NCBI GenBank assembly: GCA_000961575.1 | Contig: LADP01000042.1 | Location: 62,001-126,000, forward strand | DNA from: Peptococcaceae bacterium BRH_c8a | Lineage (GTDB): Bacteria; Bacillota; Desulfotomaculia; Desulfotomaculales; Desulfallaceae | Direction of reading: 5' to 3' | Length of the DNA stretch: 64,000 bases | Part shown: positions 1 to 64,000 of the stretch, in pieces | Layout: the number at the start of each line of letters is the position of its first letter | Numbering within the stretch: the first letter of the stretch is position 1 | Translations under genes and position numbers: made by a program | The notes under the pieces: generated by a model | Told to the model about the DNA's origin: nothing | Databases searched by the model: none | The model's input: only the letters and a program-made list of their open reading frames with translations

Positions 1-114
1 GGGGTAGATATTACAACTGTTGCAACATTGGCCGGACATGCTAACATTAATACCACTATGGTATATACCCAACCGACAGAGGATGAGAAGATTTCAGCTT
101 TGGGTAAGTTGTAA
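1..114 (+). CDS. Tyrosine recombinase, C-terminal end only (cut by window edge)
   Basis: The first 37 codons read open from the window edge to a TAA stop. They give the last part of a phage-type integrase: the LAGH motif supplies the late catalytic His, and the Tyr in TTMVYTQPT is the expected nucleophile that attacks DNA. The tail after the Tyr is short, as usual. The rest of the gene lies outside the window, so it cannot be told whether it is intact. A second, complete tyrosine recombinase ends the island near 4.3 kb, so this one may belong to a neighbouring or older element. Confidence 0.75.
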   Translation, partial: GVDITTVATLAGHANINTTMVYTQPTEDEKISALGKL

Positions 115-406
115 CTTGATTTTTAGCTTATCAGAATGATAAATAAAGGGCTTAAAATTACGGGGTAGGGGTTTATTCCTACCTCGGTTCCTTATGAATT
201 GCATACAAATATTCTGACCATTGCAGGGTAGTATACGGTAGCAAACTGGAGCTAGTTTAAAAATATAAGGAGTGGGGAAAGCTGGTTGTCTAACATCAAA
301 CATTTTTAAAATACGCAATAAGATTTGCTGTGAAGGTATAATTAAACTAACACAGAAAATTTACTAAAGGCGTAAGACCAATCTCACCAAGAAAGGAGTT
401 TTCTTT

Positions 407-820
407 TTGGATACTTCAACAGTGGTATGCGGAGCCAATCACTTAGATGTCAATGCACTTACCTGTCCCGTTTGCGGGAAACCTGGTAAAGAAGTGCGGT
501 CTGAAACAATTAAAAATATCGTTAAGGAAGAATGTCTTCCAACCGTAAATGAAGGCTTTTTTCTCTGCCTTTCTAAGGATTGTAAGGTTATATATTTTGG
601 TAATCAGATTTACTTCAAGCCCGATGTTAAGGTTAAAGTGTGGTTTAAAGAGGAAGATAATCCTTCAGTACCATTGTGTTATTGTAAGAATGTTTCTAAA
701 GAAGATATTTGTAACCATATTGCCTTTCAAAAATGCTGTTCAGATTTAAAAAACATTCAGGAACATACTGGTGCAACTACTGGTAAGGAGTGTCTGACTA
801 AAAACCCAGCGGGCACATGA
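407..820 (+). CDS. CopZ N-domain-like [2Fe-2S]/zinc metallochaperone protein
   Basis: The 137-residue protein has two cysteine-rich modules. The first (about residues 20-25) is CPVCGKPG, with a further Cys near residues 49 and 54. The second has CYCKNV near residue 88 and CNH...CC about 10-20 residues later. This order matches the N-terminal domain of Archaeoglobus CopZ, which binds one zinc and one [2Fe-2S] cluster and aids copper handling. The usual C-terminal heavy-metal-associated domain is missing. The start is a TTG behind AAAGGAG with a 9-nt gap. It sits in an AT-rich mobile island with no visible copper ATPase or mer gene beside it. Family assignment is by motif memory, so the metal is inferred. 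Confidence 0.65.
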   Translation: MDTSTVVCGANHLDVNALTCPVCGKPGKEVRSETIKNIVKEECLPTVNEGFFLCLSKDCKVIYFGNQIYFKPDVKVKVWFKEEDNPSVPLCYCKNVSKEDICNHIAFQKCCSDLKNIQEHTGATTGKECLTKNPAGT

Positions 821-1281
821 TGTAAACCTGCTGTGCAATCGGTGATTGCTAAAGCTCTGAATATAAGATAAAGGCTATTTACAAAATCCAATGGTTTAAT
901 ATTGTTGAAAAGCTCTAAGCTATTAGATTAACTGGTTTTAACTTAAGGACACCGTGTCCATGTGTAAACAATATTAGGCTTTACAATATGTACCAGGGCA
1001 ACGGGGCATCATACGATGTTTTTATCGTTGATAAACTTAGCCTTAGCAGGCCTTGTTGCAAATTTCACATACGGATAAATGTTTGGCAAGAGTATGCAAG
1101 AAGGGTGGTTTATTGGGAAAGTATTTCCTTGTCAGTGTTGGAACCTTGTCAGTATTGGAGCAGAGTTTGAATACTACTTTTCCCACTGAATGGCAGGGGG
1201 GTCAGGGGGGACGGTTAGTCCCCCAAGCTATTAGGTAAGGTTACTTTCCAATAATAAATCTTCCCCAAATCATTCACAACT
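821..1281. other. AT-rich intergenic region without a convincing gene
   Basis: About 460 bases follow the CopZ-like gene. Short open frames here (around 988-1238) lack a ribosome site and any recognisable motif. A perfect 13-bp palindrome, GGACACCGTGTCC, lies at 947-959. A strong G/C hairpin lies at 1206-1224. The region leads into the repeat arrays at 1282-1414 and may be part of a replication or maintenance region. Confidence 0.5.
1206..1224. terminator. Short G/C-rich hairpin
   Basis: GGGGGAC and GTCCCCC form a perfect 7-bp stem around the loop GGTTA. No T-run follows directly on either strand, so it may be a structural element of the adjacent origin-like region rather than a terminator. 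Confidence 0.4.
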
Positions 1282-1321
1282 ATTGAATGATATTGGGTAA
1301 TATTGAAACATATTGAATATC
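1282..1321. repeat. Four tandem 10-bp ATTG repeats (iteron-like)
   Basis: Four head-to-tail 10-bp units start at 1282, 1292, 1302 and 1312: ATTGAATGAT, ATTGGGTAAT, ATTGAAACAT, ATTGAATATC. The first four bases are invariant. The 10-bp period places each copy on the same face of the helix. The array is directly followed by a second array with a 21-bp period, and a Rep-like gene is transcribed towards it. Confidence 0.6.
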
Positions 1322-1330
1322 TATAGTTCC

Positions 1331-1414
1331 AGTAAAAAATAGCTATTACAGAGTAAAAAACAATGAAATTAGAGTAAGAATTTAAATTATGTGAGTAAAA
1401 AATCTTACTCATAA
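1331..1414. repeat. Four 21-bp-phased AGTAARAA iterons, candidate replication origin
   Basis: The motif AGTAARAA begins at 1331, 1352, 1373 and 1394, exactly 21 bases apart each time. Three copies read AGTAAAAAA and one AGTAAGAAT. The 13 bases between copies are not conserved, so the spacing is itself conserved at two helical turns, as in iteron origins of plasmids bound by RepA-type initiators. The surrounding DNA is very AT-rich, as expected for an unwinding region. Function as an origin is inferred. Confidence 0.6.
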
Positions 1415-1744
1415 TGCATACCTTTTTTCTCTTCTTTGTCTACTATCATGAATAGATTTACTTATCCTTTTAATTTCAACATTTTCTTTGACCTCTACAA
1501 CCTCATTGCACCAATCATAGGTCAATTCATCTAATGGTGGTAAGCTTATTAGTTCCTTAGATAAAAATTCTAAAGTTTCTTTTAGGGATATTAAGTGACC
1601 AATGCGTTTTTGGGTAAGTTCAAATATATCAACGGTAGTCACAGTGTAAGGGTAATTATGTTCCTTAAGTAGTTTAATAATTGAATTTGCTCTATCATTA
1701 AACACTTTATTGTGTTGCTCCTTAATTTTAATAACTTTAGGCAT
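1409..1744 (-). CDS. Hypothetical protein, translationally coupled to the Rep-like gene
   Basis: The 111-residue product is charged and Lys/Glu-rich, with no membrane segment, and I recognise no family. Its ATG overlaps the TAA of the upstream gene in a TAATG junction, which suggests coupled translation of the two. Its 3' end runs into the 21-bp iteron array. A role in copy control or partition of the element is possible from position alone. Confidence 0.5.
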   Translation of the reverse strand: MPKVIKIKEQHNKVFNDRANSIIKLLKEHNYPYTVTTVDIFELTQKRIGHLISLKETLEFLSKELISLPPLDELTYDWCNEVVEVKENVEIKRISKSIHDSRQRREKRYAL

Positions 1745-2574
1745 TATATCAGTAATAGACTTCCTGGTATAAGTAAATATTTTATTATGTCTTTTATCTT
1801 AAATAAGTTCCCGGCATATTCAATGCAATTTTTTATTTCGTCGATTGAAAAGCCCATTGATTGCATTTGTTTAATTTCACTATTTGCTATGGATGTGTTA
1901 ATATCAGTTAATTTATATTCCTTCATAACATGATTGATAAGCCCAATTGATGGTTTGTCTTTTGAATCACTTGTTAAAGTGTCTTTGCTTTTAAATGGTA
2001 TAACCTTGTCAGGATATTTGTTTTTAAGGTTTCGTTCATCCTGCTTTTTGTCTATGGCTGGAAACAAAATTTTATATTTGTTGCTGTGTCTTTTGTGTTT
2101 GTTACCATCTCCACTTGGTATGATTTCAATCAAGTTGTTTTTTACCAAAATCTTATTGGAACCTGAGATTGTGTTATCAGAAGGTTCTTTATATTGCAGT
2201 ATCCCATCTTTGTTTACTGTGTATCTTAAGCGTTCCTTAAGTTTATGATACCCAATCCAGCAAATGACACCCTTAATGGGGTCTTTCCTGTCTGCTAGGG
2301 AGTTTAACAGGCAGAATTGAGTAAAGGCTTGCTCGCCAATGTCTTTTAACTTGTCCAGTAGTACCCAAGAATAAATTAAGTGATACCCTTTGTTGCCATC
2401 TGGTAGATTGATTATTATTGCATGGCCTTTTCTTTGGATTAGTCCTTTATCCTCAAGTTTTTTTAGGCTACTACTCGTTTTACCGCTCCTAGGTTTCCCA
2501 TCCTTGTCTACACTACTTATTAGTCCAGTATCATACCTCAACTGAATGACATCCTTAACCCTAATATCATCCAT
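1744..2574 (-). CDS. Rep-like winged-helix protein of the island (candidate replication initiator)
   Basis: The 276-residue product shows two winged-helix-like stretches. One is near residues 28-60 (SGKTSSSLKKLEDKGLI followed by a beta-wing). The second is near residues 135-175 (ISGSNKILVKNNLIEI followed by a basic wing). Two winged helices are the plan of iteron-binding plasmid initiators such as RepA/RepE. The gene is transcribed towards the iteron-like arrays. The C-terminal third (about 210-276) is a separate helical part. An alternative is a phage-type primosome or helix-turn-helix protein, and no catalytic motif is visible. Confidence 0.5.
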   Translation of the reverse strand: MDDIRVKDVIQLRYDTGLISSVDKDGKPRSGKTSSSLKKLEDKGLIQRKGHAIIINLPDGNKGYHLIYSWVLLDKLKDIGEQAFTQFCLLNSLADRKDPIKGVICWIGYHKLKERLRYTVNKDGILQYKEPSDNTISGSNKILVKNNLIEIIPSGDGNKHKRHSNKYKILFPAIDKKQDERNLKNKYPDKVIPFKSKDTLTSDSKDKPSIGLINHVMKEYKLTDINTSIANSEIKQMQSMGFSIDEIKNCIEYAGNLFKIKDIIKYLLIPGSLLLI

Positions 2575-2664
2575 GTTGTTTTTTACAGGGTGGTGAAATC
2601 AAAACCAGATAGTCCCAAATTGTGTAAGCTGTTGGGAATCAATATTTTTTCTGTGTCCATTCAT

Positions 2665-2862
2665 TTACCTCTCATGTACCTTGTTTTTTGAGTTAATCAC
2701 TTCCAACTTCAACATGATAATCAGCCCCTTAGAAGATAATTGTGCTTTTATGTTTTCAATACTATTATCGTTTTTTGCTAGTAAATTTCCTAAATAACTT
2801 TGCTGGTATTTTATGACTTTAATATCCCCATCTATTACCAAATAGTTCTTTAGGAAAAACAC
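2665..2862 (-). CDS. Possible small hypothetical protein (weak)
   Basis: A 65-codon frame starts at a GTG and shows no good ribosome site. The product has no recognisable motif. It is listed because it fills most of the gap between the Rep-like gene and the HNH gene, but it may be chance in AT-rich DNA. Nothing else was seen in 2575-2935 apart from the hairpin at 2885-2910. Confidence 0.2.
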   Translation of the reverse strand: MFFLKNYLVIDGDIKVIKYQQSYLGNLLAKNDNSIENIKAQLSSKGLIIMLKLEVINSKNKVHER

Positions 2863-2884
2863 ACCCCAAATACGATAATAAAAG

Positions 2885-2920
2885 TGAAAGCCTTTTTGAC
2901 AGGGCTTTCATTTCTTTTAT
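2885..2920 (+). terminator. Hairpin with T-rich tail upstream of the HNH gene
   Basis: TGAAAGCC and GGCTTTCA form an 8-bp stem, followed by TTTCTTTTA. The hairpin lies 16 bases before the HNH start, so it could stop read-through into that gene or act as an attenuator. Confidence 0.45.
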
Positions 2921-2935
2921 AAAGGGGTTGTTGGG

Positions 2936-3322
2936 TTGGAAAAACAGGAGCGGTGTTGTGTTAATTGCGGTAAGCCTTTGACAAAATCTCAGAGGAAATG
3001 CTGTAGCCTATCTTGCAGTGCTACTTATGGAAATAAAAAATCTACTGGTGAGAATGCCCGTCATTGGAAGGGTGGAAAAAGCAAGCATTCAGAGGGTTAC
3101 ATTAGGTTTTATATGCCTGGTCATCCTTCTGCCTGTTCAGCTGGTTATATTTATGAACACCGTTATGTAATGGAACAATTAATTAGAAGGTTCTTGCTTT
3201 CTAATGAGGTTGTACATCACAAAAACGGAGATAAAAAAGATAACCGGATTGAAAACCTTGAGTTATTAAACAACCAGAGTGAACACTGCAATTATCATAA
3301 TAAATTGCGTAAGACTGGCTAA
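2936..3322 (+). CDS. HNH homing endonuclease-like protein
   Basis: The 128-residue protein starts with a zinc-finger-like part (CVNCGKPLT...CCSLSC, residues 8-28). It ends in an HNH nuclease fold: EVVHHKNGDKKDNRIENL (about residues 90-107) carries the HH...N...N signature and is followed by HCNYH. Such free-standing HNH proteins are selfish nucleases common in phages and integrated elements. The start is a TTG. It converges with the integrase gene and shares a terminator with it. Confidence 0.8.
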   Translation: MEKQERCCVNCGKPLTKSQRKCCSLSCSATYGNKKSTGENARHWKGGKSKHSEGYIRFYMPGHPSACSAGYIYEHRYVMEQLIRRFLLSNEVVHHKNGDKKDNRIENLELLNNQSEHCNYHNKLRKTG

Positions 3323-3328
3323 AAAAGA

Positions 3329-3372
3329 ACCTTCCCCTTGGTTGCAGTTTGCAAGAGAATAAAGGGGAAGGT
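3329..3372. terminator. Bidirectional terminator between HNH and integrase genes
   Basis: ACCTTCCCCTT and AAGGGGAAGGT form a perfect 11-bp stem between two convergent genes. A-rich DNA before it and T-containing DNA after it let it serve both strands. Confidence 0.6.
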
Positions 3373-3387
3373 CATATCACTAACAAA

Positions 3388-4338
3388 TCAAATGCTGATC
3401 TTCCTAATTCTGTCTTTCTTCTTTGTTACTATTAGTTTATTCAATGGGCTTGCTTTTGCATGGGTATTCTTTAAGTCTTGCCCAGTTAAATTAACATAGC
3501 GTTTGGTCATACTCATATCTGTGTGGCCTAAAGATTTCTGAAGAGCAAAAGCATGTCCACCGTTTCTAAGGTATAACAGAGCAAAAGCATGGCGAAGGTC
3601 ATAAGGGCGGATTTTAAAACCCAATTTGATACTATACATTTCAATTCTATCACCCCATGTATGACGGCTTAAAGTTGTTCCCTCACAACTACAAAAAATA
3701 GGAGTATCAATTGCCCATGCAGGGTGTCTTGCCCTAATTAGCTTGTTTAATGCTTTTGCTGTTGGTGGGAGAATTGGCAAACTACGGGTAACTCTTGTTT
3801 TAGCTACTTCCTCTGGTATGGTAATAAAGAAGTGTTTTAAATCAATGTCCTGTGGTTTTAAGTTAAATGCTTCTTTAGGTCTTATTCCTGTGTCCAAGGT
3901 CAATAATATCAAGGTGTAATCTCTTAAACCTGCAAAGGATGTTTGGTCTGGAAGTTTTAACAATGATTGCAACACATCTTCTGGTATGTTCACAATACGT
4001 GGTTGAGCCTTTCTCTTCTTAAAATCACTCAAAGGATTAACATCCAGGTAGCCTTCTCTAATACACCAATCAAATAACGCCCTCAGATAAATAAGTCTTA
4101 GGTTATAGGTTGCTGGTTTAATATTATCTGCCATGTGTTGAATTATGGAGTTTCTCAATTTTGCTGACTGCCAGCAATATGGGAACCGCTTGAAGAAGTG
4201 GGTAATAACATTTTTATAACCAGTTATAGTCGTAATGCTTAATCCCTGTGCCTGTTTCCAAAAAACAAAACCTTCAAAAGCTTCTTCCCATGTACATTGC
4301 GTAAGTTTTGCTGTGGTAACCTTCATTTTGCGAGCCAT
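3388..4338 (-). CDS. Tyrosine recombinase (integrase) of the island
   Basis: The protein is about 316 residues when started at the ATG behind AAGGAGGG (7-nt gap). It has an N-terminal SAM-like core-binding domain and a C-terminal catalytic domain. The catalytic Arg is in TGIRPKEA, the His and second Arg in DLRHAFALLYLR, the late His in LGHTDMS and the nucleophile Tyr in TKRYVNL. It catalyses site-specific integration and excision. It lies 115 bp from the 3' end of tRNA-Leu, the classic place for an integrase at the end of its element. Putative arm sites lie between the two. Confidence 0.88.
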   Translation of the reverse strand: MARKMKVTTAKLTQCTWEEAFEGFVFWKQAQGLSITTITGYKNVITHFFKRFPYCWQSAKLRNSIIQHMADNIKPATYNLRLIYLRALFDWCIREGYLDVNPLSDFKKRKAQPRIVNIPEDVLQSLLKLPDQTSFAGLRDYTLILLTLDTGIRPKEAFNLKPQDIDLKHFFITIPEEVAKTRVTRSLPILPPTAKALNKLIRARHPAWAIDTPIFCSCEGTTLSRHTWGDRIEMYSIKLGFKIRPYDLRHAFALLYLRNGGHAFALQKSLGHTDMSMTKRYVNLTGQDLKNTHAKASPLNKLIVTKKKDRIRKISI

Positions 4339-4373
4339 AATGAACCCTCCTTGGTTATTTACCACGAAGGGAA

Positions 4374-4433
4374 AATCGTGTGTGTTTCACAGAATCGTGT
4401 GTGTTATAAGCTAAATTTTAGGCACACACGATT
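4374..4433. repeat. AATCGTGTGTG repeats, candidate integrase arm-type sites
   Basis: AATCGTGTGTGTT occurs at 4374-4386 and again at 4393-4405, 19 bp apart. An inverted copy, CACACACGATT, lies at 4423-4433. They sit between the integrase and the tRNA gene. The sequence resembles the tRNA anticodon stem (AGTCGTGTGCG on the + strand), so core and arm sites may share a motif. Function is inferred. Confidence 0.5.
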
Positions 4434-4442
4434 TAGCAAAAC

Positions 4443-4485
4443 AAAAAGGGTTTGATGAAGATTTCATTCTTCATTCAAACCCTTG
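4443..4485 (-). terminator. Terminator of tRNA-Leu
   Basis: On the minus strand AGGGTTTGAATGAAG and CTTCATCAAACCCT pair around a short loop and are followed by TTTTTGTTTT. It lies just downstream of the tRNA 3' end. Confidence 0.7.
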
Positions 4486-4498
4486 ATATACTTGGTTT

Positions 4499-4583
4499 TG
4501 GTGCCGAAGGAGGGAGTCGAACCCTCATGAGTTTCCCCGCACGATTTTGAGTCGTGTGCGTCTGCCAGTTCCGCCACTTCGGC
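4499..4583 (-). tRNA. tRNA-Leu (anticodon CAA)
   Basis: The 85-base gene folds as a class II tRNA. The acceptor stem is GCCGAAG/CTTCGGC, and the anticodon stem CACGA/TCGTG encloses the loop CTCAAAA, which gives anticodon CAA for UUG codons. It has a long variable arm, a GGTTCGACTCC T-arm and an encoded CCA end. It forms the border of the mobile island: the integrase gene starts 160 bp beyond its 3' end. Confidence 0.95.
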
Positions 4584-4627
4584 CTGTAAAATTTTGTTTG
4601 CCGGAGTTCCCCAACCCCGCACATCAG

Positions 4628-4657
4628 ATTGTAACACAGTGAGTTTCCGGTTGTCAA
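4628..4657 (-). promoter_or_regulatory. Sigma-A promoter of tRNA-Leu
   Basis: On the minus strand a TTGACA (-35, 4657-4652) is followed after 18 bases by TACAAT (-10, 4633-4628). The predicted start lies about 37 bases before the mature tRNA 5' end. Confidence 0.75.
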
Positions 4658-4786
4658 CGACCACAAATTGTCGCTTAATTTAGGCGGCAGGAAGTGTATA
4701 TAGGAATGTCGAATTATTATGCCGGGGTATACACTCGGCTTATTTTTATTATAAGAAATTTATGGTTAAAGCGATTATGATGTTTG

Positions 4787-4827
4787 AAAAAGCGCGCGAG
4801 GGTAATGACCAGGGCGCGCTTTTTTTA
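4787..4827 (+). terminator. Terminator-like hairpin just before the sigma-factor gene
   Basis: AAAAGCGCGC and GCGCGCTTTT form a stem followed by a run of T. It ends about 15 bases before the sigma gene's start and overlaps the approach to its ribosome site. It may terminate upstream transcription or act as an attenuator in the leader of the sigma/anti-sigma operon. Confidence 0.6.
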
Positions 4828-4841
4828 GGAGAGGATTTAAG

Positions 4842-5465
4842 TTGCATTATACGGACGAAGATTTAGTCCAAAAAATAATAAATGGCGATATTGACGCCTT
4901 TGACCAACTGGTACAGCGCTACGAGGGTAAAATATACAGCGTGGCCTACCGGTTTATGGGCAACCACGCTGATGCCGGTGACTTGGCCCAGGATACGTTT
5001 ATCCGTATGTATCAGGCCCTGCCCAGCTTTCGTGGCGACTCTTCCTTTGCTACCTGGTTGTACCGGGTGTCCGCTAACGCCTGCCGGGATGAATTAAGAA
5101 AGCGGCAGAGAAGGCGCAGCGTTTCCATGGATGAGATGATTGAAGCATCACCGGCCAATATGCCCGCCGCTGCTAGTGACTACTCGCCGGAGGAGACTGC
5201 CCAGCGGCATGAAACACAGCGGCAGGTTCAGGAATGCTTGAACCAGTTATCTAACGATCACAGGTTAATCCTGGTAATGAGGGAAATACAGGGCCTTAGT
5301 TACGAGGAAATAGCCAGTGTAATTGACTGTTCCCTGGGCACTGTAAAATCGCGTATTAGCAGGGCTAGGAACGCACTAAAGGAAAAGATAAAACAGCAAG
5401 GGGAACTTTTAGATTGGGGCTGTCGTCAAAACGAAAAAGGAGGGAAGCAAAATGCGATGCCATGA
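4842..5465 (+). CDS. ECF RNA polymerase sigma factor (SigW-like)
   Basis: The 207-residue protein has sigma region 2 at about residues 20-90 (DAGDLAQDTFIRMYQAL, the core-binding segment) and region 4 at about 130-190 (SYEEIASVIDCSLGTVKSRISRARNAL, the -35-binding helix-turn-helix). It starts at a TTG behind AGGAGAGG. ECF sigma factors direct RNA polymerase to stress promoters. The next gene overlaps it by 14 bases and encodes a zinc-finger anti-sigma factor, the normal partner, so the operon is probably autoregulated. The target stress is not visible here. Confidence 0.9.
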   Translation: MHYTDEDLVQKIINGDIDAFDQLVQRYEGKIYSVAYRFMGNHADAGDLAQDTFIRMYQALPSFRGDSSFATWLYRVSANACRDELRKRQRRRSVSMDEMIEASPANMPAAASDYSPEETAQRHETQRQVQECLNQLSNDHRLILVMREIQGLSYEEIASVIDCSLGTVKSRISRARNALKEKIKQQGELLDWGCRQNEKGGKQNAMP

Positions 5466-6660
5466 CACCTGTGAAAACTTATCAGCCTACATTGACGGCA
5501 TGCTGGATCTAGCTGATGCTTCCCTGGTCGAGCAGCACCTGGAATCTTGCCCCGATTGTAAATCGGAATATGATGACTTGCTGGCCACGGTAGAGTTGGT
5601 CAGGGAATTGCCCCAAGTTGAGTTGCCGCCCGGTTTTCGAGATGAATTGAAAAAACGCTTAGTCACCGCCGGGGGTCTTGAAAGAGCGCCTAAACCGGTA
5701 ACCAGTCGGTTGTTTGGGAGGCGTTGGATGGGTATGGTGGCTGCGGCAGCCGTAATATTTATTACCGTAGGCGTCACCGCTCTTTGGTACAACGAAGGAA
5801 TGCTGCCCTTCCCGGGTTTTGGGGGTAAAGTAGCCGGAGAATCCGACCTGGCCCAGAATCAAGTAGCCGACCGGGTTGAGGTGACCAGCGAACCGGACGC
5901 TAACATGAAGGCGCTTAAACCTGCTGATGGTGTCGGTGAATTGCGCATGGAATCAGACCCTGGGGCTGAAGATAGTACTTATTCAGGGGTGCAGGAAGAT
6001 ACAGAAGCACCGGCGGACCTGGATCTCCAATTGCGTACCGGCATTCCCCGGGATGATACGGGGACATTGATGGATGCTGGCGAAACCCCATCTTCCGTTT
6101 CAGCAGTCCCAGAATCTGAAAAGAAAGAGGAACGAGAACCACTTTATTCTATTACAGCCCTGAACGATGCAGAAATGGCGGCCCGGGATGCGGCACCGCA
6201 AGGCATGGGCAGCGGGCCAAGCCAGTTGGTTGAATATAGTTTAATTTTACAGGTTGACGATAGGCAAAAAACAATTGAACTGGTTAGTAATGCCGTGGCA
6301 AAACATGGTGGTTTTGTAGATTCGCAGCAAGGTCAATCTAATAAATACATGTTGGTTACAGTTCCCTTTTACAATACCCAAACATTGATCGAAGAAATTG
6401 GGCAACTGGGGACAATAACCGACCGGCAGTCTATAGAAAAAGACATGAGCACTAAAATAAAACAACTTGAAAATAACATTAGTGAGCTTAAGGCCCAAGA
6501 AAAGTACCTGGTGGCACAACTTCAAAACCAGGCCGATAAGGCAGTGGAAAAAGAACTGGCCAAAGTGCGGGAACAAATTACCGGCCTGCAGGCGGAATTG
6601 GCTACCGTAAATACAAGCATCATGATGAGCAAGGTGGAACTGACCCTTGTTGACCGTTAA
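5452..6660 (+). CDS. Membrane anti-sigma factor with zf-HC2 and DUF4349 domains
   Basis: The 402-residue protein starts with a zinc-binding anti-sigma domain (MRCHDTCENLSAYIDG...HLESCPDC, the HX3C...CX2C pattern, residues 1-40). One membrane segment follows near residues 91-112. Then come a Pro/Glu/Asp-rich linker and an extracytoplasmic DUF4349 region from about residue 255 with a long coiled coil (about 325-385). It should hold the sigma factor at the membrane until a signal releases it. The outer coiled-coil part is the likely sensor. Overlap with the sigma gene implies coupled translation. Confidence 0.85.
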   Translation: MRCHDTCENLSAYIDGMLDLADASLVEQHLESCPDCKSEYDDLLATVELVRELPQVELPPGFRDELKKRLVTAGGLERAPKPVTSRLFGRRWMGMVAAAAVIFITVGVTALWYNEGMLPFPGFGGKVAGESDLAQNQVADRVEVTSEPDANMKALKPADGVGELRMESDPGAEDSTYSGVQEDTEAPADLDLQLRTGIPRDDTGTLMDAGETPSSVSAVPESEKKEEREPLYSITALNDAEMAARDAAPQGMGSGPSQLVEYSLILQVDDRQKTIELVSNAVAKHGGFVDSQQGQSNKYMLVTVPFYNTQTLIEEIGQLGTITDRQSIEKDMSTKIKQLENNISELKAQEKYLVAQLQNQADKAVEKELAKVREQITGLQAELATVNTSIMMSKVELTLVDR

Positions 6661-6743
6661 CAATATTTTAAGGCCTATAACCACCTGGCTTAACACAAAA
6701 TAAATATGCTACTGCTGGTTTGCATTTTATAAAAATTGCTGAA

Positions 6744-6767
6744 AAACCCCGGTTCACTCCGGGGTTT
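6744..6767. terminator. Hairpin after the anti-sigma gene
   Basis: AAACCCCGG and CCGGGGTTT form a perfect 9-bp stem with a 6-base loop, 84 bases after the stop codon. The T-run after it is weak. Confidence 0.55.
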
Positions 6768-6881
6768 ACCCTTGCTTCGCTGGTAAATTGCGGTTAAAAT
6801 AGGGAGAGCCATTTTTACCCGGCCTACATAGAGTCGGTGAGTTGCTGTATATAATAAGACAAAGAAGGGAGGTCAGATACT

Positions 6882-7100
6882 GTGCGCGAAAAAGTACAAG
6901 CTGCTTTGGATAAAGTACGTCCCGCTTTGCAGCGTGACGGCGGTGACGTTGAGTTAGTGGATGTAACAGATGGTGTGGTTAAAGTCAAGCTGACCGGAGC
7001 CTGTGGTAGTTGCCCGATGTCCACCTACACCCTTAAACAGGGCATTGAGCGGACACTCAAGCAAGCGATTCCCGAAGTGAAAGAAGTTGTGCAGGTTTAA
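6882..7100 (+). CDS. NifU C-terminal domain (Nfu-type) Fe-S scaffold/carrier protein
   Basis: The 72-residue protein is a stand-alone Nfu domain. It contains [13 protein letters not shown] and the cluster-binding CGSCPMS (CX2C, about residues 44-47). Two such proteins bind one [4Fe-4S] cluster between them and pass it to apo-enzymes. It starts at a GTG behind GGGAGG. It is monocistronic with a terminator downstream. The many Fe-S enzymes of this genome (AOR, ferredoxins, ThiC paralogues, radical SAM) are plausible clients. Confidence 0.92.
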
Positions 7101-7188
7101 ATTCTGCGCACCCTTGCGCCGGCGGGGTTTAAATATACTTCATGTTTATACCTTGCCAGGTTTTATTAACGGATAAGTAAAGTATGTA

Positions 7189-7230
7189 AGGCGCGCATCA
7201 GGTTAACGAACATGACGCGCCTTTTTGTTT
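7189..7230 (+). terminator. Terminator after the Nfu gene
   Basis: AGGCGCG (7189-7195) pairs with CGCGCCT (7216-7222), followed by TTTTGTTTT. Confidence 0.7.
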
Positions 7231-7275
7231 TAATAAAATGAACCGCTATTTTATGAGGACTTGGGGGGTGTACTG

Positions 7276-8109
7276 GTGAGCATGGAGTATAACCTGGCTG
7301 TCTGCCAGTTAAAGGTTTCAGTTGACAAGGCAGACAATATTGCCCGGGCGGAAAAGATGGTTCGGGAAGCAGCGGCCATGGGCGCCCGGGTTGTTACGCT
7401 GCCGGAGATGTTTAACAGTCCCTACCAAACTGTCCTGTTTCCCTCGTACGCCGAGTCCTACCCGGATGGTGAAACGGTACGCATGTTGGCCCGGGTGGCC
7501 AATGAGGCGGGTATCATACTGGTGGGTGGCTCAATACCCGAGAGGGACGGGGCGTTTGTTTACAACACTTCCTTTATTTTCGGGCCGGGAGGCCGGCTGC
7601 TGGGACGGCACCGCAAAATGCACCTTTTTGATGTAGACCTGCCCGGCCTGAGCATCAGAGAATCCAGCACCTTGGGACCGGGCGCCGAGTATACTGTTGT
7701 TGATGCCGGTTTTGCCAAACTTGGGGTATGTATCTGTTTTGACGTGCGGTTCCCTGAACTGGCCCGCCTGATGGCCCTGGCCGGGGCTCAGGTAATGGTG
7801 GCACCAGGGGCTTTTAACATGATTACCGGTCCGGCACACTGGGAATTGACCATGCGGGCTCGGGCGGTGGACAATCAGTTTTACGTGGCGGCGGCTTCAC
7901 CAGCCCGGGATGAAAATGACAAGTATGTGGCCTTTGGCCACTCAATGATTGTAGATCCCTGGGGAGAGGTTCTCCAAAAGGCGGGCACAGATGAGGAAAT
8001 AATTATCGCCGTCATTGATCCGGCCAGGATTGATGAAGTGAAGGGCAGACTGCCCCTGTTGCCCCAAAGGCGGATCGACCTGTACGAACTGGTGTGGAAA
8101 AAAGAGTAA
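7276..8109 (+). CDS. Carbon-nitrogen hydrolase (Nit2/omega-amidase type)
   Basis: The 277-residue protein is a single nitrilase-superfamily domain. The catalytic triad is visible: Glu in LPEMFNSPY (near residue 42), Lys in GRHRKMHLFD (near 115) and Cys in GVCICFDVRFPE (near 154). The RKMHLFD and CFDVRFPELAR motifs match the Nit2/YafV branch, which hydrolyses deaminated glutamine or glutathione. The GTG start is preceded by GGGGGGTG with a short gap; an ATG six bases on is an alternative. It stands alone between two housekeeping genes, so the precise substrate is inferred. Confidence 0.88.
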   Translation: MSMEYNLAVCQLKVSVDKADNIARAEKMVREAAAMGARVVTLPEMFNSPYQTVLFPSYAESYPDGETVRMLARVANEAGIILVGGSIPERDGAFVYNTSFIFGPGGRLLGRHRKMHLFDVDLPGLSIRESSTLGPGAEYTVVDAGFAKLGVCICFDVRFPELARLMALAGAQVMVAPGAFNMITGPAHWELTMRARAVDNQFYVAAASPARDENDKYVAFGHSMIVDPWGEVLQKAGTDEEIIIAVIDPARIDEVKGRLPLLPQRRIDLYELVWKKE

Positions 8110-8178
8110 TCTTGACGGCGTTAAGGCCTGCGGTGTATAAATATTCTTAGTAATGCTGGATGTGGAGGTTATTATAAA

Positions 8179-9270
8179 TTGCTGACGAGCGGAATAGTTG
8201 GTCTGCCCATGGTCGGGAAGACCACTTTCTTTAACCTGGTAACGGGTTCCGATTTGGAAACGTCCAATTTTTTAACAGGTAAAACCGAAATCAATATGGC
8301 TATGGCCCAGGTTCCCGATGCTAGGATTGACTTTTGCTCCAAGTTATATAAACCTAAGAAAACCGTCTACGCCCAAATTCAGTTTAGCGATGTGCCCGGC
8401 CTGGTGCGCGGGGCTAGCCAGGGCAAAGGTGTGGGCAACCGTTTTCTGGACGGTATTCGTAATGCCGACCTGTTGGTGCACGTGGTGCGGGCGTTCAATA
8501 ACCCCGACGTACCCCATGTGGACGGCAGTGTGGATCCCATGCGGGATTTGGAAACCGTGAACCTGGAACTGCTGCTGTCGGATATGGACCTGGTGGAGAA
8601 AAGGATTAAGCGGATTGAGGAAGGTAAAAAAATTAAAAAAGAGCAGGCCGACGAAATAGCCGTGCTGCGTAAGTGTCTGGAAGCCCTGGAAAACGAGATT
8701 AGTGTACACCAGGCGGATCTGACGGACGGCGAGCGGGCGCTGCTGGTTAATTACAGCTTTCTTACCGACAAACCCGTTATTCTGGTGGTCAATATTGATG
8801 AAGACCAACTAAGGGCCGGTGATTACCCCGGGCGGGATCAGGTGCGGGAATTTGCGTTAACTAAAGGCATTATATTACTGGAAATAAGCGGCCAGATTGA
8901 AATGGAAATCAGCCGCCTGCCCGATGAGGACAGACAGGTATTTATGGAAGACCTGGATTTGACCGAGTCCGGCATTGATAGGTTGGCCCGGGCGGCTTAC
9001 GAAACGCTGGGTTTAATCTCCTTTTTCACCGTGGGTGAAGACGAAGTGCGGGCCTGGACCATTCCTACCGCGCTGGACGCCCGGAGCGCCGCCGGCAAAA
9101 TTCACTCCGACCTGGAGCGCGGTTTTATTCGGGCTGAGGTAACGGCCTACCATGACCTGGTGGAAGCGGGCAATATGAACAAGGTTAAGGAAAAAGGACA
9201 GGCCCGCCTGGAAGGTAAAGATTATATTGTTAAAGACGGGGATATTATGAATATCCGGTTTAATGTTTAA
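8179..9270 (+). CDS. ychF: YchF/Obg-family P-loop ATPase
   Basis: The 363-residue protein has G1 at GLPMVGKTTFFN (near residues 8-19), G3 at DVPGLVRGAS (near 73) and a C-terminal TGS-like domain ending in DYIVKDGDIMNIRFNV. A coiled-coil insert (about 140-175) sits in the G domain. YchF binds ribosomes and prefers ATP. It starts at a TTG behind GGAGG. It is longer at the N-terminus-to-helix region than typical but otherwise ordinary. The next 290 bases hold two hairpins before the pilus operon. Confidence 0.9.
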   Translation: MLTSGIVGLPMVGKTTFFNLVTGSDLETSNFLTGKTEINMAMAQVPDARIDFCSKLYKPKKTVYAQIQFSDVPGLVRGASQGKGVGNRFLDGIRNADLLVHVVRAFNNPDVPHVDGSVDPMRDLETVNLELLLSDMDLVEKRIKRIEEGKKIKKEQADEIAVLRKCLEALENEISVHQADLTDGERALLVNYSFLTDKPVILVVNIDEDQLRAGDYPGRDQVREFALTKGIILLEISGQIEMEISRLPDEDRQVFMEDLDLTESGIDRLARAAYETLGLISFFTVGEDEVRAWTIPTALDARSAAGKIHSDLERGFIRAEVTAYHDLVEAGNMNKVKEKGQARLEGKDYIVKDGDIMNIRFNV

Positions 9271-9358
9271 CCAGCCGACAGCCTACCGGGACGTGCGACC
9301 CAGTCCGTATATTTTGGTAAAAACTCTTAAAAAATAACAAAAATGTATATTCTATATA

Positions 9359-9399
9359 GACAAGGTCTTACCGCTTGGCGGGAGGCCTTGTCCTTTTTT
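9359..9399 (+). terminator. Terminator downstream of ychF
   Basis: GACAAGGTCT pairs with AGGCCTTGTC around a 13-base loop and is followed by CTTTTTTA. Confidence 0.75.
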
Positions 9400-9429
9400 A
9401 TGGCCGAAACCGGGTACATGCTTTAAAAA

Positions 9430-9479
9430 ACGGGGTAGATGGTCCTAGGACATAATAAGACTATACCCGCTTTTTTTTT
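9430..9479 (+). terminator. Second hairpin with long T-run before the pilin operon
   Basis: CGGGGTA pairs with TACCCG and nine Ts follow. The 10-bp palindrome GTCCTAGGAC lies in the loop. Placed about 80 bases before the first pilin, it isolates the pilus operon from read-through or acts as a leader attenuator. Confidence 0.55.
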
Positions 9480-9557
9480 GAGACCTGAGGTTCATGTAAG
9501 ATGCTGTCAGAAGATTTAAAATTAAAACTACCAAAAAAAACCGGAGGTGTAACTTAG

Positions 9558-9749
9558 ATGACTTTAGTCAGTAGATTATGGAATGAAGAGAGCGGACAAG
9601 GCATGGCGGAATATGGTCTGATTTTGGCACTGGTGGCGGTTATATGTATCGTTGGATTTCAATTTTTAGGTGATAAGATTAATGAAAAAGTTGATGCCGT
9701 GGGTGATGAAATTATCAAGGATAGGCCAGCAACTACACCTACAACGTAA
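9558..9749 (+). CDS. flp: Flp/Fap-type pilin (class IVb prepilin)
   Basis: The 63-residue prepilin has a short leader ending in ESGQG, then MAEYGLILALVAVICIVGF, the conserved hydrophobic stretch with Glu and Tyr at positions 5 and 6 after the cleavage Gly. This is the prepilin peptidase signature of Flp pilins. After processing, about 50 residues would polymerise into the pilus shaft. A strong GGAGG lies upstream. It is first in a Tad operon that also encodes its own prepilin peptidase. Confidence 0.92.
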   Translation: MTLVSRLWNEESGQGMAEYGLILALVAVICIVGFQFLGDKINEKVDAVGDEIIKDRPATTPTT

Positions 9750-9774
9750 ATACTTATAGAAATGTGTGTAGCTA

Positions 9775-9930
9775 ATGTTAAGGAATTTAACGCTCGAAGA
9801 TAGCGGCCAGGGTATGACAGAATACGCATTAATAATTTTTCTTATAGCCATTGTGTGTGTGGTTGCTTTTCAAACCTTACCCTCGCCAATTACAGGCTGG
9901 CTTGATAAGGTGGCCGTTGAAATGGAGTAG
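9775..9930 (+). CDS. Second, shorter Flp-type pilin
   Basis: A 51-residue frame begins at the ATG at 9775, 25 bases after the first pilin. It has the leader MLRNLTLEDSGQG, then MTEYALIIFLIAIVCVVAF, with the same Gly cleavage site and Glu5/Tyr6. The mature protein would be only about 38 residues and nearly all hydrophobic helix plus a short tail (PITGWLDKVAVEME). No strong ribosome site is visible, so it may be coupled to the first pilin or made at low level as a minor pilin. The motif conservation supports a real gene. Confidence 0.78.
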   Translation: MLRNLTLEDSGQGMTEYALIIFLIAIVCVVAFQTLPSPITGWLDKVAVEME

Positions 9931-9947
9931 TTCACTTTTTTAAATAG

Positions 9948-9980
9948 GGACCCTGCTTAGGCCCGGCTTAAGTGGGGTCC
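9948..9980 (+). terminator. Hairpin between the pilins and the rest of the tad operon
   Basis: GGACCC and GGGTCC frame an inner CTTA/TAAG pairing. There is no clear T-run. Placed after highly expressed pilin genes, it may stabilise the pilin message or partly terminate it so that the assembly genes are made at lower level. Confidence 0.45.
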
Positions 9981-10008
9981 TGCTTTAGAAGAAAGGCCGG
10001 AATATACC

Positions 10009-10554
10009 ATGTCCATGCTAAATTTTGAAGTACACAACCCCACTTTGATAGACTTTCTGCTGCTGCTGGTACTGCTGTTTTGCTGTTATACCGACCTGCG
10101 TACACAAAAAATTTACAATTATGTACTGCTGCCCGCGGTACTGGCGGCCATGTTGATAAACTTCACTACCGGGGGTTTGAGTCTTTTGGGTAATAGCCTG
10201 GTCGGACTACTGGCGGGGATGGCACTTTTAACGCTCCCCTTTGCCGCCGGTGGTATCGGTGCCGGAGACGTCAAGCTGATGGGTGCCGTCGGCGCTTTCA
10301 AGGGCCCCGAGTTCGCGCTGATAGCCTTTTTGGCCGCTGCCATTGCCGGCGGAGTTTTTTCAGTTTACCTGCTAATCAGGCAAAAAAAGATGATGCTAAC
10401 CTTAAATAAAATTTACTATTTTTGCTTCAGTAAATTGTTTCATATTCCGGTTACTGTAAATTTTGGCCAACTGGATACTGCGGCTCGTCAAGATAGTTTT
10501 CCATACGCCCTGGCTATCAGCGCCGGGGCGATTCTGGCCTATTTTCTGGGGTGA
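10009..10554 (+). CDS. tadV: Prepilin peptidase TadV/CpaA type (A24 aspartic protease)
   Basis: The 181-residue membrane protein has about five to six hydrophobic segments. The first catalytic Asp is in CYTDLRTQKIYN (near residue 28) and the second in the GIGAGDVKLMGAVGA motif (near residue 87), the GxGD signature of A24 peptidases. It should cut the leaders of the two Flp pilins and possibly of TadE/TadG proteins. It lacks the N-terminal methylase domain of PilD, as usual for TadV. It is followed with overlap by the TadE-like gene. Confidence 0.9.
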   Translation: MSMLNFEVHNPTLIDFLLLLVLLFCCYTDLRTQKIYNYVLLPAVLAAMLINFTTGGLSLLGNSLVGLLAGMALLTLPFAAGGIGAGDVKLMGAVGAFKGPEFALIAFLAAAIAGGVFSVYLLIRQKKMMLTLNKIYYFCFSKLFHIPVTVNFGQLDTAARQDSFPYALAISAGAILAYFLG

Positions 10555-10559
10555 TGCAC

Positions 10560-10964
10560 GTGAGGTTATTTAACAAATTGCGCCGAGACAAAAAGGGGCA
10601 AGCCATGGTTGAGTTTGCTCTGATTCTTCCGTTGCTGTTGTTTCTGTTAATGACCATTTTTGAGTTCGGGAATATATTCCATTCCTACCTTCTGGTTACT
10701 TCGGCATCCCGGGAAGGGGCCAGGATGGGTGTAGTGGGCCATACTGATGCCGAGATAACTAACCGGGTGCAACAGATTTGCTCCACGCTTAATACCTCGC
10801 GGCTGTCAGTAAATGTTGATCCTGCGGATTCTCTTAATCGAAACAGAGGGGTTGCTTTAACGGTCAACGTTGATTATGACGTTGCCTTAATTACCCCGTT
10901 ATTAAACTACGTGCTGCCCGACCCCTTTCCCATTAAGGCTACGTCGATTATGAGAATTGAGTGA
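10560..10964 (+). CDS. tadE: TadE-like pseudopilin
   Basis: The product is about 134 residues: a basic N-terminus, then KKGQAMVEFALILPLLLFLLMTIFEFG, which is the TadE prepilin-like motif with Glu5 after the cleavage site and a long hydrophobic helix. A soluble extracytoplasmic part of about 90 residues follows. TadE proteins are minor pseudopilins needed for Flp pilus assembly. A GTG at 10560 gives the best spacing to the GGGG site; an ATG at 10554 overlaps the previous stop and is also possible. Confidence 0.85.
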   Translation: MRLFNKLRRDKKGQAMVEFALILPLLLFLLMTIFEFGNIFHSYLLVTSASREGARMGVVGHTDAEITNRVQQICSTLNTSRLSVNVDPADSLNRNRGVALTVNVDYDVALITPLLNYVLPDPFPIKATSIMRIE

Positions 10965-10991
10965 TAGGTAAAGTGTGAGGTGTGCGGTTAA

Positions 10992-11939
10992 ATGTTCGGT
11001 TTGGGGAAAAAGTTATTTAAGGAACACAAAGGTTCCGCAATGATAATGGTATCTATCGCCATGGTATCCTTAATCGGTTTTGGCTCTCTGGTGCTGGATA
11101 TAGGTAATCTTTTTTTAACCAGAAACAGGTTAAACAACGCTCTGGATGCTTCGGTTTTAGCTGCTTGCCAGGAACTGCCCGACTCAACGACCAGTGCTGG
11201 TGAGGTCGTTAAAGAATACTTCGCCAATCACGGTTTTGATGTCGGCGCCTTAACCAACTATCACATATCAGAAGACAAAAAGAAAGTAACCGCAACCGGG
11301 CAGGTAACGGTTCAGTACTTCCTGGCCAGGGTCCTGGGGATCGAATCGGCAACGGTTAAATGTACCGCAGCGGCGCAGATTATGCCGCTGACAGCGGCCA
11401 GGGGTGTGGTACCTTTGGGCATCCAAGACCAAGAATTACTGTACGATGTCAAATATACGCTTAAGGTTGCCAGCAACAGTAATACAGCAGAGTTTCTGGG
11501 GCCCGGTAACTTTGGTGTGCTGGTGCTTGATTCCACGGGTGCGGACAGTTTTGAGGATAGTTTAACGTATGGCTACGACGGAGTAATCAAAGTGGGTGAT
11601 ACGCTTAATACCGAATCAGGCAATAAGAGCGGTGCCGCTAGGGACGGGGTTAATTACCGGGTGGCCCAGTGCACGCACGCCTGCACCCCTTCAAATCACG
11701 ATCCTTCCTGTCCCAGGATTATCATCTTGCCGGTTTATGAAACCGTGGATGTACAAAACAACAAGGTCTTTAGCGTAAAAATTGTCGGATTTGCTGCCTT
11801 TCTAATGGATATCCCCGGGGATAAGATGGTTGGTAACGAGTGCTACGTGGACGGGTATTTCATAAACATGGTTGTCGAAGGGGAAGGCGAAGAAGACGCC
11901 AAGGATTACGGAGCTTACGCCGTCAAATTAATTGTTTAA
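10992..11939 (+). CDS. tadG: TadG-like pilus assembly protein
   Basis: The 315-residue protein begins with KEHKGSAMIMVSIAMVSLIGFGSLVLDIGNLFL, the TadG N-terminal motif of one membrane segment followed by ALDASVLAACQEL. The rest (from about residue 60) is extracytoplasmic beta-rich sequence, with a Cys-containing stretch at CTHACTPSNHDPSCPR (about 223-238) that may form disulfides or bind metal. There is no von Willebrand A domain, which many TadG proteins carry, so it is a short version. It lies directly after tadE. Confidence 0.82.
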   Translation: MFGLGKKLFKEHKGSAMIMVSIAMVSLIGFGSLVLDIGNLFLTRNRLNNALDASVLAACQELPDSTTSAGEVVKEYFANHGFDVGALTNYHISEDKKKVTATGQVTVQYFLARVLGIESATVKCTAAAQIMPLTAARGVVPLGIQDQELLYDVKYTLKVASNSNTAEFLGPGNFGVLVLDSTGADSFEDSLTYGYDGVIKVGDTLNTESGNKSGAARDGVNYRVAQCTHACTPSNHDPSCPRIIILPVYETVDVQNNKVFSVKIVGFAAFLMDIPGDKMVGNECYVDGYFINMVVEGEGEEDAKDYGAYAVKLIV

Positions 11940-11965
11940 CAATTAACGCAAGGGAGAAACAGGTC

Positions 11966-12685
11966 ATGAAAAAAATCAAGTTTAACGTGGTTATTCTCCT
12001 GGCCGTGGTTTTTGGTGCGGCTGCGGCATACGGGGTCTACCAGTACCTTAATAACGTTAAGGATGCTTACGTTGAGCAGGGCAATTTTGTGCAGGTGGCG
12101 GTGGCATTGCAATATATCCCAGCCAAAACGCCAATTTCACCCCAGATGTTTGCGATGAAGGAAATACCTGCCCATTATGTAAATAACGATGCCGCGGTGG
12201 ACCCCAAAGAAGTCTCTGGTAAATTGTCCAAGACCCCCTTATACCAGGACGAGCAGATTTTACGCAGCAAAGTAGCGGGGGCGGGGGATCCACCAGAAGA
12301 GCTTGCCTTTATCGTTCCGAACGGTCAGAGGGCGGTTACTGTGGCTGTTAACGAGGTCTCAGGGATTGCCGGGATGATTAGGCCCGGGGACAGAATTGAT
12401 GTGCTGGTCACCTTCGAAGAAGAGGTCGAAAAAGAGAAGAAAATGACTTCTTTGATTCTGCAAAAAATAAGGGTTCTGGCCACGGACCGGTCAATGAGCG
12501 CCACGGTGGGGCAGGGTGGTCAGGAAGGAATTTACCAAACCATAACCCTGGCAGTCACCCCCCAGCAGGCGCAACCCCTGGTCTTGGCCACTGAACATGG
12601 AAACATGAGGATGATGCTACGGTCACACGCCGACGAAACAGCAGTAAACATACCTGCTGCCAGGGTTAAAGACCTGGTTAGATAA
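11966..12685 (+). CDS. cpaB: Flp pilus assembly protein CpaB/RcpC
   Basis: The 239-residue protein has one N-terminal membrane segment (about residues 7-27), then an SAF domain (VAVALQYIPAKTPISPQMFAMKEIPAHYV) and a RcpC-like region (GMIRPGDRIDVLVTF). The CpaB/RcpC group sits in the envelope and supports pilus passage, perhaps by contacting peptidoglycan. The ATG at 11966 with AAGGGAG upstream is preferred to an earlier in-frame ATG that overlaps tadG. An outer-membrane secretin (RcpA) is absent here, consistent with a Gram-positive cell. Confidence 0.85.
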   Translation: MKKIKFNVVILLAVVFGAAAAYGVYQYLNNVKDAYVEQGNFVQVAVALQYIPAKTPISPQMFAMKEIPAHYVNNDAAVDPKEVSGKLSKTPLYQDEQILRSKVAGAGDPPEELAFIVPNGQRAVTVAVNEVSGIAGMIRPGDRIDVLVTFEEEVEKEKKMTSLILQKIRVLATDRSMSATVGQGGQEGIYQTITLAVTPQQAQPLVLATEHGNMRMMLRSHADETAVNIPAARVKDLVR

Positions 12686-12702
12686 AGAAAGGAGGGCTGA
12701 CA

Positions 12703-13932
12703 GTGCAACAAATCAGAGTTTTTATTGTAGACGACGCGCAAAACACCAGGGAAGATATTAAAAGGTTTTTGTACTTTGAAGAGGACATGGAGGTTGTAGG
12801 TGAGGCTTCAACCGGGGAAGAAGCGGTGAGCCTCTGCAAGGACGGCAAGCCTGACGTAATATTAATGGATATCAACCTGCCGGGTATGGATGGCATCCAG
12901 GCTTCCGAACAGATATCACTTTTATTGCCCGAGGCCGCCATTGTGATTATTTCGATCCAGGGCGAGCAAGAGTACCTTAAAAAAGCGATGGCTGCCGGTG
13001 CCAGGGATTACCTGGTGAAACCTTTTACCAGTATGGAACTGGCGGAAACCGTCCGCCGGGTCTGTGCCTTCGCTCGTAAAAAGCGCCTGCATTTGGTGGG
13101 TGAGGAAAAACCAAATGCCAAGGTCAGAGCAAAAAACGGCAAAATTATAACCCTCTTCAGCACTAAGGGGGGGGTGGGTAAAACCACAGTCGCCTGCAAC
13201 TTAGCCATCGCTATTGCCGCGGAATCTCTAAAGGACGTGGTGCTGGTGGATTTGGATCTGCAGGGTGGCGACGTGTCTGTAATCCTGAATTTTAACAACG
13301 TGCAAACCATAGCCGACCTGGTGCAGGAGGATATAGAGAACGACCCGACCGTTACCGATACTTGCCTGTCTGCCCATTTTTCCGGTGTTAATGTACTTAG
13401 CGCTCCGGCCAGTCCCGAACAGGCGGAATTGGTGACGCCGCAGCACATCAATTCGTTGATCGGTTATCTGAAAACGCGATTTGATTTTGTGGTGGTTGAT
13501 ACAGCCCCCCATTATAGCGAAATCAATTTAAACGTGCTGGAAATGAGCGACAGTGTAGTGGTGATGCTGGCCCAGGATCTGCCCACCTTAAAGCATACCC
13601 GTTCAACTATTGAAGTATTAAGTGCCCTAAACCACAGGGAAAAAATTAATCTGGTACTAAACCGTTTACGGAGTGACGGTATCAGCGTCAAGGAACTGGA
13701 GAAAAGTCTTGACCTGGCATTGGCCGCTGCCATTCCCACCGACGACCGGACAGTGCTGCAGTCGGTGAATAAGGGACAGCCTTTCGTTCTGGGGCAGAAA
13801 TCAAGCCGTGTTTCAGAGTGTATTTTTGAGCTCGCCAAAATGATGAGCCGGGAAAAAAAGACTGACCAAAATACCTCAAAAATTACAGCCCCGATGAACC
13901 CAATTAAAAAGTTGTTTAGCCTGTCGAGGTGA
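12703..13932 (+). CDS. tadZ: TadZ/CpaE pilus localisation ATPase with N-terminal receiver domain
   Basis: The 409-residue protein has a response-regulator receiver domain (about 1-120): acidic pair in FIVDDAQNT, phospho-acceptor Asp in DVILMDINLPGMDG and Lys in YLVKPF. A MinD/ParA-type ATPase follows (about 145-380) with deviant Walker A FSTKGGVGKTTVACN and a DLDLQGGD switch. TadZ proteins place the pilus machine at its site in the cell. Here the receiver keeps its phosphorylation residues, so it may truly be phosphorylated. It starts at a GTG behind AAAGGAGGG. Confidence 0.9.
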   Translation: MQQIRVFIVDDAQNTREDIKRFLYFEEDMEVVGEASTGEEAVSLCKDGKPDVILMDINLPGMDGIQASEQISLLLPEAAIVIISIQGEQEYLKKAMAAGARDYLVKPFTSMELAETVRRVCAFARKKRLHLVGEEKPNAKVRAKNGKIITLFSTKGGVGKTTVACNLAIAIAAESLKDVVLVDLDLQGGDVSVILNFNNVQTIADLVQEDIENDPTVTDTCLSAHFSGVNVLSAPASPEQAELVTPQHINSLIGYLKTRFDFVVVDTAPHYSEINLNVLEMSDSVVVMLAQDLPTLKHTRSTIEVLSALNHREKINLVLNRLRSDGISVKELEKSLDLALAAAIPTDDRTVLQSVNKGQPFVLGQKSSRVSECIFELAKMMSREKKTDQNTSKITAPMNPIKKLFSLSR

Positions 13933-13940
13933 AATAAAGT

Positions 13941-15284
13941 ATGTCTCTAATGGAGCGATTGGAGAAAAACGTCTCCCGGGTGGCGCCGCCCTCCCTCCCG
14001 GAAATGCCGGTTAAAGACACCTACAAAGAATTGCGGGCGGCATTGCATAAAAAAATTATCGCCGAGTTTTCCGGATCCATATTAGAACCCGGCCATGATG
14101 GTGAGGTAGCCCAAAAAATAGAGACGCTGGTAATGCAGCTATTAGCTTCTGAAAACGGTGGTCTATCCAGGGCGGAAAGGGATCGCCTGGCGGATGAAGT
14201 GATTAACGATGCCATCGGCTTTGGTCCCATTACCCCGTTGTTGGAAGACCCGGATATAACAGAAGTAATGGTGAACGGACCAGACACGGTATACATGGAG
14301 CAAAAAGGCCACCTAAAGTTAGCGGGGGTAAGGTTTAGAGACGAAGACCATGTTTATCACCTGATTGAAAAAATTGTGGCTCCCATAGGCCGGCGTATTG
14401 ACGAAAGTTCACCCATGGTTGATGCCAGGCTGCCGGACGGTTCCCGGGTGAACGTAATCATTCCCCCTTTGTCATTGACCGGACCGGTAATTACGATCAG
14501 GAAGTTTTTTCGGGACCCTTTAAAGGTGGATGACTTGATTAACTTTGGCTCTCTTACCGAGGAAATGGCTGACTTTCTAGATGCGTGTGTCAAGGCGCGC
14601 CTGAACGTAGTAGTATCCGGCGGTACCGGTAGCGGTAAAACTACAACTCTGAACGTGTTATCCTCTTTTATTCCGGCCAGTGACCGTATTGTCACCATTG
14701 AGGATTCGGCGGAACTACAGTTGCGGCAGGGCCACGTAGTCACCTTGGAAAGCCGGCCGCCGAATATTGAGGGTAAAGGGGCCATTAACATCCGCGACCT
14801 GGTACGTAACAGCTTACGGATGCGCCCGGATCGGATAGTGGTGGGCGAGGTGCGCGGCGGTGAGGCTCTGGATATGCTGCAGGCCATGAACACCGGTCAC
14901 GACGGCTCATTGACCACCGGTCACGCCAATACCCCCCGGGATATGTTGTCCCGCCTGGAAACCATGGTGCTGATGGCAGGCATGGAAATCCCGGTCCGGG
15001 CCATCAGGGAACAAATTTCCTCGGCCATTGACTTGATCATCCAGCAGGCCCGGATGCGCGATGGTTCTAGAAAGATTACCCATATCACCGAGGTGCAGGG
15101 GATGGAAGGTGAAATAATCACTCTGCAGGACCTTTTTTTATACAAACAAACCGGGATAGACGAGCAGGGTAAGTTAAAGGGCAGTTTCGCCGCCACCGGC
15201 ATTAAACCGAGGTTTATAGACCAGTTTGAAGCGTACGGTATCACCCTGCGCCACGACTTGTTTGCCGGCGATTACTGGGGATAA
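13941..15284 (+). CDS. tadA: TadA/CpaF secretion ATPase
   Basis: The 447-residue hexameric motor protein of the GspE/VirB11 family has Walker A VSGGTGSGKTTTLN (about residues 226-239), an Asp box/Walker B region around RMRPDRIVVGEVRGGEALDMLQ and a His box TTGHANTP. It powers pilin polymerisation at the inner side of the membrane through TadB and TadC. It lies 8 bases after tadZ. Confidence 0.95.
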   Translation: MSLMERLEKNVSRVAPPSLPEMPVKDTYKELRAALHKKIIAEFSGSILEPGHDGEVAQKIETLVMQLLASENGGLSRAERDRLADEVINDAIGFGPITPLLEDPDITEVMVNGPDTVYMEQKGHLKLAGVRFRDEDHVYHLIEKIVAPIGRRIDESSPMVDARLPDGSRVNVIIPPLSLTGPVITIRKFFRDPLKVDDLINFGSLTEEMADFLDACVKARLNVVVSGGTGSGKTTTLNVLSSFIPASDRIVTIEDSAELQLRQGHVVTLESRPPNIEGKGAINIRDLVRNSLRMRPDRIVVGEVRGGEALDMLQAMNTGHDGSLTTGHANTPRDMLSRLETMVLMAGMEIPVRAIREQISSAIDLIIQQARMRDGSRKITHITEVQGMEGEIITLQDLFLYKQTGIDEQGKLKGSFAATGIKPRFIDQFEAYGITLRHDLFAGDYWG

Positions 15285-15310
15285 AGGCCAGGGATAGCGA
15301 GGTGATGTAA

Positions 15311-16276
15311 GTGTCTTTAGCATACATAGCGGGACTGGTGTTCACCACAGTTATATTAACTATATTAGGAGTTTACAGCTTAAAAACTGTAAGCGAGCAG
15401 GAATTTTCCCAGCGCATGGCCCGGATTTTAAAGAAAAAAGATGGCAAGCCGGGAGAAGCGGGTGTCGACCGGTTGAAGGGTGCCGGTGGTGGTTTATACC
15501 GGGGTCTGAAAAAAATCCTCAGTGCTACCCCGCTTAAAAGACGGGTGGAAAAAGAACTCACCCGGGCCGACCTGCCGCTCCGGGGAGAAGAATTTATGGC
15601 CTTCACTGTAATCGGGCTTGGTGGTGTGTTGCTGTCCGTGCTGATATTCACCGGCAGCTTACTGACGGTACTCAGCGCTATGGTTGTTATGCTGCCGGCA
15701 CCCTATGTTTTTATTAGCCGGGCCAGGCAGAAAAGGCTGCAGCTTTTTAACAGTCAGATTAGTGATGCCCTGGTTATTATCGCCAACTCGCTGCGCTCAG
15801 GTTTTAGCTTTCTTCAGGCTATGGATCTGGTCAGGCGGGAAATGCCCGATCCCATCGCCAAGGAGTTTGGCCGCGCTTTTCAGGAAATCAACTTGGGGAC
15901 ACCCACGGAACAGGCGCTCACCAATATGGCTGAGCGGGTGGACAGCGACGACCTGGACATGGTAATTACAGCGGTTCTAATCCAGAGGCAGGTCGGGGGT
16001 AACCTGGCCGAGGTGCTGGATAAGATTGCTCACACCATCAAAGAGCGAATCCGGATTAAGGGCGAAATCAAAACCCTGACGGCTCAGGGTAGGATTTCAG
16101 GCATAGTTATCGGGTTGATGCCGGTGGCTCTTTGCCTGTTCCTGTATGTGTCTAATCCTGAATATATCTCCCTGCTTTTTAATAACCAAGTTGGGCTGAT
16201 CATGGTTGGCGCTGCTCTAATTGCCCAGGGCGTAGGTTTCTTTGCGATTAGGCGGATAGTGGACATCAAGTATTAA
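15311..16276 (+). CDS. tadB: TadB pilus assembly platform protein
   Basis: The 321-residue membrane protein has an N-terminal segment (about 3-23), two segments near 95-135 and two near 255-315, with the GspF/TadB cytoplasmic domain (ISDALVIIANSLRSGFSFLQAMDLV) between. It is the first of two paralogous platform proteins that couple TadA to pilin extraction. It starts at a GTG and is followed at 15 bp by tadC. Confidence 0.92.
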   Translation: MSLAYIAGLVFTTVILTILGVYSLKTVSEQEFSQRMARILKKKDGKPGEAGVDRLKGAGGGLYRGLKKILSATPLKRRVEKELTRADLPLRGEEFMAFTVIGLGGVLLSVLIFTGSLLTVLSAMVVMLPAPYVFISRARQKRLQLFNSQISDALVIIANSLRSGFSFLQAMDLVRREMPDPIAKEFGRAFQEINLGTPTEQALTNMAERVDSDDLDMVITAVLIQRQVGGNLAEVLDKIAHTIKERIRIKGEIKTLTAQGRISGIVIGLMPVALCLFLYVSNPEYISLLFNNQVGLIMVGAALIAQGVGFFAIRRIVDIKY

Positions 16277-16291
16277 AGGAGGTGTCCGGGT

Positions 16292-17209
16292 ATGGTTTAC
16301 ATTTTAGTGCTTGTTTTTATGGCGGCATTTTTTATATCGCTGATGGGTTACGCGTTTATGTTCGGCGAGCGGCTTCTGTTGGCCAGGCGGGTGGACCAGG
16401 TGGTTGGGGCGCCCTCTATGACCATCAGGGAAAAAGAACTGAGTGTACCCCTGGCCACGAGGGTTTTAAAACCACTGCTAACAAAAGCGGGTTCAGTGAT
16501 GGTCAGAGTCCTGCCTTCGGAAAAGGAAGAGGCCCTGGAAAAAAAAATCATTATGGCCGGTTTCGCAGGCCGGCTGACCCCGGTGGAACTGATGGTGTAC
16601 AAGTACCTGGGAGCTGTTTCCTTGGGTTTGGTTGCCTTGTACGCGGCCGGGACATTCCAATGGGGTCTGGTAAATTCCGTGGTGGTTGTGGCTGTTGCCT
16701 TGCCGCTGGGGTTAATGGTGCCTGAGTATCTACTTGGATCCAAGGCCAGGAGAAGGAACGCCGACGTGGATGAGCAGCTGCCGCATATCTTGGATTTACT
16801 AACCGTCAGCGTAGAGGCGGGACTTGGTTTTGATGGCGCCATGTACAAGGTGATTGAAAAAACCAAGGGTACTTTAATTACTGAGATGAAACAAGTGATG
16901 CAGGAGATTAAGGTGGGCAAGCCCAGACGGGAAGCCCTCAAGGATCTGGGGAACAGGTTTAATGTCAGCGACCTGAACAATTTTATTAGTGCCGTAGTCC
17001 TGGGGGAACAGCTTGGCATTAGCATTGGCAACGTCCTGCGGCGGCAAGCTGACCAAATTAGAACCCGTAGACGTCAAAGTGCCGAGGAAAAGGCGATGAA
17101 GGCCCCGATTAAGATGCTTTTTCCGCTGATTTTCCTTATCTTCCCGGCTCTGTTCTTAATCATTCTCGGTCCGGGGGCCATTCAGATTTACAACCTGATG
17201 TTAAAATAA
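16292..17209 (+). CDS. tadC: TadC pilus assembly platform protein
   Basis: The 305-residue protein has the same GspF-like plan as TadB: an N-terminal segment, paired segments near 105-150, the domain QLPHILDLLTVSVEAGLGFDGAMYKV and C-terminal segments (about 265-300). TadB and TadC form the membrane platform together. A strong AAAGGAGGTG lies upstream. It is the last core pilus gene. Confidence 0.92.
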   Translation: MVYILVLVFMAAFFISLMGYAFMFGERLLLARRVDQVVGAPSMTIREKELSVPLATRVLKPLLTKAGSVMVRVLPSEKEEALEKKIIMAGFAGRLTPVELMVYKYLGAVSLGLVALYAAGTFQWGLVNSVVVVAVALPLGLMVPEYLLGSKARRRNADVDEQLPHILDLLTVSVEAGLGFDGAMYKVIEKTKGTLITEMKQVMQEIKVGKPRREALKDLGNRFNVSDLNNFISAVVLGEQLGISIGNVLRRQADQIRTRRRQSAEEKAMKAPIKMLFPLIFLIFPALFLIILGPGAIQIYNLMLK

Positions 17210-17235
17210 TGGACACGGCTGACGGGGGAGAGTAC

Positions 17236-17589
17236 ATGATACTGGTCAACAAGTCAACTGGTTCCGTCATCGCCGACCAGGTTGAAGTGGCAGAGAGTTT
17301 TGCCCGGCGATTAAGGGGGCTCATGGGCAGAGGTTCCTTCCCTGAGGGGTCGGCCCTGGTACTAGAACCTTGCAGGCAGGTACATACCTTTTTCATGCGT
17401 TTTCCTATAGATGTAATTTTTGTTAACGGGCGTGGCGCAGTACTGCATGTCATGACCGATGTACCACCCCGCAGGATCAGCCCGTATGTTCGCGGGGCGC
17501 AGAAGGTTGTCGAACTGCCGGCGGGTACGCTAATTGCCACGGACCTGGGCAAAGATCATATTTTACAATTAATCGAGCGGGAGGGTTGA
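17236..17589 (+). CDS. DUF192 family protein in the tad operon
   Basis: The 117-residue protein carries the DUF192 hallmarks GLMGRGSFPEGSALVLEPC, HTFFMRFPIDVIFV and V.E.PAGT near the end. The family forms a small beta-barrel of unknown function. Many members are secreted, but this one has no signal peptide. The ATG at 17236 behind GGGGGAG is chosen over an earlier frame start that overlaps tadC. It overlaps the approach to the next gene, so it is probably co-transcribed with the pilus genes. Confidence 0.8.
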   Translation: MILVNKSTGSVIADQVEVAESFARRLRGLMGRGSFPEGSALVLEPCRQVHTFFMRFPIDVIFVNGRGAVLHVMTDVPPRRISPYVRGAQKVVELPAGTLIATDLGKDHILQLIEREG

Positions 17590-17591
17590 GG

Positions 17592-19253
17592 ATGAAAAAG
17601 CTGCCATTGAGCAACATGTCCATAACATTTAAGATTGCCATCAGCCTCGGCATGTTAATAGCCTTTCTGATGCTTACACTGGGTATTATCACCGCTTACC
17701 AAATGAATGAAACTGTTCAGGTCGGCGAGAAGGACAAGGGCAGTTATCTGACCGAAGCTTTGTCGGGTCAGATAATAAACCAGTTGCAAGCCGGCAATTA
17801 TCAACCGGTAAAACAGAACATCAGACAGTTTATATCGGAATTTGGTATGGAAGGCGCGATAGTGGTAAATGCCCAGGGTAAAATCGTAGTCATTGAAGGT
17901 TTAACCAGGGCCAACCACATGATGGCCATGATTGGGGATCTTAAGGGCTTTGACAGTACCGGTTACAGCGCCAAGTATATAAAGGAACAAGACGAAGCTA
18001 ATTCCGCCTTTTTATTCATCAGAGCCATCAAGGATGAGGCAGGACAGCCAATGGGGTACCTGGGGTTGTCCTCCAGCGCCGGTTACCTGCACCGGAACAC
18101 CAATAGCCTTGTGTATCTCCTGGGGGGCATCACGATTGCCGCGATTATTGCCGGCATCTTTCTGTCCATGATTATCAGCCGCCGTATTCTCAACCGGCCT
18201 ATTATTGCCCTGGCTGCGGCTACTGAAAATATCGCCACCGGTAATTTTTCCATGAAAGTTAATTCCCGAAACCAGGATGAGCTTGGCAACTTGGCCTCAT
18301 CATTTAACACGATGACCGGTTACCTGTCCAATCTTTTTCGATCCATCACCACCTATACCGGCGAACTGGTCAAGTCTTGCCAGTCGCTCAGTACCGCTGT
18401 AAAATCTTCGGAAAGTGCATCTAAAAAACTTACCGAATCTATGCAAGAACACGCCGGCAGAACCGGCGAACATATATCCATGCTGCGGGGCTGCGCGGAC
18501 CTGGCCCAAGGCCTTGTGGAGCGGGTAGAACGATCCGGACAGGCGCTCAGAAGGTCGGCCAATGAAATTGCGGCCATTGCCGGCGATGCGCAGGAACCGG
18601 CCCGGTTGATGTACGGTGCTGCGGACTCAATTGAAGACGTGCAATGTTCGCTGGAGAGATTGAAAAACTTTGCGGGCGACAATCTGGCCGCTTTTGATGA
18701 GATGAAACAATTGGCCTTGGTATTTTCCGATTATCTTGACCGCAGCAGAGCCTTTAACTTTAACCTGGCCCTGGAAGTGGCCAAGCTGGGCGGTCAGGAT
18801 CTGACCCGGGAACTTAATGACCTGCAGCAAATGTCCGACGAAGGGATGGAGAAAACCAGGGGGTATATTGCTAGTATTGATAATGCCGGCCAGTCCGTTG
18901 AATCCATGCTTAAAGCGCTGGATGATAATCTGGGCACGGTGGAGCAGGGTAAAAAGGCCCTCGTTGAAGCCGGTGCGTGCTGGAATTCTTTAGGGGGGAA
19001 ATTGGTTGCGGAAAGTGATGTCATTGACGGTTTAATGGACAGTATGGCTGAAAATGAGAAGCAAAGAGGACAGTTGCTTGAATCTCTTGGTTACTTGATG
19101 GAGGAACTGGATAAAGCCCTGAGGGAATTTAACGGCACCGGTGAGGCCGGTGAAAGGCAGACAGAGCAGTTGGGCCAGTTGGAATCCACGATGCGCAGGA
19201 TACTCAGAGTGTCCAATGCCCTGAACAATCTGTGTCTGCAATTTAAGATTTAA
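17592..19253 (+). CDS. Membrane sensor-like protein with HAMP domain and coiled coil, no known output domain
   Basis: The protein is about 553 residues. A first membrane segment lies at about 15-37, an extracytoplasmic sensor region at 38-175 and a second membrane segment at about 175-200. A HAMP domain follows (about 198-250, with SRRILNRPIIALAAATENIATGNFS), then some 300 residues of helical coiled coil. Neither the conserved methyl-accepting hairpin tip nor a kinase, GGDEF or EAL domain is seen. It resembles a chemoreceptor whose signalling tip is lost. It is the last gene of the tad operon and converges with a DegS/DegU-like pair. Sensing for the pilus is an inference. Confidence 0.7.
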   Translation: MKKLPLSNMSITFKIAISLGMLIAFLMLTLGIITAYQMNETVQVGEKDKGSYLTEALSGQIINQLQAGNYQPVKQNIRQFISEFGMEGAIVVNAQGKIVVIEGLTRANHMMAMIGDLKGFDSTGYSAKYIKEQDEANSAFLFIRAIKDEAGQPMGYLGLSSSAGYLHRNTNSLVYLLGGITIAAIIAGIFLSMIISRRILNRPIIALAAATENIATGNFSMKVNSRNQDELGNLASSFNTMTGYLSNLFRSITTYTGELVKSCQSLSTAVKSSESASKKLTESMQEHAGRTGEHISMLRGCADLAQGLVERVERSGQALRRSANEIAAIAGDAQEPARLMYGAADSIEDVQCSLERLKNFAGDNLAAFDEMKQLALVFSDYLDRSRAFNFNLALEVAKLGGQDLTRELNDLQQMSDEGMEKTRGYIASIDNAGQSVESMLKALDDNLGTVEQGKKALVEAGACWNSLGGKLVAESDVIDGLMDSMAENEKQRGQLLESLGYLMEELDKALREFNGTGEAGERQTEQLGQLESTMRRILRVSNALNNLCLQFKI

Positions 19254-19266
19254 TCAACAAGAGAAA

Positions 19267-19302
19267 AGCGGGGTCAGGTTCTCTTAAGAGCCTGACCCCG
19301 CT
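19267..19302. terminator. GGGGTCAGG palindrome serving as bidirectional terminator (REP-like)
   Basis: AGCGGGGTCAGG pairs with CCTGACCCCGCT around a 12-base centre containing CTTAAG. It lies between two convergent genes and is followed by TTTATTT. The GGGGTCAGG core recurs at 25651 and, in a larger palindrome, at 56062-56138. Confidence 0.7.
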
Positions 19303-19306
19303 TTAT

Positions 19307-19963
19307 TTAATGTATCTCGACCAGTTTTTCCTTAATCGCTATTAGCGCGGCTTGAGTGCGATCGGTAACGTCAAGCTTTTGAAAAATGTTGGTCAGGTGA
19401 TTTTTAACTGTTTTTTCACTGATAAAAAGCTTATTGGCGATGATGCGGTTGGAGTCGCCGTTGGCCACCAATCGCAGCACTTCCACTTCCCTGTCTGTCA
19501 GGCCCAGAGGTCTGTTATCCTGGGTTTTGGTGGAAAGCTTGTTAATCTGCCGGAATACCTTGTCCATTAGTGACGGAGAGATAAAAGAATGTCCCTGGGC
19601 TACCTGCAGCATGGTACTAATTAGTTGATCGGGACTTACGTCCTTGAGCAGATAAGCTGCAATACCGTTACGAATCATTTCTACGATATATTCTTCTTGG
19701 TCATGAATAGTGAGGGCGATAACCCCGGTTTCCGGAGACTCCTGCTTAATGGTTTTACATACTTCGATACCGGTTATATCGGGCAGGTTGATATCCAACA
19801 AAACTAAATCGGGCCTCAGTTCGCGGCAAAGCTTAACGGCCATTGTACCGCTGTCGGCTTCGGTCAATATATTAAACTGCGGTTCCAGGGAAAGTATTTT
19901 TCTAATTCCCTCCCTGACGAGGGCATGGTCATCTACAATTAGTACCGAAATTTGTTCATTCAA
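19307..19963 (-). CDS. NarL/DegU-family response regulator
   Basis: The product is about 218 residues. The receiver domain (about 1-120) has acidic residues in LIVDDHALVREG, phospho-Asp in DLVLLDINLPDITG and Lys in YLLKDVSP. A LuxR-type DNA-binding domain (about 150-215) has LTDREVEVLRLVANGDSN and SEKTVKNHLTNIFQKL. A TTG start behind GGGAGGG fits better than the ATG that overlaps that site. The sensor kinase gene lies just upstream on the same strand. Confidence 0.9.
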   Translation of the reverse strand: MNEQISVLIVDDHALVREGIRKILSLEPQFNILTEADSGTMAVKLCRELRPDLVLLDINLPDITGIEVCKTIKQESPETGVIALTIHDQEEYIVEMIRNGIAAYLLKDVSPDQLISTMLQVAQGHSFISPSLMDKVFRQINKLSTKTQDNRPLGLTDREVEVLRLVANGDSNRIIANKLFISEKTVKNHLTNIFQKLDVTDRTQAALIAIKEKLVEIH

Positions 19964-19991
19964 CCGTATCCCTCCCATCTCTAACGCCGGG

Positions 19992-21122
19992 TTAAAGGGG
20001 AATTACGATGGTAATCACCGTACCCTTGCCGGGCGAACTGGTAATTTTAAATTCCCCGTTCAATATCTGGGTGCGCTCGCGCATATTAATCAGCCCGTAA
20101 CATTCACGATTTTTGCTTTTAGCGATTGTATCTGTATCAAATCCCCCGCCGTCATCACGGATCGAAACAGTAATTTTAGTGCTGAGTTGCTCCATTTTAA
20201 CCATTACCTGGTGTGCCCGGGCATGTTTTTGTACATTATTCAGGGCTTCCTGAACCACCCGAAACAATGCCACCTCAATAGTAGGGGATAATCTTTCCTG
20301 CTTGCCGAAGAATACAAACTCAGCATTTATCTTAAACTGTTTCTTATAATCATCGATATAACGGTGTAGGGCCGGCACCAATCCCAGGTCGTCCAGCACC
20401 ATGGGGCGCAGGTCGAAAATTATCTTGCGTACATCCTGCAGGCTTTGCCGAACCAGTTCCTGCAGTCTGACTAATTCCGCTTTAACGCTGTGGGGTTCTA
20501 CTTCCATCAGTTTAAGGATGTATTCAGCCCGCATTACGATGTTGGCCAGCAGTTGCGCCGGGCCGTCGTGGATTTCTCTGGCGACTCGCTTGCGTTCTTC
20601 CTCTTGGGCCTTTATAATACTTACACCCAATTGTTGGATTTGCTTGATCTCCTTCAGCTTGGAAAAAAGGTTTTCCATGTTGTTACCCAGGTAATTAAGC
20701 ACCACGCCCAGGTGGGACATCATGTTCTCGGCTTTTTCCAGCATATCCTGCATGCGGCGCAGGCTCTGTTCCAGGTTATCGCGCTTATACCGGACCAATT
20801 GCTCCTGACCCCGCAGGGTGGCCAGTTCCAATTGCAACTTCTGGGCCTTTTCGTACGCATTTTTAATATCATCTTCGTTATAGCGTTTAAAGTTCTTGCT
20901 CACTTCCGCCAGGTGGACGCGTGCCTTCTTCTCTTGGGTCGTTAATTGATCTACCCGGTCAATCATTTCAGCTACTTCATTTTTGATGACGGTTAGTTCA
21001 TTTTGAATGTTCTTATATTCTTTTCGGCTGTTTTCAGCGATATCATAAATTTGTTCTTGGGATCTTTCGATGTGCATTAAAGTTTCATTGATTATTTTAT
21101 CAAGCATGGCTGAATCAAACAT
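19992..21122 (-). CDS. DegS-like soluble sensor histidine kinase
   Basis: The product is about 376 residues. It begins with a long coiled coil (about 1-170) and has no membrane segment, as in DegS. The HisKA_3 phosphorylation motif is EEERKRVAREIHDGPAQLLANIVMRAE (His in REIHDG). An HATPase domain follows with ALNNVQKHARA (N box) and RDDGGGFD (G box). It should phosphorylate the adjacent regulator. The ATG behind GAAGGTGA is preferred to the GTG 18 bases earlier. Position next to the tad operon suggests, but does not prove, control of pili or surface behaviour. Confidence 0.9.
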   Translation of the reverse strand: MFDSAMLDKIINETLMHIERSQEQIYDIAENSRKEYKNIQNELTVIKNEVAEMIDRVDQLTTQEKKARVHLAEVSKNFKRYNEDDIKNAYEKAQKLQLELATLRGQEQLVRYKRDNLEQSLRRMQDMLEKAENMMSHLGVVLNYLGNNMENLFSKLKEIKQIQQLGVSIIKAQEEERKRVAREIHDGPAQLLANIVMRAEYILKLMEVEPHSVKAELVRLQELVRQSLQDVRKIIFDLRPMVLDDLGLVPALHRYIDDYKKQFKINAEFVFFGKQERLSPTIEVALFRVVQEALNNVQKHARAHQVMVKMEQLSTKITVSIRDDGGGFDTDTIAKSKNRECYGLINMRERTQILNGEFKITSSPGKGTVITIVIPL

Positions 21123-21289
21123 TTGCCGTTCACCTTCCACTACCTGCTAAATGCTTTATAAATTCTCCTTTACATGGGGTTATCCCTGCAGAGATTGTCT
21201 AAAAAGTTGCCTTCTGGAAAATAAAAACCGCGTCTTAGTGTTCATTGTCGCAAAAGCAGTACTAGGTTAGATTTTTAGGGGTGACAGGT

Positions 21290-22180
21290 ATGCCGTTCAA
21301 AAGTTTGACCAGGGATGAACTACAGAGCAGAGCCCGTAAAGCGGCAGCGCTGCTCGAAAAGTGCGCGGTGTGTGCTCACTGCTGCGGTGTGAACCGTCGG
21401 GCGGATGAAGTGGGGCTATGCCGGGCCGGTGGGCGGGCAGTGGTTAGCAGTTACGGTCCTCACATGGGTGAAGAAAGCGTACTTACGGGCAGCCGCGGCT
21501 CGGGAACCATATTTTTTGGATACTGTAACCTGGCCTGTAAGTTTTGCCAAAATTACGAGCTGAGCCACCAGGGTGAAGGTGATGAGGTTACCGGCGGTGA
21601 ACTGGCGGAGATTATGCAGCAGTTGCAAAGGATGGGCTGTCACAACATCAACCTGGTGTCCCCCAGTCATTATGTGCCTCAGATCCTGGAAGCATTGGTG
21701 CTGGCGCTGGATGGCGGCTTAAGGCTGCCGGTCGTCTATAATACCGGTGGATACGACGCCTTGCCAGTTCTGCGACTGCTGGATGGGCTGGTGGATATAT
21801 ACATGCCGGACATTAAGTTTGGCGATGACAAAACTGCTGAGAAGTATATCGGCGCGCCCGGGTATTTTACCATGGCGCGCCGGGCCGTGCTGGAAATGCA
21901 CCGGCAGGTGGGAGATCTTAAAATTGACGGGCGAGGCTTGGCGGTGCGTGGCCTGTTGGTGCGCCACCTGGTTATGCCGGACGGACTGGCCGGCACCGCC
22001 GCGGTAATGAGTTTTCTGGCTGATGAAATATCCCCGGACACCTTTGTCAATATCATGTCCCAGTATCACCCGGCTCACGAGGCTTTTCATTACCCTGAGC
22101 TTAGTCGCCGGGTAAATAAAGAAGAGTTTCAGGCTGCAGTGCGCCTGGCCCGGGAGGCGGGCCTGCACCGCTTTGATTAA
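21290..22180 (+). CDS. PflX-like radical SAM protein (putative glycyl-radical-activase homologue)
   Basis: The product is about 296 residues. An N-terminal cysteine-rich part (CAVCAHCCGVNRR, residues about 22-34) precedes the radical SAM core, whose cluster motif is CNLACKFCQNYELS (CX3CX2C, near 84-91). GGYDALPVLRLLDGLVDIYMPDIKFGD is typical of the COG1313 PflX group. These proteins are predicted activases or modifying enzymes whose targets are unknown. No glycyl radical enzyme lies nearby. Start: ATG after AGGGG; a GTG nine bases earlier is possible. Confidence 0.82.
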   Translation: MPFKSLTRDELQSRARKAAALLEKCAVCAHCCGVNRRADEVGLCRAGGRAVVSSYGPHMGEESVLTGSRGSGTIFFGYCNLACKFCQNYELSHQGEGDEVTGGELAEIMQQLQRMGCHNINLVSPSHYVPQILEALVLALDGGLRLPVVYNTGGYDALPVLRLLDGLVDIYMPDIKFGDDKTAEKYIGAPGYFTMARRAVLEMHRQVGDLKIDGRGLAVRGLLVRHLVMPDGLAGTAAVMSFLADEISPDTFVNIMSQYHPAHEAFHYPELSRRVNKEEFQAAVRLAREAGLHRFD

Positions 22181-22224
22181 TCCGGTACACAAAAGTCCTA
22201 ATCCGTTGCATAAATGGGTTAGGG

Positions 22225-23064
22225 TTAATCGCCATGGGCGTTGGTAAACGTTAAGCAGCGTGTTTCCTGTTCCCAGCGGACTTCTGTATTGGTTAAGGTT
22301 TTTTGCCATAAAGAGATGGGCCCGTAGGCAGTGCCGCCAACTATCTTTATGACCGGCCCCTCGGCCACTGTTGAGCCGGTGGTGACCTGACGGGTGAGAT
22401 AATCAACGGTGATAACTTGATTACCTCTGTGCAGGTTAACCCTGGAGGTGTCGGCGTCCCACAATACACTGTATCCCAGTAGCTCGAACACATTGCGCAA
22501 TGGCAGCAGCGGGTGCCCATCCCCGTTATTAAGCGGGTTATTAATTTCTACCCGGTGCTCCCCATATACAACGGTTATTGGTACGGGTTTGGGAGCAGGC
22601 TTTGCAACCACCCTCGCAGATATTATGCGCACCGGTGTACCCGTAGGTGTATGATCATAAAGCCAAATAACGTCATGATTGTGCATCCGGATACATCCCG
22701 CCGAGGCGTAAGTGCCGATGGAAGACGGATTATTGGTGCCATGGACACCGTAAACCCCGCCACCGCCGATACTGAGCCCCAGCCAGCGAACCCCCAGAGG
22801 GTTATTGGGACTGCCGCCGGGAATCCCTAGCTTGGAATAATAAGGGTTAACCAGTTTTACCACTACGGCAAAGTTACCTTCGGGCGTATAGGAAGGGTGC
22901 CGCCCGGTGGCCACCGGAAAGGTCTTGACTATGTCGCCATCCTGTAAAAATTGTAACTGGTTAGTTGCCTTGTTGATAATAATTTGCGAACCGGCCAATG
23001 CCAAATCAGCCTGACAAAAAAACAAAAACAAGGTTAATATAAGTATGGTAACACTTTTGCCCAC
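22225..23064 (-). CDS. Secreted L,D-transpeptidase with C-terminal stalk (copper amine oxidase N-like) domain
   Basis: The 279-residue protein has a signal peptide (about 1-24), then a YkuD catalytic domain (about 25-150) with HGTNNPSSIGTYASAGCIRMHNHDVIWLY, where His and Cys are the catalytic residues. The C-terminal part (about 160-275) has VEINNPL...LLPLRNVFELLGYSV, a copper-amine-oxidase N-terminal-like stalk domain common in Peptococcaceae cell-wall proteins. It should form 3-3 cross-links or process peptidoglycan. It starts at a GTG behind GGGAGG. It converges with the radical SAM gene. Confidence 0.88.
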   Translation of the reverse strand: MGKSVTILILTLFLFFCQADLALAGSQIIINKATNQLQFLQDGDIVKTFPVATGRHPSYTPEGNFAVVVKLVNPYYSKLGIPGGSPNNPLGVRWLGLSIGGGGVYGVHGTNNPSSIGTYASAGCIRMHNHDVIWLYDHTPTGTPVRIISARVVAKPAPKPVPITVVYGEHRVEINNPLNNGDGHPLLPLRNVFELLGYSVLWDADTSRVNLHRGNQVITVDYLTRQVTTGSTVAEGPVIKIVGGTAYGPISLWQKTLTNTEVRWEQETRCLTFTNAHGD

Positions 23065-23180
23065 CGGCGTACCTCCCAGAAAAATATTCTTATTAATATT
23101 ACGGGCCTAACTTCGGTTTGATGACCCGCTGGACATGTGGTAACTTAAAGATAACAATAGAATTATTTGGAGGAACCAAT

Positions 23181-24446
23181 TTGCACGAAGTAAAAGGTGA
23201 AAAAAAAGAACGTGTTATCCTTGCTGCTCTGGAACTGCCGGGCATGGAAAGCGAGGATGTTGAGGAGTCACTAATCGAATTGGCCGGGCTGGCCGAAACC
23301 GCCGGCGCCGAAGTGGTGGACAGCGACGTACAGCGTAGGCAGCGCCCTAATTTTGCCACCTATTTCGGAAAGGGGAAAGTGGAGGAACTAGCGGAACGGG
23401 CCCGGCAGTTGGAGGCCGACCTGTTAATAGTGGACCGGGAACTGCAGCCTGCCCAGCGGCGCAACCTGGAAGAGAACATGGAACTGCCGGTGGTGGATCG
23501 GACCCAGCTAATTCTAGACATTTTTGCTCGCCGCGCCCGCACCAGAGAAGGCAAAATGCAGGTGGAACTAGCCCAATTACAGTACCTGCTGCCACGCCTT
23601 ACCGGACTGGGCACCCAGTTATCTCGGTTGGGTGGCGGCATTGGTACGCGCGGACCCGGCGAGACTAAGCTGGAGGTGGATCGCCGGAGGATCAGAAAGC
23701 GGATCACCGACCTGAAAAATGAAATTGAAGAGGTACGCCGGCACCGGGCCCTTTTGCGCCGGGGCCGGCAAACAGTGCCCCTGCCGCTGGCGACTCTGGT
23801 GGGCTATACCAACGCCGGTAAATCGACGCTGCTAAACGCCCTTACCGGGTCTGATGTTTTGGCTGAGGATAAGCTGTTTGCCACCCTTGACCCCACCACC
23901 AGGCGGGTGGTTCTGCCCACTGGTGATGCTGTCCTGTTAATTGACACCGTTGGTTTTATCCAAAACCTGCCCCATCACCTGGTAGCCGCCTTCAGGGCGA
24001 CCTTGGAAGAGGTGGTGGAGGCCGACATCATAATCCATGTAGTGGACACCTCACATCCCCGGATGGATGCCCAGATGAGCGCTGTGGAAAAGGTGCTGAC
24101 CTCGCTGCAGGTCGAGGGCAAACCGCGCCTAACCGTTTACAATAAGGTTGATAGGGTAGACGGAACCACAGGTGGGCTGCAGTCGCGCAGCCTCCCCGAG
24201 GGAGTAGCGGTTTCCGCGCTTCGCGGCGGCGGGTTGGATGAGATGCTGAAGAGGCTTTCAGTAATGTTGGCTGCGGGGCGGGTAACAGAGACTTTTTTCG
24301 TGCCCTACCACAAAAGCAGTGTACTGCCGCTAATACATGAAAACGGACGGGTATTGGAGGAAGAACATGGTCCGGAGGGGTTACTGATTACTGCCGAACT
24401 GGGCATGGTCTGGGCCAGCCGGGTGCGGGTCAAACTAAAACAGTAG
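23181..24446 (+). CDS. hflX: HflX ribosome-associated GTPase
   Basis: The product is about 421 residues. The HflX-specific N-terminal domain has FGKGKVEELAE and D.ELQPAQRRNLEE, then LSRLGGGIGTRGPGETKLE, a coiled coil and the G domain with GYTNAGKSTLLN (G1), DTVGFIQNLPHHLV (G3) and NKVD (G4). HflX splits stalled or stress-inactivated ribosomes. A TTG behind TTTGGAGG is preferred to earlier frame starts. The following 170 bases hold no gene. Confidence 0.93.
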   Translation: MHEVKGEKKERVILAALELPGMESEDVEESLIELAGLAETAGAEVVDSDVQRRQRPNFATYFGKGKVEELAERARQLEADLLIVDRELQPAQRRNLEENMELPVVDRTQLILDIFARRARTREGKMQVELAQLQYLLPRLTGLGTQLSRLGGGIGTRGPGETKLEVDRRRIRKRITDLKNEIEEVRRHRALLRRGRQTVPLPLATLVGYTNAGKSTLLNALTGSDVLAEDKLFATLDPTTRRVVLPTGDAVLLIDTVGFIQNLPHHLVAAFRATLEEVVEADIIIHVVDTSHPRMDAQMSAVEKVLTSLQVEGKPRLTVYNKVDRVDGTTGGLQSRSLPEGVAVSALRGGGLDEMLKRLSVMLAAGRVTETFFVPYHKSSVLPLIHENGRVLEEEHGPEGLLITAELGMVWASRVRVKLKQ

Positions 24447-24616
24447 CTTACCCGAACTTCAGCGGGTGTGTCCCCTGACTGCTAACCAATTATAATGGCG
24501 AGTGGCATCCTGGAGATAACACCAAACCCCAAGCAATGCAAATGTTGGCTGGTTATAATCTACTATTATCCGGCACAATACATTAGATAAATTTTTTACA
24601 GGTAGGGCGTGATGCT

Positions 24617-24769
24617 ATGGCCAACCAGGCAATTATGCATGAGATCATGGAAACTATAAAAAAGTTGCCCCCGGAAAATCTGGGTAATGTCCTTGAATTT
24701 TTAAAAACACTGTCCCAGGAAACCGATGATTCGGGAGAAAATGAATCCGATATTTTAACCATGGATTAA
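24617..24769 (+). CDS. Small acidic protein, antitoxin-like N-terminal motif
   Basis: A 50-residue frame starts at an ATG and reads MANQAIMHEIMETIKKLP then PENLGNVLEFLKTLSQ and an acidic tail. The pattern of a helix with KLPPEN followed by VLEFLKTL is typical of short DUF2281-like or antitoxin N-termini. No toxin gene follows. A terminator-like hairpin lies at 24810. Coding is supported by the plausible protein and the AGGGCGTGATGCT leader, but the ribosome site is modest. Confidence 0.55.
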   Translation: MANQAIMHEIMETIKKLPPENLGNVLEFLKTLSQETDDSGENESDILTMD

Positions 24770-24809
24770 AGATTAACTTAAGCAATTTGGCAAATGAGGT
24801 TTTTTAATT

Positions 24810-24842
24810 GGTCCGGGTACAGCCCGGGCCTTGTCTTATTTT
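24810..24842 (+). terminator. Terminator after the small protein gene
   Basis: GGTCCGGG and CCCGGGCC form an 8-bp stem with loop TACAG (one mismatch), followed by TTGTCTTATTTTA. Confidence 0.65.
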
Positions 24843-24922
24843 ACCACACTTGTTAATACATAAAATTTCGTCCAGGCAAGAAAATAGCTAGGAATACAGA
24901 TTCTGGGGGAGGTGATAATTTT

Positions 24923-25150
24923 ATGCACATGGGGAGACTGACGGAAATGGAAAGGCTTGTTGTTGAGGAACAATTACGGGCTGAAGATATTTGTGCCAAA
25001 AAGATTCAACTGTATATGAGTATGAGCCGCGATCCATCCGTACAAGCCATCCTGCAGCAGATGGCGGAAAAAGGCCAGCGCCACATAAGTACTCTCAACA
25101 GTCTGATGCAGGATGCGGGTATGCCGCTTAGCATGACCCAGCAGCATTAG
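24923..25150 (+). CDS. Coat-F-like spore protein (small)
   Basis: The 75-residue protein is helical, with LTEMERLVVEEQLRAEDICAKKIQLYMSMSRDP then QILQQMAEKGQRHISTLNSLM. This is the ferritin-like helical pattern of Coat-F and related spore coat proteins. It starts at an ATG behind GGGGGAGG. The next gene, 22 bases on, encodes a second Coat-F protein, so they form an operon probably expressed in the mother cell during sporulation. Confidence 0.72.
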   Translation: MHMGRLTEMERLVVEEQLRAEDICAKKIQLYMSMSRDPSVQAILQQMAEKGQRHISTLNSLMQDAGMPLSMTQQH

Positions 25151-25172
25151 AGGAGCAAAGGAGGTGTAATTA

Positions 25173-25505
25173 TTGCAGCTTAGTGACAAGGACATCATGA
25201 CTGACCTGCTTTTGGGAACCAAGTTTATTTCCTCTCAGTATCACATGGCTGTTCTAGAATCGGCTAATGACCGGGTACGCAACACTTTGATTCAGCTCAA
25301 TAATGATGAAATAAACCTGCAGAAACAGATGTTCAACTTGATGCACGACCGTAATTGGTACCAGGTACGGCCCGCTGCCAGCAGCGCCGCCTGGCAGACC
25401 GGCACGACTGCCGGTACAACCGCCGGTCTGGGTGCAGGTGCAGGAACCACGGGTACTAGTGCCGGAGCCGGAACTATCGGTATGCAGCAGCAAATGCCTT
25501 ACTAG
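25173..25505 (+). CDS. Coat-F family spore coat protein
   Basis: The 110-residue protein has the Coat-F pattern LSDKDIMTDLLLGTKFISSQYHMAVLESANDRVRNTL...LNLMHDRNWYQV (about 1-70). A low-complexity tail of Gly/Thr/Ala repeats (TGTTAGTTAGLGAGAGTTGT) follows. It starts at a TTG behind AAAGGAGGTG. The tail is likely disordered and may help packing in the coat. This is one of the clearest signs that the host forms spores. Confidence 0.88.
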   Translation: MQLSDKDIMTDLLLGTKFISSQYHMAVLESANDRVRNTLIQLNNDEINLQKQMFNLMHDRNWYQVRPAASSAAWQTGTTAGTTAGLGAGAGTTGTSAGAGTIGMQQQMPY

Positions 25506-25523
25506 AATAGGCAGATTAAGCTT

Positions 25524-25583
25524 GTCATCCTGAGCGTAACGAAGGATCTAATCTTTAAGATTCTTCGCTGCGCTCAAAATGAC
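25524..25583. repeat. 60-bp REP-like imperfect palindrome (copy 1)
   Basis: The ends GTCATCCTGAGCG and CGCTCAAAATGAC are near-complementary, and GAAGGATCT pairs with GATTCTTCG around a TTTAA centre. A second copy of the same family lies at 47275-47328. No gene overlaps it. It is a dispersed palindrome, possibly also a terminator for the coat operon. Confidence 0.65.
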
Positions 25584-25894
25584 AGATTCGTTGTATTCAT
25601 AACAATGACATAGGCCAGACTTTTCAGTGTATCTAGCAGTCCCCTTTTCCGGGGTCAGGCTGTTAACTGGTTAACTTTTTAGTATGAAGAGTTTTATTTT
25701 TTGTATCAGGTGTTAGGCTATGCTCAAGTTGGCGAATTCTGTGCCGATAATTGTAACGTCTAAAACGCCCGGCACTTGTTTTTTCCCACCGGAAAAGAAT
25801 GTCGTTCTGTTAAAGGTTTAGCGGTTGCTGCGGCGAATAAATATTTCAGATATTTTACTTACAGCGTGTGATTTAACAAGGGGGAATTTTAGCC
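25584..25894. other. Intergenic region with a fragment of the GGGGTCAGGC family
   Basis: About 310 bases contain no plausible gene. GGGGTCAGGC occurs at 25651-25660, one arm of the palindrome family seen at 19267 and 56062. It is followed by GTTAAC-TG-GTTAAC, a short direct repeat of the HpaI-type hexamer. The ribosome site of the next gene (AAGGGGGAA) closes the region. Confidence 0.5.
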
Positions 25895-27517
25895 TTGCAT
25901 ATATTTTCCTTTGACGGAGAACAGTTCAAATTTATGCTGGTGGGCGGTGCCAACCAACTGGCCGAGAATAAGGCCGATGTGGACGCTTTAAACGTATTTC
26001 CGGTTCCCGACGGAGATACTGGCACAAACATGTACCTCACGGTATTGTCCGGGGTCAAGGAAGCCCGTCAAGTGGAAAGTGGCCGAATAGACGACGTAGC
26101 CGCGGCTATGTCGCGGGGTTGCCTGCTGGGTGCCAGGGGGAATTCCGGAGTCATACTGTCTCAGATATTTAGTGGATTTGCCGTGGCGTTGCAGGGTTTG
26201 GCAAGAGCGGGCGCAACCGACATTGCCCGGGCCCTGGTCAGTGGCTCGGAGGTTGCTTACCAGGCGGTGAGTAACCCGGTGGAAGGTACCATTTTAACGG
26301 TGTGCCGCAAAACAGCCGAAGCCTGCTCCAGGGCAGTGACCCGGAGTAACGACCCGGTTCGCTTGATTCTGCTGGCCTGCAGGGCTGCATCTAAGGCGCT
26401 GGCCGAGACACCTGCCCAACTGCCGGTGCTGCGGGAGGCCGGAGTGGTGGATGCCGGGGGTAAGGGACTGGTGGTACTGCTGGAAGGGATTATCAGGGCG
26501 CTACGGGATGCCGCGGCCCAGCGTAATGTGGAACTGTTCGACTTGGCGACCAGCCAGCAAAAGGAGTTTGCCAGCAGTCGGGCCAGGGAATTTACCGCAG
26601 ATATCGAATTTACCTACTGTACAGAATTCATTCTGACGGGTAGTCATGTCCCCCTGGACACCCTGCGGGAAGAATTGGGGCCCTATGGCGACTGTTTGTT
26701 GGTGGTAGGGGACGATCGGACAGCTAAAGTACATATTCATTCCAATCATCCCGGACTGGTGCTGGAGTGCGGGCTTAAGTACGGAGCTCTGCAGCGGGTT
26801 CAGGTAAACAATATGGAGGAACAGCACCGTGAATTTAGCCGCAATCCGGTCAACGAAACCAGGCCTCTGGGTGTTGTGGCCGTGGGCATTGGCGAAGGTA
26901 TAGTCACTATCCTGGAAAGTCTGGGTGTGAACGTGGTGGTGGAAGGCGGCCAAACCATGAACCCTTCGGCGGAGGATCTGGTTCGGGCGGTTAACGAGAT
27001 TAACGCTGAAGCAGTTATAATTTTACCGAATAATAATAATATATTACTGGCGGCCCGTCAGGCAGTTTCTCTGGCCGAAAGGGAGATTTTGGTGGTGCCT
27101 TCGGTCAGTATTCCCCAGGGTTTCGCCGCTATGCTGTCATTTAATCCATACGATTTGCCCGCAGCAAATGCGGCTCGTATGGAAGACTCCATGGTGGGCA
27201 TTAAAACAGGAGAAGTGACCCGGGCGGTAAGGGACACCGTGATTGATAACCTGGCGGTAAACAAGGGAGATTTTATCGGGCTGGCAGATGATAGGCTGGT
27301 GGCGGTGTCAGGGCGGTTGAATGAACTGGTGCAAGACTTATTGGTAAAAATGATTGATCAAGATTCCAGTCTGGTCACCTTTTATTATGGGGCCGGGGTG
27401 ACTGGAGCAGAGGCGCGTGAAATAACTGAAATAGTGCAGGATAAGTTTGCTGACCTGGACGTTGAGGTACATTACGGCGGACAGCCGTTATATCATTTTA
27501 TAATATCCGTAGAATAA
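25895..27517 (+). CDS. fakA: Fatty acid kinase FakA-like (DhaL/DAK2 domain protein)
   Basis: The 540-residue protein has an N-terminal DhaL kinase domain (about 1-200) with the Mg-ATP motif NVFPVPDGDTGTNMYLT and GARGNSGVILSQIFSGF. A middle domain follows, then a C-terminal DegV-like FakA domain (about 300-540). FakA phosphorylates fatty acids held by FakB so that host or recycled acyl chains can enter phospholipid synthesis. The next gene, 16 bases downstream, is a DegV/FakB protein, its direct partner. It starts at a TTG. The Asp23 (yloU) gene that often precedes fakA is absent. Confidence 0.9.
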   Translation: MHIFSFDGEQFKFMLVGGANQLAENKADVDALNVFPVPDGDTGTNMYLTVLSGVKEARQVESGRIDDVAAAMSRGCLLGARGNSGVILSQIFSGFAVALQGLARAGATDIARALVSGSEVAYQAVSNPVEGTILTVCRKTAEACSRAVTRSNDPVRLILLACRAASKALAETPAQLPVLREAGVVDAGGKGLVVLLEGIIRALRDAAAQRNVELFDLATSQQKEFASSRAREFTADIEFTYCTEFILTGSHVPLDTLREELGPYGDCLLVVGDDRTAKVHIHSNHPGLVLECGLKYGALQRVQVNNMEEQHREFSRNPVNETRPLGVVAVGIGEGIVTILESLGVNVVVEGGQTMNPSAEDLVRAVNEINAEAVIILPNNNNILLAARQAVSLAEREILVVPSVSIPQGFAAMLSFNPYDLPAANAARMEDSMVGIKTGEVTRAVRDTVIDNLAVNKGDFIGLADDRLVAVSGRLNELVQDLLVKMIDQDSSLVTFYYGAGVTGAEAREITEIVQDKFADLDVEVHYGGQPLYHFIISVE

Positions 27518-27533
27518 GGAAGGTGAATTCCAC

Positions 27534-28397
27534 ATGGCGAAGGTGCGCATTGTTACTGACAGCACCGCTGATTTGCCGCAGGATCTGGTGGACAAGTACG
27601 ACATAACCGTGGTGCCACTAAAAGTGTTTTTTGGTTCGGTTTGTTTCCAGGATGGGATTGACCTGACCAAGAAAGAATTTTTCCAGCGCATGGCTTCCAG
27701 CAAGGAACTACCGACCACTTCACAGCCTACGCCGGCGGAATTTGCCGAAGTGTACCGCCCCATGATGGAGGAAGGTGCGGAAACAGTTTCCATCCACATA
27801 TCGTCCCTCATGAGCGGGACTGTACAATCGGCCCAGTTAGCCAGGACCATGCTAAATTACGAGGGATTGGAAGTCATTGATTCCCGGGCGGTTAGTGTTG
27901 TGCTGGGAATGGTTGTGCTGAGTGCGGCCAGAGCCGCCCAAGCCGGTTATTCCAGATCCGAAGTGGTGGCTTTGGTACATAGTATTATGGCCAACCATAA
28001 AATTTATTTCATGGTCGACACCCTTGAATATTTACAGCGTGGTGGTCGGATTGGCAAGGCACAAGCCTTTCTAGGCACAGTACTGAATGTGAAACCGGTA
28101 TGTACAATTAAGGAAGGCGTCATATACCCGCAGGAAAAGGTGCGGGGCCGTAAAAAGGCTCTTGGACGGATGGTTCAACTGTTGTCCGAGGGATTCAACG
28201 ACGAAATTGTTTTCTGTTTTCTGACCCACGGAAACGACCCCGAGGGCTTGGAATATACTAGGGAACTAGTGCGTGACCAGCTAAACTGTGGTGAGATTAT
28301 CGAATGCCAGATGGGTTCCGTGGTAGGTACCCACGCCGGACCTGGAATCCAGGGCGTGGCGCTCTGCCGGATAAATTTCATGCAACCGGAACAATAA
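27534..28397 (+). CDS. DegV family fatty acid-binding protein (FakB)
   Basis: The 287-residue protein has VRIVTDSTADLPQDL at the N-terminus (the DegV signature), SSLMSGTVQSAQLA near residues 90-103, DTLEYLQRGGRIGKA near 163 and GTHAGPGIQGVAL near the C-terminus. All are conserved in FakB lipid-binding folds. It presents a bound fatty acid to FakA. Together the two genes form a complete exogenous or recycled fatty acid activation module. Confidence 0.92.
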   Translation: MAKVRIVTDSTADLPQDLVDKYDITVVPLKVFFGSVCFQDGIDLTKKEFFQRMASSKELPTTSQPTPAEFAEVYRPMMEEGAETVSIHISSLMSGTVQSAQLARTMLNYEGLEVIDSRAVSVVLGMVVLSAARAAQAGYSRSEVVALVHSIMANHKIYFMVDTLEYLQRGGRIGKAQAFLGTVLNVKPVCTIKEGVIYPQEKVRGRKKALGRMVQLLSEGFNDEIVFCFLTHGNDPEGLEYTRELVRDQLNCGEIIECQMGSVVGTHAGPGIQGVALCRINFMQPEQ

Positions 28398-28444
28398 ATT
28401 TTTAGGTCTATTTAATTAAATGATTACGGACATATAGATGCGGT

Positions 28445-28468
28445 GGCGCGATAGCGCCTTTTATTTTA
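28445..28468 (+). terminator. Terminator after the fakA-degV operon
   Basis: GGCGC and GCGCC form a short stem with loop GATA, followed by TTTTATTTTA. Confidence 0.55.
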
Positions 28469-28501
28469 TGCCATGTAATTTTACAGTAGGGAGTAAGGGT
28501 A

Positions 28502-28813
28502 ATGTATTTAATCCTGTTAAGCCTTGGTTTAGGCATAGCGGTTGGTTACTTGCGTCCATTGTCACCGGAAAAAGCCCGGTTGGCCAACGCGGCTACCACG
28601 GTTGGCTTGTTTGTGTTGCTAATGTCTATGGGCGCGCAGTTGGGCAGTAACGAGGATGTATTGGCCGGACTAGGGCGGCTGGGGTTGCAGGCCGTTATAC
28701 TTGCGGCTTTCAGCGTTTTGGGCAGCGTGATTATGGTTTACCTGGCCAGGGACTATATATACAGGGGCTTGGAACAAAGACTTAGCCGCCGGCAGGGAAG
28801 GGCATCCCGATGA
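28502..28813 (+). CDS. lysO: LysO family lysine exporter, N-terminal half protein
   Basis: The 103-residue membrane protein has three hydrophobic segments (about 1-17, 30-48, 58-85): LYLILLSLGLGIAVGYLRP, LFVLLMSMGAQLGS and a third after GRLGLQAVIL. It matches the first third of the LysO/YbjE lysine exporter. Its stop overlaps the start of the next gene in ATGA, so the two are coupled. Together they have the length of one LysO (about 300 residues). Confidence 0.75.
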   Translation: MYLILLSLGLGIAVGYLRPLSPEKARLANAATTVGLFVLLMSMGAQLGSNEDVLAGLGRLGLQAVILAAFSVLGSVIMVYLARDYIYRGLEQRLSRRQGRASR

Positions 28814-29406
28814 CTATACTGGTGATTTGTGCTATAGCGATTGGCGCCCTGGCCGGTTTCTGGCTGTTGCCTCAGGAGGCCGTAGGTTATCTGGATACCG
28901 TCACCACTGCCGCCTTGTGCCTGATGTTGGTGGGCATTGGTTTGGATCTTGGCAGCCGGCGGGAGACCTGGGCCCGGTTGCGTGCCCTAGGCTGGAGAGT
29001 ACTGTTAATACCGCTATTGATAGCCGTGGGAAGTCTGGTTGGAGCAGTGGTTGGTGGTTTCCTGCTAGGTCTTCCGGTAAACGAATCCTCAGCCATCGGA
29101 GCGGGGTTTGGATGGTACAGCCTGTCCGGAGTATTGCTGGCCAAAATTTACAGCGTAGAAACCGGCGCGCTGGCTTTTATGACCAATGTGAGCAGGGAGG
29201 TTATTGCTTTCGTGCTGATACCGGTGTTGGCGGTTAAGTTGGGTTACCTGGTAGCCATATCACCTGGCGGGGCCACCACCATGGATACCACACTGCCTCT
29301 GATTTCCAAGGCCACCGATGCGGACACCACTATTATTGCCATGGTCAGCGGGACTGCTTTATCGGCTATGGTGCCACTACTGGTGCCGCTTTTAATAAGG
29401 ATATGA
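28810..29406 (+). CDS. lysO: LysO family lysine exporter, C-terminal half protein
   Basis: The 198-residue membrane protein has five to six segments. It contains ESSAIGAGFGWYSLSGVLL, FMTNVSREVIAFVLIPV and GATTMDTTLPLISKATD, which are the core motifs of LysO (DUF340). It should export L-lysine, or a toxic analogue, by proton exchange. The gene overlaps the N-terminal half gene by four bases. The frame break is clean, with a proper start, so this looks like a split transporter rather than a frameshift. Confidence 0.88.
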   Translation: MTILVICAIAIGALAGFWLLPQEAVGYLDTVTTAALCLMLVGIGLDLGSRRETWARLRALGWRVLLIPLLIAVGSLVGAVVGGFLLGLPVNESSAIGAGFGWYSLSGVLLAKIYSVETGALAFMTNVSREVIAFVLIPVLAVKLGYLVAISPGGATTMDTTLPLISKATDADTTIIAMVSGTALSAMVPLLVPLLIRI

Positions 29407-29414
29407 TAAGACAT

Positions 29415-29494
29415 AGGAGTCAGTCAGGAGTCAGAATAAAAGTTATAAGTTTGAATGTCTGCCTGTTCATTTTGAATACTGACTCCTGACTCCT
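29415..29494. repeat. Inverted repeat built from AGGAGTCAG units
   Basis: A left arm with two AGGAGTCAG units (from 29415) is mirrored by CTGACTCCTGACTCCT about 50 bases later. A fragment of the same family (TCAGGAGTCAGAATT) lies at 49118-49133. It is a dispersed repeat located between the convergent lysO and AOR genes, where it may also terminate transcription. Confidence 0.6.
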
Positions 29495-29511
29495 GAATAC
29501 TAGTATTTGAT

Positions 29512-31437
29512 TTATGACAGGCCGAGTTCGGTAAGTTTCTCTAATGTGGGGTGGCCGGTGGCAGGCTCCCAGCCCCGGGCGCGATAATATTCGGCCAGCG
29601 TGGCTTGCACTTTTTCCCGCTCCAGTTTACGGCCTGATGCGGGCCCTGCACCCACCGGTTCATCATAAAACCGGGCGGGGTAGTCGCTGTCCGCCGGCTT
29701 TTCGCCGTGCCGGATATTAAATAGTTTCTGCAAATTCCAGGTTCGTTCCCCGGCCTGCATAACTTCCTCAGCAGAAATTTCAAGGCCGGTCAAAGATGAA
29801 TACAACTCGGCAATCAGGGTGGGACCCACAGTATGCAGCACCGGCGGCCGGATGCACAGACCGGTGGAGTTGTAAACTGAAATTAAATCCTCGGACCACT
29901 TGGCCATTTTAGGTATGTCCACATCTTTGGTTTGCGGGTCGAATACCGCCTGCTTTAGTTTTTCAGGCATGTCCAGTTTTTCATACATTCCGTCCGGCAA
30001 GCCGAATTTTTCGGTGCGGTAAGGCACTGGGTTGTCATTGAAGCGCAGGTTTTCTACCGGGTTTCTGGTACGCAGGTGGTCGCCTCCGCGAATATTAGTG
30101 ATGTAACCCAAAATCCAGGTTGACCAGCGTCCCCGCGGATCCATCAAAAATGGTTCCAGACCTTTAACGTGCACAGCTTTATCAGCCGCGCCGGGCAACT
30201 GCCCCGATGCGCGTCGGGTACCTTCAGCCAGGGTGTCTCCAAGACCACGCCGGTGGGCGATGTCGTCCAGCAGCCGGAAAGTCCCTTCTTCGCTGCCCCA
30301 GGCCAGTTGGTATCCCAGTTCTTTTTCGCCCACGTGGCCATCCTGGTATAGCTGCATAGTCATGGCTACCGCGGCGGCAGCTGAAACCATGTCCAGTCCC
30401 AGTCGCTGGCAAATTTCGGTAAGCTTGGCAACGGCGGGCAGACCGCCTATATCACAGCCGGCCCCGAAACCAATTACCGGGGTGACTTCCATGTCTTTCA
30501 TCTTCAGACCGCTATAAGGGCCGTCTTTAACCTCTACCCAGTGGGCGCAGGCAATGGGGCAGGCGATGCAGGCCACGCCACGGTTGCTGTAGCGGGGCAC
30601 CTGCTTGCGGCTGCGGGTTTCCACCCAACCGTCGATAACGCCGGTTTGAAAGTTTCGACCTGGTAGGATGCCGAATTCTTGGTAGGGCAGGGTGACCAGC
30701 ATCGTGCCGAAACGTTCGAAGGGGCCGTAAAAAGGTGATGCGAATATGGCTTCACGGGTTGCAGTGACTGTTTTGATAAATTCTTTGACCCTGGCCACCC
30801 GGACAGGCCCGGTGCCGCGAACAGCAATGGCCTTGAGGTTTTTGGAGCCCATTACCGCTCCCAGACCGGTGCGGGCCCAGGCGTCGTAAGGCCCGTTTTC
30901 AATACTGGCAAAACGAACCAGGTTTTCACCGGCTGGCCCGATGGTGGCCACTTGGATATCCCGGTCGCCCAATTCAGTTTGCAATGCCGCGATGGTTTCC
31001 CAGGCGTCTTGGCCCCACAAGTGGTTGGCGGGGATAATACTAGCCTGATTATTGGTTATGGTAATGGTGACCGGTTCGGCTGCTTTACCCCGGATAATTA
31101 TCCCGTCATAACCTGCGTATTTAAGCTCACTGCCCCAATAGTTGCCGGAATTGGCGGTGCCAAAAAGGCCGGTGGCGGGGGATAAGGCTGAAGCTTCGGA
31201 GCGGCTGGCTGTAGGGACATTGGTGCCCACCAGCAAGCCCACGTTAAACGCCAGAACGTTATCCGGACCGAGGGGATCGGTACCCGGTGGTATTAGGTCG
31301 TAAAGCAGCCGGGCGTTAAAACCCGCGCCGGAAATGTAATTACGCTGCATTTCTTTATCTGGTGTAATCACGCCAATGTGTCCGCTAGTCAGGTCGATGT
31401 CCAGTATCTTGCCGGCGTATCCGTAAGTAGTTGTCAT
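29512..31437 (-). CDS. aor: Tungsten/molybdopterin aldehyde:ferredoxin oxidoreductase (AOR-1)
   Basis: The 641-residue AOR-family enzyme has an N-terminal domain (GYAGKILDIDLTSG, ISGAGFNARLLYDL, LKYAGYDGIIIRGKAAEP, IGPAGENLVRFASI) and a [4Fe-4S] site from CIACPIAC (CX2CX3C, near residue 288) plus a distant Cys in STGLCIR. It oxidises aldehydes to acids with ferredoxin, or the reverse. The ferredoxin gene upstream overlaps it by four bases and is the likely electron partner. It starts at an ATG behind GCGAGGTG. The substrate cannot be told from sequence. A different AOR lies at 45.4 kb. Confidence 0.92.
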   Translation of the reverse strand: MTTTYGYAGKILDIDLTSGHIGVITPDKEMQRNYISGAGFNARLLYDLIPPGTDPLGPDNVLAFNVGLLVGTNVPTASRSEASALSPATGLFGTANSGNYWGSELKYAGYDGIIIRGKAAEPVTITITNNQASIIPANHLWGQDAWETIAALQTELGDRDIQVATIGPAGENLVRFASIENGPYDAWARTGLGAVMGSKNLKAIAVRGTGPVRVARVKEFIKTVTATREAIFASPFYGPFERFGTMLVTLPYQEFGILPGRNFQTGVIDGWVETRSRKQVPRYSNRGVACIACPIACAHWVEVKDGPYSGLKMKDMEVTPVIGFGAGCDIGGLPAVAKLTEICQRLGLDMVSAAAAVAMTMQLYQDGHVGEKELGYQLAWGSEEGTFRLLDDIAHRRGLGDTLAEGTRRASGQLPGAADKAVHVKGLEPFLMDPRGRWSTWILGYITNIRGGDHLRTRNPVENLRFNDNPVPYRTEKFGLPDGMYEKLDMPEKLKQAVFDPQTKDVDIPKMAKWSEDLISVYNSTGLCIRPPVLHTVGPTLIAELYSSLTGLEISAEEVMQAGERTWNLQKLFNIRHGEKPADSDYPARFYDEPVGAGPASGRKLEREKVQATLAEYYRARGWEPATGHPTLEKLTELGLS

Positions 31438-31721
31438 CGTTTAGTCACCTCGCCTGCATTTTTTGCCTCATCGGATGGTATATCCACCAGTTGCAGCGCA
31501 CCCGATGGGCATACCCGGGCGCACTGTTTGCATCCGTTGCAGGTGGAAGAAAAACGTAGCTCATAAACCCCGGCCAAGTCGTCCCGGTGCACGCGGATAT
31601 TAGCCCGACCGAGGTCGAAAACCCCATGATGAACCAGCGAACAAGTAAGCGCACAGGTGCTGCAACCGATGCAGCGTCCCGGTTTGATAATCATTTCGGT
31701 AGTCATATGCATAATCACCAA
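31434..31721 (-). CDS. Two-cluster ferredoxin, partner of AOR-1
   Basis: The 95-residue protein has CIGCSTCALTC (residues about 19-29) and CNGCKQCARVCP (about 61-72), each a CX2CX2CX3C [4Fe-4S] motif. It belongs to the HycB/AOR-partner ferredoxins. Its last codons overlap the AOR-1 start. Three candidate starts lie close together (GTG at 31721, ATG at 31712 and 31706), and the ribosome site does not decide between them. Confidence 0.88.
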   Translation of the reverse strand: MVIMHMTTEMIIKPGRCIGCSTCALTCSLVHHGVFDLGRANIRVHRDDLAGVYELRFSSTCNGCKQCARVCPSGALQLVDIPSDEAKNAGEVTKR

Positions 31722-31776
31722 CCTTGTGCAAATATTCTAAAAAATTTATTCTATGTTTAGTTTAATATTTAATTGG

Positions 31777-31800
31777 TTTGATTGAAAGAGCTTAATCAAA
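31777..31800. promoter_or_regulatory. Inverted repeat in the AOR-1/flavoprotein divergent promoter region
   Basis: TTTGATT and AATCAAA form a perfect 7-bp inverted repeat 10 bases apart. It lies in the 205-bp region between two divergent transcripts and is a candidate operator. The half-sites resemble FNR half-sites (TTGAT), but the spacing is not that of FNR. Confidence 0.4.
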
Positions 31801-31926
31801 ATAATTCGTACCACATAAGTGTGTCGATACCATAAAATAGTAATTATTTACTGGAAATCTTTGTTGTTGCAGTTTATTTTATATTGGATTACGATAAAAT
31901 ATATAACCGAGGAGGGATATTTTACC

Positions 31927-32874
31927 TTGAAACTACCAGAATTACAAATAGGCCATTTAAAACCCAGGTATCCTATAATTCAGGGTGGAATGGCTGTGCG
32001 GGTATCTACCTCATCGCTTGCAGCTGCAGTGGCCAATGCCGGGGGGATTGGAGTAATTGGGGCTTCCGGAATGGGTGTGGACGAGCTTAGGGATGAAATT
32101 CGGACAGCGCGGCGGCTTTCCACGGGTATTATTGGTATAAATATTATGTTTGCCGTGCGTGATTTCGCCAACATGGTCCACGCGGCCATGGAAGAGAAAA
32201 TAGATGTCATATTTACCGGGGCCGGTTTTTCCCGTGATATATTCGGTTGGGGTAAGGAAAGCGGCACACCAATTGTTTCAATTGTCTCCAGCGGCAAAAT
32301 GGCAGCTATTGCCCAACGCTGCGGTGCAGCTGCGGTTGTGGCCGAAGGCGTAGAGGCGGGCGGACACCTGGGCACCAACCTGCCTGTTTCCGAAATATTA
32401 ATCGAAATTAAAAAAGCTGTTAAAATTCCGGTTATAGCCGCCGGCGGCATTACCGACGGGTTCGGTGTGGCCCAAATGTTCAAAATGGGCGCAGACGGGG
32501 TTCAGATGGCCACTCGGTTTGTGCTTAGCAAAGAATGTGCAGTAGCCGATTCGTTTAAGCAAATGTATCTTAATGCCCGGGCTGAAGACGTGGTGCTAAT
32601 CGAGAGTCCGGTGGGTATGCCCGGACGCGCGTTACGCAATCCATTTGTGGACAAGCTGCTGCTTGACTGCCAGCCTGAACCGGTACGGTGCCAGAAATGT
32701 CTTAAAGAATGTTCCAAGAAATATTGCATTATTGAAGCCCTGGAAAATTCACGCATCGGTAAGGTGGACGAGGGTGTGGTTTTCTGTGGACAAAACGTTT
32801 ATAAAATTAAAGAAATTCTTTCGGTACCGGAAATTTTTAGTAATATTTTAGCCGAAGTGGAATCGGTGTCGTAA
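31927..32874 (+). CDS. Nitronate monooxygenase/FabK-like FMN enzyme
   Basis: The product is about 315 residues. An FMN-binding TIM barrel begins LQIGHLKPRYPIIQGGMAVR, with GGIGVIGASGMG, GAGFSRDI, VVAEGVEAGGHLG and AAGGITDGFGVAQMFKMGADGVQMATRF. These motifs are shared by nitronate monooxygenases and FabK enoyl-ACP reductases. A C-terminal tail (about 255-285) holds several Cys (CQPEPVRCQKCLKECSKKYC), as in clostridial homologues, and may bind a metal or cluster. A TTG behind GAGGAGGG is preferred over earlier frame starts. The substrate is not known from sequence. Confidence 0.82.
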   Translation: MKLPELQIGHLKPRYPIIQGGMAVRVSTSSLAAAVANAGGIGVIGASGMGVDELRDEIRTARRLSTGIIGINIMFAVRDFANMVHAAMEEKIDVIFTGAGFSRDIFGWGKESGTPIVSIVSSGKMAAIAQRCGAAAVVAEGVEAGGHLGTNLPVSEILIEIKKAVKIPVIAAGGITDGFGVAQMFKMGADGVQMATRFVLSKECAVADSFKQMYLNARAEDVVLIESPVGMPGRALRNPFVDKLLLDCQPEPVRCQKCLKECSKKYCIIEALENSRIGKVDEGVVFCGQNVYKIKEILSVPEIFSNILAEVESVS

Positions 32875-32912
32875 CGTATAAGTAGCAATTGCAGTTTTTG
32901 GAGGGAGTATTA

Positions 32913-33449
32913 GTGACAGATCATAAGACTTATAGTTACAATAATCGGCAGCCATTGTTACACGAACCGGTTTTCGTGGCGCCGGGCGCCCGAGTCGTGG
33001 GCCGGGTGGAGATAGGAAAAAACTCAAGCGTGTGGTATAACGTAGTGATTCGCGGTGACGTAGATGAAGTAAAAATCGGCTCCGGCACAAACATCCAGGA
33101 CGGGGCTGTGGTACACGAAGACGATGGCTACCCCTGTGTTTTAGGCGATAATGTACTGGTAGGGCACAACGCTATCTTACACGGTTGTACCATCGGCGAC
33201 AACGTAGTTGTCGGGATGGGCGCCATTGTCCTCTCTGGCGCTAAAATAGGTGCCAACAGCGTGGTGGCTGCCGGAGCACTGGTCCCCGGTGGCAGAGAAA
33301 TACCGCCCAATTCGCTGGCGGTGGGATCGCCGGCCAAGGTGGTGCGGGAGCTGACACCAGAGGAGAAGAAGTCATTTAGTGAAGTGACCAAACGCTACGA
33401 AAAGCGGGCCATGTTCAACCTGGGACTTGGTGAAAGCCCCGATTTCTAA
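32913..33449 (+). CDS. Gamma-type carbonic anhydrase-like protein (YrdA/PaaY family)
   Basis: The product is about 178 residues. It is a left-handed beta-helix of hexapeptide repeats (VGRVEIGKNSSVWYNVVIRGDVDEVKIGSGTNIQDGAVVHED). Metal-binding His residues are seen in VVHED, VGHNAILHG. Gamma carbonic anhydrases or their homologues interconvert CO2 and bicarbonate, or act as uncharacterised hexapeptide proteins. It starts at a GTG behind GGAGGGAG, in likely operon with the upstream flavoprotein gene. Confidence 0.88.
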   Translation: MTDHKTYSYNNRQPLLHEPVFVAPGARVVGRVEIGKNSSVWYNVVIRGDVDEVKIGSGTNIQDGAVVHEDDGYPCVLGDNVLVGHNAILHGCTIGDNVVVGMGAIVLSGAKIGANSVVAAGALVPGGREIPPNSLAVGSPAKVVRELTPEEKKSFSEVTKRYEKRAMFNLGLGESPDF

Positions 33450-33622
33450 AAGACAGACAATTATTTGGCCCTAGCCAAGCTTAATATACATATCTGCTTA
33501 CCCGGAGTAACAGCATTGTTTTGGGTTTAATTGTACTCTGGCTATTATTGTTTTATAATTTAATTAGTGATACAATTAATAAGCCGACGTTTATAATTCA
33601 ACTGTACCGGGAGGCATCAAGG

Positions 33623-34540
33623 ATGCACGGAAATCCGGCCGGGGTTGACGCAGGCCTTTTTATCAAATCGTGGCTTGTTTCAGCGAAAAATTATATTGAA
33701 GTGACCAAGCCAAGGTCGGTTTTTTTGCTTGTGTTTACTGCCCTGGGAACCATGTTTTTGGCTGCGGCCGAGTACGGCTTGAGCATGCCGGTTTTTATTA
33801 AATCACTTTTGGCCATTACCTTCGCTTGCTCCGGTGTTAATGCCGTTAGTTGTTACGTGGATCGGGACATCGACGCGATTATGGAACGGACCAAACACAG
33901 GCCCATACCCTCAGGTAGAATAACACCGCCTGTAAAGGCGCTAGTCTGGGGACTGGCGCAGTTTCTCGTTGCTTTGGCCATTGCTTACAGTCTTAACCTG
34001 GCTTCTTTCGTCTGCATCATCCTGGGGATGCTTGGTTATGTCGGCATTTACAGCCTGTGGTTCAAACGCATAAGTGCCTGGAATATTATTTTGGGTGGTT
34101 TTAGTGGTGGTTTACCGGCTTTGTTCGGTTGGACGGCGGTAACCGGCAGGGTGGAAACACTACCGATACTGATTAGTCTGCTGGTGGTACTGTGGATCCC
34201 AAATCACATTTGGAATTTGGCCATATTCTACCGCAACGACTATCGTAACGTTGGTGTTCCCATGCTGCCGGTGGTTTGCGATGTGAAACGCACATTATTG
34301 TATATCTTTATTACCGTATTGGCCATGTTCGCTCTTTCCATAGCTGTTTACTTAACAGGTGGGATGGGTACTATTTACCTGGTAACTGCTATTGTATGCG
34401 GATTGGCGGTAACGGTTGGAAACCTGTATCTATTTTTTGGGCCGGATCACAAACATGCCTGGTTTTTGTATAAACTATCCAGCCCATACCTGTTTCTTCT
34501 TTTTCTAGGCATGATGCTGGATAGGTATATTAAATTTTGA
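33623..34540 (+). CDS. ctaB: Protoheme IX farnesyltransferase (heme O synthase)
   Basis: The product is about 305 residues with eight or nine membrane segments. The UbiA-type prenyl-diphosphate motif is NAVSCYVDRDIDAIMERTKHRP, the form specific to heme O synthases. NHIWNLAIFYRNDYRNVGVPMLPVV is also diagnostic. It adds a farnesyl group to heme B. The ATG at 33623 follows GGGAGGC. No heme-copper oxidase gene lies in the window, which is unusual for an apparent anaerobe. The CRP/FNR regulator next door may respond to oxygen or redox. Confidence 0.9.
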   Translation: MHGNPAGVDAGLFIKSWLVSAKNYIEVTKPRSVFLLVFTALGTMFLAAAEYGLSMPVFIKSLLAITFACSGVNAVSCYVDRDIDAIMERTKHRPIPSGRITPPVKALVWGLAQFLVALAIAYSLNLASFVCIILGMLGYVGIYSLWFKRISAWNIILGGFSGGLPALFGWTAVTGRVETLPILISLLVVLWIPNHIWNLAIFYRNDYRNVGVPMLPVVCDVKRTLLYIFITVLAMFALSIAVYLTGGMGTIYLVTAIVCGLAVTVGNLYLFFGPDHKHAWFLYKLSSPYLFLLFLGMMLDRYIKF

Positions 34541-34630
34541 CCAGAGGTAATACCTGAGCCTGAACTTACAATTTTTTTTGTGCCAACTACTAACACAATA
34601 ACAATCGATACAACAAAGGGGGTGTTGGCT

Positions 34631-35335
34631 GTGCATGAAGACGTTCAGGATATGATTGGTAATAATCAGAGTAGTCTTCTCCGATCTGACCCTATGCTTA
34701 ATGATATGGAAAAGGTGCTCATTAGGCAGGCAGGTTCCACGGTTCATTACCCTAAGGGGCACGTTATTTTTGCCGCCGGCGATATTTCTGACAGGGTATA
34801 CCTCATCGAAAGCGGTTGGGCTAAGATATACCGCCTCTCCACCGACGGCAGGCGGGTAACTGTGGGTAGCATACGCAGCCCAGGGGAAATGATGGCCCTG
34901 GCGGAAACGCTTTTACACGTTGAGAGGACATGTTTTGCCGGGGCCTTCAGTGATGTGACCATGGTGGTAATGACCAAGAACAGGTTCGAGGAACTTTTAG
35001 CCCAGCACCCTTTCTTGGCCATTAAGGTGGCTAAGCTACTAGGAGCCAGGATGCGTGAAGCCGAGGCCATTATACAAGAGATGGTATGTTGGCAGGCTCC
35101 GGGCAGGTTGGCCCTGATGTTGATGAAGATGGGCGAAAAGATGGGTGAACCCACTAAAAACGGGATAAAAATTAACTTGCACCTGACCCATGAGGAAATA
35201 GCCAGCATGGTTGGTACATCGCGGCAAACGGTAACCTCGTTATTGAATACTTTTAAACAAGAAAAAAGCATCAGCTACGAAGGCCGGGTAATTAGGATCG
35301 AAAACCCGGACAAATTAGCCAAATGGATGGTTTAG
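34631..35335 (+). CDS. CRP/FNR family transcription regulator
   Basis: The product is about 234 residues. The cyclic-nucleotide-binding fold (about 20-130) has YPKGHVIFAAGDISDRVYLIESGWAKIYR. A long dimerisation helix follows, then a winged-helix domain (about 155-230) with LTHEEIASMVGTSRQTVTSLLNTFKQ. The recognition helix carries SRQTV, with Gln where CRP has Glu. There is no Cys cluster for an FNR Fe-S centre. It starts at a GTG behind AAAGGGGG. Tandem TGTCA-N6-TGACA sites elsewhere in the window (36713 and 59195) are candidate targets. Confidence 0.9.
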   Translation: MHEDVQDMIGNNQSSLLRSDPMLNDMEKVLIRQAGSTVHYPKGHVIFAAGDISDRVYLIESGWAKIYRLSTDGRRVTVGSIRSPGEMMALAETLLHVERTCFAGAFSDVTMVVMTKNRFEELLAQHPFLAIKVAKLLGARMREAEAIIQEMVCWQAPGRLALMLMKMGEKMGEPTKNGIKINLHLTHEEIASMVGTSRQTVTSLLNTFKQEKSISYEGRVIRIENPDKLAKWMV

Positions 35336-35336
35336 T

Positions 35337-36587
35337 TTACTCGTATATTTTTTCGTCTGCTGCAAAAGCTTCTTCAGCGTCCAATTCGTAATCCCGCTCA
35401 TTGCGGGATTGCGTTTTTTTATGGTATTCCCGGTACCATTCGTGGGCAATAATCATGGACATCACTTCGTTGGAACCGGTCCAGATGGAGGCCAGTCCCA
35501 GATCCCGCACGATGCGTTCCACCGGGAATACGTTAGTATAACCAATGCCGCCCATCACCTGCATTGAAATACGGGCAGCATTTTGGCAGGCTTCCGTAAC
35601 AAATTTCTTTGTTTCGCTGACCGCCCGGCGCACCCGGTTTTCCCCTGCCCCCGCGTCAACGGCCCGGCAGGTGGTATAAACCAGAGATTGGGCGGCATCC
35701 AGCAACATTACCGCTTCGGCCACCTGGAAACTGACGCCCTGGAACTGGTTGATTACCTGTCCGAAGGCCTTGCGGCGGCTGGTATAGCGGGTGGCTGTAT
35801 CCACCGCCGGGCGGGCGGCCCCAATGGTCATAGCCGCGGTGCCTAAGCGCTCGGGGATCATCATGGTATTAAATACAGTGTAAGCCCCGTTAAGTTGGCC
35901 CACGATGTTTTCCTTTGGTACTATGACATCTTTAAATACCACCCGACCTGCGCCGCCGCCCCGGCAGCCCATAAGCCTATAGATATAATCCACGTTAACC
36001 CCCGGGCTCCGGTCCACAATTAAACAGGTCAGGGCTTTGTGGGGATGCGTTCCGGGCTCGGTATTGGTGCGGGCATAAACTAGGAAGTAATCTGCGGCCT
36101 CAGCGCCTACGATAAAGCGCTTCTGGCCGTTAAGTACGAAATGGTCGCCTTTGTCTTCGGCCACAGTGGTGGTGCCGAAGAAATCAGACCCGCCCCGGGG
36201 TTCGGTCAGGCATTCAGCGGCGAATATTTCACCGGCCAGCAGCGGCTTGACATACTTTTCCTTCTGGGCATCGCTGCCATGTAAAATGATGGCGTCACAG
36301 ACCAGTTCGGCGCCCACTCCGAAGGTACAGGCAAAAATATAACCCAGAGTGCCTACTTCCTCCATCACCATGGCAGTGGCCACCCAGTCCAGGCCACGGC
36401 CGCCCCACTTTTTGGGATAGCGGCAACCCAGCAAGTTGCGTCGTCCGGCCTCCTGCAGAAATTCTTTGGGAAATCTGATTTGATCCTGGTCCATGTCCAG
36501 AATCATCTGCCGGGGCACCCATTTTACCAGCTCCCGAACCTCTTCCCGCAGTTCCAGTTGTTCTTTACTTAATAAAAAGTCAAACAT
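35337..36587 (-). CDS. Acyl-CoA dehydrogenase
   Basis: The product is about 416 residues with the three-part acyl-CoA dehydrogenase fold: N-terminal helical region (LRYPKKWGGRGLDW-like), beta domain (AECLTEPRGGSDFFGTTT, FIVGAEAADYFLVYA), C-terminal helices (RRKAFGQVINQFQGVSFQVAEA, MQVMGGIGYTNVFPVERIVRDL). It binds FAD and oxidises an acyl-CoA to the enoyl-CoA with electrons passing to an ETF. The ATG at 36587 follows GGGGGGAG. No ETF or thiolase gene adjoins. The substrate is not clear. Confidence 0.9.
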   Translation of the reverse strand: MFDFLLSKEQLELREEVRELVKWVPRQMILDMDQDQIRFPKEFLQEAGRRNLLGCRYPKKWGGRGLDWVATAMVMEEVGTLGYIFACTFGVGAELVCDAIILHGSDAQKEKYVKPLLAGEIFAAECLTEPRGGSDFFGTTTVAEDKGDHFVLNGQKRFIVGAEAADYFLVYARTNTEPGTHPHKALTCLIVDRSPGVNVDYIYRLMGCRGGGAGRVVFKDVIVPKENIVGQLNGAYTVFNTMMIPERLGTAAMTIGAARPAVDTATRYTSRRKAFGQVINQFQGVSFQVAEAVMLLDAAQSLVYTTCRAVDAGAGENRVRRAVSETKKFVTEACQNAARISMQVMGGIGYTNVFPVERIVRDLGLASIWTGSNEVMSMIIAHEWYREYHKKTQSRNERDYELDAEEAFAADEKIYE

Positions 36588-36981
36588 TATTAACTCCCCC
36601 CTATATTTGCCTAAACTATTTCCCCTTGAAACCTTAATCAAAACCAATTGGCATAATTATTACAAATTGTAATATTGGGCAGCGACAATGTCAATCCCGG
36701 AGTTTTTGAGAGTGTCATGAAGATGACAATATATTTGTCATCAAGCTGACTTTAGGCTGTCGCTCCGACGACACGATGACTGGCTATTATTTGCTAGACT
36801 TATTATCATCATTAAGAATAATGATTATTGGCCCTCAATTCAGTGATGTACATAATTACACAAAAAGTATGAATATATCCTGAATTGAAAAAGATACTGA
36901 TGATGAGGGGGTAGGTAATGACAAATTTGCAAAAGAAGTCATGTTAAGCAAAGAAATTTGGGGTAAAGGCGGGTGATTTGA
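36588..36981. other. Divergent promoter region with tandem CRP-like sites
   Basis: This 394-bp region separates the acyl-CoA dehydrogenase (minus) from the small membrane protein and TSUP genes (plus). Besides the tandem sites at 36713-36751 it contains an inverted repeat around 36805-36828 (TCATCATTAAGAATAATGAT) and is otherwise AT-rich. No gene was seen in it. Confidence 0.6.
36713..36751. promoter_or_regulatory. Two CRP/FNR-type palindromes 23 bp apart (site A)
   Basis: TGTCA-TGAAGA-TGACA at 36713-36728 is a perfect inverted repeat with a 6-bp spacer. TGTCA-TCAAGC-TGACT follows at 36736-36751. The starts are 23 bp apart, about two helical turns. The same double arrangement occurs at 59195-59233 with 27 of 35 bases conserved in the shared core. 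The TGTCA-N6-TGACA shape is that of CRP/FNR-family operators (CooA-type half-sites). It lies between the acyl-CoA dehydrogenase and TSUP operons. Confidence 0.7.
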
Positions 36982-37377
36982 ATGTCTGGTTTTAACTATG
37001 CAAAGCTTTGGGATAAAATTTTTCATCCTAACAGAGCTAAACAAGAAGAAATTCAGAACAGGCTGAAAGAAATGCAAGAATTATCTAAATTAGCTACGGA
37101 AATTGGCAATAAGCAGATTTATAAAAATCTGCAGGTCGAAATGAACGAACTCTTTATGAAATATTTGACGTATGTCTTTTTTGATGGGCTGCGTTTTATA
37201 GCTCCACACTTTTTGCTACTGGCAATTATCACCAGTAAGGTGAGTTTTATATATTTACCCGTTAACTTGCCCCTGTTTGGAAATGAAATTGGAGTTGTGC
37301 TTTTGTACCCAGTAATGGCTATCCTGGCTCATTTTGCTTACAAAAGGTTTAGAAGTAAAAAATTGCAATTATCTTAG
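36982..37377 (+). CDS. Small coiled-coil membrane protein, DUF106/Oxa1-like
   Basis: The 131-residue protein starts with a charged coiled coil (about 10-60, NRAKQEEIQNRLKEMQELSKLATEI) ending in VEMNELFMKYL. It continues into two membrane segments (about 62-85, 95-118) and a short basic tail. The plan of Lys/Glu/Met-rich helix followed by a membrane hairpin resembles DUF106/EMC3-type relatives of the YidC/Oxa1 insertases. Similarity is by general pattern only. It is 34 bases upstream of a TSUP transporter gene, so it may be an assembly or regulatory partner of it. Confidence 0.5.
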   Translation: MSGFNYAKLWDKIFHPNRAKQEEIQNRLKEMQELSKLATEIGNKQIYKNLQVEMNELFMKYLTYVFFDGLRFIAPHFLLLAIITSKVSFIYLPVNLPLFGNEIGVVLLYPVMAILAHFAYKRFRSKKLQLS

Positions 37378-37411
37378 TATAATTAACATTAAATAGGGGG
37401 GAAAGTTTTAA

Positions 37412-38350
37412 ATGGAATTTTCAGTATCTGGAGCAACCGTTAGCCCGATTGTGTTAATCTTATGGTCTTTGTTCGTTGGTTATGTGTTTTCCACCGTAGG
37501 CGCCGCTGGCGGCATCTTGGCCGGCGTAGGACATATCACTATCTTTGGTATGAAAAACGCCAATATGGTTAAACCCATGAACCAGGTATTAACCCTGATT
37601 AGTCCCATGATTTCAGCACCGCTTTACTTTAAAGAGCGCCGCTTGGTTGTACCCGCTGCTATTGCCCTGGGTCTGGGCGGTATCTTAGGCGCCTTGATTG
37701 GTTCTTATTTGTCTTCTACTTACTTACCGGATATGAAAACTTATAAGCCGTTCTTTGGTGCCATTACCCTGTTTATAGCCGTCAAGATTTGGACGGAAAT
37801 GCTTCCCTCGACAAAGGAAAAACAGAAAACGATTAAAAAAGCCAACAAGGCTTTTGAAAGTAAAGTTAAGGAATTAAGAGCTGCCGGTAAAATGAATGAA
37901 CTGAAAGATATCGGTGTAAAATTTAGTGAGATGGGTGTTAGCAATACCTTTAGTTTTGCCGGTGAAACCTTTAGGTACAACGTATTTTCACCGTTTGTTT
38001 TCGGAGGCTTTGTGGCTATAATCTCAGCTGCCCTGGGTGTGGGCGGCGGGTTCCTGCTGGTACCTTACTTAAGCAGCATGCTGGGCTTCCCCATGTTTAT
38101 CGTAGCCGGTACATCAGTACTCTCCATCCTGGTTTCTTCCGCCACCAGTATTGCAAACTACGTGCGTATGGGCAGCAGCCTTGACTTCGCCATGCTGGGC
38201 TTTGAAGTAGTGGGCGTAGTTATTGGTTCTTACCTGGGACCTGTTCTTTCCAAATATATCAAGGGTGAATACCTGAAAATATTCCTTGCTGTAATACTTA
38301 CTTATATCGGCCTTCGTTACCTGCTTTCCGCTTTTGGTATCAGCATATAG
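37412..38350 (+). CDS. TSUP family permease (TauE/SafE type anion exporter)
   Basis: The 312-residue protein has eight predicted membrane segments. The first half has VGYVFSTVGAAGGILAGVGH and the second half mirrors it with ALGVGGGFLLVPYLS, the paired G-rich motifs of TSUP permeases. A charged cytoplasmic insert of about 75 residues (130-205, KEKQKTIKKANKAFESK) separates the halves. TSUP members export sulfite, sulfoacetate or taurine-derived anions. In a sulfur-metabolising anaerobe a sulfite-type substrate is plausible but unproven. A strong terminator follows. Confidence 0.85.
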   Translation: MEFSVSGATVSPIVLILWSLFVGYVFSTVGAAGGILAGVGHITIFGMKNANMVKPMNQVLTLISPMISAPLYFKERRLVVPAAIALGLGGILGALIGSYLSSTYLPDMKTYKPFFGAITLFIAVKIWTEMLPSTKEKQKTIKKANKAFESKVKELRAAGKMNELKDIGVKFSEMGVSNTFSFAGETFRYNVFSPFVFGGFVAIISAALGVGGGFLLVPYLSSMLGFPMFIVAGTSVLSILVSSATSIANYVRMGSSLDFAMLGFEVVGVVIGSYLGPVLSKYIKGEYLKIFLAVILTYIGLRYLLSAFGISI

Positions 38351-38370
38351 TGTTAGCAGTAATCCTAAAA

Positions 38371-38410
38371 AAAACCGGGTTAACAGCCATTGGGTTGTTA
38401 ACCCGGTTTT
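38371..38410. terminator. Strong bidirectional terminator
   Basis: AAAACCGGGTTAACA and TGTTAACCCGGTTTT form a perfect 15-bp stem with a 10-base loop, between the convergent TSUP and YnfA genes. Confidence 0.85.
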
Positions 38411-38419
38411 TAATTTTAA

Positions 38420-38752
38420 TTATATTTGCCGCGGCCAGTACATAATTACCAATACTCCAATTAGGGCAATAAACCCGCCGATTAAATCAAACCGATCAGG
38501 AATTACATGATCTATTTTCCAGCCCCACAAGATTGACAGTACGATAAAAATTCCGCCGTAAGCCGCATATACCCGGCCGAAGTTGGCCGGCTGCAGGGTT
38601 GGTATCACGCCATATAAAGCTAAAATAATAGCCCCCATTAGGCCCAGCCAGATAGCCTTATCTTCCCGAAGCCACAGCCACACCAGGTAACCACCACCGA
38701 TTTCCAACAAACCGGCTAGGATGAAGTAAAATAAAGATTTGGCAATAATCAA
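38420..38752 (-). CDS. ynfA: YnfA (UPF0060) small membrane protein
   Basis: The 110-residue protein has four membrane segments. It contains [34 protein letters not shown] and [20 protein letters not shown], diagnostic for YnfA, a small-multidrug-resistance-like family. Function in the cell is not established. It is single and convergent with the TSUP gene. Confidence 0.92.
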
Positions 38753-38906
38753 AAATGCAGCCCCCTAAGTCCATTTTTAAAACTCATCTTTAATTTTACA
38801 ATTTTTAGAATCGCTATGGCAAATATAAGCTTTAGATTTTAATATATACTGCCGGGGAGAACTGCATTTCATTAGTATTAAATTGACTAAATGAAAAGGA
38901 AGAGGC

Positions 38907-39134
38907 TTAAGCCTCTTCCTTGACTTCCTTAATCAGTTCCTCGACCGCTTTAACTTCTTTTTTAAGGTCGTTGAGGTACTTTTCTAGTTTGCCCAATTGT
39001 TCTTCTTTGCCGTAAGATTGGCGCTTTAAATCACCACCCTGACCACCGCAGCCGCATCCTTCCTGGTGGCTATGGCCCTGTGGGTGCCCGTTTCCCGATC
39101 CGTGTCCGGGGCCGTGCCCTTTGCATTGACACAT
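38907..39134 (-). CDS. Small Cys/His/Gly-rich N-terminus plus coiled-coil protein (DUF5320-like)
   Basis: The 75-residue protein has a metal-ligand-rich head (CQCKGHGPGHGSGNGHPQGH then HQEGCGCGG, residues 2-31) and an acidic coiled-coil tail (about 38-75, LGKLEKYLNDLKKEVKAVEELI). The architecture matches small DUF5320-type proteins found near nitrogenase- or Mo/W-related and MTH1175-like genes of anaerobes. Metal binding by the head is inferred. It starts at an ATG behind AAAGGGGG. The following 165 bases hold nothing recognisable. Confidence 0.7.
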   Translation of the reverse strand: MCQCKGHGPGHGSGNGHPQGHSHQEGCGCGGQGGDLKRQSYGKEEQLGKLEKYLNDLKKEVKAVEELIKEVKEEA

Positions 39135-39308
39135 TATTTGTACCCCCTTTCTAATGATTGGTTAAATTGTATAATGGATTTTATAGTAAGTCAAAACATA
39201 AGGCAAACTATAACTAAGTTAACAACCAAAATTTATCCACCAAAATTAAAAGTTTTGGCCTGCAAAGGGAGTGATTTTAGTAGAAGCTTGGTATGCTAGT
39301 GGAAATAA

Positions 39309-39345
39309 AAAGTGAGGTCTTCCGAATTTCGAAAGACCGCACTTT
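39309..39345 (-). terminator. Terminator of the alcohol dehydrogenase gene
   Basis: On the minus strand AAAGTGCGGTCTTTCGAA pairs with TTCGGAAGACCTCACTTT with two mismatches, and TTTATTT follows. Confidence 0.8.
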
Positions 39346-39351
39346 GCTGAC

Positions 39352-40554
39352 TTATAAGCTTGGTTCTACCAGGTCGAAACAGCGTTTATAAATCCATTCG
39401 TAACCTTTTACGTCAATATCTCGCGGGTTACCTACTGTTTGCGGGTCGTTAAAAGCTTCCTTGGCCAGTCGGGGAATCATGTCTTCGGGTACACCCTGAT
39501 CGGCCAAGCTGGGAATGCAAAGGTCATCAACCAGTTCGTAAACAGCCAGTACGGCTTCCTTGGCGGCTTCGTCCACAGACATGCCGAACGTATTTACTCC
39601 CATAGCCTGGGCAATACGAGCAAATTTTTCGGGCTCGCCCATCCAGTTAAATTCCATTACCGGCCCCAGCATGGTGGCGACACAAGGTCCGTGGGCTATA
39701 GGAATAATGCCGCCTAAGGTTTGGGACATGGCATGGGCGGCACCCGCCGATTCGCTGCCGTAAGATAAACCGGCCAGCATGGCGGCTTGGGACATAGCGT
39801 ACCGGGCTTCTATATCCTGCCCGTTGGCAAAGGCCCGCCTGAGGTACTTGGCACAGTATTCGATAGCCAGCAAGGCCACAGAGTCCGTAATGGGCTGGGC
39901 GTAATGACAGGTGTAACATTCAATGGCATGGCACAACGCATCCATGCCGGTTCCAGCGGTAATAAGGGGCGGCATGGACACATGCAGTTCCGGGTCAATA
40001 ACCGTCAAATGAGCGGCAATGAGAGGGCCGCCGGTATTAAATTTGAATTGCCGGGCCGGATCTGTAATCACCGCCCACTGGGTTACCTCGCTGCCCGTAC
40101 CCGCAGTGGTAGGGACAGTGGTTAACGGTGGGATTCGTTTGCTGAGTGGCTTTTTGCCATCAGCGCACTCATATTCCAACACTGGCTCTCCGTGGGCAAC
40201 TTCTACCCCGATGGCTTTGGCGGTATCCATGGAACTGCCGCCACCAACTGCTAAAAGGCCATTGCAATTATTGCCCAGATATATTTTAGTTCCTGCAGCT
40301 ACTACCTCCAGCGGTGGGTTGGCCACGACGCCATCGTATAGCACAAATGAAACGCCGGCTTTATTAAGACTATCCACAACCGGGTCAATCAAACCGGCCG
40401 CACATACTCCTTTGTCGGTAACCACAAGAAGCTTGTCTACACCCAGGTTTTTAACTTCCTCACCCAGATATTGAACCGCTCCGATACCGTGTTTAACCGC
40501 TGTGGGCATCTCAAATCCCTTTAATCTGTTCATGCGCTCAAAACGCATATGCAA
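39352..40554 (-). CDS. Iron-containing (type III) alcohol dehydrogenase, GbsB-like by context
   Basis: The 400-residue Fe-ADH has the NAD-binding GGGSSMDTAKAI (about 101-112), PTTAGTGSEVTQWAVI (about 149-165), then metal ligands in GMDALCHAIECYTC and SAGAAHAMSQTLGG...IAHGPC. It oxidises an alcohol to the aldehyde, or the reverse, with NAD. It is divergent from a GbsR-like regulator, the arrangement of gbsB (choline dehydrogenase) and gbsR in Bacillus, with a betaine transporter beyond. Choline is therefore one possible substrate, ethanol another. The start is TTG at 40554 or ATG at 40548. Confidence 0.9.
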   Translation of the reverse strand: MHMRFERMNRLKGFEMPTAVKHGIGAVQYLGEEVKNLGVDKLLVVTDKGVCAAGLIDPVVDSLNKAGVSFVLYDGVVANPPLEVVAAGTKIYLGNNCNGLLAVGGGSSMDTAKAIGVEVAHGEPVLEYECADGKKPLSKRIPPLTTVPTTAGTGSEVTQWAVITDPARQFKFNTGGPLIAAHLTVIDPELHVSMPPLITAGTGMDALCHAIECYTCHYAQPITDSVALLAIEYCAKYLRRAFANGQDIEARYAMSQAAMLAGLSYGSESAGAAHAMSQTLGGIIPIAHGPCVATMLGPVMEFNWMGEPEKFARIAQAMGVNTFGMSVDEAAKEAVLAVYELVDDLCIPSLADQGVPEDMIPRLAKEAFNDPQTVGNPRDIDVKGYEWIYKRCFDLVEPSL

Positions 40555-40591
40555 AGTATCTCCCCCAATTCAATTTAGTTAATTTATAATG

Positions 40592-40607
40592 TTTAATACT
40601 TTTTAAA
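40592..40607. promoter_or_regulatory. Operator-like sequence at the alcohol dehydrogenase promoter
   Basis: TTTAATACTTTTTAAA differs at only two of 16 bases from TTTAATACATATTAAA at 41446-41461, upstream of the transporter operon. It sits just downstream of the -10 box of the dehydrogenase promoter, over the predicted start site, a normal place for a repressor. Confidence 0.6.
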
Positions 40608-40636
40608 TTGTAACACAAATAAAAAAGTCTGTTCAA
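40607..40636 (-). promoter_or_regulatory. Sigma-A promoter of the alcohol dehydrogenase gene
   Basis: On the minus strand TTGAAC (40636-40631) is followed after 18 bases by TACAAT (40612-40607). Predicted start near 40600, about 45 bases before the gene. Confidence 0.65.
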
Positions 40637-40693
40637 CCTGGAAATTTGGCCAAATATGATTAAAAACACGGTAATTCCGATTAAGAATAAGCG

Positions 40694-40722
40694 TTTACAT
40701 TATTTCTTTTGTATTATATAAT
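40694..40722 (+). promoter_or_regulatory. Sigma-A promoter of the GbsR-like gene
   Basis: TTTACA (40694-40699) and a perfect TATAAT (40717-40722) are separated by 17 bases. Confidence 0.75.
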
Positions 40723-40757
40723 TTAAATAATCTAAACAGCGAATGTGCTTGGTGTTT

Positions 40758-40785
40758 ATTTATAAATCTTTGCTTATTTATAAAA
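40758..40785. promoter_or_regulatory. Inverted repeat in the leader of the GbsR-like gene
   Basis: ATTTATAAAT, eight bases, then ATTTATAAAA form a near-perfect inverted repeat. It lies about 30 bases after the predicted transcription start and just before the ribosome site, so it may serve autorepression or mask the start as an RNA hairpin. Confidence 0.5.
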
Positions 40786-40803
40786 TTGAGAGGTATGAGC
40801 GGT

Positions 40804-41394
40804 ATGGATAACAACGAATCCGGTAACATCAAAAACTTTACCAGCACTGATCCCGAAGCGGTGAAAGTAAACCATGCCAGGGACAAAGTTATTAATGGCA
40901 TGGCTGAAACAATGGATTTATATGGTGTTACCGCTTCCATCGGTCGCCTGTATGGGACGCTTTATTTTCAACAAAACCCTATGACACTAGATGAAATGAA
41001 GGATGAACTGGGCATGAGTAAACCAAGCATGTCCCTGGCGGTACGCTCCCTTTTGGAGATGAAAGTGGTACAAAAGGTCTGGCAGAAGGGGACACGCAGA
41101 GACCTTTACGTGGCTGAAAAGGACTTTTTCAAGTTTTTTCAGGTTTTTTTCTCAACCAAATGGAAGCGGGAAATTGAGGTTAACCTGCAGTCTACTAAGG
41201 AAGCGTCAGAGGAATTACAGGCGGTACTGAGTGACCCGAATCTTCAATTGACACCGGAAAAAAAGCAGGAAATTGAAACATATAAAAAGCAAATTGACGA
41301 CTCCAGGGTTTATTATCACTGGTTGGGTGAACTGGTAAAAAACCTGGAAAGCGGGCGGTTATTTGAATTAATACCCCCAACCAAAGTAGACTGA
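40804..41394 (+). CDS. gbsR: GbsR-like MarR-type regulator
   Basis: The product is about 196 residues. It has a MarR/winged-helix domain (about 25-110) with ASIGRLYGTLYFQQNPMTLDEMKDELGMSKPSMSLAVRSLLEMKVVQKVWQKGTRRDLYVAE. The GRLYGTL motif and the C-terminal helical part (about 110-196) are the GbsR/YvaV/OpcR plan. In Bacillus GbsR binds choline and controls gbsAB and opuB. The ATG at 40804 has a better distance to GAGAGG than the earlier starts. It stands between the alcohol dehydrogenase and the betaine transporter genes. Confidence 0.85.
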   Translation: MDNNESGNIKNFTSTDPEAVKVNHARDKVINGMAETMDLYGVTASIGRLYGTLYFQQNPMTLDEMKDELGMSKPSMSLAVRSLLEMKVVQKVWQKGTRRDLYVAEKDFFKFFQVFFSTKWKREIEVNLQSTKEASEELQAVLSDPNLQLTPEKKQEIETYKKQIDDSRVYYHWLGELVKNLESGRLFELIPPTKVD

Positions 41395-41401
41395 TTCCCT
41401 A

Positions 41402-41436
41402 AACCCTCTGCAAGAACCAAGGGGGTTTTATATTTT
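41402..41436 (+). terminator. Terminator of the GbsR-like gene
   Basis: AAACCCTC pairs with GGGGGTTT (one mismatch), followed by TATATTTTA. Confidence 0.65.
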
Positions 41437-41440
41437 ATTA

Positions 41441-41469
41441 ATACATTTAATACATATTAAATGTATAAT
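41441..41469. promoter_or_regulatory. Operator-like palindrome overlapping the transporter operon promoter
   Basis: ATACATTTAA-TACATA-TTAAATGTAT is a perfect 10-bp inverted repeat (41441-41466). It contains TTTAATACATATTAAA, shared with the alcohol dehydrogenase promoter. A TATAAT (41464-41469) overlaps its right end. No good -35 box is visible. A leader of about 220 bases without a gene separates it from proX. Confidence 0.65.
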
Positions 41470-41695
41470 ACAGAAAACACATGGATGTTCGGGTTAACAG
41501 CACTTATATAGGCAATATAAACAATATTCAACTTTGACTTACTAGCTCGTTCATGGTTTTATTTAAAAGGCAGAGATTTTGTCAGAGGGGTGGGGGTAAC
41601 AACTTATTATAACAGTATCAGTTGCTAGTAGCATTAATTTAAACAATTTAAAAATGTTGTAAATGTGCCACAATATGAAGGGGGAATTCAAGCAA

Positions 41696-42721
41696 GTGAG
41701 TAGTAAAAAGAGTTTGGCCATGATATTAGTTATCGCATTAGCCGCGGGAATTATGTTACTAACCACAGCATGTAGTTCAGGTGAAGAACAAGCGACGGAT
41801 AGCAAAACAAAGGAAACCATTATTTTTGCCGATGCCGGGTGGGATAGCATTCGCCTGCATAATGAGATAGCCGGCATTATACTCCGGGAAGGTTATGGTT
41901 ACAAAACCGATGTCATCCCTGGTGGGGAACCTTCTTCACTAATGGGCATTAGTACCGGGGACATAGACGTGTACATGGAAATTTGGACGGGCAATGATAT
42001 CGACAATTACAACAAACTTTTGGCAGACGGGGACATTATTGAGCTGGCCTTAAATTTTGATGACAACGCCCAAGGCCTCTACGTGCCCACATACGTTATT
42101 GAAGGTGACCCGGACAGGGGTATTGAGCCAATGGCTCCGGATCTGAAAACTATCCACGACCTGCCCCAGTACTGGGAATTGTTTAAAGACCCTGAACAGA
42201 CCAGTAAAGGCAGGATTTACGGTTCCATACCCGGCTGGTTTGCCGATGAGGTGCTGCAGGCCAAATACGAAAACTACGGTCTGAATGAAACCTTTAACTA
42301 CTTCCAACCGGGCTCCGATACCGCTCTGGCCGCATCGATGACCAAGGCCATTGAAGCTGGTGAGCCGTGGGTGGGATATTATTGGGAACCAACCTGGATT
42401 TCCGGTATGTATGATATCACCTTGCTTGAAGATGAGCCGTACAGCGATGAGCTTTGGAGTGACGGATTCCGTTGTGAATACCCGTCGCAGCGACTTACTA
42501 TTGCCGTCCAGAACCAACTGCCCGATCAAGCTCCCGATGTCACGGAATTCTTAAGTAATTACCAAACCAGCAGTGCACTGGTTGGCGAAGCACTGGCCTA
42601 TATGCAGGACAACGGTGCTACCAACGAAGAAACGGCGGTCTGGTTCTTGAAAGAAAAAGAAGCACTTTGGACTGCTTGGGTACCTGCAGAGGTGGCTGAG
42701 AAGGTAAAAGAGGCCATTTAA
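41696..42721 (+). CDS. proX: Glycine betaine-binding lipoprotein (ProX/OpuAC type)
   Basis: The product is about 341 residues. A lipoprotein signal ends in LLTTACSSG (Cys near residue 26). The OpuAC-type binding domain has FADAGWDSIRLHNEIAGIIL, MEIWTGN, GSIPGWFADEV, WVGYYWEPTWISGMYDITLLED and C-terminal FLKEKEALWTAWVP. The Trp-rich stretches supply the cation-pi box for a trimethylammonium group. It captures betaine or a similar osmoprotectant outside the membrane. The GTG start behind AAGGGGG gives a normal signal peptide. Confidence 0.9.
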   Translation: MSSKKSLAMILVIALAAGIMLLTTACSSGEEQATDSKTKETIIFADAGWDSIRLHNEIAGIILREGYGYKTDVIPGGEPSSLMGISTGDIDVYMEIWTGNDIDNYNKLLADGDIIELALNFDDNAQGLYVPTYVIEGDPDRGIEPMAPDLKTIHDLPQYWELFKDPEQTSKGRIYGSIPGWFADEVLQAKYENYGLNETFNYFQPGSDTALAASMTKAIEAGEPWVGYYWEPTWISGMYDITLLEDEPYSDELWSDGFRCEYPSQRLTIAVQNQLPDQAPDVTEFLSNYQTSSALVGEALAYMQDNGATNEETAVWFLKEKEALWTAWVPAEVAEKVKEAI

Positions 42722-42788
42722 TTAGCAATAATCAAGTCGCCTAAACAGACAACTTGCTACAGAACTTTAAGTTGAGAGTACGCATTGA

Positions 42789-42839
42789 AGGGGGTTAGGT
42801 TGCAGTTGCTGTAAATATCCTTTTATAGTCACTGCAACC
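42789..42839 (+). promoter_or_regulatory. Hairpin between proX and proW that follows a displaced ribosome site
   Basis: GGTTGCAGT (42798-42806) and ACTGCAACC (42831-42839) form a perfect 9-bp stem. The only strong ribosome site, AAGGGGG (about 42788-42794), lies before the stem, and the proW ATG lies 8 bases after it. Folding would bring the site close to the start. Within the stem a TTG follows the ribosome site at normal distance but stops after four codons. Confidence 0.55.
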
Positions 42840-42847
42840 GCTGTTAC

Positions 42848-43699
42848 ATGGATAGTTTCCCTGCATCGATAAGGTTTGAACTTGGTGTTTACGTAGACAT
42901 TTTTGTTAAGTGGCTGTACACCAATTTCGGTGATTTTTTTGACGCCGTCAGCAGTGTTGTTTTGTGGCTGATGGTTAATATCGAAAATATATTGCTTTGG
43001 CTGCCCTGGTGGTCGGTATTAATTATTGTTTTACTTCTAGGCTGGCGTTTTGTTTCGCCTATTGCCGGTGCCATTTTTGCACTGATGTTAGTACTGGTGG
43101 GATCGTTTGGTTACTGGGACCACATGTTGTATACCCTGGCCATTGTTATGGCTTCGGTGGTGATATCCCTGGTCATCGGGATTCCGATTGGCATTTTAAT
43201 GGCTTATAGTACCCATGCCCAGTCAGTGATGCGACCGATCCTGGACTTTATGCAGACCATGCCCAGTCTTGTGTACTTGATTCCGGCCATCCTGTTTTTC
43301 GGCCTGGGCAAGGTGCCGGGGGTTTTTGCCACCACTATTTATGCCATTCCCCCGGTAATCAGGTTGACCGATATGGGTATTCGTCAGGTGTCCAAGGAAA
43401 TGGTCGAAGCCGCCGTATCCTTTGGCTCAAGTTCATGGGATATATTGACCAAGGTGCAATTGCCCCAGGCACTGCCCGCTATTATGGCCGGAATTAACCA
43501 GACTACTATGATGGCCATTTCGATGGTCGTAATTGCCTCCATGATTGGTGTTAAGGGGTTGGGCATGGAAGTTTTAATCGGCATTCAGCGGATCGATGTG
43601 GGGCGAGGGTTTGAGGCCGGTCTGGGTATTGTAATCATCGCAATCATCATGGACAGAATTTCGCAGGGGGTTGCCAACCGTTTCAAGATTCCCAGTTAA
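42848..43699 (+). CDS. proW: Glycine betaine ABC transporter permease (ProW/OpuAB type)
   Basis: The 283-residue permease has about seven hydrophobic segments. The ABC permease contact loop (EAA motif) is KEMVEAAVSFGSSSWDILTKVQLPQALPAIMAGINQTTMMAISM. The N-terminal 60 residues include an amphipathic helix, as in ProW and OpuAB. It forms the channel with two copies and works with ProX and ProV. There is no ribosome site directly before the ATG; see the hairpin upstream. Confidence 0.92.
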   Translation: MDSFPASIRFELGVYVDIFVKWLYTNFGDFFDAVSSVVLWLMVNIENILLWLPWWSVLIIVLLLGWRFVSPIAGAIFALMLVLVGSFGYWDHMLYTLAIVMASVVISLVIGIPIGILMAYSTHAQSVMRPILDFMQTMPSLVYLIPAILFFGLGKVPGVFATTIYAIPPVIRLTDMGIRQVSKEMVEAAVSFGSSSWDILTKVQLPQALPAIMAGINQTTMMAISMVVIASMIGVKGLGMEVLIGIQRIDVGRGFEAGLGIVIIAIIMDRISQGVANRFKIPS

Positions 43700-43721
43700 T
43701 GCCTATACCGCGAGTAATTAA

Positions 43722-43751
43722 TCGGGCACCCGCAAGGCGTGCCCCTACGAT
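43722..43751. repeat. Short REP-like hairpin between proW and proV
   Basis: GGGCACCCGCAAGGCGTGCC forms a stem with loop CGCAAGG, followed by CCCTACGAT. This sequence is a widespread small palindrome. It lies in an 83-bp gap inside the operon and may tune mRNA stability. Confidence 0.55.
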
Positions 43752-43782
43752 TTTGTAGCAAATAGAAAGTGGGAGACAGAGC

Positions 43783-44955
43783 ATGCCGGTAAAAATAGAA
43801 GTAAAAAATTTGACAAAAATCTTTGGCAAACACCCCAAATCGATCCTGGACAAAGTTAATCAGGGGTGGTCTAAAGAAAAAGTTTTAGCCGAGACCGGCC
43901 ACACCGTGGGTATCAGAAACGCTTCATTCCAGGTCCACGAAGGCGAAGTATTCGTAATCATGGGTCTCTCCGGCAGCGGCAAGTCAACGCTAATCAGGTG
44001 CCTAAACCTGCTTAATAAACCTACGTCCGGGGAGATCTACGTGGACGGGGAAAATATCCTGGACTACGACAAGAAACAGCTGAAGAAATTCCGCCAGGAA
44101 AAACTGGCCATGGTGTTTCAGCATTTTGGCTTGCTCAGCCACCGGACCGTCATCGGTAACGTAGAATACGGCCTTGAAGTAAGGAAAGTACCCCGGGAAG
44201 AAAGGCTGAGCATCGCCAGGCAGGCCATCGCCAATGCGGGGTTGGCCGGCTGGGAAGATAAAATGCCCAACGAACTCAGCGGCGGAATGCAACAGCGGGT
44301 GGGACTGGCCCGTGCTCTGGCCAACGACCCGGATATTCTATTGATGGACGAACCTTTTAGCGCCCTGGACCCGTTAATTCGCAGGGATATGCAGTATGAT
44401 TTAATGGAATTACAATCCCAACTGCAAAAGACCATTGTCTTTATTACCCACGATATTAACGAGGCCTTTAAAATCGGGGACCGGGTGGCCGTGATGAAAG
44501 ACGGGGTAATTGAACAAATCGGCACTCCTGAAGAACTGTTGGATGCGCCCGAGAGTGAATATATTGAGAACTTTGTACGGGATATCGACCGTTCGAAAGT
44601 GTATCAGGCCAAGCATGTGATGTTTAAAACTACTGTCTTGGTGACTATTAAACAGGGCCTCAAAACAGCCTTAAACGAAATGAAGACTAACGGTATTTCC
44701 AGCGTCTTTGTGGTTGATTCGGAAAGAAGGCTGCAGGGTATTATCACCATCGACGATACCGTGGCGGCGATTAAAGAGGGTAAGACATTAAGGGATATCC
44801 TGCGTGACGATTTCTTTACCACCGACACCGAGGCATCCTTACAGGATTTGATTCCCAAAGCCACAGATACCAAGTATCCACTGGCTGTAATCGATGAAAA
44901 CAACAAGCTGTTGGGTCTTATTTCACGTGTATCAGTGCTATCAGCTTTAGTATAG
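43783..44955 (+). CDS. proV: Glycine betaine ABC transporter ATPase with CBS domains (ProV/OpuAA type)
   Basis: The 390-residue protein has Walker A GLSGSGKST (about 64-72), signature LSGGMQQRVGLARAL, Walker B ILLMDEPFSALDP and a His switch ITHDINEA. A tandem CBS pair follows (about 275-390). In OpuA the CBS pair senses ionic strength through the membrane and gates transport. This supports an osmotic role. A ferredoxin gene follows within 36 bases. Confidence 0.95.
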   Translation: MPVKIEVKNLTKIFGKHPKSILDKVNQGWSKEKVLAETGHTVGIRNASFQVHEGEVFVIMGLSGSGKSTLIRCLNLLNKPTSGEIYVDGENILDYDKKQLKKFRQEKLAMVFQHFGLLSHRTVIGNVEYGLEVRKVPREERLSIARQAIANAGLAGWEDKMPNELSGGMQQRVGLARALANDPDILLMDEPFSALDPLIRRDMQYDLMELQSQLQKTIVFITHDINEAFKIGDRVAVMKDGVIEQIGTPEELLDAPESEYIENFVRDIDRSKVYQAKHVMFKTTVLVTIKQGLKTALNEMKTNGISSVFVVDSERRLQGIITIDDTVAAIKEGKTLRDILRDDFFTTDTEASLQDLIPKATDTKYPLAVIDENNKLLGLISRVSVLSALV

Positions 44956-44991
44956 ATGACATTTGGATTCGTAAATGGAGGTTTTAAGAAA

Positions 44992-45411
44992 TTGCGAACG
45001 GTAATTCATTGCAACTTTGACTTGTGTACCGGATGCGCTATTTGTCAGATGGCCTGTGCACAGGTTAAAACGGGGGGAACCAACCCCCGTTCGGCTTTAT
45101 TGGAGATTAAAAAAGAGGGTTTGATTTACCGGCCCGAAGTATGTGCTCAGTGTCAAAATGCTTTCTGTTTACAGGTGTGTTCCTTTGAGGCTATTTACCG
45201 AAATGATGAAAACAGGGTGCTCATCGACGCCGCTAAATGTACGGGGTGTGGGTTGTGCGTTGAAGCTTGCCAGATAAATATGGTGTCTCTTGACCAGCGG
45301 TATAAAAAGGCCATAAAATGTGATCTCTGCGGGGGCAACCCGGCCTGTGTGGAGTTTTGTCCCACCGGTGCTCTGGAAAAAATCACGCTGGGAGGGAATG
45401 CCGGTGCCTGA
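44992..45411 (+). CDS. Four-cluster ferredoxin-like subunit, partner of AOR-2
   Basis: The product is about 139 residues with four Cys groups: CTGCAICQMAC, CAQCQNAFCLQVC, CTGCGLCVEAC and CDLCGGNPACVEFC. These fit four [4Fe-4S] clusters of the DmsB/HycB ferredoxin class. A TTG start behind AATGGAGG is preferred to the ATG that abuts the proV stop. The gene overlaps the AOR-2 start by 8 bases, so the two form an enzyme/electron-carrier pair. It is twice the size of the AOR-1 partner and may pass electrons to another acceptor. Confidence 0.9.
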   Translation: MRTVIHCNFDLCTGCAICQMACAQVKTGGTNPRSALLEIKKEGLIYRPEVCAQCQNAFCLQVCSFEAIYRNDENRVLIDAAKCTGCGLCVEACQINMVSLDQRYKKAIKCDLCGGNPACVEFCPTGALEKITLGGNAGA

Positions 45412-47263
45412 TGGTTATATGAATAAGTTTTTGTTTGTCGATCTTACCTCGGGACACAGCAATGCAATTGAGGTGCCCAACTGGCTGCGGGATTATTTTA
45501 TCGGGGGCAAAGGGTATGGCATTAAGCTGCTTAACGACCTGGTGCCCCGGGGATGTGATCCTTTAAGCCCTGATAATGTGCTTATGTTTATGGCGGGGCC
45601 GCTCACCGGCACCCTGGCGCCCTCGATGCGGGCCTGTGTGGTTACTAAATCGCCGCTCACAGGTACTCTGCTGGACTCCTATTTCGGGGGTTCTTTCGGC
45701 CACGAGATTAAATATGCCGGGTATGACGGCATCATCATCACCGGCCGGGCCGCTGAGCCTGTATACCTGTGGGTTGACGACGGCAGGGTGGAAATCCGCC
45801 CGGCCGCTGGCATCTGGGGCATGGGTACTCTGGAGTCAAACCAGGCCATTAAAGAACAATTAAATGATCGTTCAGTTAAAATCGCCGGCATTGGGCCGGC
45901 CGGAGAGAACCTGGTGCGCTTCGCCCTAATTTCCTGTGAATATAACCGCCAGGCCGGGCGGGGCGGTGCTGGTGCAGTAATGGGTGCCAAAAACCTCAAG
46001 GCCGTGGCTTTAAGAGGTACCCAGTCGGTGCAGGTGTTTGATAGCGACGCTTTTCTGCAGGCTGTTAAAAAAGGTTACCAGGAGCTAAAGTCCAGCCCCG
46101 ATATTAAGGCGCTGACGGATGCCGGAACCGCTTCATCGGTGCCCTTTGCCAATGAAGTGGGTGTGTTACCCACGCGAAACTATTATGACGGTACTTTTGC
46201 CGGGGCCAACGAGATCAGTGATTTTGGGCAGAGCAAACATCTTTGGCTGCGCAGTGAAGCCTGTCCGGGCTGCCCGATACGTTGCAGTAAGGTGGGCTAT
46301 ATCCGCACCGGTCGATATCAAGGCACTGTTTCGGATATCGTGGAATATGAATCTGCCGCCATGCTGGGTTCAAACTTGGAAATTAGTGATATCAAGGCAG
46401 TGACATATCTAACGCACCTGTGCGATGAGCTGGGACTGGATAGTATGTCCACCGGCGGCGTGATTGGTTTTGCCATGGAAGCTGCGGAAAGAGGTCTCAT
46501 ACCGCTGGAAATTGAAGGGCAGCAGATAAAGTTCGGCAGTCCGCTGGCGGCAGAAAAATTAATGCAAGCCATTGCTTTGCGCCGTGGCGAACTGGGTCGC
46601 CTTTTGGCCCAAGGAGTACAGCGGGCGGCGGCGGAACTTGGTTCGGACGCCGAGGAATTTGCGGTGCATATCAAGGGCCTGGAAACACCGGCCTGGGGTC
46701 CTCGAGGCGCCACCGGGATTGCCCTGGCTTTGATGACCGCAGACCGGGGCGGTTGCCACCAGCGGGGGATGCCGTTGGGTGAAGACTTGAGCGGCGCTCT
46801 TTGGAATGATGAGCCCGTTGATCGGCTGGCCCTAACCGGTAAGGGCGAGATAGTAATCCACTACCAGAACTATCTGGCTGCGTTGGATACACTGGTCAAG
46901 TGTGACTTTGGGGCTTTCGGGATTCAGCCCCAGACTTATCTGGAGCTTTACCAGGCCTGCACCGGGCGGGATCTGGGCGGTGCAGACGGGCTGCAGCAGC
47001 TGGGAGCGAAAATCTGGAACCTGGGGCGGTTGTTCAATCTCAGGGAGGGGCTGGAGCCGCAGACGGATACGCTGCCGAAAAGGTTTACCCAGCCATTACC
47101 AAGCGGTCCGTGTCAGGGCCACCGGTTTAGCCCCGAGGATATGCAGGTAATGCTACAGGAGTATTACAGGCTTCGCTCCTGGAGTGCCGACGGTCGGCCC
47201 GGGCAGGAAATAATGAATAAACTTGGGTTATCTGATATGCAAACAATGTCAATAACTACTTAG
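45404..47263 (+). CDS. aor: Aldehyde:ferredoxin oxidoreductase (AOR-2) in the betaine transporter operon
   Basis: The product is about 619 residues. The AOR N-terminal domain has FVDLTSGHS, FIGGKGYGIKLLNDLVP, IKYAGYDGIIITGRAAEP and IGPAGENLVRFALI. The cluster motif is CPGCPIRC (CX2CX3C) with a later Cys in VKCDFGAFG. It oxidises an aldehyde to an acid with ferredoxin via a W- or Mo-bis-pterin. A GTG behind GGGAGGG gives the best start. It is the last gene of the proX-proW-proV-ferredoxin unit. The aldehyde may be betaine aldehyde (context) or a simple aldehyde. It is clearly different from AOR-1. Confidence 0.9.
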   Translation: MPDGYMNKFLFVDLTSGHSNAIEVPNWLRDYFIGGKGYGIKLLNDLVPRGCDPLSPDNVLMFMAGPLTGTLAPSMRACVVTKSPLTGTLLDSYFGGSFGHEIKYAGYDGIIITGRAAEPVYLWVDDGRVEIRPAAGIWGMGTLESNQAIKEQLNDRSVKIAGIGPAGENLVRFALISCEYNRQAGRGGAGAVMGAKNLKAVALRGTQSVQVFDSDAFLQAVKKGYQELKSSPDIKALTDAGTASSVPFANEVGVLPTRNYYDGTFAGANEISDFGQSKHLWLRSEACPGCPIRCSKVGYIRTGRYQGTVSDIVEYESAAMLGSNLEISDIKAVTYLTHLCDELGLDSMSTGGVIGFAMEAAERGLIPLEIEGQQIKFGSPLAAEKLMQAIALRRGELGRLLAQGVQRAAAELGSDAEEFAVHIKGLETPAWGPRGATGIALALMTADRGGCHQRGMPLGEDLSGALWNDEPVDRLALTGKGEIVIHYQNYLAALDTLVKCDFGAFGIQPQTYLELYQACTGRDLGGADGLQQLGAKIWNLGRLFNLREGLEPQTDTLPKRFTQPLPSGPCQGHRFSPEDMQVMLQEYYRLRSWSADGRPGQEIMNKLGLSDMQTMSITT

Positions 47264-47274
47264 GACACTTTTAT

Positions 47275-47328
47275 GTCATTCTGAACGCAGTGAAGAATCT
47301 TAAGATCCTTCGCTATGCTTAGGATGAC
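47275..47328. repeat. REP-like imperfect palindrome (copy 2)
   Basis: GTCATTCTGAACGCAG and its partner CTTAGGATGAC flank GAATCTTAAGATCC. It belongs to the same family as the repeat at 25524-25583. It lies 11 bases after the AOR-2 stop and may terminate that operon. Confidence 0.65.
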
Positions 47329-47429
47329 AACCCTAAAGTCTATTTTCAGGATAGTAACCAATATCATTATCGGAAGGCATGTGCGCAAAATACTATGCTG
47401 CCAAGATAAAGTAAGTTCCCAAAAAATTA

Positions 47430-47458
47430 TTGACAATGTTAAAAACTGCAAATACAAT
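47430..47458 (+). promoter_or_regulatory. Consensus sigma-A promoter of the riboswitch/bza operon
   Basis: TTGACA (47430-47435), a 17-base spacer and TACAAT (47453-47458). The predicted start near 47465 is about 20 bases before the riboswitch. Confidence 0.85.
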
Positions 47459-47485
47459 GAAAACAACAATAAACAATTAATTTTT

Positions 47486-47690
47486 CAGGTGCCCGCAAGG
47501 GGTAAAAGGGAACCGGGTGAGAATCCCGGGCGGTCCCGCCACTGTAACCGGTAGTCCACCTCGTAACCACCGTTTGTCGTCCTTTTGGGGCAAGGCAGGC
47601 GGGAAGGGAGGCGCGGACGCTATCCCGGAAGTCAGGAAACCTGCCTGGAAATGCCCACCACAACCTCGTGGATAAGGATGGTGTACGAGT
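47486..47690 (+). ncRNA. Cobalamin (adenosylcobalamin-type) riboswitch
   Basis: The leader shows the class's conserved parts in order: AGGTGCCCGCAAGG with GGTAAAAGGGAA, then GGTGAGAATCCC, the GGTCCCGCCACTGTAACCGG B12-box region, and a later GGAAGTCAGGAAACCTGCC arm. They fold around the cobalamin core. It is followed by a terminator hairpin at 47705-47744, so binding of B12 probably stops transcription before the thiC-like genes. A thiamine riboswitch, normal for real thiC, is absent. Confidence 0.93.
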
Positions 47691-47704
47691 GTACATGGAT
47701 TATG

Positions 47705-47744
47705 GAAAAGTCCATGCCGTAAAAGGCATGGGCTTTTTTTTTTC
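47705..47744 (+). terminator. Riboswitch-controlled intrinsic terminator
   Basis: CCATGCC (47712-47718) and GGCATGG (47725-47731) form a perfect stem followed by eleven Ts. An upstream CATGGA (about 47694-47699) can pair with TCCATG of the left arm and would act as antiterminator. Confidence 0.85.
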
Positions 47745-47806
47745 AGCAAGCCACAGGCCAATGTAATTTTTTGTATAGCAACTATAAAGCCAAAAGGAGG
47801 ATTTCA

Positions 47807-49105
47807 ATGACCCTGTTAAACAGTGCCCAGAAAGGAAAGACCACGCCGGAAATGGAACAGGTGGCGGCAAAGGAAGGAGTCGCACCGGAATTTATCAGGC
47901 AGGGGGTGGCCGAAGGCACAATTGTCATTCCACGCAATATCAACCGCAGCAACATTATCCCGATGGGGATAGGGACGGGCTTGCGCACCAAGGTAAGTGC
48001 CAGTGTGGGTATGTATGGAAGAGACGCGGAAATTGGTACTGAGATAAGAAAAGTCAAAGCAGCTTTAGAGGCAGGTACAGACTCCATCATGGATCTTAGC
48101 GTCAGCGGAGATATCGACAGCATGCGCCGGGAAACCCTGGCCACCGCTCCTACGCCGGTGGGGACTCTTCCTCTGTACCAGGCTATAGCCGAAGCGGCTG
48201 ATAAGCATGGCTCATCGGTCAACATGACGGTTGAAGACCTGTTTGAAGTTATTGAGCGTCAGGCTACCGACGGGGTTGATTTTTTGGCCTTGCACTGCGG
48301 CACCACCATGAGCGTGGTGGAACGGGCCAAGCGGGAGGGCCGAATAGACCCACTGGTTAGTTACGGCGGCTCCCACCTGATTGGGTGGATGATTTACAAC
48401 CAGAAAGAGAACCCGCTCTATGAGCATTATGACCGGGTGCTGGAAATTGCCCGCCGGCACGGTGCAACCATTAGTCTTGCTGACGGCATGAGACCGGGCT
48501 GCTTGGCCGATTCCCTAGACGGCGCACAGGTGGAGGAACTGGTGATTCTGGGCGAGCTGGTCAGGCGGGCCAGGGAAGCCGGGGTACAGGTAATGGTTAA
48601 AGGACCGGGCCATGTGCCTTTAAACCAAATTGAAGCAACCGTCAGGCTGCAGAAGAGCCTGTGCAAGGGAGCGCCTTACTTTGTCTTCGGCCCCGTAGTT
48701 ACCGACATAGCCGCGGGGTACGATCACATAAGCGCCGCCATCGGAGGTGCCTTAGCGGCCTGGACGGGGGCCGAGTTTATCTGTTATGTAACGGCCGCCG
48801 AACACATTGGTCTTCCTGATGTCGACCAGGTACGTGAAGGGGTGGTTGCCGCACGTATTGCCGCCCACGCCGCGGATTTGGCCAAAGGAATGCCGGGAGC
48901 TGCAGAATGGGATTTGCAGTTGTCCCGGGCCAGGAAGGAATTGGACTGGGAAAAGCAGATCGCCCTGGCCATAGATCCGAAACGGGCCGGGCTGCTGAGA
49001 AAAGAGCGGACCGGAGATTCTTCGTCGGCCTGCGCCATGTGCGGTAAGTACTGTGCGATGGAAGTGGTGTCACGGTATTTGGGCAGCGCCAAACAAGGGT
49101 GTTAA
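47807..49105 (+). CDS. bzaA: ThiC-paralogue radical SAM enzyme, BzaA/B type (5-hydroxybenzimidazole synthesis)
   Basis: The 432-residue protein of the ThiC family keeps VIPRNINRSN, MDLSVSGDIDSMRRETL, PVGTLPLYQ, metal-binding His in GPGHVP, YDHI and AAEHIGLP, and a C-terminal cluster motif CAMCGKYC (CX2CX3C; Escherichia ThiC has CX2CX4C). Usual ThiC residues are altered: NANIGTS is replaced by SASVGMYG, SLGDG by SLADG and EGPGHVP by KGPGHVP. With a cobalamin riboswitch upstream and a second paralogue downstream, it fits BzaA/BzaB, which make 5-hydroxybenzimidazole for B12 from AIR. Which of the two is BzaA is not certain. Confidence 0.75.
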   Translation: MTLLNSAQKGKTTPEMEQVAAKEGVAPEFIRQGVAEGTIVIPRNINRSNIIPMGIGTGLRTKVSASVGMYGRDAEIGTEIRKVKAALEAGTDSIMDLSVSGDIDSMRRETLATAPTPVGTLPLYQAIAEAADKHGSSVNMTVEDLFEVIERQATDGVDFLALHCGTTMSVVERAKREGRIDPLVSYGGSHLIGWMIYNQKENPLYEHYDRVLEIARRHGATISLADGMRPGCLADSLDGAQVEELVILGELVRRAREAGVQVMVKGPGHVPLNQIEATVRLQKSLCKGAPYFVFGPVVTDIAAGYDHISAAIGGALAAWTGAEFICYVTAAEHIGLPDVDQVREGVVAARIAAHAADLAKGMPGAAEWDLQLSRARKELDWEKQIALAIDPKRAGLLRKERTGDSSSACAMCGKYCAMEVVSRYLGSAKQGC

Positions 49106-49109
49106 CGTA

Positions 49110-49135
49110 TTCAGAATTCAGGAGTCAGAATTTCA
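49110..49135. repeat. Fragment of the AGGAGTCAG repeat family
   Basis: ATTCAGAATTCAGGAGTCAG lies between the two ThiC paralogues, related to the inverted repeat at 29415. It lies within the operon gap of 75 bases. Confidence 0.5.
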
Positions 49136-49180
49136 GAATAATTTGAGACGATAAAAATTAAAATAGCAGGGGTGCATAAC

Positions 49181-50461
49181 ATGACACAGTTATCGAAAGC
49201 CCGGGCGGGCAAAATTACTGCGGAGATGGAAATGGTAGCTGCTCGAGAAAACCTGGACGTGGAGTTTATCCGGGATGGAGTGGCGTCGGGTAGAATCGTT
49301 ATTCCTAAAAACATCAAGCGCAAGGAATTTAATTGCTGCGGCATCGGGCAGGGCCTTAGGATCAAGGTGAACGCTCTTATTGGCACATCTAGTGACCGGG
49401 ACAACATAGAAGTGGAAGCGCGCAAGCTGGCCATCGCCCAGGAGGCAGGGTGCGACGGCGTTATGGATTTGAGTACCGGCGGAAATATCGACGGCATGCG
49501 GCGGCAGACCCTGGCCCAGGCCGGCGTGCCGGTGGGCACCGTGCCGATTTACCAATGTGGCATTGAAGCCATTGAAAAACGGGGCAGTGTTGTGGCTATG
49601 ACGGACGAGGACATGTTTGCAGCCGTGGAAAAACAAGCAGCCCAGGGCGTTGATTTTATGGCTATCCACTGTGCTTTGAATTTCGACGTAATCAAGCGCC
49701 TCAAGGCTACCGGGCGGGTTACGGACGTGGTCAGCAGGGGCGGGGCGTTCCTGACGGGCTGGATGCTGCACAACAACAAAGAAAACCCTTTATATGAGCA
49801 ATTTGACCGCTTACTGAAGATTTTAAAAGCTTATGACGTGACGCTTAGCCTGGGGGATGCGATACGACCCGGTTCCACCGCCGACTCACTGGACGGGGCA
49901 CAATTGCAGGGTTTGATTATCGCTGGCGAACTAGTAGCCAGAGCTCAGGCAGCCGGAGTGCAGGTTATGGTGGAAGGCCCCGGACATGTTCCCATGCACC
50001 ACGTGAAAACTACCATGCTGCTGCAGAAAAATTTATGTCAGGGCGCGCCCTATTTCATATTGGGCACCTTGGCCACTGATGTGGCGCCAGGGTACGACCA
50101 CATAACTTCAGCCATTGGCGGTGCCATAGCCGGAGCGGCCGGCGCAGACTTTATCTGCTACGTAACCCCAGCCGAGCATCTTGGGCTGCCTTCGGAGCAG
50201 GACGTCAAAGACGGGGTCATGGCGGCTCGGGTCGCCGCGCATGCGGCGGACCTGGCCAGGGGAAACAAACAAGCCTGGGCAAAGGACATGCAAATTGCCC
50301 GGGCCCGGGTTGCCCTTGACCTGGACAGGCAAATCGCCCTTGCCATAGACCCCGGAAAAGTTAAAGCAGCTTTAGGCAGCGGGAGCGGCGACCATTGCTG
50401 CGCCGTTTGCGGATCGGACTGCGCGGCGCAGGTGGCGGCCAAATACTTTGGTATTGCCTGA
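49181..50461 (+). CDS. bzaB: Second ThiC-paralogue radical SAM enzyme, BzaA/B type
   Basis: The product is about 426 residues. It keeps VIPKNIKRKE, NALIGTS, MDLSTGGNIDGMRRQTL, PVGTVPIYQ, LSLGDAIRPG, EGPGHVP, YDHI, YVTPAEHLGLP and a terminal CAVCGSDC (CX2CX3C). It is closer to classic ThiC than its neighbour, but has Ala in SLGDA and a shortened cluster spacing. Two ThiC-like genes in tandem behind a B12 riboswitch match bzaAB of acetogens such as Moorella and Eubacterium. The ATG follows CAGGGGTG. No bzaCDE methyltransferases or cobT follow, so unmethylated 5-hydroxybenzimidazole would be the product here. Confidence 0.75.
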   Translation: MTQLSKARAGKITAEMEMVAARENLDVEFIRDGVASGRIVIPKNIKRKEFNCCGIGQGLRIKVNALIGTSSDRDNIEVEARKLAIAQEAGCDGVMDLSTGGNIDGMRRQTLAQAGVPVGTVPIYQCGIEAIEKRGSVVAMTDEDMFAAVEKQAAQGVDFMAIHCALNFDVIKRLKATGRVTDVVSRGGAFLTGWMLHNNKENPLYEQFDRLLKILKAYDVTLSLGDAIRPGSTADSLDGAQLQGLIIAGELVARAQAAGVQVMVEGPGHVPMHHVKTTMLLQKNLCQGAPYFILGTLATDVAPGYDHITSAIGGAIAGAAGADFICYVTPAEHLGLPSEQDVKDGVMAARVAAHAADLARGNKQAWAKDMQIARARVALDLDRQIALAIDPGKVKAALGSGSGDHCCAVCGSDCAAQVAAKYFGIA

Positions 50462-50517
50462 ACTGGAGCTGGGACATCTTTTAAGCGCATTGCAGTTTTA
50501 AAAAATAAAAAAATCAT

Positions 50518-50561
50518 GGCCATCATGCATGACTCCGCTTGGGTGCCACGGCGTGATGGCC
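50518..50561. terminator. Bidirectional terminator between the bza operon and telA
   Basis: GGCCATCATGC pairs with GCGTGATGGCC (one G-T wobble). T-rich DNA follows on both strands. Confidence 0.75.
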
Positions 50562-50593
50562 GGCAGTTTTTACTTACATAGTACTCCGGATAG

Positions 50594-51703
50594 TTAATTA
50601 AGCATTTTCTTATTTTCAAACTCTTCTTTAAAAGCTAGTAATATTTTGCTGTCCTCAACCCTTTTCTTACGCATATCCTCTTGAATTTGCTTGGTTTCTT
50701 CAATGCCTTTAACGATTGTCTCCCATGACTTTTGCAGTGTTTCAATACTAACAAAACTACCGGAAGCCAGTTTGGCGGTCATTTTGGACTGTAAAGCAGT
50801 ATTTTGGGCATTTCTTAAAAGCAGTTCGTTTGTTTTATCATCCAGTGCCTGCATGGCCTTGGCTTGAACCGCCTGTCTCTTAAGCATGATTGATTGGATT
50901 AGGCATTGCTTGAATATGGGCAGTGTAATAATGAAGGCCGAATTTATTTTGCGAATTAAATTATAGTTACCGTTTTGAATGGACTTAATGCTGGGCATGG
51001 TTTGAATAGCGATATTTTCAGCTAATTTTAAATCATGAACCCGTTGCTCCATCATTTCCAACATTTGGTTGGCATTATTTACTGCCAACTGATCAAGCTG
51101 ATTACCACTTTTTTCGGCTTTTTCTTGCATTTGGGGAATTATATTGCTTTTTACTTCGTTAATGGCCAATTCCCCGGCAAAGATGTATTGCTCTAATTGC
51201 TCGTAGTATTCCAGGTTTTTAACAAACATCTCTTCCAGACTAATATTGGTTGTATTGATTTCAGACTCATACTGTTTTAAGGTCACGTAAATCTTATCCA
51301 CTTCATCACCCATGGTATGGTACTTCTTAAACAATGCTTCGATGGAATCTTTGGCCTTGTTAAACAATTTAGTTAAAAGCCCTTGTTTTTTTTCCTCAAA
51401 ATCCTTAATATCGAACTTGTCCATAATCTGGTTAAGCTGAATCAGCATATCTCCGGAATCTTCCACTTTAGTGGTTTCCATGCTGTGCAGAATCTGATCG
51501 GAAAACTTGGCTAATTCCCCAGTAATGCTTGCTCCAAAGGTCATAATTGTACTGGCGTTGTCCAGATCAATTTGTCCCAATATATTATCTACCACCGGGG
51601 AATTTTGGACTTTTTCCGCCACTTCTTGTTTTTGTTTCTCCAAATCGAAAGGAACCACTTCCACTGCCTGTTCGGATTGTTTTTGCGGCCGTGTAATTTT
51701 CAA
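50594..51703 (-). CDS. telA: TelA/YceH family (toxic anion resistance) protein
   Basis: The 369-residue, nearly all-helical protein has TelA hallmarks: SPVVDNILGQIDLDNASTIMTFG, ILHSMETTKVEDSGDML, LEKYIFAGEL-like YIFAGELAINE and IKSIQNGNYNLIRKINSAFIITLPIFKQ. TelA proteins belong to the tellurite/stress (Ter) systems and may act at the membrane; they have no known catalytic site. A TTG start follows AGGAGG and overlaps the previous stop. It forms an operon with the YceG-like gene. AT content is higher than the flanks. Confidence 0.9.
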   Translation of the reverse strand: MKITRPQKQSEQAVEVVPFDLEKQKQEVAEKVQNSPVVDNILGQIDLDNASTIMTFGASITGELAKFSDQILHSMETTKVEDSGDMLIQLNQIMDKFDIKDFEEKKQGLLTKLFNKAKDSIEALFKKYHTMGDEVDKIYVTLKQYESEINTTNISLEEMFVKNLEYYEQLEQYIFAGELAINEVKSNIIPQMQEKAEKSGNQLDQLAVNNANQMLEMMEQRVHDLKLAENIAIQTMPSIKSIQNGNYNLIRKINSAFIITLPIFKQCLIQSIMLKRQAVQAKAMQALDDKTNELLLRNAQNTALQSKMTAKLASGSFVSIETLQKSWETIVKGIEETKQIQEDMRKKRVEDSKILLAFKEEFENKKMLN

Positions 51704-54138
51704 TTAAGTTTCCTCCTTATTTTTTGTGAAAAATTATTTAGGAAAGAACTAAGTTTGTTTTCTTCAACTGGCTTAATAGTAATGTCAGGCGCTTTCAAAT
51801 CCAGATGTACTGCTGGCAACTGATGGACATCCAACAATCCTTCCTTCAAGTTCAGTTCAATGTTGTTATAGTTAGTTGGTGTAAAAATGGCGATATCTAT
51901 TCCGACCAGATTAAGAAAGGCTATAATTATTGCGTCTTCAGCGCTAAAAACATCCTTAGTACCGTCATAAATTACGAGCTTTGGTATATCACCTGGATAA
52001 TCAAAGATTTCGATCAAATTTAATATGCTTTCATCCATGGTCAGGATGGTCATTAATATTTTTAAATGCAATTCTTTACTATTATTAATAAATACATTTG
52101 CTTTAATTAATTCTTCGATCTTGTTGATGATGGATTCTTGTAATGAAGTTCTTAAATACCCGTACTTGTAAAAATTACTATTAAATAGTTTTTCTCTATC
52201 TATTAAGCCGGAATCATTAATTAAAAATGCTGATGCATATAAATCCCGCTTGCTGTAACTTATTTTAGTGAAGGGAACATCGGTTATTACGTGAGTATTC
52301 TTAGTAGTAGCCAGCTTTATATAATCATGCCTATACTGTGCTAACTCCTCATGGGTGCCCTTGATTTTAGCAAAAAGGTTCGGTACATAAACAGTGTTGT
52401 CGACTACTTTAAACTCGGGTCTTATTCTGGCTTCTTCAGACCACAGGATTTGTAGTTCATCATAAGTGGTTCTAAGCGTAACTGGTTTGGTCAAACTATT
52501 CTCAAACTGCCAGGGTTTAAACAACCCTGCATCCCCGTTATAAATAACCTGCTGTATTTCCTGGGATGCATTGTAGGCAACGGTAGCTTTTCTAACTTTT
52601 CGTTCTTGCTTCGGAAACTGCTCCAATTCTGTACTAAGCTCATTTTGGATTAGTTTTGTGTGTTCTTGCTTAGCATCGATTTGTTTAAAAATATCATCTT
52701 TTTGGATATCAGAGTTAATATATAAAATATCACAACCAATTTTTGAGAAATAAATTAACAGGCATATCTCATGGGTTTTAATGTCTCCATAATATAAAAT
52801 TTGCGGGCTATCTCTAAAATCAAATGATTTATACAAACATTTAAAGTAATTATTAATCCAGCCAATCATTTTAAGTGCAAAATTTTCTAATTTCGATATA
52901 CTACTATCGGGCTCCAGTCTAGCAAACAAATTCATTACATCCATAAAAGCTGTTTTTATGGTATTGTTTAATGGCTGGCTTATGGTATTAGGCAAAATAT
53001 CGGCATTGGTTATTTTGTTTATTAAAAAATCCTTTGCACTGCCATAAAACAGTGTTGTCTTGGCATGCTGCAATTTAGACCTGTAAATAGAAATTTCATT
53101 ATTTCCAGGTATAGCTAATGGATTTGTTAATCTAATAAATCCATTTTGCCTGTTCCTTAAAGCTTTATCCAGTAGGTAAAGGTTATTGTAATATTCATCA
53201 ACTGCCAGCGCATCTTTCCCTTTTATGCCAATGTATCTATAAAAATATACCGGCACAATTGGCGCTGGATGGCCAAGGTAGCCACTTCTTTTAATTAACG
53301 GTACCCGTATGTCTTTTATTATGTCGTTGGAACTTTTAAGTTTAACAACAGCGAAACAACCCGTGGTGAGCACTACCTGGCTCAATTGCTCCATATTGAC
53401 CGGCTGTATAGGTTTACTAATTACTTTTATTGGCGGGCTGCTGAGCTTAATTTTAATCTTTTCTTCCTTGAGCATGGAGAACCGGTTATTATTGTCTACT
53501 TTTCGATATCCTTGATCGGAGTAAGGGTTGATATATAAAACATCGCAACCGATTTGGGATAACAAAATCAAGAAGTATACCGGGTGTTTTTTTATGTCAC
53601 CGTAATATAGTATTTTGGGATTCCATGGGGATTTGGTTTGCATGAGACTTGGGATATACTCATGTATCCAAAGGATTAACTTGGAAACAAAATTTTTAAT
53701 CATGCCTGCGTTGGCAGTCTTTTCTTCCTTTAGATACTTGTCTAGGACAATTTTAAAAGAATTTTTTATTTCCACGGCAGGTACGGGGAATAAGTTGGCC
53801 ATTTCGATAATATTACATAAATTTTCTACCTGCGAACTATTAGCAGAAACTTCTAGTGAGGCAAAGGTTTTATTTATTTTGTCAGTTAGTTGTTCATTAA
53901 AAGGAATTGGAATTTTCTCGATAAAATATAGATAAAGATTACCCAAGTTAACTAGTTTTTGATTCAGCAGGGCTGTTTTATTGATAAAGTCTGTCTGGTT
54001 GTTGAAACCTACGATCCTATAAAAGTAAATATACTTTTTGTCTTTATCCTGGGAACGTTCTTTTAACGGCACCAGTATATCGTTATAGATGTCGTTTGAT
54101 TTTTTTAAAATAATAAGTTCATTTCGATTAATTTCCAT
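51700..54138 (-). CDS. Large YceG-like protein with three repeated units (Ter-associated biosynthetic module)
   Basis: The product is about 812 residues. Unit 1 (about 1-245) and unit 2 (about 255-500) are clear repeats: ILKKSNDIYNDILVPLKERS matches KLKSSNDIIKDIRVPLIKRS, and KILYYGDIKKHPVYFLILLS matches QILYYGDIKTHEICLLIYFS. Unit 3 (about 530-812) has a diverged form with KLVIYDG and AIIIAFLNLVGIDIAIFTP. This is like Bacillus YceG, partner of TelA/YceH in the predicted Ter biosynthetic module, but larger. No enzymatic motif can be named. It has no signal peptide. The ATG at 54138 is preferred but 54159 is possible. Confidence 0.7.
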   Translation of the reverse strand: MEINRNELIILKKSNDIYNDILVPLKERSQDKDKKYIYFYRIVGFNNQTDFINKTALLNQKLVNLGNLYLYFIEKIPIPFNEQLTDKINKTFASLEVSANSSQVENLCNIIEMANLFPVPAVEIKNSFKIVLDKYLKEEKTANAGMIKNFVSKLILWIHEYIPSLMQTKSPWNPKILYYGDIKKHPVYFLILLSQIGCDVLYINPYSDQGYRKVDNNNRFSMLKEEKIKIKLSSPPIKVISKPIQPVNMEQLSQVVLTTGCFAVVKLKSSNDIIKDIRVPLIKRSGYLGHPAPIVPVYFYRYIGIKGKDALAVDEYYNNLYLLDKALRNRQNGFIRLTNPLAIPGNNEISIYRSKLQHAKTTLFYGSAKDFLINKITNADILPNTISQPLNNTIKTAFMDVMNLFARLEPDSSISKLENFALKMIGWINNYFKCLYKSFDFRDSPQILYYGDIKTHEICLLIYFSKIGCDILYINSDIQKDDIFKQIDAKQEHTKLIQNELSTELEQFPKQERKVRKATVAYNASQEIQQVIYNGDAGLFKPWQFENSLTKPVTLRTTYDELQILWSEEARIRPEFKVVDNTVYVPNLFAKIKGTHEELAQYRHDYIKLATTKNTHVITDVPFTKISYSKRDLYASAFLINDSGLIDREKLFNSNFYKYGYLRTSLQESIINKIEELIKANVFINNSKELHLKILMTILTMDESILNLIEIFDYPGDIPKLVIYDGTKDVFSAEDAIIIAFLNLVGIDIAIFTPTNYNNIELNLKEGLLDVHQLPAVHLDLKAPDITIKPVEENKLSSFLNNFSQKIRRKLN

Positions 54139-54159
54139 CCAGAAAACATGCCCTTTCAT

Positions 54160-54482
54160 TATAATAATTCGGATGTATACCCCTATTATAATAGTTTAGC
54201 GATTTGAAAACAAACAACCAAAAAAACGCAATTCCTGGTAGCACATTTGAACCAGGTTGAAAATAATATAATTCCCAGTGCGTAGCATATTCCTGCTTTC
54301 AAAAGGCACAAGAAACAAGGAAGATGATTCCAGATTGTTTTTTCTAACCATACCACCGTTACTTGAATCATACCGGAACTTTTGCTTGTTCGGGTGCGTC
54401 TTATAAGAAACGACAATAAATCGGTTAATTAGCAAGCACAGGTATTAAAAAAGACGGCTTAATTTTCGGGAGGTATAGGTTG
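54160..54482. other. Intergenic region, no gene recognised
   Basis: About 320 AT-rich bases between the YceG-like gene (minus) and the NamZ-like gene (plus). Overlapping short frames around 54186-54435 on the minus strand give no family pattern and no ribosome site, so they are treated as chance. It must hold both divergent promoters. I see no clear repeat. Confidence 0.5.
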
Positions 54483-56057
54483 GTGAAAAAAATTATTGTT
54501 TTAGTTATGGCTACTGTTGTATTGGCAATGATGCTGGCGCCGGGCGCTGTCCTGGCGGACACGCCAAAGGTAAAATTGGGCAACGAGGTGCTGCTCGATA
54601 AGTACCGTCACCTTATCGATGGTAAAAAAGTAGGTCTGGTGACCAACCATACCGGGGTGAACAGTAAGGGAGTTAGCGTCATTGACGTGCTGGCGAAGGA
54701 TCCCAGGGTTAACCTAGTGGCCCTATACGGGCCGGAACACGGTATCGACGGCAAAGCCAGTGCCGGTACTTACGTGGCTTCTTATACCCACCCTGCGCTG
54801 GGGATCCCGGTCTACAGTCTATACGGGTCTACCAGGAAACCTACAGCAGAGATGTTAAAGAATATTGACGTACTGTTATTTGACATTCAGGACATTGGTT
54901 CCAGGACATACACTTACATGTCCACCTTGAATTATTGCATGATAGCGGCCAAGGAAAACGGCAAACAGGTAATCGTGCTGGATCGGCCCAACCCGGTAGG
55001 CGGTGTGATTGTAGACGGCCCGGTGCTGGATGAGGGTTTCGAAACCTTTGTGGGGGTGGATAACCTGCCCATGGCCCACGGCATGACTGCCGGTGAATTG
55101 GCTAAGTTCTATAATCGGCAAATCGATGCCGATGTAAAAGTGATTCCCATGGAGGGCTGGACAAGGGAGATGGTATTCCAGGATACCGGGCTGCCCTGGG
55201 TTCCTACATCGCCAAACATTCCGGATCTGGATTCGCTGTTCGGCTATATGGCCACCGGCCTGGGTGAGGGCACAGGTATTTACCAGGGTGACAAGTTCAA
55301 GTGGATCGGCGGTAAAGGGATTGATGCCCATCAATTTGCCGGGTTAATGAACGGGGCTGGTTTACCCGGTGTGACCTTTGTACCCGAGTACAAGGGCGAA
55401 GCCGGCGGGGTGCGGCTGAATATTACCGATTATCACAAATTTAACCCAGCTAAGTCTGGTTTTTATGCCCTAGCCTACGCTCACTCTCTGAATAATTTTC
55501 AGGTGCCCAAAAGTAAGAGCAGCAGCATGAAGGACATGGTGATGTTTGAAAAAATTATGGGTTCTACAAAAGTGGGGCAGTGGCTGGAACAGGGTCTGAC
55601 CCCCCGGCAGTTTGTAGAAAAATACACTCCGGCTTTAGACCGGTTCAAGGAAGAGAGAAAGCAGCACCTTATTTACGGCTCTAATACGTCTCCTAGTCCC
55701 GGCGGCCAGTCGGAGATTCTCGTATACGTTGGGGGCAACCAGGTGCTTTTTGACTCCCCGCCTTTCGTAGACGACAGCAGCCGGTTAATGGTGCCACTGC
55801 GGGCTATAACCGAAGCCATGGGCGCTATTGTCCAATATGACGAACTCACCAGGGAAATTTTCATCAGCGGGCGTGGCACATCGGTACTGTTCACTTTGAA
55901 CAGCAGAACCGCCGTGGTAGACGGGGTGCATAAAACAATGGACACCACACCGGTGATTAAAAACAGTCGCACCATGGTACCCGCTCGCTACGTGGGCGAA
56001 TTCCTCGGTGCACAGGTAGACTGGATTCCCAGCCAGCGCGTAGTCAAAATCAACTAA
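54483..56057 (+). CDS. NamZ-like exo-N-acetylmuramidase (DUF1343) with C-terminal stalk domain
   Basis: The product is about 524 residues. A signal peptide (about 1-24, ending in VLADT) is followed by the DUF1343 domain (about 35-385): KKVGLVTNHTGV, LYGPEHGIDG, FDIQDIGSRTYTYMSTL, LDRPNPVGG. NamZ (YbbC) removes N-acetylmuramic acid from peptidoglycan fragments. The C-terminal part (about 415-524) is a copper-amine-oxidase N-like stalk domain (RLMVPLRAITEAMGA, TMVPARYVGEFLGA), as in the L,D-transpeptidase at 22.2 kb. The GTG is favoured over the TTG one codon earlier. Confidence 0.88.
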   Translation: MKKIIVLVMATVVLAMMLAPGAVLADTPKVKLGNEVLLDKYRHLIDGKKVGLVTNHTGVNSKGVSVIDVLAKDPRVNLVALYGPEHGIDGKASAGTYVASYTHPALGIPVYSLYGSTRKPTAEMLKNIDVLLFDIQDIGSRTYTYMSTLNYCMIAAKENGKQVIVLDRPNPVGGVIVDGPVLDEGFETFVGVDNLPMAHGMTAGELAKFYNRQIDADVKVIPMEGWTREMVFQDTGLPWVPTSPNIPDLDSLFGYMATGLGEGTGIYQGDKFKWIGGKGIDAHQFAGLMNGAGLPGVTFVPEYKGEAGGVRLNITDYHKFNPAKSGFYALAYAHSLNNFQVPKSKSSSMKDMVMFEKIMGSTKVGQWLEQGLTPRQFVEKYTPALDRFKEERKQHLIYGSNTSPSPGGQSEILVYVGGNQVLFDSPPFVDDSSRLMVPLRAITEAMGAIVQYDELTREIFISGRGTSVLFTLNSRTAVVDGVHKTMDTTPVIKNSRTMVPARYVGEFLGAQVDWIPSQRVVKIN

Positions 56058-56061
56058 ATTA

Positions 56062-56138
56062 AGGGGGTCAGGCCTGTCGTAACTATACTAACTATAAATT
56101 GTTTATAGTTAGTATAGTTACGACAGGCTTGACCCCCT
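56062..56138. repeat. 77-bp near-perfect palindrome, GGGGTCAGGC family
   Basis: Two 37-base arms with only one mismatch face each other across a 3-base spacer. The arms start with AGGGGGTCAGGC and run through GTAACTATACTAACTATAAA. It lies between convergent genes. The GGGGTCAGG core is shared with 19267-19302 and 25651-25660. It resembles REP/BIME sequences mobilised by RAYT transposases, though no such gene is in the window. Confidence 0.85.
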
Positions 56139-56139
56139 C

Positions 56140-56988
56140 TTATTGGGACAGAATTTGTTTGGCCCGGGCTACGATGGGGGCCTCCACCATTTGGCCATCC
56201 AGTTGGATAACGCCGGCTCCTGCGGCTTTTGCTTCCTCGTAGGCGGCCACTATTTTTTTTGCTGCGGCCACTTCATCCGCGGTGGGGCTGAACACATCCA
56301 GTACAGGTTGTACCTGGGCCGGATGAATCACCATTTTGCCCTGGAAACCCATTTTCCTGGCTCTTTTGGCGTCTTCCCGCAGGGTGTCGGTGTCTTTGAT
56401 AAAGGGGCAGACAGTATCCAGCGGCGGTTCGATGCCTGCAGCCCGGGAAGCGTTAACCAGTTTGGCGCGGGCGTAAAACAGCTCGGTCCCGTCCCCGGAA
56501 TAGCTGGTCCAAATGTCTGCAGTGTAGTCGTTGCCGCCAAAAGCCAGTCTTTTTACCCTGGGGCAGGCCGAGGCAATGGCGCCCGCGTTTTCGATACCGC
56601 GGGCGCTTTCAATAAAAGGCACGAGTTCCGTGCTACCGTGTACCAGACCCCGCTCCTCTTCCAACAGCCCCGTGAGCCAGCTCACCTTTCGCACGTCTTC
56701 TGCGGTTTCGGCCTTGGCGAGCATAATTCCGGCCAGGCCGGCGCGAACCACTATCTGCAAATCCTGCAGCCCGTGTCTGGTTTCCACGCCGTTAATCCGT
56801 ACATATGTGGGTGGTAACCCGGGTGATTGGAACACTTCTTGCACCACCTGTCTGGCCCGTCCCTTTTCGGTCGGGGCTACGGCATCTTCTAAATCCAGGA
56901 TAACGGCATCGGCACCCAGGGAAAAAGCTTTATCGATTTTTCTCCGGTCCACGCCGGGAACAAATAAAAGGCATCTTAGCAGGGTCAT
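56140..56988 (-). CDS. CitE-like HpcH/HpaI aldolase-family lyase
   Basis: The product is about 282 residues. The CitE fold is seen in FVPGVDRRKIDKAFSLGADAVILDLEDAV, TYVRINGVET, FIESARGIENAGAIA, RLAFGGNDYTADI and KMVIHPAQVQPV. The acidic residues of DLEDAV and GGNDYT bind Mg. The family includes citrate lyase beta subunits, malyl-CoA and citramalyl-CoA lyases. No citD or citF lies nearby, so it is a stand-alone CoA-ester lyase. The ATG at 56988 is preferred; one lies 12 bases upstream. Confidence 0.85.
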   Translation of the reverse strand: MTLLRCLLFVPGVDRRKIDKAFSLGADAVILDLEDAVAPTEKGRARQVVQEVFQSPGLPPTYVRINGVETRHGLQDLQIVVRAGLAGIMLAKAETAEDVRKVSWLTGLLEEERGLVHGSTELVPFIESARGIENAGAIASACPRVKRLAFGGNDYTADIWTSYSGDGTELFYARAKLVNASRAAGIEPPLDTVCPFIKDTDTLREDAKRARKMGFQGKMVIHPAQVQPVLDVFSPTADEVAAAKKIVAAYEEAKAAGAGVIQLDGQMVEAPIVARAKQILSQ

Positions 56989-57084
56989 GTGACTTTCCAT
57001 CCTTCCCGTGGTAAAATTGGTTAATATTATTGTTCGCTGGACATGTTTCTATTCCTGTTTTACATGGACGGGAGGTTTTTTAGT

Positions 57085-58086
57085 ATGCCGGACATTGCTT
57101 ATGACAAGGTACTTAGCTTCCTGGCAGAAAAAGAGACGTCTGACTCGGGCAGTGATGATTTGGCCGGGCTTCACGACATTATGCTTATGTGCCGGGACGG
57201 CTTTATGGCCGAGGTTACTCGGAGGCAGGTTAAGAATATTGTGCCTGAGGTTTTGGAAGAGGAAGAGGACGAAGACGAGGAACGGGTGCTGGGTGAATTG
57301 CGCCGATTGCCCAAAGGTGGCGTAATTGTCAGCGATGATGGCCGTGAGGTATTTGTTCCCGAGGTGTGGGTTCGTAACCTGGGTATGGATCACGGAGACA
57401 TTGTTTCCGCAGTTCCGCTGGGCATGATTGGCCAGTCTCCGCTGTTTGAATTTACCGTTGAGGAACGCCGGGGGTTGGATTATGAATCTGACCGGGTCAG
57501 TGTGATTGGACCTGTTGCATCGCATAGTGGCGAATGGTTCGTCTACAGCGAGGAAGAGGAAGAACTAATTACGCTAAAACCTAAAGAAGTGCGCAGTTTG
57601 GGGCTATACGAAGGTGATCTGGTAGAAGTGGCTTACCCGGCCGGGGATTTATCCGCTGCCCGGGTGGCCTGGAAATTTGACCCGGACGATCCGTACCTGG
57701 ACGATCTAGCACCGGGTCCCGGGCCCCGCAAACGCCTAGCTAAAAAGCAACCGCCCAGAGACGTAGCCGACCCGGTGCTGGCCGGTAAAACAGTACTGGT
57801 AGTGGGCGGCGACCTGTACAAGGATGCCTACCGACTAAACTTTGAACGCCGGGGGGCCAAACTACTCTGGGAGACCGGTTTCCAGGGCGGTCAGGGCAAA
57901 AACATTGAATCCAAGGTGCGGTCGGCGGACGTGGCGGTGCTGGTTACGGATATGGCCTCACATCGCTTGCCGGATATAGAGTCTATGTGCAAAAGACACC
58001 GCAAACCTTTTGTCTACGCATCATCCCGGGGTTCGTCCGGTGTGGTGCGGTCTAGCCAGCAGGCCTTGATTAAAAGTGGCAAATAA
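57085..58086 (+). CDS. DUF2325 domain protein with acidic N-terminal region
   Basis: The product is about 333 residues. The N-terminal part is helical and acidic (LEEEEDEDEERVLGEL near 60-75), followed by a middle beta-rich part (VWVRNLGMDHGDIVSAVPL). The C-terminal 105 residues are a DUF2325 domain: VLVVGGDLYKDAYRLNFERRG, ADVAVLVTDMASHR and FVYASSRGSSGVV. The function of DUF2325 is unknown; it resembles a Rossmann-like ligand domain. The ATG behind GGGAGG is taken. I do not recognise the N-terminal region. Confidence 0.65.
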   Translation: MPDIAYDKVLSFLAEKETSDSGSDDLAGLHDIMLMCRDGFMAEVTRRQVKNIVPEVLEEEEDEDEERVLGELRRLPKGGVIVSDDGREVFVPEVWVRNLGMDHGDIVSAVPLGMIGQSPLFEFTVEERRGLDYESDRVSVIGPVASHSGEWFVYSEEEEELITLKPKEVRSLGLYEGDLVEVAYPAGDLSAARVAWKFDPDDPYLDDLAPGPGPRKRLAKKQPPRDVADPVLAGKTVLVVGGDLYKDAYRLNFERRGAKLLWETGFQGGQGKNIESKVRSADVAVLVTDMASHRLPDIESMCKRHRKPFVYASSRGSSGVVRSSQQALIKSGK

Positions 58087-58098
58087 ACACAAAAAAAG

Positions 58099-58136
58099 AG
58101 CGCGCTCAATTATTTTCTAGGATGCGCGTTTTTTTG
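58099..58136 (+). terminator. Terminator after the DUF2325 gene
   Basis: AGCGCGC pairs with GCGCG(T) around a loop and is followed by TTTTTTT. Confidence 0.65.
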
Positions 58137-58303
58137 TGCCATTTATCAAGTTTGATCTAATTTGTAATTAGGTTATATTTTTAAGGAGGTAACAATTTTT
58201 ATATTATAAAAGAGGATATTTACCTGTAATGGTAGAAATTTCTCGTTAGTTTTTTTTACACTTGGTGATTATTATCCTGCACGGAACAAGGAAGGTGTTG
58301 ACC

Positions 58304-58960
58304 TTGTTTGACATGGAAAGAAAACACCAACTGGTATTACTTATCATGGCGGCCCTAATATTGTTCGGTGCTGGTTTCAAGTACGCCCAAGTTCAAGGCG
58401 ACCAGGTAGATAACAATCAGTTAATTGCTGATGTCAATGTTTCCGGTACCGGGGATACTAACAATGCGGGTGAAAAGGATATGAAACCACAGGAGATTAT
58501 GGTTCATATGGCAGGGGAAGTACAAAACCCTGGTGTTTACCGTCTTACTGCCGGTTCACGGGTGGTAGATGCGGTGAACATGGCCGGACCCACTGAAGCA
58601 TCGGCGCTGGATTACCTGAACTTGGCTGCGCCGCTGCAGGACGGTAGTCAAATTATAGTGTACAGCAAGGATGAGTTTAACCAAGGTTTACCGGCAGGCG
58701 CGGGAAGCGGTACGAGAGGTCCGTCCTTGCCGGAAAGGGAATTGGCCGGGTTTGTTGGTTCATCCGGATTGATTAATATTAACACTGCCGGGCAGGCACA
58801 ACTCGAAGAATTGCCGGGCATCGGCCCTGCGTTGGCTCAACGGATTATAGACCACCGGACTAAAAACGGCCCCTTCCTTTCTACTGAAGATATAATGGTT
58901 GTTTCGGGTATAGGTGAAAAACGCTATGAACAACTCATGGATTTGATAACTGTTTATTAA
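58304..58960 (+). CDS. comEA: ComEA-like DNA-binding competence protein
   Basis: The product is about 218 residues. One N-terminal membrane segment (about 10-28) is followed by an SLBB domain (about 75-135, VHMAGEVQNPGVYRLTAGSRVVDAV) and a helix-hairpin-helix pair (about 155-218, LININTAGQAQLEELPGIGPALAQRIIDHR). ComEA binds DNA at the surface and hands it to the ComEC channel. The truncated comEC gene lies 2.3 kb downstream, separated by unrelated genes. A TTG start follows AAGGAAGG; an ATG nine bases on is possible. Confidence 0.92.
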   Translation: MFDMERKHQLVLLIMAALILFGAGFKYAQVQGDQVDNNQLIADVNVSGTGDTNNAGEKDMKPQEIMVHMAGEVQNPGVYRLTAGSRVVDAVNMAGPTEASALDYLNLAAPLQDGSQIIVYSKDEFNQGLPAGAGSGTRGPSLPERELAGFVGSSGLININTAGQAQLEELPGIGPALAQRIIDHRTKNGPFLSTEDIMVVSGIGEKRYEQLMDLITVY

Positions 58961-59051
58961 AACCTAGCGTAGTGTCTCCTGAAAAATTATAGTGACTGAT
59001 TTTATTTTTTTAGGAATAACTACCGTAGTATCTTAAAGTAACAAAAATTAC

Positions 59052-59081
59052 CTCCGGCAGTGGGCGCCGGGGTTTTTTTTA
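59052..59081 (+). terminator. Terminator after comEA
   Basis: CCGGC and GCCGG form a stem with a 7-base loop and are followed by GGTTTTTTTT. Confidence 0.7.
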
Positions 59082-59194
59082 TGCGGAGAAGGGAAGAAAG
59101 GTGGATAAATGTAATAGAACCGCGCCGGGAGAGCATTTATGGCCTTACTCATTTACAACTGTTCGCATGAAATGTCGTGTAGTAAACAATATTT

Positions 59195-59233
59195 TGTCGG
59201 CACAATGACCATTTACTTGTCATTGCGCTGACA
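59195..59233. promoter_or_regulatory. Two CRP/FNR-type palindromes 23 bp apart (site B)
   Basis: TGTCG-GCACAA-TGACC at 59195-59210 and TGTCA-TTGCGC-TGACA at 59218-59233. The starts are 23 bp apart, exactly as at site A (36713 and 36736). The core from the first TGAC to AGGC is conserved at 27 of 35 positions between A and B. It lies about 160 bp upstream of the DUF169 gene. Confidence 0.7.
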
Positions 59234-59394
59234 TCAGGCAAGCCAAAAATTTGATATTTTTTATTATAACAATAAGTTATTTTTAAAATAACTGCAGGTA
59301 ATACAACAGCTATTTTAAAATCTGAACTTGCTGGAAATTGCGGACGTGATGGAACAAAGTAGATGACAAATTATAAAAAATGGGGGGATTTCGG

Positions 59395-60204
59395 TTGCTG
59401 CTAAATATTCAAGGTTTGTCGGAAAAAGAACAACTAACCTATACTGAAATTGGTGAATCACTGGAGTATTTATACAAACTGGATTATCATCCGGTAGCTG
59501 TAAAATTTTTCTGGGATCGTGAAGAATACGAAAATTTTCAGTCTGAGAAACTGCCTGGTCCCAAAATGACGATGTGCCAGATTGCCCTGGCTGCTCGGAT
59601 GAACAATTACATTATCAAAGCCGATGCAGATAACCTTTTGTGCGGTAACGCTAAAACCTGTTTGGGTTTTCGCGAGGCCAGCGATGATGAAGTTGAAGGT
59701 CATGTGAAGTATACTGCGGACTGGGATTGGGCTAAAGAATGCTTGCTAGCCAAACCCATGCTGCCTTTGGGTAAGCTAAAAGGGTTTGCCATGGCCCCGC
59801 TGCATAAGGCACCGTATGACCCGGACGTGGTATTCATGGTAGTTAACCCGCTGCAGGCCTACCATATTCTAAATGATTACATAGGAGGGACTAAGTCTAG
59901 CCCCTCCTTACAGTTCAACCATACGGTCAATTCGGCTGTATGCGGCGGCATGGCATTCACTTATAATAATGAAAAGCCTAACATGAACACCATGTGCGCC
60001 GGCAGTTATACATCCGGTAAAACCGAAAAAGGTGAAGTTAACCTTTATATCCCCGGCAAAGATATCGGTGCGGTGGCAAAACAATTAATCAAGCGCACTG
60101 CAGTGTATGGCGGTGGTTCGATGGTGGGTACCCCGGGTCAGGAATGGCCGGGACTACATGTATGTAAGAAGTGCCCGATGGTTAAATATAAGGACGCCCA
60201 GTAA
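59395..60204 (+). CDS. DUF169 family protein
   Basis: The product is about 269 residues. It shows the DUF169 pattern: YHPVAVKFFWDREEYENF, MTMCQIALAARMNNYIIKADADNLLCGNAKTCLGF, VVFMVVNPLQAYHIL, CGGMAFTYNNEKPNMNTMCAGSY and IPGKDIGAV. Several conserved Cys suggest a metal or cluster site, but the function of this family is unknown. It is found in many methanogens and sulfate reducers. A TTG behind GGGGGGA is preferred to the ATG that overlaps that site. It is monocistronic and has the tandem CRP-like sites upstream. Confidence 0.8.
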   Translation: MLLNIQGLSEKEQLTYTEIGESLEYLYKLDYHPVAVKFFWDREEYENFQSEKLPGPKMTMCQIALAARMNNYIIKADADNLLCGNAKTCLGFREASDDEVEGHVKYTADWDWAKECLLAKPMLPLGKLKGFAMAPLHKAPYDPDVVFMVVNPLQAYHILNDYIGGTKSSPSLQFNHTVNSAVCGGMAFTYNNEKPNMNTMCAGSYTSGKTEKGEVNLYIPGKDIGAVAKQLIKRTAVYGGGSMVGTPGQEWPGLHVCKKCPMVKYKDAQ

Positions 60205-60233
60205 GTATATAATAAAATAAAAATCGTTTGCCA

Positions 60234-60268
60234 AGAGGGTGGGGACATTTTTGTCCCGCCCTCTTTTT
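60234..60268. terminator. Strong terminator after the DUF169 gene
   Basis: AGAGGGTGGGGACA pairs with TGTCCCGCCCTCT (one mismatch), with Ts in the loop and TTTTTAT after it. Confidence 0.8.
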
Positions 60269-60289
60269 ATGTCTTGGGGCATGGCAAAA

Positions 60290-61123
60290 TTAGTTGTGTA
60301 TAATTACCAGTGATCCCTGTGGTATGTTCTCGAAAAACCAACGGGCGTCATCTTCGTCAAGTCTTATGCAACCGTGACTGGCGGGCAGTCCCAGTTTGGC
60401 ATGTTCGTCGTCCTTGGTTTGCCAGCGGTCGTCCCGGGGTACAGAGTGTACCAAAATCTGTCCCGCCAACCGAACCCAATATGTAGCCCCTTCGTCGAAT
60501 TTGGACGACCAAAAACTGTAACCACGATCTTGGGTGTAAAAATACCCCGTAGGCGTAGGGCTTTCGGGCAATCCGCCTGATGCAGGCAAGTATTTTATGG
60601 CATCGCTACCTTTATATACTATTACGGAATGCCTCTCTCCAAGTTTAACTTCTACCCACAGTTTTTCTCCCATAGGCACAGTATTAAAAGAAAAACGGTC
60701 CTCCATTTTTATGTGTTCCTTTGATGCTGCTCTAATAATTACAGTATAGGTTTTACTGGGCAGAAAAACGCTGGCGGGGATGAATGATGCCCTAGTTTTA
60801 CTAATGACGATTTTACCAGGCACCATAATTCTATTTTCCCTGTTAAAAACTAATATGCTAGCTGAAGAGACCGGCTGGTTTAAAGTTACGTCAATGCTCT
60901 GGTATAACCGGGCCATTTTTTCATCCCTCGCGGGGCTGGTCTCAATAACTTCCGGGCGTGCTCCCGCGACCACCGTTCTAGACGACGGTTCACTGGTGCC
61001 CGGGCGGTAAAGGCCGGATAACAATAGGTTAGGGTACAATAACATCGCCATGCTAAAAATTGCAACCAGTGTAAAACTTACCGTAAGTAATAAAATTAAA
61101 GCCCGTTTATACTTGAACATTTT
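60290..61123 (-). CDS. Membrane-anchored L,D-transpeptidase with Ig-like domain
   Basis: The product is about 277 residues. An N-terminal membrane anchor (about 7-30) is followed by a Big/Ig-like domain (about 60-150, SIDVTLNQPVSSASILVFNRENR, then KTYTVIIRA) and a YkuD catalytic domain (about 155-277) with HSVPRDDRWQ and LPASHGCIRLDEDDARWFFENI, which holds the catalytic His and Cys. It should cross-link or anchor to peptidoglycan. It starts at an ATG behind AAAGGA. It converges with the DUF169 gene. Confidence 0.88.
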   Translation of the reverse strand, partial: KMFKYKRALILLLTVSFTLVAIFSMAMLLYPNLLLSGLYRPGTSEPSSRTVVAGARPEVIETSPARDEKMARLYQSIDVTLNQPVSSASILVFNRENRIMVPGKIVISKTRASFIPASVFLPSKTYTVIIRAASKEHIKMEDRFSFNTVPMGEKLWVEVKLGERHSVIVYKGSDAIKYLPASGGLPESPTPTGYFYTQDRGYSFWSSKFDEGATYWVRLAGQILVHSVPRDDRWQTKDDEHAKLGLPASHGCIRLDEDDARWFFENIPQGSLVIIHN

Positions 61124-61286
61124 TGTATTCCTTTGCACTGAAATCAAAGTTTCATAAACCCAGATATATTACTATAGTTTTTTATTTTCATTTTATTATT
61201 TTACAAATTCATAGTATAATTTTGTTAATTTTATCCTTTCTATGTTATTTAATGAAGATAATAACTAACTATTTGACGGAGAAACC

Positions 61287-62054
61287 ATGAACCGGCCTCT
61301 GTTAGTGGTAACCATTTGTTTTACTTTAGGTATAATATTCAATTCCCTGTTAGTGGTAGAATCGGGAATTATTTTTGCTGCGCTCCTGGCTGTTAGTTGC
61401 TTGGCCCTGGCTTGTTATGCCCTGTATCGGCGTGAAGGGGCAGCGGTTATACTGCTGCTTTTCGTGTTTCTGGGGTGGTTTTGGGCCGGGGTGGGTGAGC
61501 ATGTTGCCGGCCGGGGGCCGGAACAATTTGCCGGACATTATGTGACGTTGGAAGGGACTGTGGACTCTGAACCACGGTACGGGAGCGGTGGGGATGACGC
61601 TGTTTATGTGTTAGCGGCCAAGACTGTGTACCTGGGGGAGCGTCGGGTGGAAACCACAGGGCTGGTACAGGTTAAAGTAAAGGGTAGCGGCCCGGTTTAC
61701 AGTTACGGCGAGCAGCTGCGGGCTGATGGTTTTGTTTACCGACCCGGGGAGCCCGGCAATTTTGGGGCGTTTAATTATCGGGATTACCTGGACAGACGAG
61801 GCATCCATTGCCTAATGACGGTAATGGGGCCAGAACATATCCGGGCGGTGGCCAGTGAGGGTCGGTTGTCCCCGGTTGGCTTGGCCTTGGAATGTAAGAA
61901 CGCCCTGCGGTTGGTAGCCGACAGCACCTTGAATCAAAGACAGGCGGCTGTGCTGGGCGGTATGCTTTTTGGCAGCAGAGACCGCATAGACCGTGCTACA
62001 AACGATATCTTTGCGGAAACCGGGGTGGCCCATGTGATGCCAGTGGTGGAATAG
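61287..62054 (+). pseudogene. comEC: comEC N-terminal fragment, cut by an inserted element
   Basis: The readable part is about 255 residues. It has two or three membrane segments (about 4-70) and the ComEC N-terminal OB-like domain (about 80-190): HYVTLEGTVDSEPRYG, GEQLRADGFVYRPGEPGNFGAFNYRDYLDRRGIHCLM. It ends at AVLGGMLFGSRDRID...FAETGVAHVMPVVE. Intact ComEC continues from GVAHV into the conserved SGLH core. Here homology stops at GVAHVM and a stop follows five residues later. The serine-recombinase element starts at the break. The DNA channel domain must lie beyond the window, if it is still present. Confidence 0.88.
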
Positions 62055-63666
62055 TGCAAGATTCCGAATTAGCATCTCCATTTTTACGATTGTTTGTGCC
62101 ATTATTACCGGGTGTGCTATTACCGCCGCTCGGGGGATGGGAATTTAATTCTGGAATAATACATTCGATATCCAGGTGTATCGACCCGTCTTCTTTTGTA
62201 TCAATCCATATTACCTTAACAAGTTTCATAAGGAATTCTCTTTTTTCTTTAAAGGGAGCATTTAATATATCATGTACGTTAATTCCTTGGTAACGTTCTA
62301 TTAAGGTTTTTATTCCCTTAATCTTAGTGTCTTCCATTGCGATCTTTAGTTTTAGTTCTTCAGTTTGGCGTACCAAGTTCTGGTGGCGTTCTTTTATGCG
62401 ATCCATCTCTTTGCCCAAGTCTTCTAATTCAATAAGCTCTTCACGGTAGGCCTTTAATATTCTCTCCTTCTCCTTGTCACAGCGGGATATTGCCTGCTCT
62501 ATTTCTTTAAATTTTTGATTTAGTTCTTTTTTGGTATTTTCTAATGAGTTATCTTGAGAACAAACAGCTTCTTGCAGCCTGTCAGGATTGGACAATATGT
62601 CGATCAAATGTTCTAATACTTTGTTTTCCAATTCGGCACCCTTTACCCATGTAGCACTGCATCTTTTAAGTTCACGTTCCGGGTAGTGGATGGCGGAGAT
62701 GTTTTTACAACAACGGTAATAATGTTTTTCGCTACGGGGTTTCCCAATTTTTTTACCGCTTTTTCGCTTATACAAATATTGCGTGGTTCCGCCCATGTCC
62801 CAGCCGCATTTTTTGCACTTGAGGATGCCACGAAGTAGGTATTGGCGCTTATTGGTGCGGTGTATCATGTTACGACGTTCTTTTAATAGTTCCTGGGCCT
62901 TATTAAATGTCGTCTGGTTAATTATTGGGGGCACAAAAACTTTAACGGATGTTTTTCTGCTTTTATAAACCCATTCCCCAACGTAAACGGATTTAACCAA
63001 GATTGAATATACTCTTTCACCGTCCCATTTCCCGCCTTTTTTAGTTGGGCGCCCGAGCGCTTTTAGAATTTTTGCGATCGATATGGTGCTATTGTCAGGT
63101 TTTATATATTCGGAGAAAATTAGCCTAACGGTCTCTGCTTCTTGTTCATTAATCATTAACTGTCCGTTTTCTCGATCATAGTCGTAACCGAGCGGTGGGT
63201 TGGACAATACTACGTAACCTTCCTGGGCGCGTCGCAGCTTTCCCAATTGTGACCTTTCGATAAAGGTATCCCTTTCCAACTGCGCTATTGAGCCCAGCAA
63301 GGAAAGCATGAACTTGCCGATTGGGTTTGAAGTATCAAAGGGTTCAGTCACAGAACAAAAAGCTATTCCAAGCCGGTCCATGTGGTCAACAATTAGAAGA
63401 AGGTCTTTTACGCTTCGAAAAAATCGGTCTATTCTATAGACAATCACCAGTTTAAATTTACCTTCTGAAGCGTCTTTAAGTAGTCTTTGGAGTGCTGGCC
63501 GATTTTGAGTGGTGCCGGAATAACCGGGGTCCACATATTCACTATAAATCTTATATTGCATACTCCGGCAATAGTTTTTCAGGAGATCCAGTTGGGATGC
63601 AATGCTAAAGTTATCCGCTTGTTCTTCTGTTGATACACGCGCATAAATCGCTACCGGAATTGACAT
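61996..63666 (-). CDS. Large serine recombinase of the element in comEC
   Basis: The 556-residue protein has a resolvase catalytic domain (about 1-150) with nucleophile Ser in YARVSTEEQ and Arg in RIDRFFRS and LERDTFIERS. A recombinase domain follows (about 160-270), then a zinc ribbon with CKKCGWDMG...CC...CSATW (about 290-345) and a coiled coil (about 365-455). It integrates and excises the element at specific att sites. Its last codons run into comEC sequence on the other strand, so the C-terminus shown (after about residue 538) is made by the insertion. Confidence 0.93.
   Translation of the reverse strand: MSIPVAIYARVSTEEQADNFSIASQLDLLKNYCRSMQYKIYSEYVDPGYSGTTQNRPALQRLLKDASEGKFKLVIVYRIDRFFRSVKDLLLIVDHMDRLGIAFCSVTEPFDTSNPIGKFMLSLLGSIAQLERDTFIERSQLGKLRRAQEGYVVLSNPPLGYDYDRENGQLMINEQEAETVRLIFSEYIKPDNSTISIAKILKALGRPTKKGGKWDGERVYSILVKSVYVGEWVYKSRKTSVKVFVPPIINQTTFNKAQELLKERRNMIHRTNKRQYLLRGILKCKKCGWDMGGTTQYLYKRKSGKKIGKPRSEKHYYRCCKNISAIHYPERELKRCSATWVKGAELENKVLEHLIDILSNPDRLQEAVCSQDNSLENTKKELNQKFKEIEQAISRCDKEKERILKAYREELIELEDLGKEMDRIKERHQNLVRQTEELKLKIAMEDTKIKGIKTLIERYQGINVHDILNAPFKEKREFLMKLVKVIWIDTKEDGSIHLDIECIIPELNSHPPSGGNSTPGNNGTNNRKNGDANSESCTIPPLASHGPPRFPQRYRL
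62036..62052. mobile_element. Left junction (att) of the element inserted in comEC
   Basis: ComEC similarity ends around GTGATG (62035-62040), where codons for the conserved AVSGLH should follow. From CCAGTGGTGGAA on the sequence belongs to the element. The exact crossover bases cannot be set without the other end or an empty site. Confidence 0.6.
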
Positions 63667-64000
63667 TGTTGGTTTTTCTCCTTGTAAAATAAGAAAATAG
63701 GCTCTCTTTGAACACTTGCGTAATTGTCTTATTATGGTTAAACCGTGAGATAAAAAAGGGGCGTCTTTCTATAAATAATGTTGGTTTTTCATCGCTGGCG
63801 GTCAGATCGAGCAGAGTAGTCGATATCCTGATACAACTTTAATCAGATCCAAACCCATGAACTTGGCCTGCAGTTCAAACTTTTCATTTATTGTTCCGGT
63901 GAAATAACGTCTTCAAGCTCTTTGGAAACACGTATTAAGCATATGCACGGCGCGGTAGTTAGTCATACTAACACCCTCTGAAGAAGTAACTACTCTATTA
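63667..64000. other. Element DNA upstream of the recombinase, no gene recognised
   Basis: About 330 bases to the window edge with no plausible coding frame or repeat. It should contain the recombinase promoter and belongs to the inserted element, which continues beyond the window. Confidence 0.5.

Follow-up and report, generated by a model that had tools for sequence, protein, structure and literature searches.

Within the 64,000-nucleotide stretch of Peptococcaceae bacterium BRH_c8a DNA analysed here (the window), a gbsB gene is divergent from genes in the order cudC/gbsR-proX-proW-proV-polyferredoxin-AOR, AOR standing for aldehyde:ferredoxin oxidoreductase. This confirms the layout described in a sequence-only reading (an Fe-alcohol dehydrogenase beside a GbsR-like gene, a transporter, a ferredoxin and an AOR), each gene being present at the coordinates given below. 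The product of gbsB (39352..40554, minus strand) scores 713.5 bits over the whole protein with the equivalog model NF053866 (curated cut-off 550 bits) and is thus a predicted Fe-type choline dehydrogenase, forming betaine aldehyde from choline; the GbsB of Desulfoscipio geothermicus is 89% identical to it. The remaining genes are on the plus strand. cudC/gbsR (40786..41394) encodes a predicted MarR-type choline-responsive repressor with 234.4 bits against NF047500 (cut-off 218 bits). The transporter genes are proX (41663..42721; PF04069, 177 bits), coding for a quaternary-ammonium binding protein whose nearest solved structure is the glycine betaine/proline binding protein 7yle, proW (42848..43699; PF00528), coding for a permease that scores 285 bits with TIGR03416, under its cut-off of 363, and proV (43783..44955; TIGR01186, 423 bits, cut-off 326.6), coding for an ATPase with two CBS domains. 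The polyferredoxin reading frame (44956..45411) opens immediately 3' of the proV stop codon; a start at 44992, 36 bp further on, is also possible, so the 36-bp gap proposed earlier stands as a possible start position but not as the limit of the frame itself. The AOR large-subunit gene (45398..47263; PF01314 and PF02730) most likely starts at 45398, giving a 14-bp overlap with the ferredoxin gene, in agreement with the overlap first reported.

CudC carries a Phe-rich segment, DFFKFFQVFF, which can be compared with the six-Phe cage proposed for GbsR (PMC6207618), and the protein would be expected to bind choline and release DNA. Two candidate CudC operators were located. One lies in the gbsB-cudC intergenic region (40590..40609; TGTTTAATACTTTTTAAATT) and is found at the same position in two further genomes (G014 and G016). 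The other, upstream of proX (41441..41466), is a perfect 12-bp inverted repeat, ATACATTTAATA-CA-TATTAAATGTAT, that is also perfect at the same position in these two genomes, in which a single base pair is changed symmetrically in the arms. In the whole-genome motif search, the palindrome before proX is one of the top matches. The motif is not unique to the locus: the whole-genome search did not define a unique regulon, and its best extra match, a perfect one (G000:C6), precedes a TetR-type gene. CudC would repress both the gbsB and the proXWV-worS-AOR units through A/T-rich palindromes and release both when choline is present.

The ferredoxin-like protein contains 16 motif cysteines in four clusters, plus Cys19, and its best PDB matches include the small subunits of tungsten AORs (9mqx_E, 8c0z_C and 6x6u_B). 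Because of these matches, the gene product looks like an enzyme subunit of the WorS/AorA type with four [4Fe-4S] motifs rather than a free ferredoxin, a refinement of the earlier description in which the four clusters are retained. In nearly every locus of the AOR clade that was read, the polyferredoxin gene lies upstream of the AOR gene. The AOR itself has AFOR_N and AFOR_C domains, the AOR fold, the Fe-S cysteines and the second-shell Thr, Glu and His; its structural model (pLDDT 92.9) matches 9mqx and 1aor with Z scores of 53–54. The enzyme is predicted to carry a tungsten-bis-pyranopterin cofactor. Since the locus has no gene for an NAD-linked subunit, the acceptor, as in class II WOR-type enzymes (class II WOR, or WorLS, as defined in PMC13328260), is most likely ferredoxin.

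In a tree that took in the Pf, Ca, Aa and WOR1 AORs and left out PfASOR and CbGOR, the window AOR belongs to a distinct clade (support 100, identity at least 52%), and the characterised broad-range AORs (Pf, Ca, Aa and WOR1) group apart from it (support 99). A grouping with known AORs, which would have spoken against a dedicated function, was therefore not seen. Even so, a broad-range AOR might accept betaine aldehyde without being specialised for it. The catalytic Thr, Glu and His are kept as T244, E318 and H454, and the clade-specific residues are M77, C80, Y95, F96, C180, N183, W433, Q455 and K501. An alignment to PfAOR reveals an aromatic trio in the pocket region (Tyr/Phe95, Phe/Tyr96 and Trp/Phe433): every clade member checked, that of Natranaerobius among them, has Tyr/Phe, Phe/Tyr and Trp/Phe at the positions of Pf Asn93, Ser94 and Tyr427. 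The second-shell Tyr427 of the Pf enzyme is accordingly replaced, by Trp433 in the window and by Trp or Phe across the clade. Sequence cannot give substrate ranges, and the dehydrogenases and the linked AOR might instead have a different quaternary or amino alcohol as substrate, for instance dimethylethanolamine or an analogue containing arsenic or sulfur. Related pairs do exist: in one genome (G066) a divergent GbsB-like protein (440 bits, under the cut-off) adjoins an AOR outside the clade. Given that GbsB, BetA and CudC all match their equivalog models over cut-off, and that the AOR is exchanged with a betaine aldehyde enzyme as described below, we regard this as quite improbable.

The distribution of the locus was surveyed in 113 genomes of the window's class, of which nine carry a clade AOR and eight a GbsB over the cut-off. 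All eight GbsB genomes have the clade AOR adjacent, one pair being split over two contigs (Fisher p 1.8e-11, ancestry ignored), and the ninth clade-AOR genome (G036) has CudC, the ferredoxin-AOR pair and BetA together, with BetA in place of GbsB. Beside the same AOR clade the first enzyme is thus exchangeable, being either GbsB (601–727 bits, cut-off 550) or BetA (824–864 bits, cut-off 732). The same synteny occurs in Natranaerobius, where neither the AOR gene nor gbsB is intact in the deposited sequence, and a betA-linked form is found in Desulfobacteria. Since the arrangement recurs in other families and phyla, the alternative that the genes came to lie beside the transporter by chance does not hold for the arrangement. 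A linked GbsB of more than 40% identity or a linked BetA was present at 13 of 15 clade loci, compared with none of 40 non-clade AOR loci. Other non-clade loci adjoin generic Fe-type alcohol dehydrogenases with 33–35% identity to GbsB, and an alcohol dehydrogenase-AOR pair serves methanol in Desulfofundulus kuznetsovii, as cited in PMC11505543, raising the possibility that methanol, ethanol or some other common alcohol is the substrate of the window pair. This is very improbable in view of the GbsB and BetA equivalog scores, CudC, the linkage, the separation of the AOR clade from known AORs and the exclusion of betaine aldehyde dehydrogenase (BADH) across two phyla; moreover, BetA is a flavin-type choline dehydrogenase, unrelated to the Fe-type alcohol dehydrogenases.

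With the TIGR01804 profile (cut-off 668.6 bits), no BADH (GbsA/BetB) was found elsewhere in the window's genome, as the proposed replacement of GbsA would predict. The two best-scoring proteins, at 324 and 247 bits, are a PutA-type fusion and an MMSDH-like protein, respectively, and both fall far under the cut-off. In G016, a member of the window's own family, cudC-proXWV is kept and a BADH (754 bits) occupies exactly the site of the ferredoxin-AOR pair; this is the sole genome over the BADH cut-off among 15 tested.

A larger sample of 389 Desulfobacteria genomes gave a similar picture, with a clade AOR in 49, BetA in 61 and a BADH-type enzyme in 19. The 61 BetA genomes comprise 43 with the AOR only, 16 with BADH only, one with both (G392) and one with neither (p 1.4e-12). 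Shared ancestry inflates these counts, the independent exchanges being only a few; since the AOR/BADH label changes about three to four times on the BetA tree, the exchange was not a single event. The swap is convincing because both enzymes almost never share one choline-oxidising genome. The clade AOR lies within 5 kb of betA at 43 of 50 loci; the other seven have no adjacent choline enzyme, some of them being at contig ends, and for two of them (G355 and G122) betA is on a different contig of the genome. An in-frame TGA in some Desulfobacteria AORs was considered as a selenocysteine codon and rejected in favour of a normal stop read through, on comparison of one locus (L072).

In some bacteria both oxidation steps are carried out by BetA, which leaves room for an AOR that is not the main second-step enzyme. 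It might clear toxic betaine aldehyde or run in reverse, from betaine to the aldehyde; many AORs serve detoxification, and acid reduction is known for some (PMC12096430). We consider this improbable, since BADH is replaced one for one in the BetA genomes and at the same site in G016. A further alternative is that the AOR together with GbsB or BetA serves choline catabolism, betaine being a fuel that is subsequently demethylated or reduced, so that the chemistry is unchanged but its purpose is nutrition and electron supply, not salt protection. Because the cluster adjoins branched-chain-type ABC transporters in several Desulfobacteria (L072, L074, L077 and L080), choline could be a nutrient in these organisms, and elsewhere in the window's genome a ProVW-like transporter accompanies two genes of the MttB superfamily. 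However, the MttB pair has no close relative among solved structures, no MttB homologue was present in the flanks examined (up to 10 kb) of clade loci L067–L081, and the Bacillota form of the locus has CudC and ProXWV. Such a catabolic role is thus possible but less likely. Accordingly, the earlier proposal of an osmoprotectant module is upheld as to the pathway, but the Desulfobacteria transporters indicate that its role is not necessarily osmoprotection alone.

The locus resembles Bacillus subtilis gbsR-gbsAB and Staphylococcus cudCAB in having GbsR/CudC divergent from GbsB, a two-step route from choline to betaine and osmoprotectant uptake nearby, but differs in that a WorLS-type AOR with a polyferredoxin takes the second step in place of the NAD-linked aldehyde dehydrogenase GbsA/CudA. 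In Desulfobacteria and G036, BetA of TIGR01810 places the pathway with that of betAB; unlike betAB, BetB is absent and the polyferredoxin-AOR is present in 43 of the 61 Desulfobacteria BetA genomes. Class II WorLS enzymes (PfASOR and CbGOR; PMC13328260) share a WorL with a four-cluster WorS and, like the window locus, have no gene for an NAD-linked or bifurcating subunit, but they have other partner genes, and the substrates are taurine for PfASOR and glyceraldehyde-3-phosphate for CbGOR; the window AOR resembles PfAOR (433 bits) more than PfASOR (298 bits). AorABC of Aromatoleum aromaticum likewise combines an AorA-like polyferredoxin with an AorB-like catalytic subunit, whereas the window has no gene for AorC, the NAD subunit, and its AOR belongs to a different clade with Trp at the Tyr427-equivalent position. 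In the open literature (subscription papers lying outside this scope) we found no claim connecting betaine aldehyde or choline with tungsten- or ferredoxin-dependent AORs, save a remark in a review (PMC12096430), according to which betaine aldehyde arises as an intermediate when PfASOR acts on taurine; as taurine lacks methyl groups, this is hard to explain chemically.

Taken together, the clade, the synteny and the absence of BADH provide comparative support for an AOR in place of GbsA, and the best reading of the window AOR and its polyferredoxin is a betaine aldehyde:acceptor oxidoreductase of the WorLS type. The locus is very probably a choline-controlled unit that combines uptake of choline and/or betaine with oxygen-free synthesis of glycine betaine. 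GbsB would convert choline to betaine aldehyde, and the AOR, standing in for the unrelated NAD-linked GbsA/BetB, would oxidise this to glycine betaine, with ferredoxin the most likely acceptor of the two electrons that leave through the four extra Fe-S clusters. The chances are about even for a more far-reaching version, in which a dedicated tungsten-AOR lineage for betaine aldehyde forms a cation-pi cage by the metal and recovers low-potential electrons, osmoadaptation depends on tungsten, and choline is both protectant and fuel.

A 2026 survey lists a defined physiological role for only five of 92 tungsten oxidoreductase clades (PMC13328260); if the proposal is true, one further lineage would gain a role, and this in a central stress pathway. 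The proposal would explain how numerous sulfate reducers with betA and without betB may complete betaine synthesis, and would correct pathway annotation in genomes where this synthesis is otherwise called incomplete. A textbook NAD enzyme would have been exchanged repeatedly for an unrelated Fe-S/pterin enzyme, and the choline-based salt tolerance of these anaerobes is predicted to depend on tungsten (or molybdenum).

Every gene that the sequence-only reading had described in the betaine locus (39352-47263) was found in the window, and in the order it had proposed. Curated models identify the Fe-alcohol dehydrogenase (39352-40554, minus strand) as GbsB (NF053866, 713 bits against a cut-off of 550) and the divergent regulator as CudC/GbsR (NF047500, 234 bits against 218). 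In the transporter, proV exceeds the TIGR01186 cut-off, and proX and proW match OpuAC-type and permease models, respectively, which do not fix the exact substrate. The small Fe-S protein carries four clusters with 16 cysteines, plus Cys19, and among its best matches of known structure are small subunits of tungsten aldehyde oxidoreductases (9mqx, 8c0z and 6x6u). Both AOR-family domains are present in the window AOR, whose predicted model (mean pLDDT 92.9) matches 9mqx, 1aor and 9g7j over nearly the full length (Z 53-54).

CudC-type loci were fetched from the class, and synteny in relatives was observed. Desulfoscipio geothermicus has the identical seven genes in identical order, and the AOR lies beside GbsB in all eight genomes (of 113 in the class) with GbsB over its cut-off; the AOR clade itself occurs in nine. 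In one of the eight, G088, a contig break splits the cluster: GbsB and a partial ferredoxin lie on one contig, the AOR at the end of another. Genome G037 has a rearranged set (cudC, gbsB-Fd-AOR and proVWX), G036 of the same genus has betA with cudC and Fd-AOR, and G016, from the window's family, retains cudC-proXWV but has BADH at the site of Fd-AOR, along with betA adjoining a gbsB remnant. In another order, the haloalkaliphile Natranaerobius thermophilus bears a plasmid-borne CudC-Fd-AOR-gbsB cluster, with AOR and gbsB both broken in the deposited sequence.

The gbsB-Fd-AOR clusters of G086, G088, G107 and the JPNG bin (loci L139, L140, L141, L075 and L076) share neighbour types, namely nucleotidyltransferase-like, APC-type permease and metallophosphoesterase-like genes, not all three at each locus; the permease may be a choline importer. 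At L142 (G066:C108), a GbsB-like dehydrogenase below the cut-off (440 bits) has a ferredoxin and a non-clade AOR as neighbours, on a contig with several more AOR matches, three of which each have one in-frame stop.

A scan of named genomes yielded 15 loci with relatives of the window AOR at 52% identity or above, with a gap below. GbsB or BetA was found at 13 of these and at none of 40 more distant AOR loci; one of the remaining two is cut off at the edge of its contig, and GbsB is present at its sister copy. Wherever tested, the adjoining GbsB and BetA exceed their equivalog cut-offs. Among 389 Desulfobacteria genomes, the clade AOR occurs in 49, BetA in 61 and a BADH-type enzyme (at least 644 bits) in 19, with the AOR at most 5 kb from BetA at 43 of 50 loci and BADH near BetA in 16 of 19. 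The 61 BetA genomes divide into 43 with AOR only, 16 with BADH only, one with both and one with neither (Fisher p 1.4e-12, common descent ignored). The BetA tree requires about 3-4 changes of partner; the BADH swap in G016 and the GbsB/BetA swap between G036 and G037 are exchange events beyond these. In a Desulfobacterales genome (L077, 4875-13506), a complete branched-chain-type ABC transporter runs directly into Fd-AOR-betA, which suggests an unusual choline or betaine importer.

A gbsA-type enzyme elsewhere in the genome would have spoken against the proposal. The few aldehyde dehydrogenases there, a PutA-type fusion, an MMSDH-like protein whose gene adjoins one of xanthine dehydrogenase type, and two partial matches (reading frames of 900 and 444 codons), all fall far below the BADH cut-off, none coming near it. 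AOR-family matches number 12.

The clade AORs form a single group (support 100) in a tree with paralogues from the genome, relatives and enzymes of solved structure. They stand apart from the cluster of PfAOR, C. autoethanogenum AOR, Aromatoleum AOR and WOR1; the contemplated grouping with acetaldehyde-type AORs was not seen. Catalytic residues Thr244, Glu318 and His454 (Pf Thr243, Glu313 and His448) are retained. The position of Pf Tyr427 is Trp or Phe, and those of Asn93-Ser94 are Tyr/Phe-Phe/Tyr; a review assigns Tyr427 to tungsten's second shell and Asn93 to the cofactor's Mg ion (PMC12096430). As aromatic cages typically hold trimethylammonium groups in binding proteins (PMC6207618), we infer from sequence that these residues may form such a cage; the signature is absent from the G066 AOR. 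A second AOR-family gene in the window (29512-31437, minus strand; 36% identical to the betaine-linked AOR) sits on a long isolated branch, and two others at zero branch length apart (L123 and L124, on contigs G000:C1 and G000:C11 of about 29 kb each) have either been duplicated recently or are an assembly repeat.

The cudC-proX intergenic region contains a perfect 12-bp inverted repeat, which D. geothermicus and G016 share except for one symmetric change in the arms, and a related imperfect copy occupies the gbsB-cudC intergenic region of all three. An A/T-rich inverted repeat is the reported binding site of GbsR in B. subtilis (PMC7396694), and window CudC retains a Phe-rich segment; we predict that the repeats are CudC operators. 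A perfect motif match also precedes a TetR-type regulator and RND efflux operon (G000:C6:10437-10456; about 5438 in L143), and may be that regulator's own operator.

Downstream of the locus (47470-50461), a cobalamin riboswitch (96.5 bits) is followed by two ThiC-like genes. The second scores above the BzaB cut-off (754 bits against 700), so this is probably a bzaAB-type unit for the B12 lower ligand, not for thiamin synthesis. Elsewhere in the genome, L064 (G000:C21:108500-128000) looks like a second quaternary-amine cluster, in which a pair of MttB-superfamily genes is close to genes for a ProV/ProW-like transporter and to a further AOR (34% identity) that adjoins a pterin-binding-type methyltransferase gene.

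In the proposed mechanism, choline would enter or already be present and CudC would release; GbsB would convert choline to betaine aldehyde, and WorLS would oxidize this to glycine betaine, passing electrons to an acceptor. Since the locus lacks a gene for an NAD-linked or bifurcating subunit, ferredoxin is the probable acceptor. Pathway and enzyme superfamily have both been described before; judged by the open literature searched, what appears to be new is their combination and the function implied for the enzyme. Comparative support for the proposal is strong. Transporter and regulator point to a role in osmoprotection for the Bacillota form, and a nutritional role is possible for that of the Desulfobacteria.
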